In this document: piece by piece, positions 1-64,000 of the stretch
How positions within the stretch are numbered: position 1 is the first letter of the stretch
Layout: each line of letters begins with the position of its first letter
Assembly: GCF_001544015.1 (NCBI RefSeq)
Contig: NZ_AP014924.1
Span: 1,984,001-2,048,000 of the forward strand
DNA from: Limnochorda pilosa
GTDB lineage: Bacteria; Bacillota; Limnochordia; Limnochordales; Limnochordaceae
Length of the DNA stretch: 64,000 bases
Direction: 5' to 3'
Position numbers and translations under genes: made by a program
The notes under the pieces: model-generated
What the model was told of the DNA's origin: nothing
Databases searched by the model: none
Seen by the model: only the letters and a program-made list of their open reading frames with translations

Positions 1-147
1 TCAACCGGAGGGCGGCGCGGGCGGGTGGGGGTCCGTCGGGCTCAACGGCGTCGCGGCCGCCCTCGTTCCCGGGTGAACGGTGGAGGGCGGGAGACACCCC
101 TCGGTTCCGGCAGGAGTCCGGAACCCGGCGTGGAACCGACCTCCCCC

Positions 148-545
148 ATGGACCGCGTTCGTGCCATCGACCTGGCCCGGGGCATCCGCATCGCTTTGGT
201 GGTGCTGGGGCATACGCCGCTCCCGGCGTGGCTGAACGGGCCCTTGACCACGTTCCGCCTACCGCTCTTCTTCCTTGTCTCAGGCTACGCCTTCAGCTGG
301 GTGGGCTCGTCTACGGCTACGGCATGGGGGACTGGCTGATTCTCATCCTGCCCATGTGGTTTCTTCCCACCCTCTTCACCCCGGGCTTGGTCCTGTGGGG
401 ACTGCTGCGCGCGACGGTAGGGCGGCCCCCCTGGCTTCAGGCCGTCGCCTTCCCGGTGGCGGGACCCGCAGGGAGCCCGTGGCGTTCAAACTCTTGCCTT
501 GAAATAGTGTGTCTCCTTGTCACTACGTATGGATCCTGGTACTAA
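148..545 (+). pseudogene. acyltransferase-3 family protein, broken remnant
   Basis: From the ATG at 148 the reading begins MDRVRAIDLARGIRIALVVLGH, which is the start of acyltransferase-3 (OafA/NodX-like) membrane proteins, including the conserved D-x-x-R-G and G-H segments of the first helix. It continues to a FFLVSGYAFS segment near position 290. That frame then stops at about 339. Hydrophobic membrane-like sequence (LILILPMWFLPTLF) continues in another frame to about 545. The family is usually over 300 residues, so more than half the gene is missing. I infer at least one frameshift plus internal and C-terminal deletions. The family assignment rests on a short N-terminal segment. Confidence 0.6.
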
Positions 546-632
546 CGATCGCTCAAGCGCCCGTCCTATGGAGACTGAGCGCCAAGAGAGCTACGTGTAC
601 AGGCGACCCTGCAAGGCCTTACCCGAACGGCC

Positions 633-662
633 CTGACGCGCGCCGGGTCCGGGCGGTATAAT
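633..662 (+). promoter_or_regulatory. probable sigma-70-type promoter for the HAD hydrolase gene
   Basis: A perfect TATAAT lies at 657-662, with CTGACG at 633-638 and an 18-base spacer. It sits about 65 bases before the start codon at 727. Nothing else in the 180 bases upstream of that gene looks like a promoter. Confidence 0.6.
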
Positions 663-726
663 CCTCCCAGAGCCTGGTTTTCCGGGGCGCAGAGCGCCCC
701 CACCCACCCTCCCGGAGGTGCAGCCC

Positions 727-1512
727 TTGGATCGCGCAGCCACGCCCGGCCGCCCAGCCGAGAAGAGCCGGGCGCTTCTTCTGGACCTCGACGGCACCCT
801 CATCGACCTGGATCTGGACCGCTTCCTTGAACAGTACGCCCGGCTCCTCGCGGGCTACTTCGTCCCCGAGGTCCCGCCCGAGCGCTTCGGCCCCGCCTTC
901 ATGGAGGCGGCCATGTTCATGCTCAGCGAGGGCCACTCGGACCGCTCCAACGGCGAGCGTTTCTACGACCGCTTCTGCGCCGCCGCCGGAGTGGATCCCG
1001 CATGGGCCCACGAGCGGGCGGAGCGGTTCTACGACGAAGCGTACCCGTCGCTGCGATCCATGGTTCAGCCCCTGGAGGTGGCTCCCGAGGTAGTCGCCCG
1101 GGCGCGGGAGCGGGGCTGGGTCGTGGTGCTGGCGACGCAACCTCTCTTCCCTCGGAGGGCCATCGTGGAGCGGATGCGCTGGGGTGGCCTGGACCCCGGC
1201 GGCTTCGATTTCATCGCCCACATGGACGCCTTCCACGCGTGCAAGCCGCACGCCCTCTTCTTCGAGGAACTCTGCCGCGAGATCCGGGTGGCTCCCGAGC
1301 GCTGCGTGATGGTAGGCAACGACGTCCACGACGACCTCCCCGCCGCCCACCTGGGGATGCCCACCTTCCTGGCCAGGGACTTCGTCCTCCGGGCAGACCA
1401 CCCTGCCCCGCCCCCTCGGGCGGAGGGCAGCCTCCGGGATCTCCTGCGCCTGATCGAATCCGGCGAGCTCGAGCAATGGGTGGGCGACGGCGCCGGGCCG
1501 ATCCAGGCCTGA
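727..1512 (+). CDS. HAD superfamily hydrolase (phosphoglycolate-phosphatase-like)
   Basis: This is a cytoplasmic HAD hydrolase of about 261 residues. Motif I is LLLDLDGTLIDLD near residue 17 (nucleophile Asp and D+2 acid/base). Motif II is in VVVLATQPLFP (Thr). A lysine follows in HACKPHALFF, and motif III/IV is MVGNDVHDDL. The helical cap between motifs I and II is about 100 residues, as in type C1 enzymes. I chose the TTG at 727 because GGAGG at 714-718 lies 8 bases before it; the GTG at 718 overlaps that sequence. The substrate cannot be told from sequence. Phosphoglycolate phosphatase or a nucleotidase-like role is likely. Confidence 0.85.
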   Translation: MDRAATPGRPAEKSRALLLDLDGTLIDLDLDRFLEQYARLLAGYFVPEVPPERFGPAFMEAAMFMLSEGHSDRSNGERFYDRFCAAAGVDPAWAHERAERFYDEAYPSLRSMVQPLEVAPEVVARARERGWVVVLATQPLFPRRAIVERMRWGGLDPGGFDFIAHMDAFHACKPHALFFEELCREIRVAPERCVMVGNDVHDDLPAAHLGMPTFLARDFVLRADHPAPPPRAEGSLRDLLRLIESGELEQWVGDGAGPIQA

Positions 1513-1774
1513 CCGCTCTCCTGCCTCGGACCTCGCTCGGCGGCCGGCCTCCCGCGCCCGGCCCACCCCCTCGCCGGCTCCGCCGCCCGGCGGTGGGCGG
1601 CCCGGCCTTCCAGCACCTGGTCCCCGGGCCGCTGCATGGTGCCCCTGGACTGTGGAAGACTAGCTCCACCAGGCATCTCCCCGCTCGGCGTCGCAGGCTG
1701 GTGTCCGCCGGTCGAGGTCCGCAGGCCCCAGGTGAACCGGCCGGGGAAAGACTGCCTTTCGGAGGTGCGTCGTC

Positions 1775-2809
1775 ATGCCGTCCCGTCGCGAGGTCCGAGA
1801 CCGGCGCCGGCCCACGGTCCTGGGCTCCTTTGTGCACCTCGCGCGCCGGGCGCGCGGGGTGGCCTTCTGGACCACCGTGGCCGCGTCCGGCGCCTACGCG
1901 GTGTACCGGGTCGTCGCAAGACCTTTTCGCCCGGCCAACCGCCGGCTTGCGCTCTTTCTCGGCAAGCACTTGATGGAGGCAAGCGGTCCCTGCCTGGCGG
2001 TCACCACGCGTCCCGTGGAGCTCGAGCGGTTCGCGGGCGGAACCCTCCGCCGCATGGTGCTGGCCGGCATTCCCGTGGTGGTGGCGGTGGTGACTCCGAA
2101 CGACGAGCTCTCCGAGCGCTTCGACGCCCAGGATGAAGAGGCCCTGGAGGCCGCCCACCGGATCGGATACCACCGCCTGCAGCTCTTGAAGGTACCGGCG
2201 CCCTTCCAGCAGCAGGACGTGGAAGATCGGCTGGAAGAGGTGTGGAACGAGGTCGAGCCCGAGGTGGTCGTCGCCTTCGACCCCCTGGACCCTCTGGGCT
2301 GGATCCAGATCCCCGAAGAGCGGCTCTGTGGTGAGGCCGCGCTGCGCCTGGCCGAGAGGTTGGATGGCGAACGCCGGGTGAAGCTGGCCTTCTGTGGAAC
2401 CAGCAGGCCCAACGCGCTGGTGGAGGTCACGCCCATCCTGCCAGACAAGATCGGCGCGGTGGTCAGTCACCGGACCGAGCTCTCCGCGCCGCCGCTGGCC
2501 ATCAACCTGGGACTGCGCCTGACGGGTCGCCTGCCGGACCTCCGCGGCTCCTTCGAAGCCCTGCGGATCCTGGAGCCCGCACGGCGGTCAAGAGACCAGC
2601 AAGCCATCGCCTTGCGCCGGGCCGCGCGCTCGGCCGAGCCGGCGCCGGATGCCCGGGAGGTCCGGCGGGCCGTGGTGCGCACCCGGATTCCGGCCGACGC
2701 GGCGCGCGGTCCCGAGGCGGCTCCCAGCAACTACTGGGCCTCGGACGGTTCGGTGCCCGAAGAGGTGGGCGCCTCAGGTGGCGACCAGCCGGGCAGCCGC
2801 ACCCGGTAG
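1775..2809 (+). CDS. membrane-anchored PIG-L/LmbE-like protein with lost catalytic residues
   Basis: This 344-residue protein has an N-terminal membrane segment (about 27-45) followed by a Rossmann-like fold resembling PIG-L/LmbE deacetylases. The match is in the hydrophobic strands CLAVTTRPVELERFAGG and MVLAGIPVVVAVVTPND and in EPEVVVAFDPLDPLG. In active enzymes the first segment reads A-H-P-D-D-x-E; here it reads T-R-P-V-E-L-E. The later H-P-D-H is I-P-E-E. The zinc ligands and the general base are therefore all replaced. GGAGGTG lies 8 bases before the ATG. I infer a non-catalytic homolog, and the family match is by eye. The last 79 bases overlap the convergent gene at 2731-4194. Confidence 0.6.
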   Translation: MPSRREVRDRRRPTVLGSFVHLARRARGVAFWTTVAASGAYAVYRVVARPFRPANRRLALFLGKHLMEASGPCLAVTTRPVELERFAGGTLRRMVLAGIPVVVAVVTPNDELSERFDAQDEEALEAAHRIGYHRLQLLKVPAPFQQQDVEDRLEEVWNEVEPEVVVAFDPLDPLGWIQIPEERLCGEAALRLAERLDGERRVKLAFCGTSRPNALVEVTPILPDKIGAVVSHRTELSAPPLAINLGLRLTGRLPDLRGSFEALRILEPARRSRDQQAIALRRAARSAEPAPDAREVRRAVVRTRIPADAARGPEAAPSNYWASDGSVPEEVGASGGDQPGSRTR

Positions 2810-4194
2810 ATGACGCCAGCCCGGTCGTCCGAGACGTAGAGCGCTCCGTCGGGGCCCACGCTCACCCCCACGGGGCGCCCCCACGCCTGGCTGGACTGCA
2901 GCCATCCCGCAAGCAGGTCCTCGTAGCCTCCCCGCGGCCGCGGTCCGTCGAAGGGAACCCGAACCACCTTGTAGCCCGTGGGGGTCGTCCGGTTCCACGA
3001 CCCGTGGAACGCTACGAAAAGCGACGTCGTGAACCGCTCCTCGGCCCGCAGACCCGCCCCGAAGGCGAGCCCCAAGGGCGCCGAGTGGGCCTGGAAGGGC
3101 ATGGCCGCCGGTTCCGTCGCCTCACACCGGGCGGCGTCGCCCAGGGACGGGTCCGGTTGCCGGTCGCCGAAGCAGTAGGGCCAGCCGTAATCGGCTCCCT
3201 TCACGATCCGGTTGAGCTCGTCGGGCGGCAGGTCGTCGCCCAGCAGGTCGCGGCCATTCTCGGTGGCCCACAGGTCGCCACTGGCCGGGTGCCAGGTGAA
3301 GCCCACCGCATTGCGAAGCCCCCAGGCATACCGCTCGGCCGTGGGCGAGAAGGCCTCCCCTTGAGGCGCGAACCGGAGGATGGCGGCCCGCCTCGGATCC
3401 TCCTCCTGGCAGGCGTTGCACGAGGATCCGGCGCTGGCGTACAGGGCGCCGTCGGGGCCGACGCCGAGGGTTCGGGTCCAGTGCATCCCTCCGGCGGGCA
3501 GATCGTCGGAGACGGTCTCAACGCGTTCGGCCCGGCCGTCTCCGTCCGGATCCGCCAGCCGCACGATCCGGCCCGTCTCGGCGACCAGGAGCGTGCCCCG
3601 GTGCACGGCCAGGCCGTGGGGGCGGTTCAGCCCGTCGGCGAAGGTGAGAACCTCGTCGGCGGCGCCGTCGCCGTCGCGGTCCCGAACGCGCAGCACCCAG
3701 CCCGTCGATGGGCTGCTGACGAAGAGGGCGCCGTCGCGGTCCCAGGCCATCATCCTGGTGCCCGAGAGGCCGGCGGCATAGAGGTTCACCCTCGTACCAC
3801 GGGGCGCCAGCAGGGTGCGGCCGCGGGGGAAGAGATCCTCCATGTTGGGAGGCACCTCCACCCCCACGGCGACTTCGGCCTCTCCCTGCATGTACCCGCT
3901 GGCCCCACGAGGCAGCGCCACCGCGCTCCCCTCCCCCGGCAGGGCAACCTCCAGCATCCACACCCCGCCGAAGGTGCCCAGGGCGAGCCCCGCCACGGCC
4001 AGACCCGCCACCCCCGCTCCCAGCCGCAGCCACCGCCTGGACTCGAGGGGAACCAGGCTGAGCCCCAGGGCGGCAAGACCCGCCCCCGCCACGCCGAGCC
4101 AGGGCCACGGCCAAGGCGGCGGAAAGGTGCGCAGGAGCAAGGCCCCGAGCAGGGCCAGCAGGGTCAGGAAGAGGACCAGGAGCGTGCGGGTCAC
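2731..4194 (-). CDS. PQQ-dependent sugar dehydrogenase-like (sorbosone dehydrogenase family) protein
   Basis: This is a 487-residue protein. About 85 N-terminal residues form two or three membrane helices. A six-bladed propeller of the glucose/sorbosone dehydrogenase family follows. Blade signatures are visible: DRDGDGAADE, LNRPHGLAVHRG, GGMHWTRTLGVGPDG, AWGLRNAVGFTWHP, ENGRDLLGDDLPPDELN, YGWPYC, FHGSWNRT and GVSVGPDGALYVSDD. The propeller should lie outside the cytoplasmic membrane. Family members oxidise sugars with PQQ, but many such proteins in Gram-positive lineages have no known substrate. The GTG start follows a G-rich Shine-Dalgarno sequence. Its 3' end overlaps the convergent PIG-L-like gene. 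Confidence 0.85.
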   Translation of the reverse strand: MTRTLLVLFLTLLALLGALLLRTFPPPWPWPWLGVAGAGLAALGLSLVPLESRRWLRLGAGVAGLAVAGLALGTFGGVWMLEVALPGEGSAVALPRGASGYMQGEAEVAVGVEVPPNMEDLFPRGRTLLAPRGTRVNLYAAGLSGTRMMAWDRDGALFVSSPSTGWVLRVRDRDGDGAADEVLTFADGLNRPHGLAVHRGTLLVAETGRIVRLADPDGDGRAERVETVSDDLPAGGMHWTRTLGVGPDGALYASAGSSCNACQEEDPRRAAILRFAPQGEAFSPTAERYAWGLRNAVGFTWHPASGDLWATENGRDLLGDDLPPDELNRIVKGADYGWPYCFGDRQPDPSLGDAARCEATEPAAMPFQAHSAPLGLAFGAGLRAEERFTTSLFVAFHGSWNRTTPTGYKVVRVPFDGPRPRGGYEDLLAGWLQSSQAWGRPVGVSVGPDGALYVSDDRAGVIYRVRLPGWSPPEAPTSSGTEPSEAQ

Positions 4195-4462
4195 GGGTCG
4201 TCCCCCCTACCCCGGGGGTTTCGAGAGCCCGGCGGCGTTCCCTTCCCGGGTCCGTCCTTCTCGGGATCTCCGCCTTCCCGGGAACCAGCGACGTCGGGCA
4301 AGGGACCGGGACGATGGCGGCTGCACGACAGGAGCGGGCGGGTGGTCTTTCGAACCACTCCAACGTCACGAGCGGCGCGTGGCGTGTCGGACCCACCCCT
4401 CGGCGTCCCAGCCGCCTGCCCGTCCGCGCCGGCCACACCTGCATGGAGAGAGGAGCACGGTC

Positions 4463-4771
4463 ATGGCCATTGCAGCGGTAAGCATCACGCCCATCGGAAC
4501 GGGAGAGACGGGGGTGGCGCCCTACGTGGCCGCCGCCGAGCGAGTGCTCAGGAGCGAGCCGGGCCTGCGGGTGGAGCTGAACGCCATGTTCACCCTGCTG
4601 GAGGGCGACCTGGACGCCATCTTCCGAGCCATCCGCAAGGCTGAGGAGGCGGTGGTGGAAGCAGGCGCCCAGCGCGTCTCCACGGTGATCAAGATCGACG
4701 ACCGCCGCGACCGGCCCACCACGCTGGATGGTAAGGTCACCCGGGTGGAAGAGCTCCTACGGGAAGGGTGA
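4463..4771 (+). CDS. MTH1187 family thiamine-binding protein
   Basis: This is a 102-residue ferredoxin-fold protein of the MTH1187/YqgV (DUF77) family, which binds thiamine or hydroxymethylpyrimidine-like ligands. Recognisable segments are ISITPIGT-like (here VSITPIGTGE) at residues 6-15, YVAAAERVL, the central MFTLLEGDLD, and VSTVIKIDDRRD near the end. Length fits the family. An AGAGAGGAG sequence precedes the ATG. Its stop overlaps the GTG of the downstream DMT transporter (GTGA), so the two are probably translationally coupled. A role in vitamin-precursor handling is possible but not shown. Confidence 0.85.
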   Translation: MAIAAVSITPIGTGETGVAPYVAAAERVLRSEPGLRVELNAMFTLLEGDLDAIFRAIRKAEEAVVEAGAQRVSTVIKIDDRRDRPTTLDGKVTRVEELLREG

Positions 4772-5751
4772 GCGTCCTGTCTCGCGCCCTGCCCTTTCTC
4801 GCCCTAGCGGGTGCAGCACTGCTGTGGGCCGGTAACTACACGGTCTCTCGGGCGCTGGTGACGAACATCTCCCCGCTCGTGCTCGGGCTCGCCCGGTGGG
4901 CCCTGGGATTCCCTGTCCTCCTCGCCCTGAGCCTGCGCACCTTCGACGCCCCTTCCACCGGCGCGGCTCTGCGCCAGTTCGGGGTCGAGTTCCGCGACGG
5001 GTGGCGCCGTTGGTTCTGGATCGGGCTGACAGGCATGGCCGTCTACAGCACGTTGATCTACGAGGCGCTCCAGTACACGGGGGCTGTCACCGGGTCGCTC
5101 TTCAACTCCCTTACCCCGGCCGTGATCAGCGTGATGGCCTTCGTCTGGCTGGGTGAGCGGCTGAGCAGGGCCCAGTGGGGCGGCTTCTGGATCTCGCTCG
5201 CGGGCGTACTGGTCATCCTCAGCCGGGGACGGTGGGATCGCCTGGCGGCCTTGCAGTTCAACGCCGGGGACCTGATCATGACGGTGAACGTTTTCTTCTG
5301 GGCCGCCTACTCGATCCTGGTGCGGCAGGTGGGTCTCTCGGTGCCGGCCCTTCGGGTCGCCGCCCACGGGAGCCTGATGGCGTGCCTGCTCCTGGCCCCC
5401 CTCCTCCTGGTGGAGCGGATCGGCTGGGGACATGAGATGGAATGGACCTCGTGGCAGGTAGCTGGGCTCCTCTTCCTGGGGCTCGGTCCGGCGGCATCGG
5501 CCACGACCCTGTGGAACTATGGGCTGGTGCAGGTCGGGGCGAGCCGGGCATCCGTCTTCCTCCACGCCATCCCACTCTTCACCGCCGTCCTGACGGTGGC
5601 CGGCCTGGGCGAGCCGCTGGCCTGGTTCCAGATGACCGGCGGCCTCCTTGTGGTCGCGGGCGTCCTGCTCACGAGCCTCCTGCGGTCCCCGGCGTCCGTG
5701 CCGACCCGGGACCCGGTTTCCGATCCCACCGCCGAACCTCGTCGGGGCTGA
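4768..5751 (+). CDS. EamA/DMT superfamily transporter
   Basis: This is a 327-residue drug/metabolite transporter with ten predicted membrane helices in two EamA repeats. The repeat signatures are ALLWAGNYTVSRAL near the N-terminus and PAVISVMAFVWLGERLSRAQWGG at the end of repeat one. Repeat two ends with TAVLTVAGLGEPLAWFQMTGG. It acts in the cytoplasmic membrane, most likely as an exporter of small metabolites. It starts four bases inside the stop of the thiamine-binding-protein gene, so the pair forms an operon. The substrate is unknown; a thiamine-related one is a guess from context. Confidence 0.85.
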   Translation: MSVLSRALPFLALAGAALLWAGNYTVSRALVTNISPLVLGLARWALGFPVLLALSLRTFDAPSTGAALRQFGVEFRDGWRRWFWIGLTGMAVYSTLIYEALQYTGAVTGSLFNSLTPAVISVMAFVWLGERLSRAQWGGFWISLAGVLVILSRGRWDRLAALQFNAGDLIMTVNVFFWAAYSILVRQVGLSVPALRVAAHGSLMACLLLAPLLLVERIGWGHEMEWTSWQVAGLLFLGLGPAASATTLWNYGLVQVGASRASVFLHAIPLFTAVLTVAGLGEPLAWFQMTGGLLVVAGVLLTSLLRSPASVPTRDPVSDPTAEPRRG

Positions 5752-5805
5752 GGACGCTTCGAGAGCCGCCCGAGTTCCCCCGGGGGCCAACCGCCCGCAG
5801 GTGGC

Positions 5806-6456
5806 TCACGCCGGGGGAAAGGCCCCCGGATCGAGCCCCAGGTCCCGGAGGTCCAGGTCGGGTCCCTCAGCGTCGTGGTCGGCGTCGCTGAGGTCGAAGC
5901 CCACAAGGGGGTCGAGGGCGCCTGAATCCAGGTCGGGGTTGAGGTCGTCGCTGCCGGCCATCTCCAGCCTTCCCGCCAGCTCCTCCAGGGGATCCTCCAC
6001 CGTGAGTTCTCGGACCTCCACTCCGGCCTGGGTGATCTGCAGGAGCGAGGCGAGGAGGCGGCGCATGCGGCTACGGGTGGGGGTCCAGATCTCGACGAAC
6101 CTCTCACCCACCCGGACTTCCCCGGCACCCCGGTACCCATCGGGCCGGTCGAGCCAGTCCGGCCAGACAAGGCTCTCTTCAGGCCACTCCAGCTCCACGT
6201 AGGCGGGGCCGTCTTCCTCGTGTACCGTTCGCATCTCGGGGTGCCTGTGCGCCAGATGGGTCCTTATCGCAGCGAAGTCCCGGTGGGCCAGGCGTGCGGT
6301 GCAGAAGCACGGAGGCTCCTCCTCCAGATCGGACCAGGGGTCTTCTTCGCTCAGGAGCCAGTCGACCCGGGCCTGAAGCTCGGCATTCCCCCCAGCCTTC
6401 CGCCCCGCTGGCGTCCCATCCGTCCCACTCCGTTCGGGCAGACCTGCCGAGGCCAT
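5806..6456 (-). CDS. hypothetical acidic protein with a Cys/His cluster
   Basis: I do not recognise this 216-residue protein. It has no signal peptide or membrane segment. Near residue 40 it contains PPCFCTARLAHRDF followed by RTHLAHRHPE, a C-x-C plus several His that could bind a metal. The C-terminal third is rich in Asp and Leu (LNPDLDSG, DLSDADHD, DLDLRDLGLD). I chose the ATG at 6456 because AAGGAGGG lies a few bases upstream; longer readings have no such signal. It is convergent with the DMT transporter. Function unknown. Confidence 0.6.
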   Translation of the reverse strand: MASAGLPERSGTDGTPAGRKAGGNAELQARVDWLLSEEDPWSDLEEEPPCFCTARLAHRDFAAIRTHLAHRHPEMRTVHEEDGPAYVELEWPEESLVWPDWLDRPDGYRGAGEVRVGERFVEIWTPTRSRMRRLLASLLQITQAGVEVRELTVEDPLEELAGRLEMAGSDDLNPDLDSGALDPLVGFDLSDADHDAEGPDLDLRDLGLDPGAFPPA

Positions 6457-6586
6457 GCACGCTCCCTCCTTCCCCACCGACGGCTCCATTCTATCGCGGG
6501 CCGGCCCTGTTCGGGAGAGGGCACTCACTCCCAGAAACCGGAAGGATGGGTGAAAGGTGGGTGCCCGAGGGGAGTCTGGGGCGACC

Positions 6587-6616
6587 TTGCCATGCCCGGA
6601 CGTCCTGTGCTACCAT
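6587..6616 (+). promoter_or_regulatory. probable promoter of tRNA-Arg
   Basis: TTGCCA at 6587-6592 and TACCAT at 6611-6616 are separated by 18 bases. They lie about 60 bases upstream of the tRNA 5' end, on its strand. Confidence 0.5.
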
Positions 6617-6677
6617 GAGCGTGCGCCTTCGGGCCGAGAGGTGTTCCGGGTGTTCGCCCGGTTGCACCAGGCCTCGT

Positions 6678-6753
6678 GGCCCCGTAGCTCAGTGGATAGA
6701 GCAGCGGTTTCCTAAACCGCGTGCCGGAGGTTCGATTCCTCTCGGGGCCACCA
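6678..6753 (+). tRNA. tRNA-Arg (anticodon CCU)
   Basis: A full 76-base cloverleaf can be folded by eye. The acceptor stem GGCCCCG (6678-6684) pairs with CGGGGCC (6743-6749). The D arm is GCTCAGTGGATAGAGC. The anticodon stem is GCGGT/ACCGC with loop TTCCTAA, giving anticodon CCT. The T arm is GGAGG/CCTCT with loop TTCGATT. The discriminator A and the CCA end (6751-6753) are encoded. It reads AGG codons. The flank downstream contains decayed genes, as often seen next to tRNA integration targets. Confidence 0.97.
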
Positions 6754-7186
6754 CGATTGGAAGGACGTCAGAGGTTGGTGGTGGGGTAAGCGGGAGCTCG
6801 ATCCCCACCCAACTCCCCACCCATGCGAGGAGCCCCGCCCACAAGGACGGGGCTCCGTTCTGCAGGTCGCGGATGAGCGAGTCACGGCGCTCGCCAGGCA
6901 AGGAAGGATGCACCAAACGCCAGGCCCACCCATACAGATGCACAACAGGCCGGCAACCGGGCGAGCCATGAGCATCATGGACAAGGACCGGCTACGACGT
7001 CTCCAGGAGGAGATCGACCCACGTCGCGGGTAGGGCCCACGTCCTGTCGCCAAACCCACGCCGTCTGCCACCGGCCTGACCCGGCCGGGCTCGACGGGCT
7101 CGCTCCGGGCAGCCTCGGGGGATTCAAGACCTTCCGGGTTCCCAGAGGAGCCGGCGCTGCGCGGCTGCGGCGAGGAGATGGTCTGC
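6754..7186. other. tRNA-downstream region without a recognisable gene
   Basis: Apart from the hairpin at 6829-6856, I see no gene with coding character here. The short reading frames lack Shine-Dalgarno sequences or resemblance to known proteins. No second copy of the tRNA 3' end was found that would mark an attachment site. Confidence 0.5.
6829..6856 (+). terminator. terminator-like hairpin downstream of tRNA-Arg
   Basis: GGAGCCCCG (6829-6837) pairs perfectly with CGGGGCTCC (6848-6856) around a 10-base loop. Only a weak T-containing tail (GTTCTG) follows, so it may act as a transcript end or processing structure rather than a classic intrinsic terminator. Confidence 0.5.
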
Positions 7187-7519
7187 ATGCGTAGGGCGCT
7201 CGCGTGCGCGTTGGCTGCGATCCTCTGGTGGCTCTCCCTCGGGATATCCCTGGCGCAAGAGGAACCTCAGGAAGACGGGCCACGGATCCGGTTCGTGCAG
7301 GTGCTGGTCGCGGGGATGACCCGCCGCGGAGACCTGGTGCTCCTGGCCGTCGCCCAGTTCGACGACGGGAGCTGGCACGTCCTCGCCCAGGTCAATGGCG
7401 AGGTGGTTGGTACGCCCATTCCGCCGGACGTCCTGGACGAGATCCGGCGGTCTGCGTCGGGCATCGACTGGAACGAGACCATCGGTCCGTCGTCCAGCTC
7501 GGAGAGGGAGGCGGCTTGA
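7187..7519 (+). CDS. small exported protein of unknown function
   Basis: This is a 110-residue protein with a clear signal peptide (MRRALACALAAILWWLSLG, cleavage near SLAQ-E). The mature part is about 85 residues and carries beta-rich segments such as VQVLVAGMTRRGDLVLLAVAQ and WHVLAQVNGEVVG. I chose the ATG at 7187 because GGAG at 7174-7177 lies 9 bases before it; the ATG at 7178 is too close. No family is recognised. It sits in the accessory zone after the tRNA. Confidence 0.55.
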   Translation: MRRALACALAAILWWLSLGISLAQEEPQEDGPRIRFVQVLVAGMTRRGDLVLLAVAQFDDGSWHVLAQVNGEVVGTPIPPDVLDEIRRSASGIDWNETIGPSSSSEREAA

Positions 7520-7631
7520 GCGAGGTCGGTGAGCACCGTCACACCGTACCACGACTGCTGGCTCACCGGGGCAGCAGCCAGCGAGGCGCGGGCCTGGCGC
7601 AGCACCAGCGGTCTCCTCGTGGGAAGTTGGG

Positions 7632-7895
7632 GTGGGGCTGGAAGACTCCGGCAGAACAAAGGAAAGCCCTCAACGCGCAGAGCTCATGTCCCTCGCCATC
7701 GCCATCGTGGTCCATTGCGAGGGGTGCATCGCCTGTCACGTGCATGACGCTCTGGACCACGGCGCCTCGCGTGAAGAGGTCGCCGAGACCGTAGGCGTGG
7801 CAGTGATGATGGGCGGCGGGCCTTCTGTGGTCTACGGGTCTCTCGCGCTGGAGGCGCTGGAGCAGTTCCTCGCTCAAGATGGACCTAAACCATAG
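7632..7895 (+). pseudogene. carboxymuconolactone decarboxylase family protein, 5'-truncated
   Basis: The frame encodes a clear AhpD/CMD core: LAIAIVVHCEGCIACHVHDAL with the redox C-x-x-C and downstream His, then GASREEVAETVGVAVMMGGGP. The normal N-terminal helix pair (about 30-40 residues, including an E-L-I-A-L stretch) is missing or scrambled. No good ribosome-binding site precedes the GTG at 7632 or the ATG at 7686. I read it as a truncated gene, although a short functional form starting at 7686 cannot be excluded. Intact relatives are peroxide-related or decarboxylase enzymes. Confidence 0.6.
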
Positions 7896-8014
7896 AGGAA
7901 CGGCGCCAGCTTCTCCCAGACATACGCCCCTCCGCTCCACGGCACCCTCAGGACGGTGGGTCAACCCACGGACCGCGTCATCTCGCGGATGAGCCGCGTG
8001 GGCGGGGGAGAAGG

Positions 8015-8341
8015 ATGCGTCACGACGAGTCCATCGGGCACGTGCAAGATCGGGCAGGCCTTTCCTCCCGGGGCGAGGCGGAGCGGGCCACCCAGGCGAC
8101 CCTTCAGACCCTGGCCGAACGCCTGGCTGGCGGGGCGGCCGAGAACCTGGCCTCCCAGCTTCCGCCCCAGATCCACTCGTACACGCTGGGCCGGACCGCT
8201 GGGCCTCTCTCTTCGATTCGGGCAGCGAGGGCGACACGGACGTGGAGTGGCCTCACGGATCAAAGGCCAGTGCCTCCGGCCGGGCGAGGTCGGACGCCCG
8301 CGGGAGGAGGAGCACCTCCGTGCTCCCCGCGCGCCACGTGA
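8015..8341 (+). pseudogene. DUF2267 protein, C-terminally disrupted
   Basis: The ATG at 8015 has an upstream GGGGGAG sequence. The first 50 residues match DUF2267 in style: IGHVQDRAGL, then EAERATQATLQTLAERLAGG and AENLASQLPPQI. After that point the sequence loses family character and runs into low-complexity residues, overlapping the 3' end of the FG-GAP gene on the other strand. Intact DUF2267 proteins are about 125 or more residues with a second helical half, absent here. I infer a truncated remnant. The stretch 7896-8014 holds nothing else I can support. Confidence 0.55.
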
Positions 8342-9566
8342 GGGCCCGGGGAGCCGCCCACCATCCGATGTCTCTCAGGTCCGCGAGCCCCACCAGCCGG
8401 CCGCCGCGCAGCTCGTACACCTTCAGGTGGTGGGTGTAGAGGTTGGGGCTCACGTGCCGGGCCACCAGCTCGGGCACACCGTTCCCGTTCAGGTCCGCCG
8501 CGTGGAAGCCCGCCCACCCCAGCCCGCCGTTCTCCGGGGTGCGGGCCACGACCTGGAATCCCCGGCCGTCCCACGCCAGGACCTCCACCACCCCTCCCCT
8601 GCCCCGCACCAGCTCCGGGGTCCCGTCCCCCGTCAGGTCCAGGAGCGCCCACGCAGGCGACAGGGCGTAGGGCCCGGCACCTCCGGCCACCGCGTCCTGC
8701 CAGACCGGCTGGTACCTGTCTCCGTCGGGTCGCGAGGCGCTGAGCTCCACGGTGCGGCTACCCGCCCGCTGCCACCCAACCACCACCACCGGCCAGCCCG
8801 GCGTACTCGCCGGCAGCCAGGCCTCGACCTGCACGTCACCCAGATCCGGCGGGCCGGAGGTCTCGGCGTCCGCGGAGCCAGGCCGGCTTGCAGCGGGTTC
8901 ATGCCCCCGCGGGACGCCGGCCTCCTCGGGGTGCCCCGCTAGCGGCAAACGCCGCTCGGCCGTGGCCGTCCGCAGGACCAGCTCGGCCCCTGTTTCACCC
9001 TCGACAAGGGCGATCCCGTCCAGAAGGCCGTCGCCGTCCAGATCTCGCGGCCATCCCTCCACCTCGCCCGGTAGGTCCCCGGGCAGGAGGCCACCCCGCT
9101 GCCGGTAGGCGTCGAGGACGTCTGCCGGTTCGGGGACGAGCTCCCCCCGCTCCACCGCCCATCGCCAGGCGGTCAGCCCTTGGCCGCTCTCGTCCCTCGC
9201 AACCAGTTCCGTCCGCCCGTCGCCGTCCAGGTCCGCCACGGCGGCCAGTGGCCCGACGTTCCTGCTACGGCCAAGCTCCCGGCACGCCTCGGCCGGCGCT
9301 GCACAGGCGTACACGGCCGTGATCCGGGGTGGTGGTGGCTCCTGCCCCTCGGCCTCGCCGGCCACCGCCTGCACCACCAGTTCCGCGTGGCCGTCGCCGT
9401 CCAGGTCTGCGGCCTCCGCGAGGTAGCCCCCGTAGCCCGCGAGCCCCGGCGCCCACCGAAAGCTGTAGGATCCGGCCCGCGCGGGCTGCCCCGCCCCGAG
9501 CACGGCCCACCCCAGGAAGACGAGAACCCCCAGCAGCAGGATGGCCCGTCCGGCACGTGTGGTCAC
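8253..9566 (-). CDS. exported FG-GAP/VCBS repeat protein
   Basis: This 437-residue protein has a signal peptide (AILLLGVLVFLGWAVLGAG) followed by repeated Asp-rich blades of the FG-GAP/integrin-alpha type: DLDGDGHAELVV, DLDGDGRTELVA, DLDGDGLLDG, DLTGDGTPELV and DLNGNGVPELVA. These bind calcium and build an extracellular beta-propeller. The GTG at 9566 is preceded by GAGGAGG with a 7-base spacer. It is the last of four minus-strand genes. A role on the cell surface is likely; the ligand is unknown. Confidence 0.8.
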   Translation of the reverse strand: MTTRAGRAILLLGVLVFLGWAVLGAGQPARAGSYSFRWAPGLAGYGGYLAEAADLDGDGHAELVVQAVAGEAEGQEPPPPRITAVYACAAPAEACRELGRSRNVGPLAAVADLDGDGRTELVARDESGQGLTAWRWAVERGELVPEPADVLDAYRQRGGLLPGDLPGEVEGWPRDLDGDGLLDGIALVEGETGAELVLRTATAERRLPLAGHPEEAGVPRGHEPAASRPGSADAETSGPPDLGDVQVEAWLPASTPGWPVVVVGWQRAGSRTVELSASRPDGDRYQPVWQDAVAGGAGPYALSPAWALLDLTGDGTPELVRGRGGVVEVLAWDGRGFQVVARTPENGGLGWAGFHAADLNGNGVPELVARHVSPNLYTHHLKVYELRGGRLVGLADLRDIGWWAAPRALTWRAGSTEVLLLPRASDLARPEALAFDP

Positions 9567-9629
9567 ATGGGTACCTCCTCGTTCATCCACCCGGCCCCAG
9601 CACGGCGGCGGTCCGCGCCCAGCCCGTCC

Positions 9630-10583
9630 TCACCGGAGCCAGAAGGGCTGGGACCACGCCTTCCCCGCGGCATCTTCCACCACCACCCGAACGAAGCGCT
9701 CGGAGCCCGCGGGACGGTAGAAGGCCACGGGCCCCTTCGCCTCCGCGACCACCCCGCCCTGCCCGGCCACGAAGCGGATGGTGGCTTCGGGAGAGGTTTC
9801 CACCCGGAGGGAGCCGTCGGCCACGGCGAAGGCCGCCTCGGCTCCGGTGGTGGGGTAGAAGCGGCCGGCCAGGAGCGCTTCCCTGAACGCCCCCACGCTC
9901 ACCTCGGGAGTCTTCACCGCAAGCCACGCACGCCCCACGTGGCCGGGCTCGTGGCTGTCGTCCCCAGCGGAGGCCCAGACAGGAGCCTCGGGACCCCTGA
10001 GCAACGCCTCCCGGTGCCAGAAGGCCTCGTCCTTCCCCGTGTCCGAGTGGGGATTCCATACCTCGATGAGGCGGATGCCAGGCAGGCCGTCCACCACCTC
10101 GGGCCGCCAGAGACCCGTCTCCAGGTTCCCCCGCCAGCCTGGGTGGGCCAGGCCGCAGAGGCCGCCCTCGGCGGCGGTGGCGGCCAGCGCCTGCTCGAGG
10201 TCGCGCCGGGCATCCCGTCGCCGCAGGCGGCGCCGCCGCAGGGGCCGCGTCGCCAGGATCCGGAGCAGGTGGGGCCCCAGGGGCCAGAAGGGGTTCGGGA
10301 TGGTGGCCTCCTCGCCCGGAAGCACGAGGCACTCCCCCGCCAGGTGGCCGCCGTCGGGCCCCGGCGGGAGCCCGGGCGGGAGCCCGGGCCGGTCGTGGTC
10401 GGTGATGACCACGAAGGAGAAGCCCTGGGATCGGTACGCGGCCAGCATCTCCAGGGCGGGGGTGCGGGCGTCCCGGGAGCGGGCTGTGTGGACGTGGAGC
10501 TGGGCCTTCCGGTCGAGGCCCGGACCCGCGTGGGGGTCGGCCAGGAAAGGTCCCAGGTTGGTCCCGCTTTCCCGATCGGTCAC
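9630..10583 (-). CDS. PHP-domain metal-dependent hydrolase (CehA/McbA-like)
   Basis: This 317-residue cytoplasmic PHP-fold hydrolase has metal-ligand motifs QLHVHTARSRD (H-x-H) and VVITDHDRPG, LCGLAHPGWRG and ASAGDDSHEPGH. The order fits the CehA/McbA group, which acts on phosphoesters or carbamate-like substrates. Its GTG start overlaps the stop of the ceramidase-like gene (GTGA), so the two genes are co-translated. It has a C-terminal beta domain of about 90 residues ending in WSQPFWLR. The substrate is unknown. Confidence 0.8.
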   Translation of the reverse strand: MTDRESGTNLGPFLADPHAGPGLDRKAQLHVHTARSRDARTPALEMLAAYRSQGFSFVVITDHDRPGLPPGLPPGPDGGHLAGECLVLPGEEATIPNPFWPLGPHLLRILATRPLRRRRLRRRDARRDLEQALAATAAEGGLCGLAHPGWRGNLETGLWRPEVVDGLPGIRLIEVWNPHSDTGKDEAFWHREALLRGPEAPVWASAGDDSHEPGHVGRAWLAVKTPEVSVGAFREALLAGRFYPTTGAEAAFAVADGSLRVETSPEATIRFVAGQGGVVAEAKGPVAFYRPAGSERFVRVVVEDAAGKAWSQPFWLR

Positions 10584-11953
10584 GGCAACCCGCTCAGCGC
10601 CTGGTGGAGCAGCACCGCGGGGGTGACCCCCAAGGAGACCGACTCCTCGTAGTTGCCGTTCCGGCCGGTCATCCACTCGTCCCAGGGGATGAAATACCCC
10701 AGCGTGTCCTGCGTGAGGCCCAGCAGGAAGGAGGTGGGGCTCTGCATGAGCCCGCGGAGCTGGATGCCCAGCCGGGTCACCGCCTCGCCGGGAACGGTGA
10801 GCATCTCGGCCTGCTGGGGCGCCCGGCCCAGCACCGCGTGGCCCACCCGGGTGGTGATGCTCAGGCCGCCCTCGGTCTGCTGCACGTCGTACTGGAGGAT
10901 GCCGCGCTGGATCGCCTGAATGAAGGCCTGGTTCTGCACCGGGAGGCTCACCTCTCCCACGGAGACAGCGAGCTCCGGCTCCAGGGTGACCCAGCGGGCT
11001 GCCGGAGAGACGGTCCCCCCGGGGGCGGACGGAGCCGGTCCTGGCGCCCCGGCCGCTCTGGTCGCGGCGGCGCGCGACGCCCCAGCGGGTGAGGGTAGCC
11101 GGCGCAGCGCCTGATCCGCCTGCAGGGCCACCCTCAGGCCGTACTCGGTGGCGCCGGTGAGACCCGGGAGGGTATCCGCAGGAACCACGTCGCCCTCCGC
11201 CCCGTTGACGAAGAGCACCGTGCCGCCGTACCACTCCTCCAGGGCCGAGAGCATGGGGCCCACCCAGTCGGGTGAGATGAGCAGGTTCCCGGCGCCCAGC
11301 AGCGTGGGGTGCATGCCGACGTTGACCACCATGGCCACCGTGTCGCCCGAGGGCCGGCGGGCCACCAGCAGGGAGAGGGTCTCGTCGGTGAAGGCCCAGC
11401 TCCGGCGATTCAGGCCGAGACCGGACGCCCGGAGAGAGGTGGCCGCGAGCTCGACGGGTTCGAGAGCATCCACCGCCTGGCGGGCCGCCTGGGTGGTCCG
11501 CAAGACCACGTACGCCCGGTAGGCCGGCGCGGTGCCGCCCCAGAGACCCTGCAGGTCCGGGGCCGAGTGGGTGTGGGTCGCGGCCACCCAGATCCGATCT
11601 TCGGGCCATCCCGTGGCCTTCGACGCCCCGTCCCGGATGCGGGCCAGGAGCTGGTTGTCGATGCCCACTGCATCCAGGGTGAGCAGGAGCAACCGCTCCT
11701 TCCCGTCGGTGAGGGCCAGGGAACGGACGTAGATGGGCGCGTACGTCCCCACCGCCTTGCCCCGTTCCTGGTACGCTCCGTAGCCTCCCAGGTAGATGCC
11801 GTCCTCCAGATCCTGGGGACGGGGCGAGAAGCTCACCGCCGCCGTCCCTGCCCTCCACTCCTGGGCTGCCGTGGTGGTCGCGGTCGCGACCAGCACCAGC
11901 AGCAGGACCCAGGCCATGAGAACGATCCGTGCGCCCAACCGCCTACCCTGCAT
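10580..11953 (-). CDS. exported neutral/alkaline ceramidase N-domain-like protein
   Basis: This 457-residue protein has an N-terminal signal or anchor (VLLLVLVATATTTA). Its fold resembles the N-terminal zinc domain of neutral ceramidases: VSFSPRPQDL at the start, WVAATHTHSAPD with the His ligands, VNVGMHPTLLG, SPDWVGPM, and FVNGAEGDVVP. The C-terminal immunoglobulin domain of true ceramidases is absent. Family members cleave amide bonds in lipids, but many bacterial forms have no proven substrate. A GAGGGGGAT stretch precedes the ATG. It sits upstream of and overlaps the PHP hydrolase gene. Confidence 0.8.
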   Translation of the reverse strand: MQGRRLGARIVLMAWVLLLVLVATATTTAAQEWRAGTAAVSFSPRPQDLEDGIYLGGYGAYQERGKAVGTYAPIYVRSLALTDGKERLLLLTLDAVGIDNQLLARIRDGASKATGWPEDRIWVAATHTHSAPDLQGLWGGTAPAYRAYVVLRTTQAARQAVDALEPVELAATSLRASGLGLNRRSWAFTDETLSLLVARRPSGDTVAMVVNVGMHPTLLGAGNLLISPDWVGPMLSALEEWYGGTVLFVNGAEGDVVPADTLPGLTGATEYGLRVALQADQALRRLPSPAGASRAAATRAAGAPGPAPSAPGGTVSPAARWVTLEPELAVSVGEVSLPVQNQAFIQAIQRGILQYDVQQTEGGLSITTRVGHAVLGRAPQQAEMLTVPGEAVTRLGIQLRGLMQSPTSFLLGLTQDTLGYFIPWDEWMTGRNGNYEESVSLGVTPAVLLHQALSGLP

Positions 11954-12049
11954 GCGAGATCCCCCTCGGGCCTTCGCCGCTCTCTCACCCTCGCCCCGGA
12001 AGGCCCCAGCCCTTCCGGAGCCATCTTCCCGACCACTCCTTGGCCCTGC

Positions 12050-13450
12050 CTATCGGGCACCCGCCGACCCGGCCAGCGCCTCCAGCAGGAGGTAGTAGCC
12101 CTTCACCGCCCGCGGGATCGAGTCGATCCGGATGAACTCGTCCGGCGCGTGCACCCGCGTGTCGGGGTCGCCGAAGCTGTAGTAGAGGAACCAGGTGCCC
12201 AGGATGGACCGAAAGAACTCGGCCACGGGCACCGTGCCGCCCATGCGGGCGGTGGGGGCGGGCTTCCCGTAGAGGCGCTCCAGCACCCGGGCCGCGGCGG
12301 CGAGGGCCGGGTGGTCCACCGGCATCGCGTACGGCCTGGCCGAACCGGCGAAGCGCCGTACTTCCACCCGCACGCCCGGCACCCGCTGGGCCCGCACGTG
12401 GGCCTCGACCTGGTCCAGGATCCGGTCCGGATCCTGATCGGGCACCAGGCGGCAGGTGATCTTGGTGTGGGCCTCGGCGGGCAGTACGGTCTTGGTCCCC
12501 TCGCCCTGGAAGCCGCCCCACATCCCGTTGATCTCCAGGGTGGGCCGGGCGCCCAGCCGCTCCAGGGTGGAGTAGCCAGGCTCGCCGAAGGGCTCGGCCA
12601 CGCCGATGGCCGCGAGCCAGGCCTTCTCGTCGAAGGGGGTGGAGGCGAGGTCGCGCCGTTCCTCGGGGCTCAGGGGGCGCACCGCTTCGTAGAATCCCGG
12701 CACGGCCACCTTCCCGTCGGGCGTGTGGAGGCCGGCCACGATCTGGGCCAGCGCGTGGAGCGGGTTGGCCACCGCCCCGCCGAAGGAGCCCGAGTGCAGG
12801 TCGCGGTTCGCCCCGTAAACGTCGATCTGGCAGGCGGCCAGGCCCCGGCTCGCAATGGTGAGGCAGCCCTGGTCCGGGCTCAGCATCTCGCCGTCGGCGC
12901 TCAGGGCCAGGTCACAGCGGAGGAGATCCTGGTGCTCCCTCATGAAGGCGGCCAGGTTGGGGCTTCCTATCTCCTCCTCGCCCTCCACGAGGAACGTGAC
13001 GTTGACGGGCGGCGCGCCCCGGAGCCTGCCCAGGGCCTCCACGCCCTTGATGGCCTCGAAGAGGCACCCCTTGTCGTCAGTGGCGCCCCGGGCGTAGAGC
13101 CTGCCCTCGCGCTCCTGGGGCTCGAAGGGGGGCGAGGTCCAGAGCTCCACGGGATCCACCGGCTGCACGTCGTAGTGGCCGTAGATGAGGTAGGTGGGCT
13201 TCGCCGGGTCCGCGGTCCACTCGCCGTAGACCACCGGGTGGCCCTTTCCTCCCTCCAGGGGGAAGACCTCCACCCTGGGCACGCCCGCCCGGCGAAGCGC
13301 CTCCGCCACCCACTGCGCGGCCCGATCCACGTCCGGCCGGTGCTCCGGCAGGGCGCTGATGCTGGGGATGCGCAGAAACTCCTGCAGCTCCTCCAGGTAC
13401 CGCTCCCGTTCCCCGGTCACGTACCTCTCCACGTCCGCCAAGCCCGTCAC
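12050..13450 (-). CDS. M20 family dipeptidase
   Basis: This is a zinc metallopeptidase of about 466 residues. The M20 motifs are YLIYGHYDVQPVDP (first His/Asp), ARGATDDKG (bridging Asp), VEGEEEIGSPN (catalytic Glu pair) and TRVHAPDEF (last His). The lid domain holds DLHSGSFGG. It belongs to the cytosolic nonspecific dipeptidase (CNDP-like) branch, which hydrolyses dipeptides. A TTG at 13441 has the better-placed AGGTGA upstream, so the true protein may be three residues shorter than the GTG reading. It heads a minus-strand group with the ceramidase-like and PHP genes, 96 bases apart. Confidence 0.9.
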   Translation of the reverse strand: MTGLADVERYVTGERERYLEELQEFLRIPSISALPEHRPDVDRAAQWVAEALRRAGVPRVEVFPLEGGKGHPVVYGEWTADPAKPTYLIYGHYDVQPVDPVELWTSPPFEPQEREGRLYARGATDDKGCLFEAIKGVEALGRLRGAPPVNVTFLVEGEEEIGSPNLAAFMREHQDLLRCDLALSADGEMLSPDQGCLTIASRGLAACQIDVYGANRDLHSGSFGGAVANPLHALAQIVAGLHTPDGKVAVPGFYEAVRPLSPEERRDLASTPFDEKAWLAAIGVAEPFGEPGYSTLERLGARPTLEINGMWGGFQGEGTKTVLPAEAHTKITCRLVPDQDPDRILDQVEAHVRAQRVPGVRVEVRRFAGSARPYAMPVDHPALAAAARVLERLYGKPAPTARMGGTVPVAEFFRSILGTWFLYYSFGDPDTRVHAPDEFIRIDSIPRAVKGYYLLLEALAGSAGAR

Positions 13451-13681
13451 CTCGCCTGCAAAGGTCCTGGGGCCCGGGCGCTCGCGCCGCGCGGTGCTTG
13501 CAGGTACCGCCCGGCCGCGCCCGGCCCCTCCTTTAGGATGCCCGCAAGGATGCCCTCAGCCCAGGATTCGGCCCGACCGGACCAGATCCTGCCAGGGTGG
13601 GCACGCTCGGGCGGCCGGGCGATCTCACCCGTCTCGCGGGAGAAAGGAAAGCCGGGGTCCGGGGGACCGCCCCGCGGCGGG

Positions 13682-13807
13682 TTACCGGATGACGGCGAAG
13701 TAGGCGATGACCAGCCCTATCACGAAGAGCAGAAGGACGAGGGCCAGGTCCCCCCGCCAGTTGAAAGATGTCCGGTGCGCCCCTGGTCGGGTCGTCTGGG
13801 GTGACAT
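13682..13807 (-). CDS. 41-residue single-span membrane protein
   Basis: The ATG at 13807 follows an AGGAGG (11-base spacing). The protein has a polar head of about 18 residues and one helix, LALVLLLFVIGLVIAYFAVIR, at its C-terminus. Size and hydrophobic tail recall short sporulation-associated membrane proteins such as the YjcZ type, but the motif is too weak to assign. It sits between the M20 peptidase gene and the secreted-protein cluster. Confidence 0.45.
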   Translation of the reverse strand: MSPQTTRPGAHRTSFNWRGDLALVLLLFVIGLVIAYFAVIR

Positions 13808-13922
13808 GGGGTGGTGCGCCTCCTGTTCCCAAGTGGCCGCAGACTCGTACCATGTCCGAGCCAGCCCGGATCCATCATAGCACCCATGGCACCCGCAGGA
13901 CTGGCGAAGCCACAATTAGCGA

Positions 13923-13946
13923 GGCGGGGCGCCTGAGCGCCCCGCC
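13923..13946 (-). terminator. hairpin terminator after the 13972-14469 gene
   Basis: GGCGGGGCGC (13923-13932) pairs perfectly with GCGCCCCGCC (13937-13946) around a four-base loop. It lies 25 bases past the stop of the minus-strand secreted-protein gene. The trailing minus-strand sequence TCGCTAATTG is only weakly U-rich. Confidence 0.65.
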
Positions 13947-13971
13947 GTGGGCTTCACCCTTCTCGGGCGTC

Positions 13972-14469
13972 CTACGTCGACGGAGCAGAAACCGTGACAG
14001 TTACCGTGCCCTCGTAGCCACCGGCCGCAACAGAGGCGAGGTCCTTCACCACGAAGGATACGTCGACGGTGCCAAGGTAGGTGGCATCATGGGGTCCCGA
14101 CGAGAGGGACAGCGAGCCCCTGGAGGAGTCCCAAGTAAAGCCGAACCCCGTGGACGAGAACGTGTAGGTGGGCTGCTGCCCTGCAATCTGACCGCCAGTC
14201 AGGGTGACGTCCACGCTAGTGTTGGTGTGCAGGCCAACGGTCACCCCGCTAGCCGTAGCGATGTACTCCCAGCCCCCACCCGTGTAAGCATCGTTGACGG
14301 TGAAGTTGAGGTCAACCGACTCGGGCAGCGTCAGCGCGGCGTAGGCCGCGACGTTTGCATGGATCACGATGTCGTCTTCCCTGAGTTCCGGTGACTCTGC
14401 TGCAGCCGATCCGCTGAGCAGGAACAGCGCCATGGCCAACCCGGTGAGACCCGTCAGCCACTTCTTCAC
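13972..14469 (-). CDS. secreted small beta-sandwich protein (cluster subunit A)
   Basis: This 165-residue protein has a signal peptide (MKKWLTGLTGLAMALFLLSG, cleavage after SAAA). The mature part follows a pattern shared across this cluster: IVIHANVAAYAALTLPESV, then VTVGLHTNTSVDVTLTGG (an N-T plus alternating beta residues), and a C-terminal AGGYEGTVTVTVSAPST. The ending recalls subunits of surface fibres (spore-coat-U or WxL-like), but I claim only a resemblance. AGGAGG lies 8 bases before the GTG start. It is probably in an operon behind the decayed subunit B, 97 bases upstream. Confidence 0.75.
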   Translation of the reverse strand: MKKWLTGLTGLAMALFLLSGSAAAESPELREDDIVIHANVAAYAALTLPESVDLNFTVNDAYTGGGWEYIATASGVTVGLHTNTSVDVTLTGGQIAGQQPTYTFSSTGFGFTWDSSRGSLSLSSGPHDATYLGTVDVSFVVKDLASVAAGGYEGTVTVTVSAPST

Positions 14470-14566
14470 GATTCGTTCCTCCTTGGGATGGTTCCGTTCT
14501 CCTGTACTGGCTTGCTACCTGACCTGGAACCGGGCCGCTCCGCACGCGAGCGATCACCTACCGGCT

Positions 14567-15138
14567 TCACGACCCTGCCGAGACCGTGAGCGTCAGCGTG
14601 GTCGACATGGCTCCGGCCTCGACCGTCGACAGGTCCTCAACCCCGAAGGCACTGGCGAAGAAACGATATCAGTCCCATTGCTGGGGCCACTGATTCTGTC
14701 GAAGAAGCCAGGGGCGGCTGACCGATGGGAGATGACCTCACCCAGGGACTCCGCCGGACGCCAGAGCACGTAGAGCGCATCCACCTGGCCTTCTTGGTAC
14801 GCCCCACCGCTCATGTGGAGCGAGACCGGCGTGTTCGCCTGGACGGTGAAGCGCTGCAGATCCGAGTCCCACGGCCATCCGCCCAACCATCCGTAGATCC
14901 ACGGGAGATCACCTGGCGGCGTCACCGAACTGAATGGGTCAGGCAACCCGCTGTGCCAGTCAACGACCTCGTACGTCACGCTCCATGAGCTGGGTTGGAC
15001 CATCACCTGGGCGTAGGGCTGCACGCTCGCCTGCAACTGGATCGTCCCCGCAGCGAGGGGATCCTCGGCGAACGTGGCCGACGTCCTGACGAACGTCAGG
15101 GCCAGGAGCGCCAGGACGGGAAGGACACGACGTGTCGT
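14567..15138 (-). pseudogene. secreted small beta-sandwich protein (cluster subunit B), frameshifted
   Basis: The upstream frame encodes a signal peptide (RRVLPVLALLALTFVRTSAT) and the cluster pattern IQLQASVQPYAQVMV ... FTVQANTPVSLHMSGG. Near 14,663 it leaves frame. The correct C-terminus, ASAFGVEDLSTVEAGAMST then TLTLTVSAGS, continues in the neighbouring frame to a stop at 14567-14569. One base gained or lost explains this. The codon 9 bases after the Shine-Dalgarno GGGAGG is ACG (15138), not ATG. An upstream TTG at 15213 cannot serve because it lies before the mapped -10 element. It may be a decayed gene or a sequence error. Confidence 0.65.
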
Positions 15139-15197
15139 ATGGGTCGACCTCCCTTCCGCTTCATCGCCGTACCGGCTCCCCTGCCTTGCGAGCCGGG

Positions 15198-15229
15198 CTG
15201 ATAGGCCCGCCAAGTCAACGCCGAGTCAA
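15198..15229 (-). promoter_or_regulatory. SARP-type promoter of subunit B/A genes
   Basis: On the minus strand two TTGACT hexamers (15229-15224 and 15218-15213) start exactly 11 bases apart. Nine bases after the second comes TATCAG (15203-15198), a -10-like hexamer. The same layout occurs before three other genes of the cluster. SARP/BTAD regulators are known to bind such 11-bp direct repeats placed about 8 bases from the -10 element. Confidence 0.7.
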
Positions 15230-15309
15230 GGTCTTGCAAGGCCGATCCGCCGGACCTCCTCCGGTGACCCTCGAGGCCCGAGCCGGCGCTGCCGCCGGCT
15301 CGACAGGCC

Positions 15310-16485
15310 TCACTCCGGCCGGACGGTCAGCCTCACGCTTCCCTCGTATTTCCCGGCGGCGTCGGCCCAAGTGGTCGCCACCTGAAAGCAGACGACCCTG
15401 GTCTCCGCAGACAGCGCGGACGGACCGGTCAGGAGCGTGAAGGACCCCGTCGGCACGGGTTTCCACGCGTCGTCCTCCCCGCACGTGGGACCCATCCGAT
15501 ACCGGAGGCGCTCCGGGGGAATGGATGGCTCGTCGCCTGCAAGAGCCTTCGGTGGGATCACCTCGACGTCCAGCGCCCAGCCCGCGAAGTTCGCCTGGTA
15601 GGTAACCTCGAGCTGCGCCTCCGCCTGGTACGTGTTTGGAGCGGCGGCGTGAAAGGTTAGCTCATCAGAGGCCTGAAGGGCCAGGTGAGGGTCCAGACGG
15701 ACCGCGAAGTCGACGTCTGGGAGCTTTCCCTGCGTCGCCGCCGCCAGTACCCCCCGGTACGTTCCGGCTTTCCTCCACGCATTCCCATCGCCCCACGCCG
15801 TAGCCTTCACCCCGATCCAGAAGACCGCAACCTGCACGCCCTTTGGCAAGACCACCGCGCCTGTCTGCCAGTTCCACTCCCGTACCTGAGCGCCATCCCA
15901 CGTGTAGATCACCACGGCAGAGGCGGGAATGCTCTCTCGCCCGGGCCCCTCCAGGTCGCCCAGGACAGAATAGGACAGGATCTCGTCCTTGGACGTATAC
16001 CAGGGGCGCGCCGCCAGCAGAGGGAGGAGAAACTGGACGTCATCCCGGTCGGGAGGGGCTGGGTAGACCGCGGTCCGCTCCAGGTGCGGCCCCAGCACCC
16101 AGAACGGCGCACTCCGTTCCTGGAGGCTCGCGGGAACCAGGCCTTGTTTTACGAGGGCCTCCGGCTCGGCAAGTGAGAAGATGGCGGTCTTCGACAGCGT
16201 GAGGCTTCCTTGCTTGCCCTTCCCTGCGGCATCGAGAGTGACCTGCGAGAACTCGGGGGGTCGCTGGGGCAACTCCTTGAGCAGCGCCTCCACCAGATCC
16301 GTCGAGCCGGCCTCGGCCGGCGCGGCCCCCGCCAGGGCCCCTCCGACCAGCAGGGCTGCCGCGATGCCGATCAGGTGTTGCCATGGGAGGGGGCGCCCCT
16401 TGCCGCGCGCACGCGCGCGGGGCCTGCTTGCATGGCAGGACCCGCCCCCTCGCTTCAAGGAACCGGGCAGGTCACCGCACCGCAC
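15310..16485 (-). CDS. larger exported protein of the secretin cluster (subunit C)
   Basis: This 391-residue protein starts at a GTG preceded by GGGAGGTG. A long basic leader (RARARGKGR) precedes the hydrophobic segment LIGIAAALLVGGALAGA, with cleavage near PAEA-G. The mature protein has a central domain of unknown type (VLGPHLERTAVYPAPP, VVIYTWDGAQVREWNWQ). Its C-terminal beta domain ends DAAGKYEGSVRLTVRPE, like the ends of subunits A, B and D. It could be a tip or anchor component carrying one subunit-like domain; that is inference. It is divergent from the regulator gene and has its own repeat-type promoter. Confidence 0.65.
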   Translation of the reverse strand: MRCGDLPGSLKRGGGSCHASRPRARARGKGRPLPWQHLIGIAAALLVGGALAGAAPAEAGSTDLVEALLKELPQRPPEFSQVTLDAAGKGKQGSLTLSKTAIFSLAEPEALVKQGLVPASLQERSAPFWVLGPHLERTAVYPAPPDRDDVQFLLPLLAARPWYTSKDEILSYSVLGDLEGPGRESIPASAVVIYTWDGAQVREWNWQTGAVVLPKGVQVAVFWIGVKATAWGDGNAWRKAGTYRGVLAAATQGKLPDVDFAVRLDPHLALQASDELTFHAAAPNTYQAEAQLEVTYQANFAGWALDVEVIPPKALAGDEPSIPPERLRYRMGPTCGEDDAWKPVPTGSFTLLTGPSALSAETRVVCFQVATTWADAAGKYEGSVRLTVRPE

Positions 16486-16573
16486 GCGCCCCCACCTCCC
16501 ACCCCGGCAGGCCGGCCGGCCCGAACACACGCGCCCCGCCGGTTCGCTCGAGGCTCCGAACGAGCCCGAAGGC

Positions 16574-16605
16574 ACCTTACGCGCGACGAGTCAATCGAGA
16601 GTCAA
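16574..16605 (-). promoter_or_regulatory. SARP-type promoter of subunit C gene
   Basis: On the minus strand TTGACT (16605-16600) and TTGACT (16594-16589) are 11 bases apart. Nine bases later comes TAAGGT (16579-16574). Spacing is identical to the promoters of subunits B, D and H. The leader to the GTG at 16485 is about 80 bases. Confidence 0.7.
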
Positions 16606-16675
16606 CGAGCCGCTACAGGCTCCCCGCATCATGGCGGAACACCCGTGGGGGGGAGGACAGCGGCTGGGGCCAAGG

Positions 16676-16720
16676 TTGAGACAGTCTTGAGACGCATTCC
16701 GGCGAGTCCCGGGCTACACT
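16676..16720 (+). promoter_or_regulatory. putative promoter/autoregulatory repeats of the BTAD regulator gene
   Basis: Two TTGAGA hexamers (16676-16681 and 16687-16692) are 11 bases apart, a variant of the TTGACT pairs found elsewhere in the cluster. TACACT at 16715-16720 is a good -10, but the spacer from the second hexamer is 22 bases rather than 9. This may reflect a different mode of control, such as autoregulation. The rest of 16606-16867 shows no gene. Confidence 0.45.
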
Positions 16721-16867
16721 GTCGTAGGAGGAGACTGGCAGATTGGCAGGATCATGCAGGGTTTTCACGAATCGTGTAGGCGGGCTGGGGAACCCGAACG
16801 TCGTGGCGACCTTTCGGTCGTGGCACAGCCATGTCAGTGCGCCTGCCGTTGGGTAAGGGGGATCGGG

Positions 16868-18202
16868 ATGAGCGAGCCTCTCCCTGTAGAGGAAGGCGTC
16901 GCCATCCGTGGGCTGGGGGCCTTCGAGGTTCACGCGCGCTCGCGCCGCATCGGGCTGGACGGATGGCGTCTGAAGAAGTCCGCCTCCCTCTTCAAGTACC
17001 TCGCGGTCAAGCAGCCCGCGTGGGTGCCTCGCGACGAGCTCCTCGACACGTTTTGGGGTGAGCTGGCCCCCGACAGGGCCGAGCATGCCTTCCGCACCAC
17101 GGTCCACGTCTTGAGGAAAGTGCTCGAACCGAACCTCCCGCGCTACGCCACATCCTATTACCTGGAGCAGCGCGACGGCCGATACCGGCTGTGCCCGGAG
17201 TCGATCCGCTGGTTCGATGTCCAAGTGTTCGAGGGCGCCGTCCGGCGCTTCCGGGAGGCCCAGCGGAAGGGCGACACCGCCGATGCGCTCGAGGCGGCCC
17301 GCGAGGCGGTAGACCTGTATGCGGGCGACCTCTACCCCGAAGATCCCTACGAGGACTGGATCATGGCCTACCGGGAGCTGCTCCGGCAGGAGTACTTGGA
17401 CGTGGTCGCGGGCTTCGCGCGCCTCACGCTCCAAGACGCCGACGCCACCACCCACCACGAGGCCGTCCAGATCCTGCGGCGGGCCCTGCGGGCCGGCGAG
17501 GAACGGGAATCGCTCAACCTCCTGCTGATGCAGCACCTGGTGGCGTCGGGACGGGTCCAGGAGGCGTTGAGCCACTTCCACCGCTATGAGAAGGCGGTGC
17601 GCGAGAACCTGGGGACCCGCCCTGGGAAAGCGATCACCCAGCTGGCAGGCTCCCTGCGCGCGCAGGCCGCTGGCCCCAAGGAGGCCGGGAGCCGCGTCGC
17701 CGCCGACCAGGGCAAGGCCGGATCGGCCGGGCTCGCCCAGGGGTATCCCGCGTCCTCCTTCGCGTACCTGGTCGACTCGGCCACCTTTCGCCAGATGGCT
17801 GCGTGGGAGCGACGGAAGGTCGAGCGGGAAGGCCGGGTCTCGACGGTGGTGGTGATTCGCCTGCCCCACGCGCCGCCGCCGGATCGGGACGGAGCGGCCA
17901 CCGGCCGTCGACCGGAGGCCGCCGGCAAGGACGGCTCCACGACCCCGCCGGGCTCCCTCGCCACGTGGCAGCAGTCGGTGGTGGAGCGCCTCCGCCACGC
18001 GGACGTGGCCACGGCCCCCAATCGTCTCACCCTGGCGCTGCTCCTGCCCTGGACGGGGCCGGACGGCGTCCAGAGGGTGCTGGAACGCCTCCGTCCCGCC
18101 ATCGAGCTGGCAAAGCCCTCCACGAGCCCCGAGATCGCGCTCTATGTGCTGCAGGCCGGGACCTCGCCCGAGAAACACCACCTCTCCTTGACTCTCCGTT
18201 GA
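16868..18202 (+). CDS. SARP/BTAD-type transcriptional regulator with C-terminal degenerate GGDEF-like domain
   Basis: This 444-residue cytoplasmic regulator starts with a winged-helix domain (residues 10-95: IRGLGAFEVHARSRRIGLDG, then RDELLDTFWGELAPDRA and TTVHVLRKVLEP). A bacterial transcriptional activator domain follows (about 110-265, TPR-like: DVQVFEGAVRRFREAQRKG, LYPEDPYEDWIM, EALSHFHRYEKAV). The last 150 residues (RVSTVVVIRLP, VVERLRHADVATAPNRLTL, ALLLPWTG) resemble a GGDEF fold without the GGDEF signature. It lies between the divergent secreted-protein genes and likely activates their repeat-containing promoters. Its stop codon lies inside the promoter of the downstream operon. Confidence 0.8.
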   Translation: MSEPLPVEEGVAIRGLGAFEVHARSRRIGLDGWRLKKSASLFKYLAVKQPAWVPRDELLDTFWGELAPDRAEHAFRTTVHVLRKVLEPNLPRYATSYYLEQRDGRYRLCPESIRWFDVQVFEGAVRRFREAQRKGDTADALEAAREAVDLYAGDLYPEDPYEDWIMAYRELLRQEYLDVVAGFARLTLQDADATTHHEAVQILRRALRAGEERESLNLLLMQHLVASGRVQEALSHFHRYEKAVRENLGTRPGKAITQLAGSLRAQAAGPKEAGSRVAADQGKAGSAGLAQGYPASSFAYLVDSATFRQMAAWERRKVEREGRVSTVVVIRLPHAPPPDRDGAATGRRPEAAGKDGSTTPPGSLATWQQSVVERLRHADVATAPNRLTLALLLPWTGPDGVQRVLERLRPAIELAKPSTSPEIALYVLQAGTSPEKHHLSLTLR

Positions 18203-18219
18203 CCCGCCAGTGGTTCAAT
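18188..18219 (+). promoter_or_regulatory. SARP-type promoter of the subunit D-chaperone-secretin operon
   Basis: TTGACT (18188-18193) and TTGACC (18199-18204) are 11 bases apart. Nine bases later comes TTCAAT (18214-18219), a -10-like hexamer. The second repeat includes the regulator's stop codon. The spacing matches the promoters of subunits B, C and H exactly. Confidence 0.7.
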
Positions 18220-18275
18220 GGGCTGACCCACGTCGCGGGTGTTCGGGTCGAGGAGAGAAGAGAGGTGTTTCGCCC

Positions 18276-18866
18276 ATGGGTGCACGGTCACAGTGGCGTC
18301 ACGCCACGCGTTGCTTTGCCACTCTACGGCTCGCGCTGGCCCTCACCGCCCTCGTCTGGGGGATGATCGTCCCCGCGGGAGCCAAGCAGGGTCCATCCCA
18401 CGCGAAGGAGACCTGGTCGAAGGAGATCCCCATTACGGTCTTCATCGAGCCGTACGCCGAGGTGACGCCATCTCCGGCGAAGTGGCTCCTCTCCTTCACC
18501 GGCGCGGGACGCCTCGAGGACGGCTGGCGTTTCGTGGCCCGTCCGGCCCCGCAGCCGACCTTCGTGGTGCACGCCAACACCGACGTTCAGGTGACCTTGA
18601 GCGGCGGGGGCGGCGTCGGCAAATACGGGGTCAGCCCTGTCTACACGTTCGCGGGTGTGGGGCAGGGCCCGCGTGCCTACGCCAGCGGTCCTCCAGGCGA
18701 AGGCCTTCCGTACCTGCTGGCCGACATCGCTGGGCCCACTGGCGACGCGGGGGTGGTCTTCACGCTGACGGAGGCCGAGATCCTCGCCCCGTCGTTGAGT
18801 GAGGTGCCGGCCGGTCGTCTGGGAAAGACAACGCTCACCGTCACGGTCATGGCCGCTTCGGACTGA
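18276..18866 (+). CDS. secreted small beta-sandwich protein (cluster subunit D)
   Basis: This 196-residue protein has a signal peptide (TLRLALALTALVWGMIVPAG, cleavage near GAKQ). The mature region repeats the cluster pattern: IPITVFIEPYAEVTPSPAKW, then TFVVHANTDVQVTLSGGGG, VVFTLTEAEI, and C-terminal LGKTTLTVTVMAASD. AGAGAGGTG precedes the ATG by 8 bases. It is the first gene of the operon with the Ig-domain protein, secretin and G protein, which suggests it is the main cargo or fibre subunit. No enzyme motif is seen. Confidence 0.75.
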   Translation: MGARSQWRHATRCFATLRLALALTALVWGMIVPAGAKQGPSHAKETWSKEIPITVFIEPYAEVTPSPAKWLLSFTGAGRLEDGWRFVARPAPQPTFVVHANTDVQVTLSGGGGVGKYGVSPVYTFAGVGQGPRAYASGPPGEGLPYLLADIAGPTGDAGVVFTLTEAEILAPSLSEVPAGRLGKTTLTVTVMAASD

Positions 18867-18965
18867 GTCGTCGCCGCAGGGCCGGACCTCGAGCAAGACG
18901 CAACGCCGGCGTGTCACACGGCGAGGGGGTGGGGATGCAGCTTGGGTCGGCGAGGGGATGAACCT

Positions 18966-20621
18966 GTGCGACGGAATGGTGGCTCCGGGTGGACGAGGTG
19001 GCTCGTCCCCTTGGTTGCGTTGGCGCTCTTCTTCGCGCGATCCGAGCCCGCTGCGGCCGTGGGCGTCCGCCCGTTGGTCATCGACCTGGAGGTCCGAGCC
19101 GGTGAGACGGCACCCTTCGAGCTGATCCTCAGCCCTTCAGGGCAGCGGGAGCGTGTGCACGTCCGCCTCTTCCAGCCCACCCAGCTTCCCACGGGTGACC
19201 TCACCTACGAGCAGGCGGATCCCGACACCTTCCCCACCGCGGCGTGGGTCAAGCTGGACCGGGACACCGTGGAGGTCCCGGGCGCGCAGGAGGTCCGTAT
19301 CCCCGGGCGGGTGGAGGTTCCCTTCGGCGTCTCCGGGTCCCACACGGTGGTACTCATGGTGGAGCCGGAGACACCCACCCAGGGGGGTGGCGTGGCCATT
19401 CAGGTTCGCTATGCGGTGCGGCTGAACGTGCGCGTGCCCGGAGTGGGGGTCCAGGCCAGGGCGGCGCTGGCCGGTCTGGGCCTGGTCGCCAACGAGGCCA
19501 GGCGGCCCTTCGTCCGGGTCAGGCTGAACAATCCTTCTCCCCTGGACTACCGGGTGGAGATGGAGGCGACCGTGCGCGACGCCAACCGCCGCCTCATCGA
19601 GCGGATTCCGCTCCAGACCGAGCAGGGCCGCCGCAGCGGCCAGACGGCGGCCCGCATCTATCCCGGCAGCCGCCTGGACTTCGCCGGCCGGGTGCAGTCC
19701 CCGCTCGTCCCCGGCAGCTACGAGCTCCAGGCCTTCGCCCGGTACGCGGAAGGCCGGCAGGCGGTGGCTCGGGAGACGGTCCTCGTGCACGAGGGCGAGT
19801 TCGCCTTGCCCGAAGGTCGCCTGCTGGTCCAGGTCGATCCTCCGAGTCTCCAGTTGGAGGCCAACCCGGGGGCCCTGCGGACCGTCTCGTTCTCGGTGGG
19901 GAACCGGACCCAGGAGCCCGTGGTGGTGGCGGCGGGAACCGTGTCCGCGGGCGGCGGCGCGGCCGACGTCTGGCCTCTGGCCCGGTTGCGCTCCTCCTTC
20001 CCCATGACCCTGCGTCCTGGCCAGAGCCGGCGGATCAGCCTCACCGTCCAGTCCCCCCGAGAGCAGGAGCCCCAGGGATACTATGGCACGCTCGCCCTCC
20101 AGGCGCTGCCCGAGGCGGAGGTGGGTCAGGAGGGCGCACAACCCCAGCAGGTTCGCCTTCCGGTGGCTCTCGTCCTGGGTCAGGTGCCGGATCCCGTCCT
20201 GGAGTTGGGTCAGGCTCAGTACGTGCCGGCCTCTCCGCCCGGATCCGTGGACGCGGTGAGCCCGGGCGCGGCGACGGATTCCGGAGGACCGGCGGGATCG
20301 GCCGAGGCTCCCGCCGGCGAGGCTCCGGGCGGAACGCTCTACCTGGCCGTGCACAACGGCGGCCTGCGTCATCAGGTCCTGGAGGGGAGCACGGTGAGCA
20401 TCGAGGACGCGGAAGGCGATGTGGTGGCCTCAGGCCTCACGCTCAGCCTCCCCGCCGACCCGCCCTGGCTGCTGCCCGGAGCCTGGGCGCAGCTCGAGGC
20501 CGAGGGCGTTCCCCCGCTCGACCCAGGCAGCTACACTCTTCAGATCGTCCTGCGCTCACCCGATGCCACCCTGCTTGACCAGGCCACGGAACTCGTGGTG
20601 GGAGAGGAGGAAGGATCATGA
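18966..20621 (+). CDS. exported multi-Ig-domain protein, chaperone-like (cluster gene E)
   Basis: This 551-residue protein has a signal peptide (WLVPLVALALFFARSEPAAA). Residues 30-165 form an Ig-like domain resembling DUF916/WxL-associated or fimbrial-chaperone domains: VRPLVIDLEVRAGETAPFEL, then TAAWVKLDRDTVEVPGAQEV and VPFGVSGSHTVVLMVEP. Two or three more beta-sandwich domains follow (RVRLNNPSPLDYRVEMEATV; TVSFSVGNRTQEPVVVAAG; LYLAVHNGGLRHQVLEGSTV). GGGG lies 8 bases before the GTG at 18966. It overlaps the secretin gene by ATGA. A periplasmic chaperone or structural role for the small subunits is inferred from fold and position, not shown. Confidence 0.6.
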   Translation: MRRNGGSGWTRWLVPLVALALFFARSEPAAAVGVRPLVIDLEVRAGETAPFELILSPSGQRERVHVRLFQPTQLPTGDLTYEQADPDTFPTAAWVKLDRDTVEVPGAQEVRIPGRVEVPFGVSGSHTVVLMVEPETPTQGGGVAIQVRYAVRLNVRVPGVGVQARAALAGLGLVANEARRPFVRVRLNNPSPLDYRVEMEATVRDANRRLIERIPLQTEQGRRSGQTAARIYPGSRLDFAGRVQSPLVPGSYELQAFARYAEGRQAVARETVLVHEGEFALPEGRLLVQVDPPSLQLEANPGALRTVSFSVGNRTQEPVVVAAGTVSAGGGAADVWPLARLRSSFPMTLRPGQSRRISLTVQSPREQEPQGYYGTLALQALPEAEVGQEGAQPQQVRLPVALVLGQVPDPVLELGQAQYVPASPPGSVDAVSPGAATDSGGPAGSAEAPAGEAPGGTLYLAVHNGGLRHQVLEGSTVSIEDAEGDVVASGLTLSLPADPPWLLPGAWAQLEAEGVPPLDPGSYTLQIVLRSPDATLLDQATELVVGEEEGS

Positions 20622-22021
20622 TCGCCCGGCGTTCTTGGACACGCCTGGGCATGGCCGCCGCACTCGCCCTGGTTCTCCTCTGGGCCGTCCCCGCCGGCGC
20701 CCAGTCGCCTGGCGATGCGGCCGGCCCGTCGGCGTCGCCCGAGCCGGCCGCCCGCATCCAGCTCAGCCTCTTCGAGACCGACCTGCGCGAGGCGCTCAAC
20801 GAGCTGGCCTACCAGTCCCGGGTGAACATCCTGATGACGCCCGACATCCAGGGCGTGGTGACCGCCGAGCTTCAGGACGTCACCGTCCGTGAGGCCCTGG
20901 AGACGCTCCTGGCCCCGTTCGGCTACACGTTTCGGTGGGCGGGCAGTTTCTACCTGGTGGGCATCCCCGATCCGCGCAACCTGGCCTTCGGCATGCTCTC
21001 CGAGACAGTGGCCATCCCGCTCTACTACATCCCGGCCGACCGGGCCGCGGCCCTCCTCTCCGATTTCTTCGATCCCTACGTCAAGGCCGATCCCCAGGTG
21101 AACCGCCTCCTGGTCACCGGCCCACCCGAGGTGGTGGCACGGGTCCGCCACGACGTGGCTCTTCTGGACCGGCCGCCAGCCGAGGTCGAGCTGCAGGTGC
21201 TCGTCACCGAGCTGAGTGGGAACGCGGTCCGTGAACTGGGCCTCGACAGGCTCTCCTTCGACAGCCTGGGCGACCTGGCCCTGGGGGTCGAGACCTCGCC
21301 CGACGCCGTCTCCCTGAGTTACGGTCAGGTGGAGGCCCACATCCGTGCCCTCGCCCAGAAGGAAGAGGCCACGGTGCGGGGCAACCCCAGGCTGCGCGTC
21401 CAGGAAGGGCGCTCGACCACCCTCTTCGCCGGCCAGCGGCAGTTCTTCCTGATCGCCTCAGAGCAGACCACCCGGCTCGAGGAGATCGAGGCAGGCCTCC
21501 GGTTGGAGCTGACCGTCTCCCGGGTGCGGAACGGTGAGGTGATCCTGAGCATAGCCCCCTCGACGAGTCAGGTGGTCTCCCACATGGACGGCGTGCCGGT
21601 GCTGCAGAGCAGCGAGCTCTCCACCACCGTCCGGCTTGCCCCGGGGGAGACGGCCGTGCTCGCCTCGCTGGATATGGCCCAGGACCTCGCGACCCGCCGT
21701 GGAACGCCGCTCTTGAGCGACATCCCGCTGATCGGCTGGCTCTTCGGCACCCGCTCGAGCCAGGAGGGCAGCCGGCAGCTCACCATCTTCGTGACCGCCA
21801 AGCCCCTGGGCGCCGATGAGACCATGGCGCCCAACCCCGGCGGCACCCAGGCCTCGCCCCCCGTGAAGGGAGCCGTCTCCGGAGCGACGGGATCGGTCAC
21901 GGGGCCCACGTCTCAGGGGGCTCCGGGGCTGGCCGCCGGCGCGGCCACCGTCTGGGTGGGGAGCCTTCTCCTACCCATTCCCAGACACCGCCTCCTGCGG
22001 GTCCAGTACCTGGTCCCCTAG
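20618..22021 (+). CDS. secretin-family outer membrane channel protein (cluster gene F)
   Basis: This 467-residue protein has a Sec signal (ALALVLLWAVPAGAQ). A STN/N0 domain follows (about 48-112: LFETDLREALNELAYQS, VTVREALETLLAPFGY), then an N1-type ring domain (IPADRAAALLSDFFDPYV, NRLLVTGPPEVVARV). The secretin core reads RGNPRLRVQEGRSTTLFAGQ, LRLELTVSRVRNGEVILSI, SSELSTTVRLAPGETAVLA and LLSDIPLIGWLFGTRSS plus LTIFVTAKP. It is shorter than type II or IV pilus secretins, with one N-domain. Secretins form gated outer-membrane pores, so the host probably has an outer membrane. No pilus ATPase or platform gene is nearby. It is the third gene of the operon. Confidence 0.9.
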   Translation: MIARRSWTRLGMAAALALVLLWAVPAGAQSPGDAAGPSASPEPAARIQLSLFETDLREALNELAYQSRVNILMTPDIQGVVTAELQDVTVREALETLLAPFGYTFRWAGSFYLVGIPDPRNLAFGMLSETVAIPLYYIPADRAAALLSDFFDPYVKADPQVNRLLVTGPPEVVARVRHDVALLDRPPAEVELQVLVTELSGNAVRELGLDRLSFDSLGDLALGVETSPDAVSLSYGQVEAHIRALAQKEEATVRGNPRLRVQEGRSTTLFAGQRQFFLIASEQTTRLEEIEAGLRLELTVSRVRNGEVILSIAPSTSQVVSHMDGVPVLQSSELSTTVRLAPGETAVLASLDMAQDLATRRGTPLLSDIPLIGWLFGTRSSQEGSRQLTIFVTAKPLGADETMAPNPGGTQASPPVKGAVSGATGSVTGPTSQGAPGLAAGAATVWVGSLLLPIPRHRLLRVQYLVP

Positions 22022-22033
22022 GGGGTGGGAGAC

Positions 22034-23722
22034 GTGACACGCGCCGTATTCTTCAGCCCGTCTCCGAGCACAGTCTCTGGTGGGCGCACCCGCCGCTCTG
22101 GCCTCATGCGGCGCGCGAGCCTCGTCGGGGCCCTGGCCGCGTGGGCGTTCCTTCAGGTTTTCCTCGGTTTACTCCCTTTCCCGAGCGCCCAGGCCGTCGC
22201 GCCGCCGCAGCCGGATCCCTCGTCGGCGGCCTCTCCGGCTCCCCTGCGCGCGCCGGTTGATGCGGCGCGGTCTGCTGGGCCTGTCCTGTTCCGTCTCTGG
22301 CTGCTGGACGTGGGCTTCGCTCCCTTCCGTACCAGCGCGGTCTTCGCTTCCCCGACCTCGGAGGCAGCCGCCGAGCCTTCGCAGCTCCTGGTGCGGGGGT
22401 TGCTCCTTTCGGCCGGCTACCTCCTCCTGCCCGTGGACGAGTTCCAGGTCCTGGCCGCCCAGGCGGCCGAAGCGATCCTCACCTTCTCCCGGGAGGAGGC
22501 GAGCGGCGGCCTGCGCGAGGGGGTACAGAAGGGCCAGGTGACCAGCCTGGGGTCGCTGGCCACCTATCCCGGGCATCCCACCACCCTCACCATGCGGCGC
22601 GCCGTCCCCTTCCTCACCCCTGACGAGGTTCCGTTCCCGCTCCATGCGTCCGGGTCGGCCACGGCCTTCCCGATCCAGTCGACCCTCACCCTGGAAGTGG
22701 AACCCCAGACCACCGGTCTTGACGGCCGCGTGACGAGCCGCGTTCGGTTCGAGGCGGAGCACTTGGGACGCCGCTTGGTCTTCGACGCCACCCTTCCCCT
22801 CGACCGGACCCCCACCCCCATCGCGGGTCTGCTGATCCAGCGAACGGAGGAGCTCTCGGTGGGTCCCTTCGTGATCGATCGCAACACCCACCCTCGCCTG
22901 GCGGCTCTGGCTGTCACCGCGGAACCTGTCGCCCTCGGACCGGCCCCTTCCGGGGAGGAGGCCGACGCCCTTTCCGCCGAAGACGCCATCCTCCCACCCC
23001 TCTCTCGCGCGCCGGCGGTCCGGCCTGCAGCTGGCCGCATCACTGCGACCGCCTCCCTTGCTCCCTTCGTGGCTGAGGTGGTCGCCTGGTTCGGGCCGCT
23101 GCCCGACGCCTCCGAACCCTCTTCCGCTGACGACACCCTCGGGCTCGTGCTGGCACGCACGGCAGAGCAGCAACTCCTGACCCTCGATACGTCGTGGCGT
23201 TGGGCGGACTCGGCCCGGCTCACCCTGAGCCTCGAGTCTTGGAACCCGGCGGCCGGGACCAAGGAGGGCGTCGCGGAGGGATGGATCGGCCTACACGGCA
23301 CCCTGGCACGACGACTCGAGCTGGTAGGAGGGGCCTTTCTCGGCCCGCGCCCGACCCGCTGGTACGTGGGGCTCTCGGAGACCACCGCCCCCTCGTCCTC
23401 GCTGGAACTCCGCGCGGCCTACCTCCTCCAGGTGAGCGGCGGTGCTTTCGCTGAGGTGACATCGGGCCGGCTCCTGAGCCTCGGTGCCCTCGACCCCGCC
23501 TGGGAGGTGGCGGCGGGATGGCATCCGGGCCCCTGGCGGCTCGACCTCACCCTCTCCCGCCCACCGGGGGACGTGGACCAAGTGGAACTCCGGCTGGCGC
23601 GCCAGCTGGTTTCCGGCGAGAAGCCCGGGCTCGCACCCGGCCTGGAGGCCGGCGTTCGCTACCGCTGGCCCGTGGAGGAGCTCGAGTACCGGCTGGGCCT
23701 GCGGTTCCGCACGTGGGAGTAG
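22034..23722 (+). CDS. exported protein with beta-barrel-like C-terminal half (cluster gene G)
   Basis: This protein of about 562 residues is not recognised by family. A hydrophobic export signal (SLVGALAAWAFLQVFLGLLP) follows a basic region. Residues about 60-260 include repeated beta stretches (STLTLEVEPQTTGLDGRVTS). From about 385 on, short amphipathic strands alternate with turns: SARLTLSLESWNP, EGWIGLHGTLARRLELVGGA, WYVGLSETTA, LDLTLSRPPGDVDQVEL, YRLGLRFRTWE. This is the look of an outer-membrane barrel ending in aromatic-rich strands. It begins 12 bases after the secretin stop. I infer an outer-membrane partner of the secretin; alternatives remain open. Confidence 0.5.
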   Translation: MTRAVFFSPSPSTVSGGRTRRSGLMRRASLVGALAAWAFLQVFLGLLPFPSAQAVAPPQPDPSSAASPAPLRAPVDAARSAGPVLFRLWLLDVGFAPFRTSAVFASPTSEAAAEPSQLLVRGLLLSAGYLLLPVDEFQVLAAQAAEAILTFSREEASGGLREGVQKGQVTSLGSLATYPGHPTTLTMRRAVPFLTPDEVPFPLHASGSATAFPIQSTLTLEVEPQTTGLDGRVTSRVRFEAEHLGRRLVFDATLPLDRTPTPIAGLLIQRTEELSVGPFVIDRNTHPRLAALAVTAEPVALGPAPSGEEADALSAEDAILPPLSRAPAVRPAAGRITATASLAPFVAEVVAWFGPLPDASEPSSADDTLGLVLARTAEQQLLTLDTSWRWADSARLTLSLESWNPAAGTKEGVAEGWIGLHGTLARRLELVGGAFLGPRPTRWYVGLSETTAPSSSLELRAAYLLQVSGGAFAEVTSGRLLSLGALDPAWEVAAGWHPGPWRLDLTLSRPPGDVDQVELRLARQLVSGEKPGLAPGLEAGVRYRWPVEELEYRLGLRFRTWE

Positions 23723-23770
23723 ACGACAGCAGACGACATGCGCGGGGTTCCGCGACGCAACGCGGGCGGA

Positions 23771-24277
23771 TCAGGGTTCTGGGGGCACCAGCACCGTAAA
23801 GACCAGGGTGGTCTCGTAGGTCCCCATGGGGTCTGTGTACTGCAGACTCAGCCGGAGGTCCAGGGCCAAGGTGGACCGGCCGGGCCCTTGCGTGGTGAGG
23901 CGGACCATGTGCGCACCGAAGGGCCGCCACCGGCTCCCGGGTTGCAGCCTCCACTCGAGACGCTCGGAAGGGAGTACCGTCCCCGTCTCCACCTGGACCA
24001 GGCCCTGGGGGTTCGACACGAGGATCTCGGCATTCCGGTTCCCCACGAAGTCCAGCTGAAGGCCGCCCGGCCGGGTGATCCTGATCTGGTCGCCCAGGTG
24101 CTCGCCCTCCAGGATGTCCTCCTCGGTGAAGACGACCTCGGGGGTCCGCGCCGTGAGCCGAGCGAGGTCGGGGATGCGCGCGACGACGGTCACGTAGACC
24201 GTTGCCAGCACCGTTCCCTGCGCCGCCGCCGGCCCGGCGACCGCGGCCCAGGCCATGAGGATACAGGCAGCCGTCAC
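23771..24277 (-). CDS. secreted small beta-sandwich protein (cluster subunit H)
   Basis: Read from the GTG at 24277, this is a 168-residue protein beginning MTAACILMAWAAVAGPAAAQ, a signal peptide without a basic n-region. The frame stays open to a GTG at 24472, which would add 65 unusual residues, so the start is uncertain. The mature part (TVLATVYVTVVARIPDL, GNRNAEILVSNPQG, MVRLTTQGPGRSTLALDL) ends in TYETTLVFTVLVPPEP, like the other cluster subunits. It is convergent with gene G and has its own repeat-type promoter at 24516-24547. Confidence 0.6.
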   Translation of the reverse strand: MTAACILMAWAAVAGPAAAQGTVLATVYVTVVARIPDLARLTARTPEVVFTEEDILEGEHLGDQIRITRPGGLQLDFVGNRNAEILVSNPQGLVQVETGTVLPSERLEWRLQPGSRWRPFGAHMVRLTTQGPGRSTLALDLRLSLQYTDPMGTYETTLVFTVLVPPEP

Positions 24278-24515
24278 GAGGAGTCGACCTGCCCTGGGAC
24301 GGGCGTCGAGGAGAGCGTGGGCTGTGGGGCACCCCGACGCGCGACGAGGGGTCGGATGGGCTCCGACCGCATGAAGACCGGAGCGACGCGCCTTTCCCGA
24401 TGGGGAGAGGACGCCTGTGCTCTGGCTTCGCTTCCGGGCTTCACGTCTTCCTGTCGCCACCACCGCGGTCACCGCCTGCTGGGGGAGGCCGGCTCCCCGC
24501 TGGGCTGCCGGGTCG

Positions 24516-24547
24516 ACTCTACCGGCACGGTGTCAATGGCGAGTCAA
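24516..24547 (-). promoter_or_regulatory. SARP-type promoter of subunit H gene
   Basis: On the minus strand TTGACT (24547-24542) and TTGACA (24536-24531) are 11 bases apart. Nine bases later comes TAGAGT (24521-24516). The geometry is the same as at the promoters of subunits B, C and D. The leader to a start at 24277 would be about 230 bases. Confidence 0.7.
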
Positions 24548-24677
24548 CGGCGGCACGCACGGTACCCGGACGGACGCGCGGGAAGGCACACCCTTCCTCT
24601 CGCGAACCCGGCGCATTGTCCTCCAGTTCGTCCGGGTGCGTGCCGATAGGCAGAGCGAAGGATGTGTGCCCCGCGCG

Positions 24678-24765
24678 CACCTCCGACAAAGGCCAACCCG
24701 TCGCGAGGCGGGGGCGCAAAGCCACGGGTCTCCTGCGGGAGACGGCCGGGCCGCCGAAGAGGGTG
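24678..24765 (+). promoter_or_regulatory. cyclic di-GMP-I (GEMM) riboswitch
   Basis: The conserved core is present: ACAAAGGCCAACC (24686-24698), a CCCGTC/GGCGGG stem closed by a GCGA tetraloop, then GCGCAAAGCCACGGG (24714-24728). A stem GTCTCC/GGAGAC with a TGCG loop follows, then GGCCGGGCCGCCGAAG. The closing helix pairs CACCTC (24678-24683) with GAGGGTG (24759-24765), with one mismatch or bulge. That 3' strand contains the Shine-Dalgarno sequence of the gene starting at 24772. Ligand binding should therefore reduce translation; this direction is inference. GEMM-I RNAs sense c-di-GMP and commonly control surface and motility genes. Confidence 0.92.
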
Positions 24766-24771
24766 GGCTTG

Positions 24772-25257
24772 ATGTCTCGTCTCGTTCGCTGGGCGGTACT
24801 GCTCGGCGGCTTCATCGTCCTGGTCGTGGCTCCGTGGGTGCTTTCCATCCCGCGGGCGGGAGCGGCTCCTCGGGTCCTGGACCGCGACGAAGTCCGGGTC
24901 ACCGTCCACATCCCACCGCTGGCTGCCGTGCACGTGATCCGCGGTTCCGCCCTCTCCTTCGCGTACGACGGATCCTCGCCCACCGTCCAGCTCTCGGACG
25001 CCCTCGCCCTCGAGGTCATGGCCAACGCACCGTGGGAGGCCCAGGTGCAGGCGGCCGGACCGTTCGCGATCCACCTGGCCCCGGCGAGCGCGGTGGGCTC
25101 CCGTACTTCCGGGCCTGCTCCCGCATCCGCGGCGATCACCGGTGGGGCAGGCCGTCACGCCTACCGGTGGGACGTGCGGGTGAGCGTTCCGGAGGGGACG
25201 CCGGCCGGCCTTTATCAGATACCGGTGAGCGTGCTGGTCGGTCTCAACGTCCCCTGA
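24772..25257 (+). CDS. secreted small beta-sandwich protein under c-di-GMP riboswitch control (cluster subunit I)
   Basis: This 161-residue protein has a signal peptide (LVRWAVLLGGFIVLVVAPWV, cleavage near AGAA). The mature part follows the cluster pattern: VRVTVHIPPLAAVHVIRGS, LALEVMANAPWEAQVQAAG, and C-terminal GLYQIPVSVLVGLNVP. The ATG at 24772 lies 8 bases after the GAGGG that forms one strand of the riboswitch closing helix. The long open frame upstream to 24400 is the riboswitch and leader, not protein. Of the cluster genes only this one shows a riboswitch, so its amount may set adhesion or capping of the structure. Confidence 0.75.
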   Translation: MSRLVRWAVLLGGFIVLVVAPWVLSIPRAGAAPRVLDRDEVRVTVHIPPLAAVHVIRGSALSFAYDGSSPTVQLSDALALEVMANAPWEAQVQAAGPFAIHLAPASAVGSRTSGPAPASAAITGGAGRHAYRWDVRVSVPEGTPAGLYQIPVSVLVGLNVP

Positions 25258-25329
25258 TCCCACTCGTACCGCGGCGCCTCGCCCCGCACGAACTCCACCA
25301 CTCCAGGGTAACCCGCTCCCAGAGCCGGT

Positions 25330-26514
25330 TCAACGCGGGGGGTGTAGCGCTTTCGTATCAAGAGCGTGAGCGGGCGCGATCGGGGGCGTGCGGAGGCGCA
25401 CGGCCAGGACGAGCGCGTCGTCCCGGCCCCCCGCCCCGGCCACCATCGCCTCCACCGGTTCGCGGAGAGCGGAACCGGACGGCTCCGGGATGGACGGATC
25501 GGCGCCCGCGGAGGGCAGGGCGATGGCTTCCGGGAGAACGTCGAAGGGCACCCCGTCGGTGGCCATGAGGACGATGCCCCCGCCGGGGATGGCCTCCTCC
25601 CGGGGAGCCGGGTCGGGCCAGCGGACGCCCAGGCACCCGGGCGCGCCCATGCGGAAGCCGCCAGGCTGTCCGTGGGCTCCCTCGCCGGCCTCGGGGCCGT
25701 GCTGCGCGGTATCCGCCACCCAGTGGAACCGCACGTTCCCCACCCCGGCCCAGGAGGCTTCCGCGGGGCGGACGCGGAGCAATCCCGCCACCGCACCGCG
25801 CCCGGAGCTGGAGGCTGCATGGCCCGCCTGGAGGAACTCGGGCAGGGCCGCGCCGGGCTTGGCCGCGGCCAGCTCCGCCAGCGCGGTCACCACCTGGGCG
25901 GCCGCTTCGGCCGCGGCCGGCCCGTGCCCTACCCCATCGATCACCGCCACCAGCACCCCATCCGCCAGCGGGAGGATCGCATAGGCATCGCCGCAGGCGG
26001 ACTCCCCCTCGGCGGAGCGCAGGGCTACCGCCGCTTCCAGGGCCCCGACCGGGCCGGGGACGAGAGGTTCCCGCCCCGTCCGGCCGGCGGGCACGGGCGA
26101 GCCGGGCCGTGGCTTCGCCGGGGGCAGGCGCCGCCAGGCGGTCACCCGCGCGCCTCCGGCGGGAGCGTCCTCCAGGGTGAGACCGTCCATCAGCCGCCGG
26201 GCTCCCGGAAGGCCGACCCCTAGGCCGGCGGTCGGGCGGCCCGCGGTACCGGCGAAGCCCGGACCCCGGTCGGTGCAGGCCACCTCGAACCGGTCGCCCG
26301 AGCGGCGCAGCCAGGCCTCGCCCTCCACCCCGTGGTGGAGCACGTTGCTCGCGAGCTCCGAGACGGCCGTCTCGATCTCGGTGGTCGCGTAGGCATCGAA
26401 GCCCATGGCGCGGGCCAGGTCCCGCGCCTGGGCGATGGCTAGGTAGACGTCCAGCTCCCTCCGGATGGGCACCAGGCGGCTCTCGCTGACACCCGCGGGC
26501 AACGCGACGCTCAT
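25330..26514 (-). CDS. RsbT-like kinase domain fused to PP2C/SpoIIE-type phosphatase
   Basis: This is a 394-residue protein. The N-terminal 130 residues are an anti-sigma kinase-type ATPase: TAVSELASNVLHHGV (N box), DRGPGFAG, LGVGLPGARRLMD. The C-terminal half is a PP2C-like phosphatase: CGDAYAILPLADGVLVAVIDG, VGHGPAAAEAA, VLMATDGVPFD, GRDDALVLAV. Members of this type (RsbX or RsbU-like) reset the stressosome by dephosphorylating RsbR and RsbS. The ATG overlaps the RsbT stop (ATGA). It is last in the rsbR-rsbS-rsbT operon. No RsbW or sigma factor gene is nearby. Confidence 0.85.
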   Translation of the reverse strand: MSVALPAGVSESRLVPIRRELDVYLAIAQARDLARAMGFDAYATTEIETAVSELASNVLHHGVEGEAWLRRSGDRFEVACTDRGPGFAGTAGRPTAGLGVGLPGARRLMDGLTLEDAPAGGARVTAWRRLPPAKPRPGSPVPAGRTGREPLVPGPVGALEAAVALRSAEGESACGDAYAILPLADGVLVAVIDGVGHGPAAAEAAAQVVTALAELAAAKPGAALPEFLQAGHAASSSGRGAVAGLLRVRPAEASWAGVGNVRFHWVADTAQHGPEAGEGAHGQPGGFRMGAPGCLGVRWPDPAPREEAIPGGGIVLMATDGVPFDVLPEAIALPSAGADPSIPEPSGSALREPVEAMVAGAGGRDDALVLAVRLRTPPIAPAHALDTKALHPPR

Positions 26515-26948
26515 GGCAGCCACTTGCGCATCCGTACCCGAGTTCCCTGGCCGGGGAGGCTGTCGAGGGTGAAATCGTCCACGAGGGCCCGGGCGCCGCT
26601 CACGCCCCGGCCGAAGCCGTCGGCGGTGGAGAAACCGCCTTCCAGGACCCGGCCGACATCGGGGATCCCGGGGCCGCGATCCGACACCACGATCTCCAGT
26701 CCCAGGCGAGCCTCCCCCTCCAGCACCCGGAACTCAATGTGGCCCTCGCCGGCGTACTGGACCGCATTTCTCACGATCTCAGAGACGGCGGTGGCGATGC
26801 GGGTCTGGTCCACCACGCCGAAACCCAACTCGCGTGCGAGCTCCCGGACCGCTCCCCGGGCGGTGACGATCACCACCTGGTCCTGGCCCTCGATGCGGAT
26901 CTCGATGACCCGCTTGCGGACGTCTACCTTTCCGGCGCGCGCAGCCAT
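26511..26948 (-). CDS. rsbT: RsbT-like serine kinase (switch protein)
   Basis: This is a 145-residue GHKL-type ATPase with RsbT features: VDQTRIATAVSEIVRNAVQYA (N box), VVSDRGPGIPDV (G1) and FGRGVSGARALVDDF (G2), ending in RVRMRKWLP. In stressosomes RsbT phosphorylates RsbS and RsbR and then leaves to activate an output partner. It overlaps the 3' end of rsbS by 25 bases and the phosphatase gene by four. The output partner is not evident in this window. Confidence 0.88.
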   Translation of the reverse strand: MAARAGKVDVRKRVIEIRIEGQDQVVIVTARGAVRELARELGFGVVDQTRIATAVSEIVRNAVQYAGEGHIEFRVLEGEARLGLEIVVSDRGPGIPDVGRVLEGGFSTADGFGRGVSGARALVDDFTLDSLPGQGTRVRMRKWLP

Positions 26949-27277
26949 TCCAAGCCCCGCTCCAGGTTCAGGTCCATGTGGACCCCGGGCAGCTCGAGAC
27001 CCATCTCCACCAAGGTGATCGCCACCGCCGGCCGCAGACCCACCACGGCCGTACGGGCGCCCATCAGCCGGACCATGCCGGCCGTGTCCCGGATCACCCT
27101 CCCCGTATACGAGTCCACCACCTCCAGGCCGCTCAGGTCGATGAGGACGCCCCGGGCCCGCTCCCGGTGGAGCTGCTCCAGGAGGGATTGCTGCACTGCG
27201 GCGATGTCCGCGTCCTTCAGCTCGCCCTGGAGCTCCACGATGAGAAAACCCTCCACGTGCAGGATGGGGATGCTCAT
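26924..27277 (-). CDS. rsbS: RsbS-like STAS domain antagonist
   Basis: This 117-residue single STAS domain protein starts SIPILHVEGFLIVELQGELK and includes the phosphorylation-site region VLIDLSGLEVVDSYTGRVI, where Ser is expected to be the RsbT target. MVRLMGARTAVVGLRPAVA follows, and the length is typical. It should build the stressosome core with RsbR. The ATG overlaps the RsbR stop (ATGA), showing tight coupling within the operon. Confidence 0.9.
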   Translation of the reverse strand: MSIPILHVEGFLIVELQGELKDADIAAVQQSLLEQLHRERARGVLIDLSGLEVVDSYTGRVIRDTAGMVRLMGARTAVVGLRPAVAITLVEMGLELPGVHMDLNLERGLEWLRAPER

Positions 27278-28485
27278 GACCCCGGGCCCACCACCCGGTG
27301 ACCCAGGAGCTCCAGGGCCAGGGCCAGGCCCGAGCGGAGGTCGCCCACGGTCTCCAGGTCCCCGAAGGAGACGCCCAGCCGCACCAGGGTGACCGCCACC
27401 TGAGGGCTGATGCCCACCAGGATGCTCCGGGCCCCCACCAGCCGCGCGGCCCGGGTGGTCCGCAGCAGGTGGTCCGCCACCCCCGTGTCGATGGAGGGAA
27501 CGCCCGTCACGTCCAGGATCACGATACGGCTGCCGAGCTCGACGATCCGGTTCAGGAGCTGCTCCATCATCTGCTTGGCCCGGCCGCTGTCGATGATGCC
27601 CACGATGGGCATCACCAGGATCCCCTCCCACACCTCGATGACGGGCGTGGAGAGCTCCCGGATGATGCGGCGCTGCTCCTCCTCCACCTCCTCCGCCCGC
27701 CGGGCGGCGTAGACCTCCCCTGCCCGCCCGGCCACCGCGTCCTTGAGCCGGGTGAAGGCGCGGATCGCCCGCAGTGCCCGACCGGGTTCGTCCACCAACG
27801 ACGAGAGGGCCGTGATGGTGTCCAGGAGCGTCTGGCGCTCGCGCACCCGGTGCCGCAGGTTGGCCAGCGCCGTCCCCAGGTGCCGGCAGACGTAGGCGAG
27901 CCCGACCTCGTCCTGGGTGGTGTAGCGGGCGGGGCGCGTGCTCTCCAGGTTCACCGCGCCCAGGACCTCTTCCGCCGACTGGATGGGCACGGCCAGCTCC
28001 GAGCGGATCCGCTCCCCCTGGGTGAAGGGCAGGTAACGGGGCTCGGCCCGCACGTCGTCCACCCGCACGCTGGCGCCCGATCGGGCCGCGTGGGCCACGA
28101 GGCCCGGGCCGTCCAGGGCCAGCTCCCGGAGGTCGCCGGGTTCGATGGGCCTGCGAGAGAACGGGGGCCGGCGCTCGGGCTCCCGGGAGCCGACAGGCAA
28201 GAACCGGTGCAGGCGGAGTCGGCCGCCCTCCACCAGGAAGATCCAGACGAAGTCATCCCTGAAGAGGGTCCGGAGGCCGTGCAGCACGCGATCGAGGAGC
28301 GCTTCCCGGTCCAGGGTGAGCGAGGCGTCGGAGATGGCCCGGTGGACCTCCAGATAGCTCCGGTCCGGGCCCGGACGGTTGGAGCGCGCGGGGGGCCGGA
28401 CCCGAAGGCTCCGGAGGGCCTGCCCCGCTCCTGCCACCATCCCTCCGAGGCCCTGAACCCGGCCCAGGAGGCTCCTCGGTCTCAC
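27274..28485 (-). CDS. rsbR: RsbR-like stressosome sensor with GAF and STAS domains
   Basis: This is a 403-residue protein. Residues about 60-190 form a GAF domain (EALLDRVLHGLRTLFRDDFV, ELAVPIQSAEEVLGAVNLES). A helical linker follows, then a C-terminal STAS domain (about 280-395) with ELSTPVIEVWEGILVMPIVG, ILDVTGVPSIDTGVADHLLR and VGARSILVGISPQVA. Classical RsbR uses a globin-like sensor; this one has a GAF sensor, so a small-molecule or redox signal is possible. I chose the GTG at 28485 because GAGGTG lies 7 bases upstream; a frame open to 28566 gives no clear signal. First gene of the rsbRST-phosphatase operon. Confidence 0.85.
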   Translation of the reverse strand: MRPRSLLGRVQGLGGMVAGAGQALRSLRVRPPARSNRPGPDRSYLEVHRAISDASLTLDREALLDRVLHGLRTLFRDDFVWIFLVEGGRLRLHRFLPVGSREPERRPPFSRRPIEPGDLRELALDGPGLVAHAARSGASVRVDDVRAEPRYLPFTQGERIRSELAVPIQSAEEVLGAVNLESTRPARYTTQDEVGLAYVCRHLGTALANLRHRVRERQTLLDTITALSSLVDEPGRALRAIRAFTRLKDAVAGRAGEVYAARRAEEVEEEQRRIIRELSTPVIEVWEGILVMPIVGIIDSGRAKQMMEQLLNRIVELGSRIVILDVTGVPSIDTGVADHLLRTTRAARLVGARSILVGISPQVAVTLVRLGVSFGDLETVGDLRSGLALALELLGHRVVGPGS

Positions 28486-28922
28486 CCAGCCGCACCTCAC
28501 CCTTGCCCCGCCCTGCTTGAAACCGTTCGAGTTGTCTTCATGCACTCCTGGGTAGGGGCTCGGCATTTGGGCGGCGTTCGTTGAGGGGCCGCGGTCACGC
28601 GTTGAAGAAACGACCGACCCCCCTTCATTCCGCCCGCCCGGCTGCCGATAGTTCCTGTAGGGTCGAAGGATTGTCCTCTTGTGTCTCGGCTTCGCCTCCT
28701 CAAGACACCACGGTCACGGGCCGGCGCGAGGCGGTCTCCCAGCGGAGACCGCCTCCGCCTTTCTTGGTCTCCCTTTCGTGACACCGCCTCTTCGGGTCTC
28801 TTCGGGTCCGGGGCAGAAGTTCCCGGCCGCACGGTCTCCCGGCGGGACCGTGCAGGAAAGGCTAGCCGAGGAGGAAGGGGTTCGCCCGGCCCGAAGGCTT
28901 GTCCGGGAGGGAGGCGACGGCC
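28486..28922 (+). other. structured leader region upstream of the VIT transporter gene
   Basis: No gene is supported here. Two strong hairpins lie on the plus strand: 28728-28755 (12 bp) and GCACGGTC/GACCGTGC at 28829-28853. Flanking sequence CGGTCACG (28711-28718) could pair with CGTGACACCG near 28777, enclosing the first hairpin. The layout resembles a regulatory leader, but I cannot match it to a known riboswitch class. Confidence 0.4.
28728..28755 (+). terminator. intrinsic terminator-like hairpin in the VIT leader
   Basis: GAGGCGGTCTCC (28728-28739) pairs perfectly with GGAGACCGCCTC (28744-28755) around a CAGC loop. CGCCTTTCTT follows, giving a modest T tract. It could end read-through transcription or attenuate the downstream transporter gene. 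Confidence 0.6.
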
Positions 28923-29714
28923 ATGAAGCGGGTGGATGAAGCACGGAGGGCCTACCGGCAGGGTGATCCCGACGCGGCGGCCCGTGCCCATGAGATGAAC
29001 CGGATCGCCGCGGAGGAGCCCCACGAGCAGGAGCGGGGCAAGTACCTGAGCGATGCGGTGTTGGGCGCCTCGGACGGCATCGTCACCACCTTCGCCGTGG
29101 TGGCGGGGGTGACGGGTGCGGCGCTCTCGCCCACCATCGTCCTGATCCTGGGCTTGGCCAACCTGCTGGGGGACGGGCTCTCCATGGCGGCGGGCACCTA
29201 CCTGGGCGAGCGTTCGGAGGTGGACTACCAGCAGAAGGAGCGGGAGCGGGAGCTCTGGGAGGTGCGCCACTTCCCCGAGGGCGAGCGGGCCGAGGTGCGC
29301 GAGATCTATCGGAAGAAGGGACTCTCGGGTGAGGTCCTCGAGCAGGTGGTGGAGGCCATCACCGCCGACGAGGAGCGGTGGGTCGAGACGATGATGCGCG
29401 AGGAGCTGGAGATCATCGAGGAGCGGAAGGACCCGCTCCGGGCTGGCCTCACCACCTTCGTCTCCTTCCTGGTGGGTGGGGCGATCCCGCTGGTGGCGTA
29501 CATCCTGGCCGGTCTCTTCCCTGCCCTGGCCGCGCACGGGTTCTGGGCGTCGGTGGTCATCACGGCTCTGGCCATGTTCACCGTGGGCTCCATGCGCTCC
29601 ATCGTCATCCACAAGCCGTGGCACCGAGCGGGCCTGGAGATGCTCGCGGTCGGCGGGTTGGCGGCCGTGGCCGCGTACGGGGTGGGCTACTTCCTGCGGG
29701 GGCTCGCAAGCTGA
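28923..29714 (+). CDS. VIT1/CCC1 family iron or manganese transporter
   Basis: This 263-residue integral membrane protein belongs to the VIT/CCC1 family. Signature segments are LSDAVLGASDGIVTTFAVVAG (helix 1), ANLLGDGLSMAAGTYLGERSE (helix 2) and a cytoplasmic metal-binding helical region rich in Glu (about 105-165: YQQKERERELWEVRHFPEGE; MMREELEIIEERKDPL). Helices 3-5 follow, including MFTVGSMRSIVIHKPWHRAG. It should move Fe2+ or Mn2+ out of the cytoplasm by proton antiport. GGAGGGAGG precedes the ATG. The structured leader upstream may provide metal-linked control, which is inference. Confidence 0.9.
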   Translation: MKRVDEARRAYRQGDPDAAARAHEMNRIAAEEPHEQERGKYLSDAVLGASDGIVTTFAVVAGVTGAALSPTIVLILGLANLLGDGLSMAAGTYLGERSEVDYQQKERERELWEVRHFPEGERAEVREIYRKKGLSGEVLEQVVEAITADEERWVETMMREELEIIEERKDPLRAGLTTFVSFLVGGAIPLVAYILAGLFPALAAHGFWASVVITALAMFTVGSMRSIVIHKPWHRAGLEMLAVGGLAAVAAYGVGYFLRGLAS

Positions 29715-29774
29715 AGGGCGGGGCGCCTTGCCCGCCCCGCCCTGCGCCCTGCGGCAGCCTCGTCGTCGAGAGCG

Positions 29775-31136
29775 CTATGCGAAGAGGCTGACCACCAGTA
29801 GCACCACCAGCGACGCGGCCCAGGCCAGGGTCGACGGAACCGACCAGGTCTGGACCTGCTTCTTCACCTGGGTGATGCCGAGCAGCCGATTCACCACCCA
29901 GAAATACGAGTCGTTGAAGTAGGAGAAGACCATGGCTCCCTGCGTGGCGGCCACCGCCGCCAGGGCCATGTTCGCCCCCGTGCCCGCCAGCACCGGCGCC
30001 GTGATGGAGGCGGCGGTGATCATGGCCACCGTACCGCTTCCCTGAACGAGTCGCACGATGCTGGCCACCGCGAAGGGAAGGAGCACTGCCGGCAGCGCCG
30101 TGGCCGCGATCTGGCCGGCCAGGTAGTCGCCGATGCCGCTGGCCCGCAGGACCGCGCCCAGCGCGCCGCCGCCGCCCGTCACCAGGAGGATGATGCCGGC
30201 CGAGGAGATGCCCTGCTCCATCCAGCCCACCACCTTCTCCCGGGGCGTCTCCCGCATCAGACCGTAGATGGCCACCAAGAGACCCAGACCCACGGCCACG
30301 ATGGGGTTGCCCAGGAAGGTGACGTAGCCCACCCACGCTCCGGCGGGCTTCAGGGCCGTCACCAGGGTGTTGGCGAAGATGAGGATCACCGGCAGCACGA
30401 TGGGGGCGAAGGCGGCCGTGGCCGAGGGCAGCTCCCGTTCCTCCCGGGCCGCCGCCACCTCGTCCGACCCCGACTCCGCAGCGGTCTGCCCCGCGGCCAC
30501 CAGGTCGTCAGGCGTCACCTGCTTCGCCAGCCGGCGGGCGTAGAACACCACCGCCACCAGCGGCGGGATGGAGAGCAGCGCGCCGTAGAGGATCATGAGA
30601 CCCAGGTCGACACCGAAGAGCCCTGCCACCGCGAGCGGCCCAGGCGTGGGCGGCACCGCGTGGTGGGTCACCACCAAGCCGGCCGCCAGGGCGACGCCCA
30701 GGGCCACCACCGAGCGGCCCGTCCGGCGCGCCAGCGCCTTGGCCAGAGGCGAGAGGATGACGAAGCCTGAGTCGCAGAAGATGGGGATGGAGACCACGTA
30801 GCCCGTGGAGGCCATGGCCCAGTCCTCCCGGCCCTTGCCGAAGAGCCGGAGGAAGGAGAGGGCCATCCGCTCCGCCGCGCCCGAGACCTCCAGGAGCTTC
30901 CCCATCATGACGCCGAAGCCGATGACGGCCCCGATGCCACCCAAGGTGCTGCCGAAGCCGTTGGCGATGGTCGTGGCGATCTGCGCGGGGTCCAGGCCCG
31001 CGATGAGGCCCGTCAGCGCCGCGCTGAGAATGAGTGCCAGGAAGACGTGGACCTTGGTGGCCAGGATCAGCCAGACCAGAACCCCAACCCCGATCACCAG
31101 GCCCAGGATCAGCTGAAGCCCAGAGACGTTTTCCAA
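29775..31136 (-). CDS. GntP family gluconate/sugar-acid permease
   Basis: This is a 453-residue permease with about 12 hydrophobic helices. Family landmarks include FGSTLGGIGAVIGFGVMMGK, SIPIFCDSGFVILSPLAKAL, HHAVPPTPGPLAVAGLFGVD, GGGGALGAVLRASGIGDYLA and SYFNDSYFWVVNRLLG. It imports gluconate-like acids with protons. A GGGGAGG lies 8 bases before the TTG start at 31136. It follows the PdxA-type dehydrogenase and four-carbon acid kinase genes, so its substrate is likely a sugar acid such as D-threonate. Confidence 0.9.
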   Translation of the reverse strand: MENVSGLQLILGLVIGVGVLVWLILATKVHVFLALILSAALTGLIAGLDPAQIATTIANGFGSTLGGIGAVIGFGVMMGKLLEVSGAAERMALSFLRLFGKGREDWAMASTGYVVSIPIFCDSGFVILSPLAKALARRTGRSVVALGVALAAGLVVTHHAVPPTPGPLAVAGLFGVDLGLMILYGALLSIPPLVAVVFYARRLAKQVTPDDLVAAGQTAAESGSDEVAAAREERELPSATAAFAPIVLPVILIFANTLVTALKPAGAWVGYVTFLGNPIVAVGLGLLVAIYGLMRETPREKVVGWMEQGISSAGIILLVTGGGGALGAVLRASGIGDYLAGQIAATALPAVLLPFAVASIVRLVQGSGTVAMITAASITAPVLAGTGANMALAAVAATQGAMVFSYFNDSYFWVVNRLLGITQVKKQVQTWSVPSTLAWAASLVVLLVVSLFA

Positions 31137-31279
31137 CGCACGTTCCTCCCCTCGCGTTCCTTCGTTCGCAGCCGTCTGCCCAGCGCTGCCGGGCCGGGGC
31201 GCTCCGGCCCCATCACCTCCCCTTGAAAGGCGCTCCCAGGCCGGGGGCGGAGGCCGCAGCCCCCGGATCCCCTGGAGGG

Positions 31280-32338
31280 TCAGGCGCCTCCCGCCCGGTC
31301 CGCCGCGGGCGCGTTTGCCGCCCGGATGCGGGGGGCGTACTCGGCGGCGGCCAGGATCGCCTCCACCATGCTCCGGTGCTGGGCCTGGCCCTTGCCCGCG
31401 ATGTCGAAGGCCGTGCCGTGGTCCACCGAGCTGCGGACGAAGGGCAGCCCCAGGGTGACGCTGATGGTCCGCTCGAAGTCCAGCACCTTGGAGGCGATGT
31501 GCCCCTGGTCGTGGTAGAGCGAGAGCACCGCGTCGTAGGCGCCCCGGGCAGCGAAGACGAAGATGGAGTCGGCGGGCACCGGTCCCACGGCCCGGATGCC
31601 CTCGGCTTGCGCGGCCGCGATCGCAGGCACCATCTCCTGCCGCTCCTCCTCCCCCAGGAGCCCGCCCTCTCCCGCGTGGGGGTTGAGCGCAGCCACGCCG
31701 ATCTCGGGGTCGCGGACACCCAGGACCTCCAGGTTCCGCCGGACCTCTCGGAGCGTCTCGAGGAGCAGGTCCCGCCGGATCATCTCGCACGCCACCCGCA
31801 GGGACACGTGCCGGGTGAGGAAGAAGATCTTGAGCCTTCCGGTGCGGAACATGGTGAGGCTGGTGCGGGAGCCCGTGAGCTCCTGGAACATCTCCGTGTG
31901 GCCGATGAACGGGACCCCCGCCGCCTTGATGGCCTCCTTGTGGATCGGGCCCGTGACCACCCCATCCACCTCACCGGCCAGGGCCAGATCGATGGAGCGG
32001 CGGATCGAGGCGAAGGCCAACTCGCCCGCCAGGCGGCTCACCCGGCCAAAGGGCACATGCCGCTCCAGGTCTGAGGTATCCACCGGGTGCGCGGGCAGGA
32101 CCTCCACCGTGCCCGGCTTGAACCGGGCCTCTGCGGGTCCTGCCACCACCTTCAGCCGCAGGTCCTTCGCCACCAGCGGCTTCACCCGTTCCAGCACCGC
32201 GGGCTCGGCCAGGACCAGGGGCCGGCACCGCCGGTACACCTCCGGCTCTCCCAGGGCGGCCAGCGTGATCTCGGGGCCGATGCCGGCGGGATCACCGGCG
32301 GTGATGGCCAGGACAGGTCGTGTCTCACGTGGGTCCAC
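31280..32338 (-). CDS. PdxA family dehydrogenase (PdxA2-like, four-carbon acid phosphate)
   Basis: This is a 352-residue NAD-dependent metal dehydrogenase of the PdxA family: ITAGDPAGIGPEITLAAL at the N-terminus, DGVVTGPIHKEA, the FIGHTEMF metal/His motif, AALNPHAGEGGLLG, and YHDQGHIASKVLDF plus RSSVDHGTAFDIAGKG. Next to a DUF1537 kinase and GntP permease, it is best read as PdxA2-type. Such enzymes oxidise and decarboxylate D-threonate or D-erythronate 4-phosphate to dihydroxyacetone phosphate. The GTG at 32338 lies 8 bases after AAGGGGAG; an upstream GTG at 32347 is possible. Confidence 0.85.
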   Translation of the reverse strand: MDPRETRPVLAITAGDPAGIGPEITLAALGEPEVYRRCRPLVLAEPAVLERVKPLVAKDLRLKVVAGPAEARFKPGTVEVLPAHPVDTSDLERHVPFGRVSRLAGELAFASIRRSIDLALAGEVDGVVTGPIHKEAIKAAGVPFIGHTEMFQELTGSRTSLTMFRTGRLKIFFLTRHVSLRVACEMIRRDLLLETLREVRRNLEVLGVRDPEIGVAALNPHAGEGGLLGEEERQEMVPAIAAAQAEGIRAVGPVPADSIFVFAARGAYDAVLSLYHDQGHIASKVLDFERTISVTLGLPFVRSSVDHGTAFDIAGKGQAQHRSMVEAILAAAEYAPRIRAANAPAADRAGGA

Positions 32339-32353
32339 GAACGTCACTCCCCT

Positions 32354-33760
32354 TCAGGGTCCATCCGACAGGTACCGCAGGCACCGGACCAAGGCCTCCT
32401 CGTCTCCCACCAGGCCGCCCTTGGTCACCACGGGCAGGCCCGCCCAGGGCCCTCCGGTGAGGCGGGCGAAGGCTACCAGCGGCTCCACCTCCACCTCCAG
32501 GCGGAGCACCGGCGACGTCAAGGCCCGGCAGCTTGCCACGGTGATGTCACCGCCGCTGAGGTAGAGGCCGTCCAGGGGCGTGCCCTGGCTCGCAGCCTCG
32601 TCCGCCAGCGCCGCCACCAGCTCCCCCACCGCTCCGGCCACGGCACCCGCCGTCTGGGCCGGCAGCAGGGGCTGCCCGGAGCGTGCCGTCACCAAGAGCG
32701 GCACCTCCGCCCGCCGCAGGCAGGCCAGGGCGGCGTCCAGCGCCTCCCTCGCGGCATGCCGCACGGTCGCCGGATCGGCCTCTGCCGAAGACGTCGCGGC
32801 GACCAGGGCGTCCACCGGCACGGGGACCGGGCAGGCCGCCCCCGCACGTGCCGCCCGCTCCACCTGCCGAAGGCTGAGAGGGGTCACGCTTCCCACGACC
32901 CCGGCCAGGTAGTGCGGCTTCTTCGAGTGCTCGGGGGTCTCGCCACCAGGGGCTGGGCCTTCCCGGCGGGTGGCGCCCGATCCTGCGGCGGGCTGGCGCA
33001 GGGTAGGCGCGGGGACCGCCCACCCCGCCTCGATCAGGCGTGCACGGGCCAGGGCACCCGTGAAGGGTCCTGGATCCACGCTGAGCACCGGCGTCTCCAG
33101 GAGCACGGTGGCTGCCACCAGGGTGTCGATGTGGGCATCGGTGGTGGCGTCGGCCACCACCACCCGCGTCCCCCGGCGGATCGCGCCCTCCAGCGCGGCC
33201 CGGGCCGTTCCGGGGCCCCGCAGGACCTGGTCCAGCTCCAGACTCTCCATGGCCAGGCCGGTCTGCTCGCGCAGGACCTCCTGTACCCGGCTGCTCCGAA
33301 CCGGGGCGCCGGGGTCGGTGCCAGCCGCCGTCTCTTGCACCGGGACGCCGTGGACCAGCAGGAAGCCGCCGGCCACCACCCGGCCCGACGCCGGGTACGC
33401 GGGAACCACCAGCGCCAGGTGGGGCCGGCCGGCGGCGTCCAGCGCGCCCATCATGGCCTCGAGCTCCGTCCCCAGGTTCCCCCGGAGGGTGCTGTCGATC
33501 CGCTTGCCGAAAAGGTTGGCGCCCGCCTCCACCAGCACCGCCGTCGCTCGCCGTACCCGGTGGGCCGCTTCCTGGGCCGGCAGGGCGCGGCTCTCGGTGA
33601 CCAGCGCCAGCGCCTGAACGTGCCCTTCCAACCGAGGGGCCTCCTCGGCCGTCAGGGCGGACCAGACCTCCATCCCCCAGCCCGCCAGGCGCACGCCGGT
33701 GGCGTTGGCTCCCGTGAGGTCGTCCGCCACCACGCCCAGGCGGATCGGTCGCTGGCTCAT
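32354..33760 (-). CDS. four-carbon acid sugar kinase (DUF1537 family)
   Basis: This 468-residue kinase has the family hallmark VVADDLTGANATGVRLA near residue 10, FGKRIDSTLRGNLGTELEAM, and LALVVPAYPASGRVVAGGF. The C-terminal nucleotide-binding part has DGLYLSGGDITVASCRAL and GPWAGLPVVTKGGLVGDEEAL. It phosphorylates acids such as D-threonate or D-erythronate, feeding the downstream PdxA-like enzyme 15 bases away. Its ATG overlaps the DeoR regulator stop (ATGA). The exact acid cannot be read from sequence. Confidence 0.88.
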   Translation of the reverse strand: MSQRPIRLGVVADDLTGANATGVRLAGWGMEVWSALTAEEAPRLEGHVQALALVTESRALPAQEAAHRVRRATAVLVEAGANLFGKRIDSTLRGNLGTELEAMMGALDAAGRPHLALVVPAYPASGRVVAGGFLLVHGVPVQETAAGTDPGAPVRSSRVQEVLREQTGLAMESLELDQVLRGPGTARAALEGAIRRGTRVVVADATTDAHIDTLVAATVLLETPVLSVDPGPFTGALARARLIEAGWAVPAPTLRQPAAGSGATRREGPAPGGETPEHSKKPHYLAGVVGSVTPLSLRQVERAARAGAACPVPVPVDALVAATSSAEADPATVRHAAREALDAALACLRRAEVPLLVTARSGQPLLPAQTAGAVAGAVGELVAALADEAASQGTPLDGLYLSGGDITVASCRALTSPVLRLEVEVEPLVAFARLTGGPWAGLPVVTKGGLVGDEEALVRCLRYLSDGP

Positions 33761-34548
33761 CCCGCCTCCCCCTCCCTCACCTGGCTGGCTCGAGCCAGCA
33801 GCACCTCGAGGCCCTTCTCGCGCAGCGCCTCCACCACCGGGGCCGGGGCCCGGTCGGTGGTGATGACGCCCATCACCTCGGTCACGGCCGCTACCCGGGC
33901 GAAGCCCTTGGTTCCCAGCTTGGCTGCATCCACCAGGACGTAGCTGCGGGTCGCCGCCCGGATCATGGCTCGCTTGACGGCCACCTTCTCCAGGTTGGTG
34001 GTGAAGAGACCCAGGTCGGGGTCGACTCCGTCGGCTCCCAGAAAGGCCACGTGTACTTGGATCCCGGTAAGGAACGCCTCCGCGTGGGACCCCTGCAGGC
34101 TGTACACCTGTGGCCGCACCTGCCCTCCGGTGCAGTAGAGGGTCACCCCGGGTCGGTCCGCCAGCTCCAGCGCGGTGACCAGGTCGTTGGTGACCACCGT
34201 CAGTGGGCGCGCCTCCAGGGCCCTGGCCGCCTCCAGTACCGTCGACCCCGCGTCGAGGACCAGGGTCTGGCCTGCCTCCACCAGCGAGGCCGCCACCCGG
34301 CCTATGGCTCGTTTCTCGTCCGGATGCCGGGTGGACTTGCGTCGGAGGGGCACCTCCTCCGCCAGCAGGCGGGGGTCCAGGGCCCCACCATGGGTCCGCT
34401 GAACCAGCCCGGACCGTTCCAGCCAGGCCAGATCGCGCCGCACGGTCATGGCCGACACGCCCAGCTCGCGCGAGAGCTCGTTCACTTGCACCTTGCCCCG
34501 GCTACGTACCTGCACGAGCACCCGGTTGCGCCGTTCAGCTGCCAGCAC
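33757..34548 (-). CDS. DeoR/GlpR family transcriptional regulator
   Basis: This 263-residue repressor has a winged helix at residues 1-57 (LVQVRSRGKVQVNELSRELG, VSAMTVRRDLAWLERSGLVQ) and a C-terminal sugar-phosphate sensing domain (VLDAGSTVLEAARAL, VVTNDLVTALELAD, VAFLGADGVDPDLGLFT, LVDAAKLGTKGFARVA). The GTG at 34548 is preceded by GGGAGGGG. It heads the kinase-dehydrogenase-permease operon and probably represses it until a phosphorylated sugar acid binds. Phased GTTCG elements upstream are its likely operator. Confidence 0.9.
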   Translation of the reverse strand: MLAAERRNRVLVQVRSRGKVQVNELSRELGVSAMTVRRDLAWLERSGLVQRTHGGALDPRLLAEEVPLRRKSTRHPDEKRAIGRVAASLVEAGQTLVLDAGSTVLEAARALEARPLTVVTNDLVTALELADRPGVTLYCTGGQVRPQVYSLQGSHAEAFLTGIQVHVAFLGADGVDPDLGLFTTNLEKVAVKRAMIRAATRSYVLVDAAKLGTKGFARVAAVTEVMGVITTDRAPAPVVEALREKGLEVLLARASQVREGEAG

Positions 34549-34594
34549 CCCTTTCCCCTCCCTTCCCCGCGCGCTCGGCACGCCGTTCATTTAT

Positions 34595-34639
34595 GTTCGA
34601 ATGGGTTCGTACATGATCTTCGACGTTCGATTGCGTTCC
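34595..34639 (-). promoter_or_regulatory. phased GTTCG operator array upstream of the DeoR regulator
   Basis: GTTCG occurs at 34595-34599, 34605-34609 and 34625-34629, with a GTTCC at 34635-34639. Every copy sits on a 10-base period, one helical turn; the slot at 34615 holds GATCT. ATGTTCG-type half sites are typical of GlpR/DeoR operators. It lies 47-91 bases upstream of the regulator start, suggesting autorepression. Confidence 0.6.
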
Positions 34640-34650
34640 CCTTCAGGGAA
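34636..34650 (+). repeat. 15-base element, inverted copy at 39616-39630
   Basis: TTCCCCTTCAGGGAA occurs here, and its exact reverse complement occurs at 39616-39630. The two copies bracket the histidine kinase to small acidic protein gene block. The element itself is a TTCCC-N5-GGGAA dyad. Confidence 0.6.
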
Positions 34651-34773
34651 GATCCGGTGCCAAGCGGGCCTTCGGGCGCCGTTCGGGATGGGCATGATCC
34701 GGCGGGTACCTGCGGGCTGCTACCAGGCGGGCGGGACGCTCACGGGGCAGACGGACCGGGCGAGGCGAGCGAG

Positions 34774-36693
34774 TCACGCGCGCCGGGGCGGGAAGGCAAC
34801 CTGGAAGCGGCTGCCGTAGCCCGGCTCGCTCTCGACTCGAATGACGCCCCCGTGTTCCTGCGCGATCGCGCGGCAGATGGAGAGCCCGAGCCCGGCTCCA
34901 CCGCGGGGGTCCCGGCCCGGCTCCAGCCGGACGAAGCGCTCGAAGACCCTCTCCAACTCCCCAGGCGGGATGCCCTTGCCCGTGTCGCCCACCTCGAGCC
35001 AGAGCCACGGCCCCGAGGGAACCGGGAGCGGTGCGCCGGGGGCTTCGGGCGCATGGGAACCGGTGGGGCCGGGGGCAGAGGCGGCCGGGGGCCCTGGCGG
35101 CGAACCCTCTCCCGTGCGCTCCTTCTCTGCGGGCGGATCGCCGGCCCAGGCCCGGACCCAGACCCGCCCCCCGTGTCCCGTGGCTCGAAGCGCATTCTCC
35201 ACCAGGTTAGTCAGGATCTGCTCGAGGCCCACCCGCTCCACGGGCCAAGAGAGGCCGGCGGGGATCTCGCTTTCCAATGCGACCCCCGCCTCGGCCGCCC
35301 CCGGGCGGAAGGTGTCGAGGACCGGCGCCGCCACGGCCGCGAGGTCGACAGGATCCCGCGCGGCGACCTCACCCTGATCGTGACGGGCGAGCCACAGGAG
35401 GTGGTTGCTGAGGCGGGTCAGGCGGTCCACCTCCCGCCGGGCTGCCTCCAGGCTACGGCGGTATTCCTCGTCGGTCCGGCGGCGGCGCAGGGCGAGGTCC
35501 AGCCCCGTGCGCAGCCGGGCCAGGGGCGTGCGGAGCTCGTGGGAGGCGTCCTGGACGAAGCGGGCCTGAGCTCCGAAGGCCTTCTCCAAGCGATCCAGCA
35601 TGGCATTGAGCACATCCACCAGCTTCTGGAGCGTCCGGTCCTGGGGTCGCTCCTCGATGCGGGCACTGAGGGTGCGATCGTCGATGGACCCTGCGACCCG
35701 GGCGATGGTCTCCACGGGCCGGAAGGCCCGCTGGACGGTCAGCGCGCTGAAGACGGCCACGGGCCCCAGCGCGAGCAATCCCAGGAGCCCCAGCCAGCGC
35801 GCCATCTGCTCGAGCTGGCGACCTACCGCCCCCAGGGGCACGGCCAGCGCCAAGTAGTAGGTGGAACCCGGGAGGCCCCCACTCTGAAGCGGCCTCACCG
35901 GGACCACCGCGAGCCGGTAGCTCTCCCTTCCCGGAAGCCCTGCGCGGGAGCGGCCCCAGGTGCCGAAGGCGATGCCCTCGTGAGCCGCTTTCCCCACCCA
36001 GGTTGAAGGCAGGGCCGGCGGCCCTGCGGCCGCGCCTGCCGGCCGGGGGGCCGGGGCGCCTCCGGTCGTTTGGGCCGCGGGGGCTCCCACGGTGCCCAGC
36101 GGCTGCGGGAGGGAGAGCCAGTCGCCCCGGGCGCCGGCCAGGCGGAGGAAGCCCTCCGCGATCTGCGGAACCCGGTCCAGGGCGGCTCGCACCGGCTCGC
36201 CCGCCTCCGCCTCGTAAAGCTGCTCCCGCACCCCCAGGAGCACCTCGCCGCTCAGGCGGGCCACCTCGTCGGGCGCCAGCCGCTCCCGATGCTCCAGCCG
36301 CTCCCAGAGGCCGTCCTTGTCGTGATCGTCCTCATAAGGCTCGTCGCCCTCGTGATCCTCGTCGTGGGCGTCTCCATCGCATTGGGTGCCGCGATCGGCA
36401 GGGGGATCGCCGGCGGCGACGTCCCAGGTTCCCCGGGGGTCCGCCGCACCCGGCGAGGCGAAGCCGACCGCCTGAGTGCGGAGGAAGGCGGCCAGGGAGT
36501 CCAGGGAGGCATCGACCGTCTCCAGCATCACGTGGCGAGCGGTGAAGAGGGCCGCGGCCAGGACCACGGCCACCAGCGCGCCGAAGACGACGGCCATGGT
36601 CACACCCAGGCGGAGCGGCAGGTTCTCACCCCAGGCGGCGGCAAGCCTGCGGACGAGCATGCCTCCCGGCCGGGAACGCCGCCAGCGGCTCAT
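34774..36693 (-). CDS. two-component sensor histidine kinase with Asp/His-rich sensor segment
   Basis: This is a 639-residue kinase. TM1 (about 28-52) is followed by an extracytoplasmic domain of some 260 residues. That domain contains DAHDEDHEGDEPYEDDHDKD, a strong candidate metal-binding loop. TM2 (about 312-335) leads to a HAMP domain and HisKA with FVQDASHELRTPLARL (His near 385). The ATPase has N box LTNLVENALRATG, then a Pro-rich insert of about 40 residues (518-560), GDTGKGIPPGE and GGAGLGLSICRAI. Its ATG overlaps the response regulator stop. Likely signal: a metal or redox condition outside the membrane, inferred from the acidic loop and neighbours. Confidence 0.9.
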   Translation of the reverse strand: MSRWRRSRPGGMLVRRLAAAWGENLPLRLGVTMAVVFGALVAVVLAAALFTARHVMLETVDASLDSLAAFLRTQAVGFASPGAADPRGTWDVAAGDPPADRGTQCDGDAHDEDHEGDEPYEDDHDKDGLWERLEHRERLAPDEVARLSGEVLLGVREQLYEAEAGEPVRAALDRVPQIAEGFLRLAGARGDWLSLPQPLGTVGAPAAQTTGGAPAPRPAGAAAGPPALPSTWVGKAAHEGIAFGTWGRSRAGLPGRESYRLAVVPVRPLQSGGLPGSTYYLALAVPLGAVGRQLEQMARWLGLLGLLALGPVAVFSALTVQRAFRPVETIARVAGSIDDRTLSARIEERPQDRTLQKLVDVLNAMLDRLEKAFGAQARFVQDASHELRTPLARLRTGLDLALRRRRTDEEYRRSLEAARREVDRLTRLSNHLLWLARHDQGEVAARDPVDLAAVAAPVLDTFRPGAAEAGVALESEIPAGLSWPVERVGLEQILTNLVENALRATGHGGRVWVRAWAGDPPAEKERTGEGSPPGPPAASAPGPTGSHAPEAPGAPLPVPSGPWLWLEVGDTGKGIPPGELERVFERFVRLEPGRDPRGGAGLGLSICRAIAQEHGGVIRVESEPGYGSRFQVAFPPRRA

Positions 36694-37379
36694 GCCGCAC
36701 CCTCCTCCAGGGTGTACCCGACCCCCCGCACGGCCCGCAGCCGGGCCGAGGAGCCCACCTGCCGGATCTTCTGGCGGAGGTTCTTCACGTGGGCCTCCAG
36801 CGCGTTCTCCGAAACCTCCCACGGCTCGGACCACACCTGCTCCAGAAGGGTCTGGCGCTGCAGCACCTGCCCGGGATGGCGGAGGAAGAGCTCCAGCAGT
36901 GCGGCCTCCCGCGGCGTGAGGGTCACCCACGCCCCCCCAGGTCCCTCCAGGCGAGCCTGCTGTGGGTCCAGGGCCAGATCCGACGAGCGGAGCCGCCCCC
37001 CGGGCCCGACCAGCGAGCTCCGGCGGGCCAGCGCCTCGATGCGCGCCAGGAGCTCTTCGAAGGCAAAGGGCTTGGTCAGGTAGTCGTCGGCACCCAGCCG
37101 GAGACCCTTCACCCGCTCTTCCACCGCGTCCAGCGCGGTCAGGAAGAGCACGGGCGTGCCCAGGCCGCGGGCCCGCCACTGGGCGAGCAGGTCCTCGCCC
37201 CGCCGGTCCGGGAGCAGGCGGTCCAGGAGGACGACCGCGTAGGTCCGGTCCGCCAGGAAGAGCTCGGCCTCCTCACCGTCGGCCGCGTGGTCCACGCGGT
37301 AGCCTTCTTCGCTGAGACCCTGAACGATCAGCTCACTCAGGGCCGGATCGTCTTCTACCAAGAGGAGCCGCACCGGCAT
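36690..37379 (-). CDS. OmpR/PhoB family response regulator
   Basis: This 229-residue protein has a receiver domain: LLLVEDDPALSELIVQGL with the acidic pair, AVVLLDRLLPDRRGEDLL with the phospho-Asp, FLTALDAVEERV, and DYLTKPFAFEELLARI with the Lys. An OmpR-type winged helix follows (LTPREAALLELFLRHPGQVL, VEAHVKNLRQKI-like, VRGVGYTLEE). It pairs with the overlapping histidine kinase gene. Candidate binding sites with 11-base CTTCAG repeats lie upstream of the gene ending at 39083. Its 5' end overlaps the ferric-reductase-like gene by 47 bases. Confidence 0.93.
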   Translation of the reverse strand: MPVRLLLVEDDPALSELIVQGLSEEGYRVDHAADGEEAELFLADRTYAVVLLDRLLPDRRGEDLLAQWRARGLGTPVLFLTALDAVEERVKGLRLGADDYLTKPFAFEELLARIEALARRSSLVGPGGRLRSSDLALDPQQARLEGPGGAWVTLTPREAALLELFLRHPGQVLQRQTLLEQVWSEPWEVSENALEAHVKNLRQKIRQVGSSARLRAVRGVGYTLEEGAA

Positions 37380-37983
37380 CCCTTCCCAGGGCCTGGGCCC
37401 GCCCCGCCTTCTCGCCGGTTCCGCCCTCGGTGAGCCGAAAGGCCACCCGGAGCGACGCCGGCAGCGCTCCCAGGCTCAGCAGCGCTCCCACCCCGAGCAG
37501 GAGCCGCACCCAGGTCGACCCCGCGTCGGTTCCGATCCAGAACCCGTGGAGGCTCGCCAGGAGGAGCGCCACCGGTACCCCCGCGTGGAGGGCCCGCCAG
37601 GTACCGTCCGGAAGCCACTCGCGTAGGTCGACGGCGAGCAACAGGGCGGCGACCCCCCACAGGGCCAGACTTCCCAGGGCGCTGGCCACCGGCTCGTACG
37701 TCGCCAGGCCTGGGACCAGGACCTCGCGTAGAGCATACGGCACCACCGGGTCCACGAGCAAGGCGAGGGCGTGGACGAGCCCAAAGAGAAGCCCCAGGAA
37801 GCCTGCGAAGTCGTGCACGGCGAGCCAGGGTCCCGGTGCCGCGCGCCTTCCCCTCCGGTACTCCGCGGCCATTCCCGCAGCCACCGACAGCACCAGCAGC
37901 GCGTAGGCGGTCAGCCCCCCGGCCCGGATCACGCTCCAGGTGAGCGAGCCTTCTGCAAAGAAGCGGAGAATCCCGCCCGTCAC
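37333..37983 (-). CDS. ferric-reductase-like transmembrane heme protein
   Basis: This 216-residue membrane protein has six predicted helices. Conserved His positions match the ferric reductase-like/MsrQ heme domain: LAVHDFAGFLGLLFGLVHAL, WRALHAGVPVALLLASLHGF. These probably bind two b-type hemes that carry electrons across the membrane. The GTG at 37983 follows AGGAGG with 8 bases. With the neighbouring ApbE flavin transferase it could form a membrane electron-transfer route. Electron donor and acceptor are unknown. Confidence 0.8.
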   Translation of the reverse strand: MTGGILRFFAEGSLTWSVIRAGGLTAYALLVLSVAAGMAAEYRRGRRAAPGPWLAVHDFAGFLGLLFGLVHALALLVDPVVPYALREVLVPGLATYEPVASALGSLALWGVAALLLAVDLREWLPDGTWRALHAGVPVALLLASLHGFWIGTDAGSTWVRLLLGVGALLSLGALPASLRVAFRLTEGGTGEKAGRAQALGRDAGAAPLGRRRSGPE

Positions 37984-38007
37984 ACGCCTGACCTCCTCCT
38001 GCCAGAC

Positions 38008-39048
38008 TCACGTCCGAGTTCGGGCGGGGGCCTTCACCTGGTGCGGCACCCCGGCGTCGGGCAGCCGTCCCAGCGTGGCCGCGCGCCCGTCGCTCCCCAC
38101 CACCAGGGCTCCCATGAGACCCAGGCGCCCCAGCCAATCCTCCCGCTCCCCGGGCGAGAGCACGAGGAGCACCTTGGCGCCGACGTCGGCGGCCTCCGCG
38201 GTATCGGCCCAGGCCGTCACGGCCAGCGCGTCGGTCCGAGCGGGCTCACCCGTCCGGGGGTCGATCACGTGATGGCGCACGACGCCGTCCTTCCACCAGC
38301 GCCGCCTTCCCAGAGAGGTGGTGGCCACGGCCCCGTCCCCCATGGGCAACCGGGCCAGGAGTCGCTCGGGGTGCCAGGGATCTTCCACGGTGAGACGCCA
38401 GGGGTGCCCCTGCCAGCCTCGGGCGGCCAGGTCGCCGCCGGCGTTGACCAGGGCGGGGCCCAGCGGCGCGACCCGCTCCAGGGCCCGATCCACGGTCCAA
38501 CCCTTGGCCACCCCGCCCAGGTCCAGGCGGGTACCGGGTTCGAGGCGAACGGCCCGAATCGCGGGATCCAACTGCAGGCGGGCCGCCCTGGTCCGGGTGA
38601 ACCAGGGGCCAGAGCGCGCGCCGGTGCCCTGCGGGTCCAGGGTCGACGCATCCGGGGCCCCCACGTCCAGAGGCGCCACGTCCAGGCGGGAGAAGTCCCG
38701 GTCGTAGCCGGCCGCCTCCAAAGCGGGCAGGATGCCGGCGTCGAAGAGCCCCCGGCTTCGCCCACGATGGTCCTCCGCCCGCCGGATCAGCTCCCAGAGC
38801 CCCTTGCTCACCAGCACCCACCGGCCCGGACGGGCGTTGAGCGCGGAGAGCTCGCTCTCGGGGCGAAAGCGCGAGCAGCACCGCTCCACCCGGGCGAAAA
38901 GCTCCACCGCCTGCCTCAGGCCCTCCCGGACCCGCGCCTCCGCTTCCCCGGAGACCACCAACAGGTCCACCGTGGTCCCCATCGCCCGGAAGCTGGCCGT
39001 GTAGGGCCGGAGCCGCCGCGCCTTGCGCCGCCCGGCGACGGGAGGCAC
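38008..39048 (-). CDS. apbE: FAD:protein FMN transferase (ApbE)
   Basis: This is a 346-residue protein in my reading. ApbE features are ASFRAMGTTVDLLVVSGE at the start, FSRFRPESELSALNA-like sequence (here CCSRFRPESELSALNARPG), RLDLGGVAKGWTVDRALE, ALVNAGGDLAARG and HHVIDPRTGEPARTDALAVT with AEAADVGAKVLLVLSPGE. It attaches FMN to Thr or Ser of target flavoproteins. I chose the GTG at 39048: the frame remains open to 39282 but that part is low-complexity Thr/Gly sequence overlapping another gene. No export signal is seen with this start, which is unusual for ApbE, so the start is uncertain. Confidence 0.85.
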   Translation of the reverse strand: MPPVAGRRKARRLRPYTASFRAMGTTVDLLVVSGEAEARVREGLRQAVELFARVERCCSRFRPESELSALNARPGRWVLVSKGLWELIRRAEDHRGRSRGLFDAGILPALEAAGYDRDFSRLDVAPLDVGAPDASTLDPQGTGARSGPWFTRTRAARLQLDPAIRAVRLEPGTRLDLGGVAKGWTVDRALERVAPLGPALVNAGGDLAARGWQGHPWRLTVEDPWHPERLLARLPMGDGAVATTSLGRRRWWKDGVVRHHVIDPRTGEPARTDALAVTAWADTAEAADVGAKVLLVLSPGEREDWLGRLGLMGALVVGSDGRAATLGRLPDAGVPHQVKAPARTRT

Positions 39049-39082
39049 GCGGTCACGGGGCTCAGGGTCACGGAGCCCGGAA

Positions 39083-39523
39083 TCAAGAGGCCCTGGTGCG
39101 GAAGACGCGACGACCGGCCGCGGCCGGGACCCCAACCCCAGGGATCGCTTGGACGATGTGCTCTTCGCCGCTCTCCCCCTTGCCGCCGTCGTACCCGCCG
39201 TAGCCGCCGTACCACCGGAGGTCGTCGTCCCATTCGTGGTCGTCGTGCTCGTACCGGTCGTCATCGTCGAACCACCCTTCACCCGTGCGTACCCACGTCT
39301 CCGAGGAGGAACCGCCGGACCCGAAGCCGCCGCCTGCTACCGGGGGCGTCGCGGTTGCGCCTCCCTCCGCTGCCGAGGGACGGGCGCCGCCAACCGCATT
39401 CCCCTCCTGACAGCTGAAGATCCCCACCAGCAGCACCATGGCCGCCACGCTCGCCAGCCCGACGACCCACCTCGCCAACCGCTTGCCAAGCCCGCGACCT
39501 TTCCGGCCGGCCTTCCTGACCAA
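39083..39523 (-). CDS. small exported Asp/His/Tyr-rich protein
   Basis: This is a 146-residue protein with a basic n-region and hydrophobic segment WVVGLASVAAMVLLVGIFSC; the terminal Cys could be a weak lipobox. The mature part is Gly/Ser-rich and then strongly acidic: WFDDDDRYEHDDHEWDDDL followed by RWYGGYGGYDGG. This suggests metal binding on the cell surface, echoing the acidic loop in the nearby kinase sensor. The TTG at 39523 follows GGAGG by 8-9 bases. First gene of the block with ApbE, the heme protein and the two-component system. Confidence 0.6.
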   Translation of the reverse strand: MVRKAGRKGRGLGKRLARWVVGLASVAAMVLLVGIFSCQEGNAVGGARPSAAEGGATATPPVAGGGFGSGGSSSETWVRTGEGWFDDDDRYEHDDHEWDDDLRWYGGYGGYDGGKGESGEEHIVQAIPGVGVPAAAGRRVFRTRAS

Positions 39524-39592
39524 GGTCTCCGCCTCCGTTTCCGATGCGCGACCCCCACGCCGGCCGGGGTCGCGGCACCGATTGCGGCCCTC

Positions 39593-39630
39593 ATGATAAC
39601 GGTTCTCGCTGAAGGTTCCCTGAAGGGGAA
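39593..39630 (-). promoter_or_regulatory. candidate response-regulator-controlled promoter of the small acidic protein gene
   Basis: On the minus strand two CTTCAG elements start 11 bases apart (within 39616-39630 and just after it). Ten bases after the second comes TATCAT (39598-39593), a good -10. OmpR-type regulators bind direct repeats with this period. The first repeat is part of the 15-base element also found inverted at 34636-34650. Confidence 0.5.
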
Positions 39631-40006
39631 GCGACGCGCCGGCCGCCCGACGCGCTGGGACCTCCGTACGATTTTCGTCGCCGCGAGTCTGTGCATCATG
39701 TCACAACCGGGGCGCACTGTGCAGATGCGGTGAGCATTTGGCGGGGGAATAGGGGAACGAAGAAGGAATCCGTCTCCTGACCACGAACGTGTTACCACAT
39801 CGCTCCATTGGGGGAATCGGACCCTTTCGGCGCGCTTTTCACCTATCAGCATTGGTTGTCATTCGCTGTCAGACACCGGTCTTGCGCCGAGGAGCGGCGC
39901 TTACCGGGGGATCCGGTGCTGAGATCGCAATCATGGTGCGCAATGCCTGCACCCGCCGGAGGGTGGTCTTGCACCCATCACATACCCATACCGGGGAGGG
40001 AACGTC
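39631..40006. other. intergenic region before the liv operon
   Basis: No coding sequence or RNA gene is supported here. It must hold the promoter of the downstream transporter operon, but I found no convincing -35/-10 pair. The stretch is less GC-rich than its surroundings around 39700-39860. Confidence 0.4.
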
Positions 40007-41152
40007 GTGCGCAGCTGGACCAGGCTTCTCGTCCTCGTCGTGCTAGCCGGTCTCCTGGCAGCCCCCGCTGCGGCCCAGGAGCCCATCAGGATCGGGGTCA
40101 ACCTCGAGATGACCGGCTCCGTCGCCGCCTACGGGCAGATGGGCTGGGAGGGTCTCCAGGTCATCCGCAGCCTGGGCTACGACAAGGTGCTTGGGCGGCC
40201 GGTCGAACTGGTCCTCGTCGACAACAAGAGCGACAAGGTGGAGGCCGCCAACGCGACCACCCGTCTCATCAACCAGGGCGTGGTGGCCATCGTCGGCACC
40301 ATGATCAGCGGCAACCTCCTGGCCGCCGGCCCCATCGCGGAGGAAGCGGGGATTCCCATCATCGGCCCGTCCACGACCAACCCGCTGGTCACCCAGGGCC
40401 GAAGCTACGTCTTCCGCGCCTGCTTCACCGACACCTACCAGGCGGTGATCGCCGCCCAGTTCGCCTACGAGAACCTGGGCGCCCGCCGGGCCGCGGTGAT
40501 CTCCGACATCGCCCAGGACTACACGGTGGCCCTCGGCAAGTACTTCACCCAGCAGTTCGAGAAGCTGGGCGGCAAGGTGGTGGCCACCACCTACGTACGC
40601 ACGGGCGACCAGGACTTCACCGCCCAGCTCACGGCGGTGGCCAACGCCAACCCGGACCTGCTCTACGTACCCAACTACTACACCGAGGACGCCCTCATCG
40701 CCCGCCAGGCCCGGGAGCTGGGGCTCACCCAGCCCATCCTCTCCGGTGACGGCGCCGACGCGCCCGAGCTTCTCGAGATCGGAGGCAAGGCGGTGGAGGG
40801 CCTGATGCACACCGCCTTCTGGCACGAGGAGGCCGCGGTGACCGATCTGGGCCGCCAGTACATCGACGCCTACCGGGCCAAGTACAACAGGGCGCCCAAC
40901 TCCTTCGGAGGCCTGACGGCCGACGCCTACCTGATGCTGCTGCACGCCATCGAGAAGGCGGGCAAGCCCGATCCCAAGCTGATCCGGGAGCAGCTGGAGG
41001 CCATCGACGGCCTCGAGGTGGTCACGGGGCCCGTCATCGTCGAAAACGGGGACGCCATCAAGCCCGTGGTGATCCGGCGGGTGGCGGACGGCGACTTCCG
41101 CTACATGGCCACCGTCTTCCCGCCCGAGCTGAAGGCCTACGCGAACAAGTAG
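40007..41152 (+). CDS. livJ: branched-chain amino acid-type ABC transporter substrate-binding protein
   Basis: This 381-residue protein has a signal peptide (LLVLVVLAGLLAAPAAAQ) and a type I periplasmic-binding fold of the LivJ group: IRIGVNLEMTGSVAAYGQMG, VELVLVDNKSDKVEAANATT, VVAIVGTMISGNLLAAGPIA, IPIIGPSTTNPLVT, QDFTAQLTAVANANPDLLYV, and SFGGLTADAYLMLLHAIE. The GTG follows GGGGAGGG. It is the first gene of a five-gene operon (J, H, M, G, F). Ligand may be branched-chain amino acids or another amide or acid; the fold does not decide. Confidence 0.92.
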   Translation: MRSWTRLLVLVVLAGLLAAPAAAQEPIRIGVNLEMTGSVAAYGQMGWEGLQVIRSLGYDKVLGRPVELVLVDNKSDKVEAANATTRLINQGVVAIVGTMISGNLLAAGPIAEEAGIPIIGPSTTNPLVTQGRSYVFRACFTDTYQAVIAAQFAYENLGARRAAVISDIAQDYTVALGKYFTQQFEKLGGKVVATTYVRTGDQDFTAQLTAVANANPDLLYVPNYYTEDALIARQARELGLTQPILSGDGADAPELLEIGGKAVEGLMHTAFWHEEAAVTDLGRQYIDAYRAKYNRAPNSFGGLTADAYLMLLHAIEKAGKPDPKLIREQLEAIDGLEVVTGPVIVENGDAIKPVVIRRVADGDFRYMATVFPPELKAYANK

Positions 41153-41270
41153 CACCCTGTGCCGGGCGGCCGGGGTCCCGTGCGACCCGGTCGCCCGCAC
41201 CACTCCAGCAGCCCGGGTGCCCCCTGGGCGCGGGCGGCCCGACGGTGCGCGCCGGGAAAGCGGGTAGGGA

Positions 41271-42164
41271 ATGGACGTTCAGACGTTCGTGCAGCAGTTC
41301 TTCAACGGCATCTCCCTGGGAAGCCTGTACGCCCTCATCGCCATCGGCTACACGATGGTCTACGGCATCCTCCGGTTGATCAACTTCGCCCACGGCGACG
41401 TCTTCATGGTGGGCGCCTACGTCTTCTTCTTCATCGTGGGCCTCTTCCGGCTGCCGTGGTACCTGGCCATCGTGCTCGCGATGGCCCTCACCGCCGGGGT
41501 GGGCATGCTCATCGACCGCACCGCCTACCGGCCCGTGCGGGAGGCGCCCCGTATCTCGGCCCTCATCACCGCCGTGGGTGTCTCCTTCCTGCTGGAGAAC
41601 GGCGGCATCGTGGTCCTGGGCGCGCGCCCCAAGGCGTTCCCCCGTCCCGAGGTGATGAGCGAGGTGTACCAGGTAAGCGGGGCCAAGATCCTGGGGGTCA
41701 CCTTCTGGGTTCCGGTCCTGGCGCTCCTGCTCCTGGGGCTGCTCCTCTTCCTGATCTACCGGACCAAGATCGGCATGGCCATGCGGGCCGTCTCCACCGA
41801 CATGGAGGTGACGCGGCTCATGGGCGTGGACGTGGACCGGGTGATCTCCTACACCTTCGCGGTGGGCTCCGCCCTGGCGGCAGCCGGGGGGATCATGTGG
41901 GCCTTCAAGTACCCGCAGATCCAGCCCCTCATGGGCCTCTACCCCGGGTGGAAGGCCTTCACCGCCGCTGTGGTGGGCGGCATCGGCAGCATCGCCGGCG
42001 CCACCGTGGGCGGCTTCGTCATCGGCATGGTGGAGATCCTCTTCGTCGCCTTCTTCCCCATGCAGTCGGGGTTCCGGGACGCGGTGATCTTCGCGCTCCT
42101 CATCCTCTTCCTGCTGGTGCGTCCCACGGGTCTGCTGGGCGCCCCCCTGAAGGAGAAGGTGTAG
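41271..42164 (+). CDS. livH: branched-chain amino acid ABC transporter permease LivH
   Basis: This is a 297-residue membrane permease with eight or so helices. LivH markers are FFNGISLGSLYALIAIGYTM, INFAHGDVFMVGAYVFFF, TAVGVSFLLENGGIVVLGA, KIGMAMRAVSTDMEVTRLMG (the ATPase-contact loop) and AAVVGGIGSIAGATVGGF. It pairs with LivM to form the membrane channel of the transporter. It lies 118 bases after livJ and 3 bases before livM. Confidence 0.93.
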   Translation: MDVQTFVQQFFNGISLGSLYALIAIGYTMVYGILRLINFAHGDVFMVGAYVFFFIVGLFRLPWYLAIVLAMALTAGVGMLIDRTAYRPVREAPRISALITAVGVSFLLENGGIVVLGARPKAFPRPEVMSEVYQVSGAKILGVTFWVPVLALLLLGLLLFLIYRTKIGMAMRAVSTDMEVTRLMGVDVDRVISYTFAVGSALAAAGGIMWAFKYPQIQPLMGLYPGWKAFTAAVVGGIGSIAGATVGGFVIGMVEILFVAFFPMQSGFRDAVIFALLILFLLVRPTGLLGAPLKEKV

Positions 42165-42167
42165 ACC

Positions 42168-43232
42168 ATGCGCGTGCGCACCGAAACCTGGCTGACCTTG
42201 CTGGCCATCGCTCTCTTCGCCCTCTTCATCCGGTGGGCGGAGACCGGCCTGAACCCCTACTACCAGCGGATCCTCAACACCGCCTTCGTCTACGTGGTGG
42301 CCGCGGTCGGCTACAACCTCATCAACGGCGTCACCGGCCAGTTCTCCCTGGGCCCCAACGCCTTCATGGCCCTGGGCGGCTACACCGCGGCGCTGCTGGT
42401 GCTGCCGGTGGCCCAGAAGGAGATGGTCTGGTTCCTCGAGCCGCTCATGTGGCCCTTCAACGCCTTCAGCCTGCCGGGGAGCCTCTTCGTGGTCGCGCTC
42501 CTGGCGGCCGGGGTCGTGGCCTCCGTGGGTGGGCTGGTGGTGGGCTACCCCTCCCTACGCCTGCGGGGCGACTACCTGGCCATCGCCACCTTCGGCTTCG
42601 GCGAGATCGTCTTCGTGCTGGCCAACAACGTGATCCCCCTCACCAACGGGGCCCTGGGGATCAAGGCGATCCCCCAGTACACCCACCTTTGGTGGTCCGG
42701 AGGCTTTGCCGTGGCCAGCATCGTGCTGGTGCGCAACCTGGCCCTCTCGAGCTTCGGACGGGCCATGCGGGCTGTGCGGGAGGACGAGGTGGCAGCGGAG
42801 GCGATGGGGGTCAACGTCTTCCGCACCAAACTCCTGGCCTTCATGGTCAGCGCCTTCCTGGGCGGCATCGCCGGGGCGCTGCTCACCACGCTCATCACCA
42901 CCATCTCCCCCACCCTCTTCACCTTCACCATGACCTTCAACCTGCTGATCATCATCGTGCTGGGCGGGCTGGGGTCCATGACGGGGTCCGTCGTCACCGC
43001 CGTCCTCTTTGCGGTGCTGCAGGAGGTCCTCCGCTCCCTGGAGGCGCCCATGCGGCTGGGGTCCTGGACGATCCCGGGCATCCCCGGCATGCGGATGGTG
43101 GTCTTCTCGCTCCTGCTCATCGTGCTCATGATCTTCTACCGCCGGGGCCTCTTCGGCCGGGGCGAGCTCTCGTGGGAGCCCCTCCTCCGCCGGCTTCCGG
43201 GAAGGAGGCGCGCCCATGCGCCCAACGCCTGA
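42168..43232 (+). CDS. livM: branched-chain amino acid ABC transporter permease LivM
   Basis: This 354-residue permease has typical LivM segments: VVAAVGYNLINGVTGQFSLG, YPSLRLRGDYLAIATFGFGE, FGRAMRAVREDEVAAEAMGV (coupling loop) and LGGIAGALLTTLITTISPT, ending NLLIIIVLGGLGSMTGSVVT. It forms the membrane domain with LivH. The ATG follows the livH stop directly, and its 3' end overlaps the livG start by 17 bases. Confidence 0.93.
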   Translation: MRVRTETWLTLLAIALFALFIRWAETGLNPYYQRILNTAFVYVVAAVGYNLINGVTGQFSLGPNAFMALGGYTAALLVLPVAQKEMVWFLEPLMWPFNAFSLPGSLFVVALLAAGVVASVGGLVVGYPSLRLRGDYLAIATFGFGEIVFVLANNVIPLTNGALGIKAIPQYTHLWWSGGFAVASIVLVRNLALSSFGRAMRAVREDEVAAEAMGVNVFRTKLLAFMVSAFLGGIAGALLTTLITTISPTLFTFTMTFNLLIIIVLGGLGSMTGSVVTAVLFAVLQEVLRSLEAPMRLGSWTIPGIPGMRMVVFSLLLIVLMIFYRRGLFGRGELSWEPLLRRLPGRRRAHAPNA

Positions 43233-44088
43233 ACCCGACGGGCAGCCCGCGCTCCAGGCACCCCCGGATCCGCGGCAAGGATCGCCCGCGGCTCGCGCCA
43301 CCAGCCCCGACGGACCCGTGGCACCCATCCTCCACCTGGAGGGCGTGACCATGACCTTCGGCGGCTTGGTGGCCGTGGACCGCTTCGACCTCACCCTCCA
43401 GCCGGGCGAACTGGTGGGGCTCATCGGGCCCAACGGCGCGGGCAAGACCACGGTCTTCAACATGATCACGGGGCACTACGAGCCCACCGCAGGGAGGATC
43501 CTCTTCGAGGGCCAGGAGATCACCGGCTCCCCCCCCGACCGGGTGACCGCCTTGGGCATCGCCCGCACCTTCCAGAACGTCCGCCTCTTCGGTGGCATGA
43601 CCGTGTTGGAGAACGTGCTGGTCTCCTATCACGTGCGGCTGCGCTCCTCGGTGTGGGGCGCCTTCCTCCGCCTCCCCGGATACAACCGGGAGGAAGAGGC
43701 CATGCGGGAGGAGGGCATGGAGCTCCTCCGGCAGGTGGGCCTCGGCGGCCTGGCCCACGCCGAAGCGTCCAGCCTGCCCTACGGCCAGCAGCGGCGCCTG
43801 GAGATCGCCCGGGCCCTGGCCACCCGGCCCCGCCTCCTCCTGCTGGACGAGCCCGCTGCCGGCATGAACCCCGAGGAGACCCGGAACCTGATGGCCTTCA
43901 TCCGCCGCATCCGCGAGCAGTTCGGGCTCACCATCCTCCTCATCGAGCACGACATGAAGCTGGTGATGGGCATCTGCGAGCGCATCCGGGTGCTGGACCA
44001 CGGGCAGTCCATCGCCGAGGGCGACCCCGCCGCGATCCAGGCGCATCCCAAGGTGATCGAGGCCTACCTGGGGGAGGAAGAGGCATGA
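43216..44088 (+). CDS. livG: branched-chain amino acid ABC transporter ATP-binding protein LivG
   Basis: This 290-residue ATPase has Walker A GLIGPNGAGKTTVFNMITG, a Q-loop in GIARTFQNVRLF, signature LPYGQQRRLEIARALA, Walker B LLLLDEPAAGMNPEE and switch His in LLIEHDMKLVM. The long loop after the Q-loop (HVRLRSSVWGAFLRLPGYNR) and the short C-terminal tail are typical of LivG. About 35 Pro/Gly-rich residues extend the N-terminus beyond the usual start, so translation may begin later. It overlaps livF by ATGA. Confidence 0.93.
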   Translation: MRPTPEPDGQPALQAPPDPRQGSPAARATSPDGPVAPILHLEGVTMTFGGLVAVDRFDLTLQPGELVGLIGPNGAGKTTVFNMITGHYEPTAGRILFEGQEITGSPPDRVTALGIARTFQNVRLFGGMTVLENVLVSYHVRLRSSVWGAFLRLPGYNREEEAMREEGMELLRQVGLGGLAHAEASSLPYGQQRRLEIARALATRPRLLLLDEPAAGMNPEETRNLMAFIRRIREQFGLTILLIEHDMKLVMGICERIRVLDHGQSIAEGDPAAIQAHPKVIEAYLGEEEA

Positions 44089-44807
44089 GCGGCCTGCCCG
44101 TCCTGGTCCTGGAGGACCTCAACGTCTTCTACGGCGGCATCCATGCCCTCAAGGGAATCTCCCTCCGGGTGGCCCAGGGGCAGATCGTCACCCTCATCGG
44201 GGCCAACGGCGCCGGCAAGTCCACCACCCTGCGGGCGATCACGGGCCTGGTGCGGGCGCGCAAGGGATCGATCCGCCTGGACGGCCGGGAGATCCTGGGC
44301 CTCAAGGCGCACCGCATCGTCCAGCAGGGCGTGGCCATGGCGCCCGAGGGCCGCCGCATCTTCCCCAACCTGAGCGTGCGGGAGAACCTGATGATGGGCG
44401 CCTACCACCGCTCCGACGCGGACGGCGTCCAGGCGGACCTGGAGCGGGTCTACCAGCTCTTCCCCCGCCTGCACGAGCGGCGCGACCAGAGCGGCGGCAC
44501 CCTCTCGGGCGGCGAGCAGCAGATGCTGGCCGTGGGACGGGCGCTCATGAGCCATCCCCGCATCCTCTGCCTGGACGAGCCCTCGCTGGGTCTCGCCCCG
44601 TCGCTCCGCCAGGAGGTCTTCCGGGCGCTGGAGGCGCTCCACGGCCAGGGACGCACGATCCTGCTGGTGGAACAGAACGCCCGGGCCGCCCTTCGCCTGG
44701 CGGAGTACGCCTACGTGCTCGAGACAGGGCGGGTGGTGCTGGAGGGCCCTGCCGCGGAGCTGGCCGAGAACGAGCAGGTCCGGCGGGCGTACCTGGGGGA
44801 GGGGTAG
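44085..44807 (+). CDS. livF: branched-chain amino acid ABC transporter ATP-binding protein LivF
   Basis: This is a 240-residue ATPase with Walker A TLIGANGAGKSTTLRAITG, the LivF hallmark GVAMAPEGRRIFPNLSVREN, signature GTLSGGEQQMLAVGRALM, Walker B ILCLDEPSLGLAP and switch VEQNARAALRLA. It forms the ATPase heterodimer with LivG and ends the operon. A decayed thiolase gene on the opposite strand follows. Confidence 0.94.
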   Translation: MSGLPVLVLEDLNVFYGGIHALKGISLRVAQGQIVTLIGANGAGKSTTLRAITGLVRARKGSIRLDGREILGLKAHRIVQQGVAMAPEGRRIFPNLSVRENLMMGAYHRSDADGVQADLERVYQLFPRLHERRDQSGGTLSGGEQQMLAVGRALMSHPRILCLDEPSLGLAPSLRQEVFRALEALHGQGRTILLVEQNARAALRLAEYAYVLETGRVVLEGPAAELAENEQVRRAYLGEG

Positions 44808-44849
44808 GGACGGGCCGGCTTCCTGTCCTCAGCTCATGAAGAGGCGCGA

Positions 44850-45717
<868 letters not shown>

Positions 45718-45890
45718 GGGATCTCCCTCCCCTGGCATCCTGGCGCCCGGTGGCAACCGAATCATGCCTCACCGGACGCCTGAATGCGTCTTTGCCAGGA
45801 ACGGGTCGATCCCTGCCTGGGACCGGGCGTGCGGAGACGCGAACCCGGCCGGAGACCCCGCGGGTGTCTGCCCGCGAGGTCTTCCAGAGG

Positions 45891-46715
45891 TCACTCCTCG
45901 GCGTCGAACGTCCTCACGGCCTGGATGGTGCCTTCAGCCCCGGCGGGTCCCATGGGCCGTGCCACCTGGCCGGCAGGTTCCGCTGTCACCCGCACAGGGC
46001 CGTAGAGGAAGAGGTCTACGATGTCGCCGGCCCCCGCCCAGACGCCGTTGCAGTTGGCCAGGTCCACGGGGACCCAGTCGGCGGTGGTGCGAAGCCGAAA
46101 CCACGCCCGCCAGAGGTCGGCCCCCGGCGCGATCTGCCCGGGCGCCGGCAGGCCGTCCACCGCGACCACCACCCGGTTGCGGTTGAAGTCGAGCCCGACG
46201 ACCCCCAGCGACCGGGGAACCAGATCGGTGGGGCTGAGCGGGGTGCATCCTCGCCCGCGAGGTGGGGGAGGCGGCGGAGGCGGAACCGGCGGCCTGCCGG
46301 GAATGCAGATCCGCTGGCCCACGACGAGCCGATCAGGGTCGACCCCGGGGTTGGCCGCGATGAGGTCCGCCACGCTGACGCCGAAGCGCTGGGCGATGGC
46401 GAAGAAGGTGTCGCCGGGGCGGATGATGTAGATCCGGCCGCCGGGGCACGGAGGACCAGGGGGCGTCACCCCCGGGATGCAGATGCTCTGCCCGACCCGG
46501 AGGACGTCCGGGTTGGTGATCTGGGGGTTGGCTTGGAGGATGGCGTCGACGGAGACGCCGAACCGCTGGGCGATGCGGAAGAGCGTGTCGCCCGCACGCA
46601 CCCGGTAGATCCGGCCGCCGGGGCAGACGGGCGCCTGCTGTCCTACCGACCCGCTGAGGCCCGAGCCCAGCCGCTCCTTCATCCAGCTTGTTTGGCCAAG
46701 GTCTGGCACGTTCAT
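45891..46715 (-). CDS. LysM-repeat protein with two LysM domains and a unique C-terminal domain
   Basis: This is a 274-residue protein. After [18 protein letters not shown] come two LysM domains, each introduced by [27 protein letters not shown] and [20 protein letters not shown], each ending ICIPG. A Pro-rich linker leads to a C-terminal beta domain of about 110 residues ([17 protein letters not shown]). LysM domains bind peptidoglycan or spore cortex. No signal peptide is seen, so it could reach the spore coat from the mother cell, as SafA does; this is inference. GAGAGG lies 3 bases before the ATG and 9 bases before a GTG at 46709, a possible start. Confidence 0.8.
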
Positions 46716-46889
46716 CACCCTCTCAAGATCGATCTCCAGCCATGGCGAGGGACGGGCCTCATGCAGTCGTGGAGCCCGTCCCCGTCGGCTGGGACCATCC
46801 TACGCCTCCGGCGGCCCCACCGGAGTAGGACCGGACGTTCATGCGGCGGCCCTGAACCGGATCGAGCCGCTTGGGGCCGGCAGGACCGG

Positions 46890-47690
46890 CTACGTGGCCG
46901 CCGCCGGGGCCGGCAAGGTGGTCGGGCCAGGGATGCAGATGATCTGCCCCACCCGGAGCAACTCGGGGTCGGTGATCAGGGGGTTGGCCCGGAGGATGGC
47001 CTCGACGGTGACATTGAACCGCTGGGCGAGGGCGAACAGGGTATCGCCCGCGCGGATGGTGTACAGGGTTCCGCCGGGGCACGTGGGTCCGGGGGGTGCG
47101 GTCGGGATGCAGATCTGCTGCCCGATCATGAGACGGTCGGGATCGACGCCGGGGTTGGCCGCGATCAACGCGGCCACGGTGACGTTGAACCTCTGGGCGA
47201 GGGAGAAGTAGGTGTCTCCGGCGCGGATGGTGTACAGGAAGCCGCCTGGGCACCCCGGCGCGGGGGGCGCGGTCGGGATGCAGATCCGTTGCCCGATCAT
47301 GAGACGGTCGGGATCGACGCCGGGGTTGGCCGCGAGGAGCGCGTCCACGGTGACGTTGAACCGCCGGGCGAGCGAGAAGAAAGTATCGCCCGCGCGAATG
47401 GTGTAGAGGAAGCCGCCGGGGCATGGAGGCTCGGGAGGCGCCACGCCCGGGATGCAGATCTGTTGGCCGACCCGGAGGACGTCCGGGTTGGTGATCTGGG
47501 GGTTGGCCCGGATCAGGGCGTCAAGGGAGACGCCGAAGCGCTGGGCGATACGAAACAGAGTGTCCCCCGACCGCACCGTGTAGATACGACCACCGGGGCA
47601 GGCGGGCACCTGCCGCCCCGAGATCCCACCAAGGCCCCAGGCCAGCCGCTCCTTCATCCAGCTGGTCTGACCCAGGTCTGACACGTTCAT
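46890..47690 (-). CDS. LysM-repeat protein with four LysM domains
   Basis: This 266-residue protein is paralogous to the gene at 45891-46715: both begin NV[PS][12 protein letters not shown] and share the same upstream GAGAGGGTG. It carries four LysM domains, each introduced by CPGG ([80 protein letters not shown]), each closing with ICIP. No C-terminal domain follows. Two Cys per repeat could cross-link. Peptidoglycan or cortex binding is expected. The pair arose by tandem duplication. Confidence 0.85.
   Translation of the reverse strand: MNVSDLGQTSWMKERLAWGLGGISGRQVPACPGGRIYTVRSGDTLFRIAQRFGVSLDALIRANPQITNPDVLRVGQQICIPGVAPPEPPCPGGFLYTIRAGDTFFSLARRFNVTVDALLAANPGVDPDRLMIGQRICIPTAPPAPGCPGGFLYTIRAGDTYFSLAQRFNVTVAALIAANPGVDPDRLMIGQQICIPTAPPGPTCPGGTLYTIRAGDTLFALAQRFNVTVEAILRANPLITDPELLRVGQIICIPGPTTLPAPAAAT
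46920..47610 (-). repeat. four tandem LysM-encoding units of about 160 bases
   Basis: Four coding units of roughly 160-165 bases follow each other, each starting from a CPGG codon group. The inner units share long identical stretches, for example around 47130-47160 and 47290-47330 on the plus strand. This points to recent unit duplication within the gene. Confidence 0.7.
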
Positions 47691-47970
47691 CACCCTCTCG
47701 TGAATCGCTGCTCTGCCGCGACCGGGGACGAGCTCCGACCCGTCGCCGGGCCCGTCCCGGTCGGCTGCTCCCATCCTACGTGGCCAGAAGTCCGATGGGA
47801 CCGGGACTGGCGGACCGTCAGCGCCGCAGGCCCCGTCAGGCCCGCGCTCCCACCGGTCCTCGCCCTTTCACCGCGGGTCCGCCAGCGGCTGCACGGCCTG
47901 CGCCCACGCCCCAGGAGTTGGGGACCGGGGGGCGAATCCCGAAACCCACGGGAGCCGAATCGACCCGGAG

Positions 47971-49086
47971 GTGGGAACGCTGGAAGCGAGCCAGGAGATG
48001 GCGGGGGTCGGCGGCCAGCCGGCGGCGGAGGCGCCCACGAGGGCGGAGGCGGCGCCGGGGGCTGCCGCAGGTGAGCTTCACGTGGAGCTGTTGGAGGAAG
48101 AGGCTTTCCCCACCCTGGGGGCGTGGGCGGAGGCGGTGGCCCGGGTGACGCGCCGGGCCTTCGCTCGGCCGGCGGGCTGGGCTGAGGGCCTGGAGGGACC
48201 CGGCGGCGCCACGGAGACGGTCGCGCAGGTCCTGGCGGACCGCGAGCGGAGCGCCCGCATCTGGGTCGCCCGCACACCCGCCGGAGACGTGGCCGGCACG
48301 GTGCGGGGGGTGCCTCAACCGGACGGGAGCTGGGAGCTGAAGCGGCTGGGCGTGGTGCCCGAGCACCGCCGCGGCGGTGTGGCCGGGCTCTTGGTGCGCA
48401 CCGTCGAGGCCGCGGCCCGGGCGGCGGGAGCCCCGACCGTGCGGCTGCACTGTGTGGTGGAGCGGCTCCTCCCGGAAGTGTACGCCCACCTGGGCTACCG
48501 GGTGGTGAAGCGCTGGGCCCACGCCGAGAAGGCCCTGACCGTGGTGGCCATGGAGCGGGACCTGACCCCACCGGCCGTCCCGTACCCTGGCCCCTGGGAG
48601 GCCGAGGCGGCCCTTCCGGCCCGGGGTGTCTACGTGCTCTGGCTCTGGCTGCCCCGGCGGATCCACCTGCCTGTACCGGCCCCCGGCGGGAGCGCCCTGG
48701 AACCGGGCCTCTACGCCTATGTGGGCTCGGCCCAGCGGGCCCTGCCGGCGAGGCTCGAACGCCACGTGGCCGGCGGCAGCGTCCGCCACTGGCACGTGGA
48801 CCACCTGCGGGCCCAGGCTCTGGTGGTAGGGGCCGACGTCTGGTCCGAGGCGCCCCGGGAGACGGAGTGCCGCCTCGCAGAGCGGCTGGCCCGGACGCCC
48901 GGGGCCGGCAGGCGTATCCCCCGGTTCGGATCGGGCGACTGCGGGTGCGCCGGCCACCTCGTCGGTCTCGGCGGCCGCCCCGAGGACGTGACACCCTACC
49001 TGGCACCCCGGCGGCTGCAGCCGGAGCTTCTGGCCGTTTTCCGTCCCTTGCGCCGGCCGTGGGCCGAAGGGAGGCACGAGACATGA
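47971..49086 (+). CDS. GNAT acetyltransferase fused to a DUF123/GIY-YIG-like domain
   Basis: This is a protein of up to 371 residues. After a low-complexity start, residues about 30-195 are a GNAT domain: VAGTVRGVPQPDGSWELKRL, then GVVPEHRRGGVAGLLVRTVE (acetyl-CoA loop) and VYAHLGYRVV. Residues about 210-350 match DUF123: GVYVLWLWLP, EPGLYAYVGSAQR, ARLERHVAGGSVRHWHVDHL, ECRLAERLARTPGAGRRIPR and GSGDCGCAGHLVGL. DUF123 domains are often fused to endonuclease III; fusion to GNAT is unusual. The start is uncertain. It overlaps aroQ by ATGA. Confidence 0.75.
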   Translation: MGTLEASQEMAGVGGQPAAEAPTRAEAAPGAAAGELHVELLEEEAFPTLGAWAEAVARVTRRAFARPAGWAEGLEGPGGATETVAQVLADRERSARIWVARTPAGDVAGTVRGVPQPDGSWELKRLGVVPEHRRGGVAGLLVRTVEAAARAAGAPTVRLHCVVERLLPEVYAHLGYRVVKRWAHAEKALTVVAMERDLTPPAVPYPGPWEAEAALPARGVYVLWLWLPRRIHLPVPAPGGSALEPGLYAYVGSAQRALPARLERHVAGGSVRHWHVDHLRAQALVVGADVWSEAPRETECRLAERLARTPGAGRRIPRFGSGDCGCAGHLVGLGGRPEDVTPYLAPRRLQPELLAVFRPLRRPWAEGRHET

Positions 49087-49535
49087 ACGAGCGGATCCTG
49101 GTGGTGAACGGACCCAACCTGAGCCGCCTGGGCCGGAGGGAACCGGACCTCTACGGCCGGGAAAGCCTGGAGGACGTGCAGCGCCGCCTGGAACGGCGGG
49201 CCCAGGCCCTGAATTGCCAGGTGACCTTCGTCCAATCCAACCACGAGGGCGCCCTGATCGATGCGATTCAGGCCGCCGAGGAGACCCACGAAGGCATCAT
49301 CCTCAACCCGGGCGCCTACGGCCACACCAGCATCGCCCTGCGCGACTGCCTGGCCGGCTCACCCCTGCCCGCGGTGGAGGTGCACCTCACCAACATCCAC
49401 GCACGGGAGCCCTTCCGGCACCGGCTCCTCACCGCGCCCGTCTGCCTGGGGGTGGTGGCGGGCCTGGGACCCCTGGGCTACGAGCTGGCCCTGGAGGCGC
49501 TGGTGGCCCACGTGAGGAGCCGCCATGCTTCCTGA
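49083..49535 (+). CDS. aroQ: type II 3-dehydroquinate dehydratase
   Basis: This 150-residue enzyme fits the AroQ length and motifs: ILVVNGPNLSRLGRREPDLYG with the catalytic Arg and Tyr loop, VTFVQSNHEGALIDAI, IILNPGAYGHTSIALRD, and AVEVHLTNIHAREPFRH. It converts 3-dehydroquinate to 3-dehydroshikimate in the shikimate pathway. It is coupled to the upstream GNAT-DUF123 gene and overlaps the next gene by 11 bases. No other shikimate genes are nearby. Confidence 0.96.
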   Translation: MNERILVVNGPNLSRLGRREPDLYGRESLEDVQRRLERRAQALNCQVTFVQSNHEGALIDAIQAAEETHEGIILNPGAYGHTSIALRDCLAGSPLPAVEVHLTNIHAREPFRHRLLTAPVCLGVVAGLGPLGYELALEALVAHVRSRHAS

Positions 49536-50478
49536 TACGGGTCCCGGTCGCGCCCGGGTCGCGCTCTTCGTTGTCCTCTACTTGGCGACCGTCACCGCGG
49601 CCACCTTCGCCGGCGAGGAGCTGGCCATGGGGCTCTGGCCCCGCCTGGCGGGCCTCATGGGGGTCGAGCCGTGGCCGGGCACCACCATGCCCGAGGGCAT
49701 GGGTGGCCTTGTCGGTGGGAACCCAGGTCTCTTCGTGCTGCGGGGGCTCGTGACCCTGGGGCTGGTGCTGGCGGTGACGGCCCTCTTCCAGTGGGGGCTC
49801 TGGCGGGGCCGGCGGCGCCTGGCCCACCTGGGGCTGGCCGGGCACAGGGCCGGGTGGGAGCTGGGAAAGGGCTTTCTCATCGGCGCCGCGGCCATGCTCC
49901 TGGTCTACCTGCTGCTCCTGGCGGCCGGCTGGGCCACCAGGCTGCAGCCGGCAGCGCCTTCCCGTGCCGCCAGCGGTGGCACCCTCCTTGGCCTCACGCT
50001 GGGCCTCACCTTCCTGGCCGCGCAGGAGGAGCTGGTGGCCCGTGGCTTCCTGCTGCAGAGCCTGGCCCACGCCTGGGGCTTCCCCGCAGCCACGGGGGTT
50101 CAGGCCGCCGCCTTCGCGCTCCTCCACCTGGCCAACCCGCACGCAGGGCTGGCCTCCACGGCAGGAATCTTCGCGGCCGGGCTCTTCCTGGCGGCCGGAT
50201 ACGCCCGCACAGGCCGGCTCTGGCTGCCCACGGGCGCCCACACGGCCTGGAACCTGACGGAGGGGGTCGTTCTGGGCTTCCCCCTGAGCGGGCTCGCCAC
50301 CCCCAGCCTCCTTCAGGCCCGGCTCACAGGGCCGGCGGCGGCCACTGGCGGCGCCTTCGGCCCCGAGGCGGGATGGATCGCCTCGGCTGTGCTCGTGGTC
50401 TTTACCTTCTGGCTGGGGTGGGAGGCCTGGCTCGGCCGGGATCCTACCCGCCCCCGAGGGCCCGGCGGCGACTTATGA
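49525..50478 (+). CDS. CPBP family intramembrane metalloprotease
   Basis: This is a 317-residue membrane protein with about eight helices. Motifs of CAAX-protease and bacteriocin-processing (CPBP/Abi) enzymes are present: FLAAQEELVARGFLLQSLA (E-E-x-x-x-R), FALLHLANPHAGLAS (His), and LPTGAHTAWNLTEG (H-x-x-x-N). These line the zinc or catalytic site inside the membrane. The substrate is unknown. The ATG lies inside the end of aroQ. Confidence 0.88.
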   Translation: MLPDTGPGRARVALFVVLYLATVTAATFAGEELAMGLWPRLAGLMGVEPWPGTTMPEGMGGLVGGNPGLFVLRGLVTLGLVLAVTALFQWGLWRGRRRLAHLGLAGHRAGWELGKGFLIGAAAMLLVYLLLLAAGWATRLQPAAPSRAASGGTLLGLTLGLTFLAAQEELVARGFLLQSLAHAWGFPAATGVQAAAFALLHLANPHAGLASTAGIFAAGLFLAAGYARTGRLWLPTGAHTAWNLTEGVVLGFPLSGLATPSLLQARLTGPAAATGGAFGPEAGWIASAVLVVFTFWLGWEAWLGRDPTRPRGPGGDL

Positions 50479-50596
50479 GGTCCGGGGCTCGGCTGCATGC
50501 GAGCGGACGCCGCCCGATCCCGTCCGGTGGACGGAGCGGGAACCTTTCGGGACGAGGCGACAAGGCACTGCTGGTGGAAAGGAGAGCAGAGCGACG

Positions 50597-52357
50597 ATGC
50601 ACCCGGCCGACACCCCAGAGTCCGAGGCCCGTCACCTGGCCCGGGTGATCGACGTGGCCACGGGCCGCACCCCGCCCACCCTCCTGATCACCGGGGGACG
50701 GGTGCTGAACGTGTACACCGGCCGCCTGGAGGAGAAGTCCGTGGCCCTGGCGGGCGAGCGCATCGCCTACGTGGGGGCGCTCGAGGGATCCGGGCTGTCC
50801 CTGCCTGCGGACGTCCCTGTGCTCGACGCCTCGGGACGGGTCTTGGTGCCGGGCTACATCGAGCCCCACGCCCACCCCTTCCTTCTGTACAACCCCGCCA
50901 CCCTGGCGGCGGCGGTGCTCCCCCGCGGGACCACCACCCTGATCAGCGACAGCCTCACCTTCTTCAACGGGCTGCCGGACCCGGAGCTCCACCGCCTGCT
51001 CGAGGCGCTGGCCGGGTTGCCCGTCCGCTTCCTCTGGTGGGCCCGGCTGGACTCCGAGACCCTCCTGGATTCCGACCAGGAGGCTCTCTACGCGCCCCAG
51101 CGGGTGGAGCGCTTCCTGGCACGGGACGACGTGGTCCAGGCGGGTGAGCTCACCGCCTGGCCCCGCCTCCTGGCGGGCGAGCCCGCCATGGTCAGCGGGG
51201 TGGCCGCGGCCCGCGCCCTGGGCAAGCGGGTGGAGGGCCACCTCCCCGGCGCCTCCTACCGCACTCTCGCCCGCCTTGCGGCAGCAGGCGCCACCGCGGA
51301 CCACGAGGCCATCGCCGCCGCCGAGGTGCTGGACCGGCTGGCCCTGGGCTACCACGCGACCCTCCGCCACAGCTCCATCCGGCCGGACCTTCCCGCGCTC
51401 CTGGACGGCCTGCGGGCGTCGGGGGCGTGGGAGACACTCCCCTGGCACCGGCTGACGCTCACCACCGACGGGCCCACCCCGCCCTACCTCCGCCAGGGCT
51501 TCACGGACCACCTGCTCCGCATCGCCATGGATCACGGCGTGGAGCCGGCTCGGGCGTACGCGATGGCGACCGTGAACGCCGCCGCCTACTACCGCCTGGA
51601 CGAGCACCTGGGGGGGCTCGCGCCGGGCCGCCAGGCCGACGTCAATCTCCTGCGGGACCTGTCGGAGCCCACCCCCGAGGTGGTGGTGGCCCGGGGCCGG
51701 GTGGCGGCTCGCGACGGAACCCTGTTGGAGCCCTTCACCCAGCCCGGGTGGGACCGGTGCCCGCCCTACCGGTTCTCCGGCCCGGTGCCCCATGCGGACC
51801 ACTTCCGCCCCGGCCCGGGCCTGCCCGCCCTGCGCCTGGAGAACGCGGTGATCACCCGGGTCGTCGCCGAACCCCCGGGCCGCCCCGCGGACGGCTGGCT
51901 CCTGGCCTGTCTGGTGGACCGGGCCGGACGCTGGATCACCCGCACCTGGCTCTCAGGCTTCGCCCGGAACCTGCAGGGTTTCGCCACCACCTTCACCGGC
52001 TCGGGGGACCTGTTGGTCCTGGGCGCCTCTCCGGAGGCCATGGCCGAGGCCGCCCGGCGCGTGCGTGAGATGGGCGGAGGCATCGCCTGGTCCCAGGAGG
52101 GCCTCCCCGTCTACGAGCTTCCCCTGCCGATCCTGGGAACGGTGAGCGACCTCCCCGTGGAGATCCTCATCGAGCGCGCCGAGGAGGTGGTCGCCCGGCT
52201 GCGCGTCGCCGGCCACACCTTCGAGGACCCCGTCTACACCCTCCTCTTCCTCAGCTCCACCCACCTGCCCGAGGCCCGCCTCACCGCCCGGGGCGTCGTG
52301 CACGTGCGCAGCGGGAGGGTGCTGGCGCCTTCGAGCCCCCTGCCGGCGGGCGCCTGA
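50597..52357 (+). CDS. adenine deaminase family amidohydrolase
   Basis: This 586-residue amidohydrolase has adenine-deaminase domain order: an N-terminal beta segment (LLITGGRVLNVYTGRLEEKS), the metal site RVLVPGYIEPHAHPFLLYNP, GKRVEGHLPGASY, LTLTTDGPTPP, and ATVNAAAYYRLDEHLGGLAP. The C-terminal Ade-specific domain includes MGGGIAWSQEGLPVYELPLP and VYTLLFLSSTHLPEARLT. The usual second metal-site motif reads E-P-H-A-H-P rather than D-x-H-x-H-x-E-S. That suggests the YerA-like branch, for which adenine may not be the substrate. An AGGAG lies about 12 bases before the ATG. Confidence 0.8.
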   Translation: MHPADTPESEARHLARVIDVATGRTPPTLLITGGRVLNVYTGRLEEKSVALAGERIAYVGALEGSGLSLPADVPVLDASGRVLVPGYIEPHAHPFLLYNPATLAAAVLPRGTTTLISDSLTFFNGLPDPELHRLLEALAGLPVRFLWWARLDSETLLDSDQEALYAPQRVERFLARDDVVQAGELTAWPRLLAGEPAMVSGVAAARALGKRVEGHLPGASYRTLARLAAAGATADHEAIAAAEVLDRLALGYHATLRHSSIRPDLPALLDGLRASGAWETLPWHRLTLTTDGPTPPYLRQGFTDHLLRIAMDHGVEPARAYAMATVNAAAYYRLDEHLGGLAPGRQADVNLLRDLSEPTPEVVVARGRVAARDGTLLEPFTQPGWDRCPPYRFSGPVPHADHFRPGPGLPALRLENAVITRVVAEPPGRPADGWLLACLVDRAGRWITRTWLSGFARNLQGFATTFTGSGDLLVLGASPEAMAEAARRVREMGGGIAWSQEGLPVYELPLPILGTVSDLPVEILIERAEEVVARLRVAGHTFEDPVYTLLFLSSTHLPEARLTARGVVHVRSGRVLAPSSPLPAGA

Positions 52358-52528
52358 GGGCCGGCGGACCCAGGCACCTAGCCCGTCACTCTCCCTCCTC
52401 TCCCGGCGTGCCTCCTTCGGGCCATGGCCGCGGGAGCTGATTGGGGCATCTGTACTCAAGGAGAGACTCCGCCTCGACGGGAACGCGTGGGAAAACCTGC
52501 CACAACGGCAGCAGGGGAGGTTGCGACC

Positions 52529-53779
52529 GTGTCCTGGATCTCATCGTATTTCCGCTTCCCCCTGATCTGGAAGATCGCCATCGGCTTCGTGCTCGGGGCG
52601 ATCGTGGGGCTCCTGGTGGGACCGTCCATCGCCGTGATCCGGCCCCTCGGGACCCTCTTCCTCCGGCTCCTGCAGATGCTGGTGGTTCCCCTCATCTTCT
52701 TCACCCTGGTGGTGGGGGCGGCCTCGGTGAGCCCCAGCCGGCTGGGACGGGTGGGCGGCAAGGTGATCGTCTACTACCTGGTCACCTCGGCCGTCGCCAT
52801 CACCCTGGGCGTGCTCATCGCCCTGGCGGTGCAGCCGGGCGCCGGCCTGCTGATGCCGGCCGAAGCCCCCGAGGCCCGCACGCCCCCGGCCCTCAGCCAG
52901 GTGCTGCTGGAGATCGTGCCGACCAACCCGTTCCAAGCCCTCTCCCGGGGCGACGTTCTGGCCGTCATCTTCTTCGCGCTGATCGTGGGGCTCTCCATTT
53001 CGGCGATGGAGCACGCGGGCGACCGGCGGGTGAAGGAGCAGGCCGGGCTCCTCTTCCGCCTGTCCCAGGGCGCGACCGAGGTGATGTTCCGGATCGTGCG
53101 GGGGGTGCTGGAGTACGCGCCCTTCGGCGTCTTCGCCCTCATCGCGGTCACCCTGGGCACCGTGGGCGTGCGGGCGCTGGTCCCCCTGGGCAAGCTGACG
53201 GGCGTGGTGTACGGGGGCGTGGCCCTGCAGATCGTCTTCTACGTCGTACTCCTCAAGCTCTTCCGCCAGGGCATCCGCCGCTTCTTCAGCGCCGCCCAGG
53301 ACCCGATGCTCACGGCCTTCGTCACCCGCTCCTCCAGCGGCACCTTACCCGTCACCATGCGGGCGGCGGAGCGTCTGGGGATCAGCGAGTCGATATACGG
53401 GTTCTCGCTGCCCCTGGGCGCCACGGTGAACATGGACGGCACTGCCCTCTACATCGGCGCCTCGGTCATCTTCGTGGCCAACGTGGCAGGGGTGAGCCTG
53501 ACGCCCGCGCAGCTGGTGGGCGTCATCGTCACCGGCACCCTAGCCTCCATCGGAACCGCGGGGGTGCCCGGAGCAGGGCTGATCATGCTCTCGCTGGCCA
53601 TCACCCAGGCGGGGCTTCCCATGGGCCCCGTGGCGCTGGTGGCCGGCATCGACGCCATCCTGGACATGGTGCGCACCATGTGCAACGTCACCGGCGACCT
53701 GGTGGGGACCCAGCTCGTGGCCGCGACCGAGCCCGGCCTGGAGGCGGAAGAGGCCCAGGCGACGAGCGTGGCCCGGTGA
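52529..53779 (+). CDS. dicarboxylate/amino acid:cation symporter (DAACS family)
   Basis: This 416-residue symporter of the GltP/DctA type has TM1 KIAIGFVLGAIVGLLVG, VPLIFFTLVVGAASV, the re-entrant serine-rich hairpin TAFVTRSSSGTLPVTMRAAE, LPLGATVNMDGTALYIG, GTLASIGTAGVPGAG, and DAILDMVRTMCNVTGDLVG. It imports glutamate, aspartate or C4-dicarboxylates with protons or sodium. The GTG at 52529 follows GGGGAGG by 8 bases. Its last 92 bases overlap the convergent M28 peptidase gene. Confidence 0.93.
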   Translation: MSWISSYFRFPLIWKIAIGFVLGAIVGLLVGPSIAVIRPLGTLFLRLLQMLVVPLIFFTLVVGAASVSPSRLGRVGGKVIVYYLVTSAVAITLGVLIALAVQPGAGLLMPAEAPEARTPPALSQVLLEIVPTNPFQALSRGDVLAVIFFALIVGLSISAMEHAGDRRVKEQAGLLFRLSQGATEVMFRIVRGVLEYAPFGVFALIAVTLGTVGVRALVPLGKLTGVVYGGVALQIVFYVVLLKLFRQGIRRFFSAAQDPMLTAFVTRSSSGTLPVTMRAAERLGISESIYGFSLPLGATVNMDGTALYIGASVIFVANVAGVSLTPAQLVGVIVTGTLASIGTAGVPGAGLIMLSLAITQAGLPMGPVALVAGIDAILDMVRTMCNVTGDLVGTQLVAATEPGLEAEEAQATSVAR

Positions 53780-55037
53780 CGGCCCGGGCCAGCAGCCGCC
53801 CCACGAAGCGGGCCACTGCCTCCTCCACCTCGTCCAGGTGGTCAGGGCCGAGGCCCGACAGGGTGTCGCTGGTCCAGTGGTAGTTGGGGATCTGCCCCGC
53901 CTCGTCCCGCCCGATGAAGGTGAGGGTGGGAAAGCCCCGCCGGAGCGGGATGAGCCCGTCGGTGGGAAGGTAGTGGAGCGGGCTCCAGGCGGTGAGGACC
54001 GTCCGGCCCCGCTCCGCCTCCATCTCCCGGGCGACCTCCGCCGCCTGCTCCACCAGGGTCCGGTCCGACGGGAAGGGGACGAGCATCCCCTCGGCCATCT
54101 GGTAGCGGAGGATCCCGCCTCCCAGGTTGTCCAGGTTGACGAACGGGCTCCCGGGCGGCAGGCTGCGCCCGCGACCGTCCATCCAGGCAGCCATGCCCCG
54201 CAGCCCCACCTCCTCGCACCCGGTGAAGAGGAAGCGGACCTCGACCTCGGCCGGCACCGGGATGGCCGCATCCCGCTCCTCCTCGGCGCCGGAGGCGCCG
54301 GCTTTCCCGGCCTTCGCACCCTCTGGACGACCGGCGCCCGCCATCCGCTCCGCCAGGGCCAGGGCCACCGCCGTTCCGGATCCGTTGTCGTTGGCGCCGT
54401 TGATGTCCCGGGCCGTCGCCTTGCAGATGAGAAGGAAGCCCATGGTGATCGCCAGCAGCGCCAGCAGGACCCCGAGCACCACCCGGACCCAGCCTGCGCC
54501 CGGCAGCAGCAGCCTCAGGAGCATGGCCAAGGGCGTGCCCAGGAGGGCGGCGTATCCCAGGGTGAGGAAGGGCCTCACGAAGGGAGCGAAGCCCGGCGCA
54601 AAGAGGAGGGAGGCCCGCTGCGTGTCGTAGTGGGCCGTGATCACCAGCGTCCGCCGGGCCTCTCCCAGGGCGGGGCGGATCGCCTCCACGCTCTGGGAGG
54701 GGCGGAGCGGGAGCACCCGATCCAGGTTGGGGCCGCTCCCCAGGAGCTCACCCATGAGCGGGACCAGGGCGACCAGGCTTCCGGCGAACGCCGCCCATCC
54801 CCACGCCGCCGGCACCCGCTCCGCCGCAAGCGCCAGCACGAAGACGGCCAGGCCCACCACCGGCGGCCCAGTGTAAAGGGTCTCCCTGGGCGCCCGGAAG
54901 GGGTGCCGGAGCACCTCGTAGCCCCATCCTCTCAATCGCTCCTCGATCCAGACGCTGGCGGCGCGCTCGTTCCCGCTGGTGGAGGTGCGGTGGTCGAAAC
55001 GGGTGGTCAGCTCGCGCAGATGGTCCCAGGCCGGCAT
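53688..55037 (-). CDS. M28 family zinc peptidase with internal membrane segments
   Basis: This is a 449-residue protein. The peptidase fold is split by a membrane region of four helices (about 60-200: VVGLAVFVLALAAERVPAAW; FVRPFLTLGYAALLGTPLAM; VLLALLAITMGFLLICKA). Zinc-site motifs are LVITAHYDTQRAS, DINGANDNGSGTAVALALAE, FLFTGCEEVGLRGM, FVNLDNLGGG and PNYHWTSDTLSGL. It is probably an aminopeptidase with its active domain on one membrane face. The Pro/Arg-rich C-terminal 30 residues overlap the convergent symporter gene and may carry no function. Confidence 0.85.
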   Translation of the reverse strand: MPAWDHLRELTTRFDHRTSTSGNERAASVWIEERLRGWGYEVLRHPFRAPRETLYTGPPVVGLAVFVLALAAERVPAAWGWAAFAGSLVALVPLMGELLGSGPNLDRVLPLRPSQSVEAIRPALGEARRTLVITAHYDTQRASLLFAPGFAPFVRPFLTLGYAALLGTPLAMLLRLLLPGAGWVRVVLGVLLALLAITMGFLLICKATARDINGANDNGSGTAVALALAERMAGAGRPEGAKAGKAGASGAEEERDAAIPVPAEVEVRFLFTGCEEVGLRGMAAWMDGRGRSLPPGSPFVNLDNLGGGILRYQMAEGMLVPFPSDRTLVEQAAEVAREMEAERGRTVLTAWSPLHYLPTDGLIPLRRGFPTLTFIGRDEAGQIPNYHWTSDTLSGLGPDHLDEVEEAVARFVGRLLARAVTGPRSSPGPLPPPGRARSRPRAGSPPGRR

Positions 55038-55193
55038 GCGGCCCACCCCCCGAGAGAGGAACGGCACCCGGCCTGCAGGCCCGGCCGGGCGTCCGACTTC
55101 GTGGAAGGGTTTCGGCGCGGGGGGCCCGTTCCCTGGGAGTCGCGCCCGCCGGCAGGAATCTTCCGCCGGGTGGTGAAGAGAATGGCAGGTCCG

Positions 55194-55205
55194 GAAAGCG
55201 GTTTC
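55194..55205 (+). promoter_or_regulatory. LacI-type operator upstream of rbsR
   Basis: GAAAGCGGTTTC is an imperfect palindrome with a central CG, as in LacI-family operators. It lies 20 bases before the proposed start of the regulator gene. A perfect version is found at 56288-56299. Confidence 0.55.
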
Positions 55206-55224
55206 TCGACCGGGGGGATCCGCG

Positions 55225-56289
55225 CTGGCAGCGGTCACCATCTACGACGTGGCAAGCAAGGCGGGCGTCTCTCCCGCCACCGTCTCCCGGGTGCTGAACG
55301 GGAACAACCACGTCCACCCGGAGCTGCGCCGGAAGGTGCTGGACGCGGCCCGGGACCTCCACTACACGCCCGACTACTCGGCCCGCAGCCTCAGCCGGCG
55401 CCGCACCGCCACCCTCGGCCTGCTCCTTCCCGACGTCGCCAACCCCTTCTTCGCCGAAATCGCCCGGGGCGTGGAGGACGCCTCGGCCGAGGCCGGCTAC
55501 ACCCTGCTCATCGGCAGCACCGACGGCGACCCCCTGCGCGAGGAGCACTACGTGGCGAGCTTCCAGGCGGGACGGGTGGACGGCGTCCTCTTCGCCGGGG
55601 CGCACCTGGGGGCGCCCCTCCTCGAGGGATGGCTCGAACGGGGTGTGGCCGTCGGCCTGGTGGACCGCCTGGTGGACGTGCGCGAGGACGTTCCGGTGGA
55701 CGCCGTCCTCACCGACAACGTCCGGGGCGGCGCCCTGGCCGTGCGGCACCTGGTGAGCCTCGGCCACGACCGGCTGGCCGTGGTCACCGGTCCTCTGCAC
55801 GTCCGCACGGCCGCGGATCGCCTGGAGGGCGCCCGGCGGGCCGCTGCAGAGCGGGGTGTGACCCTTCCCGCAGACCGCGTCGTCGAGGCCGACTTCAAGG
55901 AGCCCGGCGGTTACGAGGCAGCCCGCGTCCTCTTCTCGCGACCGGACCCGCCCACGGCCGTCTTCGCCCAGAACGACATGATGGCGCTCGGCATCCTCCG
56001 CTACCTGGAGGAGGCGGGGCTGCGGGTGCCCGACGACGTGGCCGTGTGCGGGTTCGACGACATCGCCTTTGCCGCCCTGAGCCGGCCCGCCCTCACCACC
56101 GTGGCCCAGCCCAAGTACGAGATGGGTCGCCTGGCCGCCGAGCTCCTGGTGCAGCGCCTGGCCAGCCGGAAGAGCCTGCCCCGCCGGCTGGTCCTCCAGC
56201 CCCGCCTCGTTCTCCGCCGGACCACTGTGGTACGAAAGGAGGAGGTCGATGACCCGCGCAACCAGGCGTCCTCCCAGCGGCCCTCGTGA
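55225..56289 (+). CDS. rbsR: LacI family transcriptional regulator, probable ribose repressor
   Basis: This is a 354-residue LacI-type repressor. The helix-turn-helix reads AAVTIYDVASKAGVSPATVS, followed by hinge region RVLNGNNHVHPELRRKVLDA. The ligand domain follows (LGLLLPDVANPFFAEIARGV; VAVCGFDDIAFAALSRPALT). The first helix needs TIYDVA, which lies upstream of the first GTG (55249). The only start-like codon in frame before it is CTG at 55225, preceded by a G-rich stretch. Either a rare CTG start is used or the ATG was lost. It heads the rbs operon and overlaps rbsK by 41 bases. Confidence 0.82.
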   Translation: MAAVTIYDVASKAGVSPATVSRVLNGNNHVHPELRRKVLDAARDLHYTPDYSARSLSRRRTATLGLLLPDVANPFFAEIARGVEDASAEAGYTLLIGSTDGDPLREEHYVASFQAGRVDGVLFAGAHLGAPLLEGWLERGVAVGLVDRLVDVREDVPVDAVLTDNVRGGALAVRHLVSLGHDRLAVVTGPLHVRTAADRLEGARRAAAERGVTLPADRVVEADFKEPGGYEAARVLFSRPDPPTAVFAQNDMMALGILRYLEEAGLRVPDDVAVCGFDDIAFAALSRPALTTVAQPKYEMGRLAAELLVQRLASRKSLPRRLVLQPRLVLRRTTVVRKEEVDDPRNQASSQRPS

Positions 56290-57235
56290 AACCGGTTTCG
56301 AGGTCCTGGTGATCGGCAGCCTCAACATGGACCTGACGGTGGGCGTCGAGCATCTCCCTGCCCCGGGCGCCACGGTGCTGGGGCATGGCTTCCGCACCAC
56401 CCCCGGCGGCAAGGGGGCCAACCAGGCCGTGGCAGCCGCCCTGGCCGGCGCCCCCACGCGGATCTTGGGCTGCCTGGGCCAGGACGCGTACGGCCAGGCG
56501 CTCCGGCGCGCCCTCTCAGACCGCGACGTCCGGACTGAGGCGCTCCTGGAGGATCCGAGCACCCCCACCGGGGTTGCCCTGATCACCGTGGAGGCCTCGG
56601 GCCAGAACACCATCGTGGTCGCCCCGGGCGCGAACGCCCGGCTCGCCCCGCGGGACGTCGAAGCGGCCCGCCCTTGGTTCGACCAGGCAGGGATCGTCGT
56701 CCTCCAGCAGGAGATCCCCGTCGAGACCGTTGAGAAAGCGGTTGCCCAGGCAGCGGCCCTGCGGCTCCCCGTGCTGCTCAACCCCGCCCCGGCGAGGCCC
56801 TTCCCCCTCCCCCGCTCCCTCCTGGAGCAGGTTGCCTACCTGGTCCCCAACGAGACCGAGGCGGCAGCCATGGCTGGGCTGCCGTCCCTGGAGGGCGAGG
56901 AGGCTGTCCGCGAGGCGGGGCGGCGGCTGGAGGGCCAGGGTGCCCCGACGGTGGTGATCACCCTGGGTGCTCGGGGCGCCTTCGCCCGGACGGGCGGCCA
57001 GGAGCTCTGGGTGCCCGCCTTCTCCGTGCAGGCCGTGGACGCCACCGCCGCCGGCGACGCCTTCGTGGGCGGCCTGGCGGCGGAGCTCGTGCGGGGGACG
57101 GAGCTCGCCATGGCCCTGCGCTTTGCCTCGGCGTGCGGCGCCCTGGCCGCAACGCGCCCCGGCGCGCAGGAAAGCCTTCCCGACCGCCAGCAGGTGCTCC
57201 GGTTCCTCTCCGAGCAGGGGGTGGCCGGCCCATGA
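56249..57235 (+). CDS. rbsK: ribokinase
   Basis: This 328-residue PfkB-family kinase shows VIGSLNMDLTVGVEHLPAPG, the GG motif TTPGGKGANQAVAAALAG, PTGVALITVEASGQNTIVVA, LVPNETEAAAMAGLP and the ATP-site VDATAAGDAFVGGLAAEL with the catalytic Asp. It phosphorylates D-ribose at C5 after import. AAAGGAGGAGG precedes the ATG by 4 bases. A perfect LacI-type operator lies inside its early coding region. It overlaps rbsA by ATGA. Confidence 0.95.
   Translation: MTRATRRPPSGPRETGFEVLVIGSLNMDLTVGVEHLPAPGATVLGHGFRTTPGGKGANQAVAAALAGAPTRILGCLGQDAYGQALRRALSDRDVRTEALLEDPSTPTGVALITVEASGQNTIVVAPGANARLAPRDVEAARPWFDQAGIVVLQQEIPVETVEKAVAQAAALRLPVLLNPAPARPFPLPRSLLEQVAYLVPNETEAAAMAGLPSLEGEEAVREAGRRLEGQGAPTVVITLGARGAFARTGGQELWVPAFSVQAVDATAAGDAFVGGLAAELVRGTELAMALRFASACGALAATRPGAQESLPDRQQVLRFLSEQGVAGP
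56288..56299 (+). promoter_or_regulatory. perfect LacI-type operator inside rbsK
   Basis: GAAACCGGTTTC is a perfect 12-base palindrome with central CG, the classical LacI-family operator form. It spans the rbsR stop codon and codon 14 of rbsK. With the site at 55194 it could support DNA looping or a roadblock. Confidence 0.65.
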
Positions 57236-58806
57236 GGACCCTTCCCGGCGCTGCCCGAGACGAAACCCAACGGCCCATCCTGTCGGTGCGCGGCATGGGC
57301 AAGGTCTTTCCAGGCGTGGTGGCCCTGGACGGCGTGGACCTGGACCTGTACCCAGGAGAGGTCCACGCGCTGGTGGGCGAGAACGGGGCGGGCAAGTCCA
57401 CCCTCATGAAGGTGCTCAGCGGCATCTACAGGCCCGATGCCGGCCAGGTCCTCTGGGACGGTGCGCCCGTCGTCGCCCACTCCCCCGGTGAAGCGCGGCG
57501 GCTGGGGCTCAGCATCGTCCACCAGGAGTTCAACCTGGTAGGCCCCCTCTCCGTGGCCGAGAACCTCTTCCTCACCGATCTGCCCAGCTCCGGCGGGCTG
57601 CTGCGGGTGGGCGAGATGCGCAAGCGGGCCCGGGACCTCCTGGCCCGCCTGGATCTCGCCCTGGACGTGACGCGGCCGGTGGAGAGCCTCAGCGTGGCCG
57701 AGATGCAGCTGGTGGAGATCGCCCGCGCCCTGGCGAGCGACTGCCGGGTGCTGATCCTGGACGAGCCCACCGCCGCCCTCACCCGGGCCGAGGTGGAGCG
57801 GCTCTTCGACGTGCTGCGCGGCCTGCGCTCCCGGGGGGTGGCCTTGGTCTACATCTCCCACAAGCTGGAGGAGGTCTTCGCCCTCGCCGACCGGGTCACC
57901 GTCCTGCGCGACGGCCGCCAGGTGGGGAGCGGCCCTGCCGCCTCCTGGACCCGGGAAGAGGTCATCGCCCGCATGGTGGGGCGCGAGCTCTCGGGCTACT
58001 TCCCGGCCCGCCAGCGCCAGCCGGGTCCGCCCCTCCTGGAGGTCCGGGACCTCTCGGTTCCCGGCAAGCTTTTCGACGTGAGCCTGACCCTCCGGCAGGG
58101 CGAGATCCTGGGCGTCTTCGGGCTCATGGGGGCTGGGCAGGAGCTCTTGGCCCGAGCCCTCTTCGGAGCCGTTCCGGGCACCCAGGGCCAGATTCTCCTC
58201 GACGGCCGGCCCGTCCGCCTGGCGAGCCCCGCGGCGGCCATCTCCCATCACCTGGCCCTGGTCACCGAGGACCGGAAGCAGGAAGGCCTGGTCCTCATCG
58301 ACGACGTGGTGGGCAACACCACGCTGGCCGCCCTCCGGCGCTTTTCCCCCGGCGGCTTCCTGCAGCGCCGGCGGCAGCGGGAGGTGACGGGTCGCTTCGT
58401 GGAGCGCCTGCGGATCCGCACGCCCTCCCTTTCCCAGGAGGTGGGCCACCTCTCCGGCGGCAACCAGCAGAAGGTGGTCCTGGCCAAGTGGCTGGCCACG
58501 GAGCCCCGGGTCCTCATCCTGGTCGAGCCCACCCGGGGCATCGACGTGGGCGCGAAGGCAGAGATCTACCAGATCATGAACGAGCTGGCCGCCCAGGGGC
58601 GGGCCCTCCTCTTCGTCTCGCCCGAGCTGCCCGAGATCCTGGGGCTCTCCGACCGGATCCTGGTCATGGCCGAAGGCCGGATCCGGGCCGAGCTCGACCC
58701 GGCACGCACCTCCCAGGAGGAGATCATGGCCCTGGCCACGGGCGTCGGGGTGGCCGCACACGGGGGTCCAGGTTCGGGGGCCCCTGCTGGAGGTGGACGC
58801 CCATGA
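57232..58806 (+). CDS. rbsA: ribose ABC transporter ATP-binding protein RbsA
   Basis: This is a 524-residue protein with two ATPase halves. The N half has Walker A LVGENGAGKSTLMKVLSGIY, signature SVAEMQLVEIARALA, and Walker B VLILDEPTAALTRAE. The C half has the degenerate P-loop GVFGLMGAGQELLARALFG, signature LSGGNQQKVVLAKWLA, and VLILVEPTRGIDVG. In the C half the Walker B Asp is Val (GTC instead of GAC). RbsA homologs normally keep D there, so hydrolysis at that site may be impaired. It couples by ATGA overlaps to rbsK and rbsC. Confidence 0.95.
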   Translation: MRTLPGAARDETQRPILSVRGMGKVFPGVVALDGVDLDLYPGEVHALVGENGAGKSTLMKVLSGIYRPDAGQVLWDGAPVVAHSPGEARRLGLSIVHQEFNLVGPLSVAENLFLTDLPSSGGLLRVGEMRKRARDLLARLDLALDVTRPVESLSVAEMQLVEIARALASDCRVLILDEPTAALTRAEVERLFDVLRGLRSRGVALVYISHKLEEVFALADRVTVLRDGRQVGSGPAASWTREEVIARMVGRELSGYFPARQRQPGPPLLEVRDLSVPGKLFDVSLTLRQGEILGVFGLMGAGQELLARALFGAVPGTQGQILLDGRPVRLASPAAAISHHLALVTEDRKQEGLVLIDDVVGNTTLAALRRFSPGGFLQRRRQREVTGRFVERLRIRTPSLSQEVGHLSGGNQQKVVLAKWLATEPRVLILVEPTRGIDVGAKAEIYQIMNELAAQGRALLFVSPELPEILGLSDRILVMAEGRIRAELDPARTSQEEIMALATGVGVAAHGGPGSGAPAGGGRP

Positions 58807-59831
58807 CCGAGAACCGCTGGCTCGGTTGGATGCAGCGCTACGGAATGCTGGCCATCCTGGTGCTCCTCTGCCTGGCACTGGGCTTGATGAACGAGCGCTT
58901 CTTCACGCCTTCGAACCTGCTGGTGGTCACCCGGCAGGCCACCATCAACGGACTCCTGGCCGCCGGCATGACCCTGGTGATCCTCACCGGCGGCATCGAC
59001 CTCTCGGTGGGCTCGGTGCTGGCGCTGGCCGGGGCCATCTCGGCGGGCACCCTCGCCTCCACCGGAGACGTGACCCTGGCCGTGCTGGCCGCTCTGGGCG
59101 TGGGGGCACTGGTGGGCCTGGCCAACGGCCTCCTCAGCGCCTACCCCAACCTGCCGCCCTTCATCGTCACCCTGGCGAGCATGGCCTGGGCCCGGGGGCT
59201 CACCCTGGTCTACACCGACGGCCGGCCGATCCTGGTCCGGGAGGCCGCCTACCGCTTCATCGGCGGCGGGTACCTGGGCCCGATGCCCATGCCCGTCGTC
59301 ATCCTCCTGGTGACCTACGCCCTGCTCCTGGTCTTCCTCACCCGCACCCGCTGGGGCCGGCTGGTCTACGCCATCGGCGGCAACGAGCAGGCCTGCCGCC
59401 TGGCGGGCATCCCCGTCAACCGGGTGAAGACCTTCGTCTACACCGTTTCGGGGTTGTTCGCAGGCCTCACGGGTCTGGTGCTGACGGCCCGGCTGGTCTC
59501 GGCGCAGCCGACGGCGGGCGTGGCCTACGAGCTGAACGCCATTGCCGCCGTCATCCTGGGCGGCACCAGCCTCCAGGGCGGCCGGGGGACCATCCTGGGA
59601 ACCCTGGTGGGCGCCCTGATCATGGGCGTGCTGGACAACGGCCTCAACCTGATGAACGTCTCGCCCTTCTACCAGGAGGTGGCCAAGGGGCTGGTGATCC
59701 TCACCGCCGTCCTGCTCGACTGGGCCCTCCACCGGGCGGGCAGCCTGGGGCTCCGCTCGCGGGCGGGCGAAGCTGCCGCCATCGCCCCGCCGAACGAGGA
59801 AGCGCTTTCGAGGAGGGGACCCACCCCATGA
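58803..59831 (+). CDS. rbsC: ribose ABC transporter permease RbsC
   Basis: This 342-residue permease has the RbsC/AraH hallmarks: NLLVVTRQATINGLLAAGMT, VILTGGIDLSVGSVLALAGA, LPPFIVTLASMAWARGLTLV, VYAIGGNEQACRLAGIPVNR (coupling loop) and LNAIAAVILGGTSLQGGRGT. It forms the membrane pore for ribose import with RbsA and RbsB. Its 3' end contains a LacI- or cre-like palindrome and overlaps rbsD. Confidence 0.95.
   Translation: MTENRWLGWMQRYGMLAILVLLCLALGLMNERFFTPSNLLVVTRQATINGLLAAGMTLVILTGGIDLSVGSVLALAGAISAGTLASTGDVTLAVLAALGVGALVGLANGLLSAYPNLPPFIVTLASMAWARGLTLVYTDGRPILVREAAYRFIGGGYLGPMPMPVVILLVTYALLLVFLTRTRWGRLVYAIGGNEQACRLAGIPVNRVKTFVYTVSGLFAGLTGLVLTARLVSAQPTAGVAYELNAIAAVILGGTSLQGGRGTILGTLVGALIMGVLDNGLNLMNVSPFYQEVAKGLVILTAVLLDWALHRAGSLGLRSRAGEAAAIAPPNEEALSRRGPTP
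59798..59809 (+). promoter_or_regulatory. LacI/CcpA-like palindrome upstream of rbsD
   Basis: GGAAGCGCTTTC holds the perfect palindrome AAGCGCTT and resembles both the rbsR sites and catabolite-control cre boxes. It lies about 20 bases before the rbsD start. It may be fortuitous in coding sequence. Confidence 0.4.
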
Positions 59832-60232
59832 GACGCCGGGGCATCCTGCACCCTCAGCTCGCCCGGATCCTGAGCGAGATGGGCCACACCGATGGGCTGG
59901 TGGTCGCGGACGCCGGCCTCCCCATCCCCCGGGGCGTGGAGCGGGTGGACCTGGGCTTCCTGCCCGGCCAGCCCCCCTTCCTGGCCGTCGTGGAGGCGGT
60001 GCTGGCCGAGCTGAGCGTGGAGGGTGCGATCTTGGCCGAAGAGATCCAATCTGCCAATCCGGAGGTCCTCCGCGAGGTGCTGGCGCGCCTTGAGGCGCCG
60101 GTGACCTACGTGCCCCACGAGGCCTTCAAGGAACGGGTGGCCTCGGCCCGGGCGGTGGTGCGCACGGGCGAGTGCACGCCGTACGCCAACGTGATCCTTT
60201 TCTCGGGCACCCGGGGCGTCTTCCCCGGCTGA
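59828..60232 (+). CDS. rbsD: D-ribose pyranase
   Basis: This 134-residue protein matches RbsD: MRRRGILHPQLARILSEMGH with the catalytic His, DGLVVADAGLPIPRGVERVD, VPHEAFKERVASARAVVRTG and ECTPYANVILFSG. It interconverts pyran and furan forms of ribose before phosphorylation. GAGGAGGGG precedes the ATG, which overlaps the rbsC stop. Confidence 0.96.
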   Translation: MRRRGILHPQLARILSEMGHTDGLVVADAGLPIPRGVERVDLGFLPGQPPFLAVVEAVLAELSVEGAILAEEIQSANPEVLREVLARLEAPVTYVPHEAFKERVASARAVVRTGECTPYANVILFSGTRGVFPG

Positions 60233-60398
60233 GGCCGGAGGTTCCACGCCTCGGGGCCACCCCGGGCCGGAGAGACGACCGGCCCGAGGGATTGGAGGTG
60301 ATGGAAGCCAGAGGGCATCGCACGGACTGGCATGGGGAGGCTGTCGACTCGAGGCATCGCTCGACCGTATCCGACCACACCATGAGGAGGTCCTGCAC

Positions 60399-61286
60399 GT
60401 GAGAAGAGGCTGGATCGTCACCGCCCTGCTGGTGGGCACGCTCCTGGCCTTCGCCGGGACCGCGACCGCCCAGACCGTCGGCATCGCCGTTTCCACCCTG
60501 AACAACCCCTTCTTCGTCGACCTGCGCGACGGAGCCCAGGCGGCGGCCCGGGAGGCGGGCGTGCGCCTGCTGGTCTCCGACGCCCAGAACGACCCCAACC
60601 GGCAGCTCTCGGACATAGAGAACTTCATCGTCCAAGGCGTGGACGCGATCATCGTCAACCCCACGGACTCGGCCGCCGTGGTGCCGGCCATCCTCCAGGC
60701 CAATGAGGCCGGGATCCCTGTCATCACCGTGGACCGGGGCGCGGACGACGGGCGGGTGGTCTCCCACATCGCCTCGGACAACGTGGCGGGCGGCCGCATG
60801 GCCGGCGAGCTCATCGTCGAGCGCCTGGGCGGCAAGGGTAACGCGGTGGAGCTGGTGGGCATCCCTGGCACCTCCGCCGCCCGCGACCGGGGTCAGGGCT
60901 TCAACGAGGTGATCGGCAAGAACCCCGGCATCCGGGTGGTGGCCCGCCAGGAGGCCGGCTTCGACCGGGCCAAGGGCCTCTCGGTGATGGAGAACATCCT
61001 GCAGGCCCAGCCCCGCATCGACGCGGTCTTCGCCCACAACGACGAGATGGCGCTGGGGGCCCTGACGGCCATCGAGGCCGCAGGCCGCCAGAAGGAGATG
61101 ATCGTGGTCGGCTTCGACGCCACCGCCGACGCGGTGCAGGCCGTGAAGGAAGGCCGCCTGGCCGCCACGGTGGCCCAGCAGCCCGTGCTGATGGGCGAGC
61201 TAGCGGTCAAGACCGCGATCGCCCACCTGAAGGGTGAGGCGGTGGACGCGTTCGTTCCCGTGCCGCTGAAGCTCGTGACCCGCTGA
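60399..61286 (+). CDS. rbsB: ribose ABC transporter substrate-binding protein RbsB
   Basis: This 295-residue protein has a signal peptide (WIVTALLVGTLLAFAGTATA) followed by VGIAVSTLNNPFFVDLRDGA, VDAIIVNPTDSAAVVPAILQ, IPVITVDRGADDGRVVSHIA, FAHNDEMALGALTAIEAAGR and VVGFDATADAVQAVKEGRLA. All are typical of RbsB. AGGAGG lies 8 bases before the GTG. It lies 166 bases after rbsD, last in the operon, and is followed by a very strong hairpin. Confidence 0.96.
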   Translation: MRRGWIVTALLVGTLLAFAGTATAQTVGIAVSTLNNPFFVDLRDGAQAAAREAGVRLLVSDAQNDPNRQLSDIENFIVQGVDAIIVNPTDSAAVVPAILQANEAGIPVITVDRGADDGRVVSHIASDNVAGGRMAGELIVERLGGKGNAVELVGIPGTSAARDRGQGFNEVIGKNPGIRVVARQEAGFDRAKGLSVMENILQAQPRIDAVFAHNDEMALGALTAIEAAGRQKEMIVVGFDATADAVQAVKEGRLAATVAQQPVLMGELAVKTAIAHLKGEAVDAFVPVPLKLVTR

Positions 61287-61299
61287 CGTCGTCGAAGAC

Positions 61300-61341
61300 G
61301 GCCGGCCCCACGACGATCCGGTGGTCGTCGTGGGGCCGGCC
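61300..61341 (+). terminator. 17-bp hairpin after the rbs operon
   Basis: Bases 61300-61316 pair perfectly with 61325-61341 around an 8-base loop. It lies 13 bases past the rbsB stop. No T tract follows (CCGCGTCG), so termination may rely on the long GC stem alone or the hairpin may stabilise the transcript 3' end. Confidence 0.7.
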
Positions 61342-61381
61342 CGCGTCGCCTGCCCGGCAGGGATCGGCCCGGCCTGGGCGA

Positions 61382-62317
61382 ATGGGAATGGCCATGACCT
61401 TCCTTCACCTGGCAGGTTTGATCCTTCTTGCCGCTCTCTGGGGTGCCTCCTTCCTCTTCATCCGGGTGGCCGCGCCACCCTTCGGGCCCGTCGCCCTCAT
61501 GGCCGCGCGCCTGCTGGTGGCGGCCCTCGCCCTGGGGATTCCGCTGGCCCTGGCGGGCCGGAGGGAGGATCTGCGCGCCGTCGCCCGGACGCCGGGAAGC
61601 TTCCTGGCCCTGGGAGCCCTGAACGTGGCCCTGCCCTTCACGCTCATCGCCTTCGCGGAACTGCGGCTGACGGCGTCCATGGCCGCCATCCTGAACGCGA
61701 CCACGCCGCTCTTCGGGGCGGCCGCGGCCGCCTGGCGCTTGCACGAGCCAATGAGCGCACGGAAGGCGTTCGGCCTCGGGCTGGGCTTTCTGGGGGTGGT
61801 GGTGCTGGTGGGCTGGAACCCGCTGCCCCTGACGCCCTGGGTGGTCCTCTCGGTTGCGGCCTCCCTGGGAGCGGCAGTGGCCTACGCGTTCGGCGCCGCC
61901 TACGCGAGCTCCCGGACCTTCGAGGGATCGGGCGTCTTCACCCTGGCCACGGGGCAGCTCCTGGGAGGGGCCGTGGTCCTGCTCCCCCTTGCCGGCTTCA
62001 GCTTGCCGCCGGCCCCACCCCCCGGCCCGGCAGTGGCCTCGCTGCTGGCCCTGGCCGTTCTCTGCACCTCCCTCGCCTACCTGATCTACTTCCCGCTGCT
62101 GAAGCGGGTGGGGCCCACCCGGACCCTCACCGTCACCTTCCTGGTGCCGGTCTTCGGGACGCTGTGGGGTGCCCTCTTCCTGGACGAGGCGGTGGGGGCT
62201 GCGACGGTCCTGGGCCTGACGCTCATCCTTCTGAGCATCCTGTTCGTGACGGAGCCCCGGCGCGCCGCCAGCGCCCCGCAGCCCGCCCCATCCGTTTCCG
62301 AAGGAGGTCGGCGGTGA
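61382..62317 (+). CDS. EamA/DMT superfamily transporter
   Basis: This is a 311-residue ten-helix transporter with two EamA repeats: LILLAALWGASFLFIRVAAP, ALPFTLIAFAELRLTASMAA, ILNATTPLFGAAAAAWRLHE; then AAVAYAFGAAYASSRTFEG and PVFGTLWGALFLDEAVGAAT. It probably exports metabolites or amino acids. No clear Shine-Dalgarno supports the first of three nearby ATGs (61382, 61388, 61394). Its 3' end overlaps the next gene by four bases. Confidence 0.85.
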   Translation: MGMAMTFLHLAGLILLAALWGASFLFIRVAAPPFGPVALMAARLLVAALALGIPLALAGRREDLRAVARTPGSFLALGALNVALPFTLIAFAELRLTASMAAILNATTPLFGAAAAAWRLHEPMSARKAFGLGLGFLGVVVLVGWNPLPLTPWVVLSVAASLGAAVAYAFGAAYASSRTFEGSGVFTLATGQLLGGAVVLLPLAGFSLPPAPPPGPAVASLLALAVLCTSLAYLIYFPLLKRVGPTRTLTVTFLVPVFGTLWGALFLDEAVGAATVLGLTLILLSILFVTEPRRAASAPQPAPSVSEGGRR

Positions 62318-63513
62318 TCCGCGTCGTTCTGAAGCAATGCCGCCGCCGCCGGGTGGAGGCCGGCCACCCCTGGGTCTTCGACAACGAGGTGGCCCGTGTC
62401 GAGGGCGAGCCGGGATCCGGAGCCGTGGTGGAGGTGGTGGACCACCGGGGCCGCTTCCTGGCCCGGGGCGCGTTCAGCGCGCGCTCGCGCATCCGGGTCC
62501 GGCTCCTGACCTGGGACCCCTCCGAGGCGGTGGACGCCGGCCTCATCCGGCGGCGGATCGCCCAGGCGTGGGCCCTCCGCGAGCGCATCCTGGACGCGGA
62601 AGCCCTGCGGGCCTGCCGGGTGGTCTACAGCGAGGCGGACTTCCTTCCCGGCCTGGTCGTGGACCGCTTCGGCGACGTCGTGGTGGTGCAGGTGCTCTCG
62701 CAGGCCATGGAGCCCTGGACAGAGGCAGTCCTGGAGGCGGTACAGGAACTCTTCGGGCCTGCGGCCGTCCACGAGCGGAGCGACGCGCCCGTGCGGGAGC
62801 TGGAGGGGCTGAAGCCCAGGGTGGGGCTGCTTCGGGGCCGCCTGCCCGACGCGGTCTGGATCCGCGAGCACGGCCTTGAGCTGAAGGTGGACGTGGTCTC
62901 GGGCCAAAAGACCGGCTTCTTCCTGGACCAGCGGCAGAACCGCCTGGCCATCCGGCCCTTCGCCCGGGAAGCCCGGGTCCTCGACTGCTTCGCCCACACG
63001 GGCGGCTTTGCCCTCAACGCCCTCGCCGGCGGCGCCCGGCACGTGACGGTGGTGGAAGTCTCGCCCGAAGCCCTCGCCCTCGCCCGGGAGAACTCCGAAC
63101 GCAACGGCTTCGCCCACCGGATGGAGCTGCGGGAGGCCAACGCCTTCGACGTCCTGCGCGACCTGGATCGGGCCGGAGAGCGGTACGACTTGGTGGTCCT
63201 GGACCCACCGGCCTTCGCCAGGACCCGGCACGCGCTGCCCAACGCCCTGCGGGGCTACAAAGAGATCAACCTGCGGGCCATGCGGCTGCTGGAGCCCGGG
63301 GGCTTCCTGGCCACGGCCTCCTGCTCGGGTGCGGTGGAGCCCGACGTCTTCCTGGCCATGCTGCAGGAGGCCGCCGTGGACGCGCACGTGATCCTCCGGC
63401 AGGTAGCCCTCCAGGGCCAGGCCGCCGACCACCCCGTCCTCCCCGGCGCCCCCGAGACCCGCTACCTCACCTTCGGGATCTTCCAGGCCTTCCCCCGGGG
63501 GGGCCGGCGGTAG
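62314..63513 (+). CDS. RlmI-like class I SAM-dependent rRNA methyltransferase
   Basis: This is a 399-residue protein. The N-terminal PUA-like domain (VEAGHPWVFDNEVARVEG; GRFLARGAFSARSRIRVRLL) and central EEHD-type region (DFLPGLVVDRFGDVVVVQVL) precede a Rossmann methyltransferase domain. That domain has SGQKTGFFLDQRQNRLAI, VLDCFAHTGGFALNALAGGA, LVVLDPPAFARTRHAL and LATASCSGAV. It matches the RlmI/YccW group that makes 5-methylcytosine in 23S rRNA. GGAGG precedes the GTG by 7 bases. The exact target base is not certain. Confidence 0.9.
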   Translation: MIRVVLKQCRRRRVEAGHPWVFDNEVARVEGEPGSGAVVEVVDHRGRFLARGAFSARSRIRVRLLTWDPSEAVDAGLIRRRIAQAWALRERILDAEALRACRVVYSEADFLPGLVVDRFGDVVVVQVLSQAMEPWTEAVLEAVQELFGPAAVHERSDAPVRELEGLKPRVGLLRGRLPDAVWIREHGLELKVDVVSGQKTGFFLDQRQNRLAIRPFAREARVLDCFAHTGGFALNALAGGARHVTVVEVSPEALALARENSERNGFAHRMELREANAFDVLRDLDRAGERYDLVVLDPPAFARTRHALPNALRGYKEINLRAMRLLEPGGFLATASCSGAVEPDVFLAMLQEAAVDAHVILRQVALQGQAADHPVLPGAPETRYLTFGIFQAFPRGGRR

Positions 63514-63540
63514 GAGCGACGAAGCCCGGCCTCGCGCCGC

Positions 63541-64000
63541 CTACGCCCACCACATGGCCCCGGGCGCTTCCCGGATGACGGCCTCCTTCAGGGTGGCCAC
63601 CGCCTTCTCGAAACCTTCCTGGCCCGACATGAGGCTGTCCTCGTGCTCGATGCTCAGCACCCAGTCGTAGCCCACCAGGCGGAGGGCGCTCACCAGGTCG
63701 CGCCAAACCGAGAGGTCGTGGCCGTAGCCCACGCTCCGGAAGATCCACGAGCGCTGGGCCTCCCGGCCATAGGGCGTAGTGTCCAGGCCGCCGTTGACGG
63801 GGAAGTTGATCGGATCCAGCGCCGTGTCCTTGGCATGCACGTGGAAGATGGCCTCGCCCAGCGCCCGTATCGCGTGCACGGGCTCGACGCCCTGCCACCA
63901 GAGGTGGCTGGGGTCGAAGTTGACTCCGAGCTCGGGTCCCACCGCCTCCCGCAGCCGCAGGGCCGTCTCGGGGTTGTAGACGAGGAAGCCCGGATGCATC
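63541..64000 (-). CDS. sugar phosphate isomerase/epimerase (xylose isomerase-like TIM barrel), 5' end beyond window
   Basis: Only the C-terminal 152 residues are in the window; the gene continues past its right edge. Family features are VNFDPSHLWWQGVEPVHAIR (metal Asp/His), AIFHVHAKDTALD (metal His), SIFRSVGYG-like strand (here WIFRSVGYGHDL) and VLSIEHEDSLMSGQEGFEKA with the metal Glu. It belongs to the AP endonuclease 2-type TIM barrels that isomerise or epimerise sugars. It is convergent with the methyltransferase gene. The substrate is unknown. Confidence 0.85.
   Translation of the reverse strand, partial: MHPGFLVYNPETALRLREAVGPELGVNFDPSHLWWQGVEPVHAIRALGEAIFHVHAKDTALDPINFPVNGGLDTTPYGREAQRSWIFRSVGYGHDLSVWRDLVSALRLVGYDWVLSIEHEDSLMSGQEGFEKAVATLKEAVIREAPGAMWWA

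Follow-up and report, generated by a model that had tools for sequence, protein, structure and literature searches.

The window analysed here is a stretch of 64,000 nucleotides (positions 1984001–2048000) from a complete, single-contig genome of 3,817,036 bases. At window positions 13972–25257 it carries a cluster of six homologous small exported subunits (A–F), an exported protein with several Ig domains (IG), a secretin (SEC), an exported protein with a barrel-like C-terminal part (BAR) and a regulator (R; Table 1). A preliminary description of the window had picked out these components and had proposed a fibre or matrix whose subunits, guarded by the Ig protein, leave through the secretin. 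The open reading frames that it gave were confirmed at their positions, and a simple gene caller finds every one of them except B.

Table 1. Genes of the cluster, with positions in the window
Feature	Position	Strand	Description
Subunit A	13972..14469	-	165 aa; signal peptide, putative alternating strand at the N-terminus, then a pilin-like Ig domain that closes with its last strand
Subunit B	14593..15213	-	Frame-broken; read by three-frame translation
Subunit C	15310..16293	-	About 327 aa, long type; ORF open to 16575
Regulator R	16754..18202	+	Winged helix and BTAD (SARP-like)
Subunit D	~18276..18866	+	ORF open from 18210
IG	18942..20621	+	Exported; four Ig domains (model), no C-terminal membrane helix
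SEC	20618..22021	+	Secretin with STN and one Secretin_N domain
BAR	22025..23722	+	Degenerate secretin domain and barrel-like C-terminal part; signal peptide from about 22106
Subunit E	23771..24277	-	Type adjoining SEC in many relatives
Subunit F	~24772..25257	+	ORF open from 24400; called start 24763

The ATG of SEC overlaps the stop codon of the IG gene. Among the cluster genes only SEC and R belong to a Pfam or NCBIfam family; these collections hold none for A–F, IG or BAR. R, the dedicated regulator of the preliminary description, matches Pfam BTAD at 1.6e-20, and its homologues carry a GGDEF-like C-terminal domain (GGDEF 1.3e-6 in the L032 homologue). The SARP-like BTAD of R and the GGDEF-like C-terminus of its homologues hint at a tie to cyclic-di-GMP signalling. 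Just past subunit F, at 25330–28485, lie genes that by eye resemble a partner-switching set (anti-sigma, phosphatase, STAS).

Subunits and the four-Ig protein

Iterative profile searches place the intact subunits of A–F in one superfamily. The single pattern reported for the six stands for the intact ones, with two corrections: B is frame-broken, and C (327 aa) is about twice the size of the others while belonging to the same superfamily as A. The C-terminal strand of B, EDLSTVEAGAMSTTLTLTVSAGS, lies in a different frame at about 14570–14660 (boundaries approximate); a pseudogene, a sequencing error and phase variation are all candidate causes of this break near the 3′ end. Long subunits like C occur in at least 11 loci; C itself is possibly two-domain and tip-like. 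Fourteen relatives group as one type that is tied to E by profile and phmmer, F-type homologues are present in eight other loci, and one locus (L030) carries up to six different subunits.

The AF2 model of subunit A is of moderate quality (pLDDT 73, pTM 0.56). Most of its best 50 Foldseek matches in the PDB are chaperone-usher pilins (CfaB, CfaE, Caf1, Csu, PapE, PapG, CupB6, FimI and SafA), and the rest include other donor-strand fibres, among them Pyrodictium cannulae and a Sulfolobus filament; the best E-value is 0.0023, and none falls below 1e-3. VIA likewise gave CfaE as the best match to this model (Z 8.1, 2.9 Å over 114 residues). When a profile of 52 subunits was compared with all PDB sequences, CsuE ranked first (0.0017), CfaE next and Caf1 lower. 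A second subunit alignment again placed CsuE first (0.0046), with antibody chains and other similarly weak matches ranking before Caf1. A Z of about 8 alone would be unremarkable; the pilin identity carries weight because the family identity agrees across sequence and structure. As in pilins, little sequence follows the last strand: 101 of 108 subunits stop ∼13 residues beyond a conserved Tyr. The N-terminal strand was read directly from the sequences, and in only 33 of 88 subunits does its alternation exceed that of shuffled sequences (p<0.05). Comparison of the subunit family with E. coli K-12 pilins by hhalign, against a small and distant reference set, gave nothing convincing. The subunits do not match type IV pilin families and do not resemble enzymes. 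The moderate model suggests a pilin fold, and at the level of fold and weak profile matches we regard A–F as probable pilins of an incomplete Ig fold, the incompleteness being read from the strand pattern and the model.

IG, which the preliminary description had called a multi-Ig protein, was modelled with four Ig domains at a pLDDT of 89.5. Residues 12–255 match WxLIP at Z 17.4 (9i25, 9i1y) and CfaA at Z 12.8, as well as CsuC, and residues 265–524 match YadV, SfaE, Caf1M and FimC at Z 12–13. Against the chaperones of chaperone-usher systems (CfaA, CsuC, YadV, Caf1M and FimC) both halves score Z 11–13. The top Foldseek matches of IG, which were cilium central-apparatus proteins, PrgB and complement, were discounted as multi-Ig proteins with TM-scores <0.3, and WxLIP, CsuC and CfaA were preferred. 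On this confident model, IG is predicted to consist of two consecutive chaperone cassettes of PapD type. Among the 47 IG proteins of the cluster type found here (type I, see next section), the first G1 strand has the pattern RYAVRLxI, with R134 present in 45 and a basic residue at position 17 in 30; at the level of sequence the two are reminiscent of the PapD cleft pair. On this G1 strand the basic residue is near-invariant among type I proteins (45/47), and type II lacks it. IG has no PapD match in Pfam, a profile search of PDB sequences with the IG family found no match at all, and hhalign against five E. coli K-12 chaperones, likewise a small and distant set, gave nothing convincing (E 0.036 over 21 columns). 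With the E. coli K-12 comparisons unconvincing for both IG and the subunits, we speak of a shared fold rather than of homology.

The resemblance to WxLIP gives rise to the main rival of a fibre, which we consider unlikely: a counterpart, in two-membraned bacteria, of the WxL/WxLIP surface complexes. Here IG would donate a strand to a subunit and stay bound to it as a stable adhesive complex that SEC lets out and that never polymerises. WxLIP is the best structural match of IG, Pfam WxLIP_PGBD weakly matches 7 of 36 IG proteins (best 0.0012), and WxLIP is itself predicted to insert a strand that completes WxL (PMC10599100). However, the C-terminus of IG, read directly from its sequence, is a predicted strand with a polar tail and no transmembrane helix, and IG has a second cassette. 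Moreover, two W-x-L motifs occur in only 4 of 108 subunits. The model of A matches fibre pilins, while the solved WxL chain is not among the matches listed, an absence that is not decisive. The variety of subunits in L030 would suit a composite fibre.

The secretin, BAR and the recurrence of the gene set

SEC matches Pfam Secretin (PF00263, 9.6e-28), Secretin_N (2.7e-11) and STN (9.9e-4). On this domain content SEC is a bona fide secretin, as the preliminary description had read it; its best NCBIfam match is PilQ, far below the cut-off of that model.

The set of subunits, SEC, BAR, regulator and IG recurs in dozens of genomes and is therefore more than a chance assembly. IG homologues are found in 50 of the 73 genomes of the class, and a phylum-wide search with the IG profile recovers full-length relatives far outside it; the lineages that pair IG with a secretin include Limnochordia, Halanaerobiales and others. 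Neighbours were counted around the 39 of 63 IG genes with more than 4.5 kb of flank on each side. SEC lies within 7 kb of IG at all 39 loci, the co-occurrence in relatives that the preliminary description had proposed looking for. The two genes share a strand in 59 of 59 cases, 37 of them with fewer than 200 bases in between. Some of the 39 loci served to train the profiles; independent of this training are the locus of Halanaerobacter jeridensis DSM 23230 (L110; order SEC BAR SUB SUB IG SUB) and 20 further loci of the phylum retrieved by an IG match alone, every one of which has a secretin next to IG. Other named hosts are a Halobacteroidaceae MAG and a Limnochordaceae MAG.

The 39 loci comprise 26 clusters of type I and 13 of type II. 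Type I clusters carry subunits in 26/26 and a gene labelled BAR in 24/26; in the remaining two (L084 and L085) a second gene labelled SEC (517 and 567 aa) stands where BAR would be. Type II clusters have different subunits (13/13) and lack BAR, and the gene after SEC has an aromatic C-terminal ending in 10 of 15.

The exported protein with a barrel-like C-terminus reported for the window corresponds to BAR, which also has a degenerate secretin domain. The BAR and SEC families align by hhalign at an E-value of 9.4e-7 over 184 columns and are also tied by phmmer. The SEC segment PLLSDIPLIGWLF, the conserved C-terminal lip region of secretins, is gapped in BAR. A BAR homologue in L035 retains an STN domain, and the BAR-position genes of L084 and L085 score to the secretin profile. 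These comparisons show secretin ancestry for BAR, which by its sequence is a degenerate secretin paralogue that lacks the lip and is fused to a barrel-like tail. BAR ends in an aromatic residue in 18 of 37 cases, against a background of 54/584. A profile search of PDB sequences with the BAR family found no match.

Its tail and aromatic C-termini could mean that BAR itself is the assembly pore, analogous to an usher, with SEC as a periplasmic gate or recruiter of subunits, and the frequent aromatic ending after SEC in type II would fit such a role. We regard this as improbable, since a profile comparison finds no relation between BAR and E. coli ushers, BAR is too small for the 24-strand usher barrel, and type II clusters do without BAR yet keep SEC in 13/13 full-flank loci.

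The preliminary description saw neither an ATPase nor an usher in the cluster, and we likewise find none there. Across the complete genome, no T2SSE protein (GspE/PilB-type, PF00437) scores above cut-off (best 2.7e-5, 23.2 bits versus 24.9), the T2SSF platform family (PF00482) has 0 matches while 13 of 14 controls are positive, and no Usher (PF00577) is detected, though a strongly diverged one could fall below detection. Usher is above cut-off in 0 of 398 genomes of the phylum. Type I clusters also occur in other genomes without T2SSE above cut-off (including G060, G033, G042, G044, G046, G051 and G222), the ATPase-lacking type I genomes all being drafts save the present one; the cluster therefore does not depend on that ATPase.

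These absences bear directly on the reading in which SEC and BAR are the exit of a type II system or type IV pilus whose genes lie at another site, with the IG and subunit genes as mere neighbours. PilQ as the best NCBIfam match of SEC speaks for it, as do the T2SSE ATPases of most genomes of the class, many relatives having T4P-type ATPases. It is largely refuted here by a complete genome that lacks both T2SSE above cut-off and T2SSF. The 39/39 linkage of SEC to IG, the type I clusters of other ATPase-lacking genomes (e.g., G222 and G033) and the presence of separate PilQ-like secretins in L045 and L046 also argue against it, and we judge it very improbable. In the latter two loci (L045:5081-11348 and L046:9005-19609), which belong to the present genome, one without PilB, each PilQ-like secretin is followed on its strand by large RHS-type repeat proteins; secretin and RHS protein are perhaps an export pair.

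Two related clusters lie elsewhere in the genome. The second (C1 about 3008000-3014000; L044:5008-11126) is of type II and encodes two different exported subunits, an IG of 560 aa, a SEC of 412 aa and, after these, a barrel-like protein of 263 aa; a histidine kinase and NarL-type response regulators lie at the flanks of the cluster. The third (C1 about 103985-108405; L131:5985-10405), also found in L132, L133 and L134, encodes a subunit, a single chaperone of PapD size and a protein of 964 aa (863–964 aa across loci) that combines Ig, barrel-like and SdrD-type parts. One relative has an Usher match of 0.0016, below cut-off, and profile comparison of the barrel with E. coli ushers finds no relation; the large protein is possibly a very divergent usher. 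This union of a chaperone, a subunit and a large barrel-like protein raises the alternative that A–F leave by a different route, for instance through the 964-aa protein, and that SEC exports something else. Against it stand the strict linkage of SEC to IG and the genome G440, which has a type I cluster and a single IG-type candidate, and therefore no sign of the third cluster. We strongly doubt this alternative.

A candidate assembly pathway

On balance we slightly favour a pathway by which two-membraned Firmicutes assemble a fimbria-like surface fibre, one that is free of ATPase and works by a chaperone and a secretin, like a chaperone-usher pathway minus the usher. Given the folds of chaperone and subunits, the economical reading is that IG complements the subunits with a donor strand and that the subunits exchange strands with one another; SEC is the only dedicated exit candidate because neither an ATPase nor an usher is present. 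In such a pathway A–F would reach the periplasm by their Sec signal peptides, each as a pilin-like Ig domain whose missing last strand the first IG cassette would supply; the second cassette may hold a second subunit or the exit gate. Subunits would then pass to SEC, at which each new arrival would insert its N-terminal alternating strand in place of the chaperone strand by donor-strand exchange, and the growing fibre would leave through the secretin, driven by folding and strand exchange with no need of an ATPase. BAR would sit in the outer membrane with SEC, as partner or plug, and R would turn the gene set on. We infer strand exchange, polymerisation, export through SEC, the location and role of BAR and regulation by R from the genes and models described above; for exit through SEC the basis is its strict linkage to IG and the absence of alternatives in this genome.

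The fibre or matrix of the preliminary description is thus supported in part. Independent methods back two of its three links, in that the subunits resemble chaperone-usher pilins and the Ig protein a PapD-type chaperone; the third, the secretin exit, is still argued from linkage (39/39 and 59/59) and absent alternatives. The structure prediction that it had suggested led from subunit A to chaperone-usher pilins and from IG to PapD-type chaperones and WxLIP. Of the findings that it had named as contrary to its proposal, none appeared: the genome has no pilus or type II ATPase, the subunits are not enzyme-like and the gene set is conserved. It did not include BAR as a secretin paralogue, IG as a tandem chaperone or the two related clusters.

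We give about even chances to a fuller claim, namely that this is an undescribed ATPase-free pathway of diderm Firmicutes in which strand-complemented pilins pass from a tandem PapD-type chaperone to a secretin accompanied by a secretin-derived barrel, the secretin acting as usher; that one genome carries it in two forms, each with its own subunits; and that its chaperone-pilin core is common to WxL clusters and chaperone-usher systems. The usual view is that a secretin requires an ATPase machine and that chaperoned pilins require an usher. If true, a system that does without both would offer a new route through the outer membrane, and would bear on how WxL surface complexes, the pili of chaperone-usher systems and the envelope of ancestrally two-membraned Firmicutes are related. 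It would also be a candidate source of the surface layers and filaments seen in Limnochordia; one strain of these is reported to have an S-layer although no S-layer protein was evident in its genome (PMC11456536).

Comparison with known systems

With chaperone-usher systems (CFA/I, Csu, Caf1) the cluster shares pilin-like Ig subunits that are exported by Sec, have their last strand at the C-terminal end and carry a putative alternating strand at the N-terminus, a chaperone of PapD fold (at fold level) encoded beside them, and the lack of an ATPase. It differs in that a secretin and a secretin paralogue stand in place of a recognisable usher, the chaperone has two PapD cassettes in a row, and no protein matches PapD or fimbrial Pfam families at the sequence level. 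A secretin with STN and Secretin_N domains is shared with type IV pili and type II secretion; here, in contrast, the genome lacks an extension ATPase and a platform protein, and the subunits are unlike type IV pilins. Donor-strand fibres without an usher offer a further comparison, the model of A also matching Pyrodictium cannulae and the Sulfolobus filament. Type V pili are likewise donor-strand fibres built without an usher. We know of no PapD chaperone or secretin in archaeal threads, cannulae or type V pili.

For Halanaerobiales, T4P secretins and some T2SS-type operons have been described, but not this gene set (PMC5007114; PMC2626281), and we found no description of a chaperone-secretin system in the open-access literature. 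The combination of pilin-like subunits, a double chaperone and a candidate secretin exit thus appears to be undescribed there. We do not file the cluster under chaperone-usher systems (no usher), type II secretion or type IV pili (no ATPase or platform) or WxLIP clusters (no helix or WxL motifs).

The WxL/WxLIP clusters of Gram-positive Firmicutes nonetheless provide, in WxLIP (DUF916 and DUF3324), the fold closest to the first IG cassette. Both systems combine small beta-sandwich proteins with a co-encoded Ig partner predicted to donate a strand, which has two Ig domains and a membrane helix in WxLIP, compared with four and no helix in IG. The cluster differs in lacking WxL motifs, in having a secretin and in its two-membraned hosts, and WxLIP is not described as fibre-forming (PMC10599100). 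The predicted insertion of a WxLIP strand into WxL would follow the same principle as the complementation of pilins by PapD.
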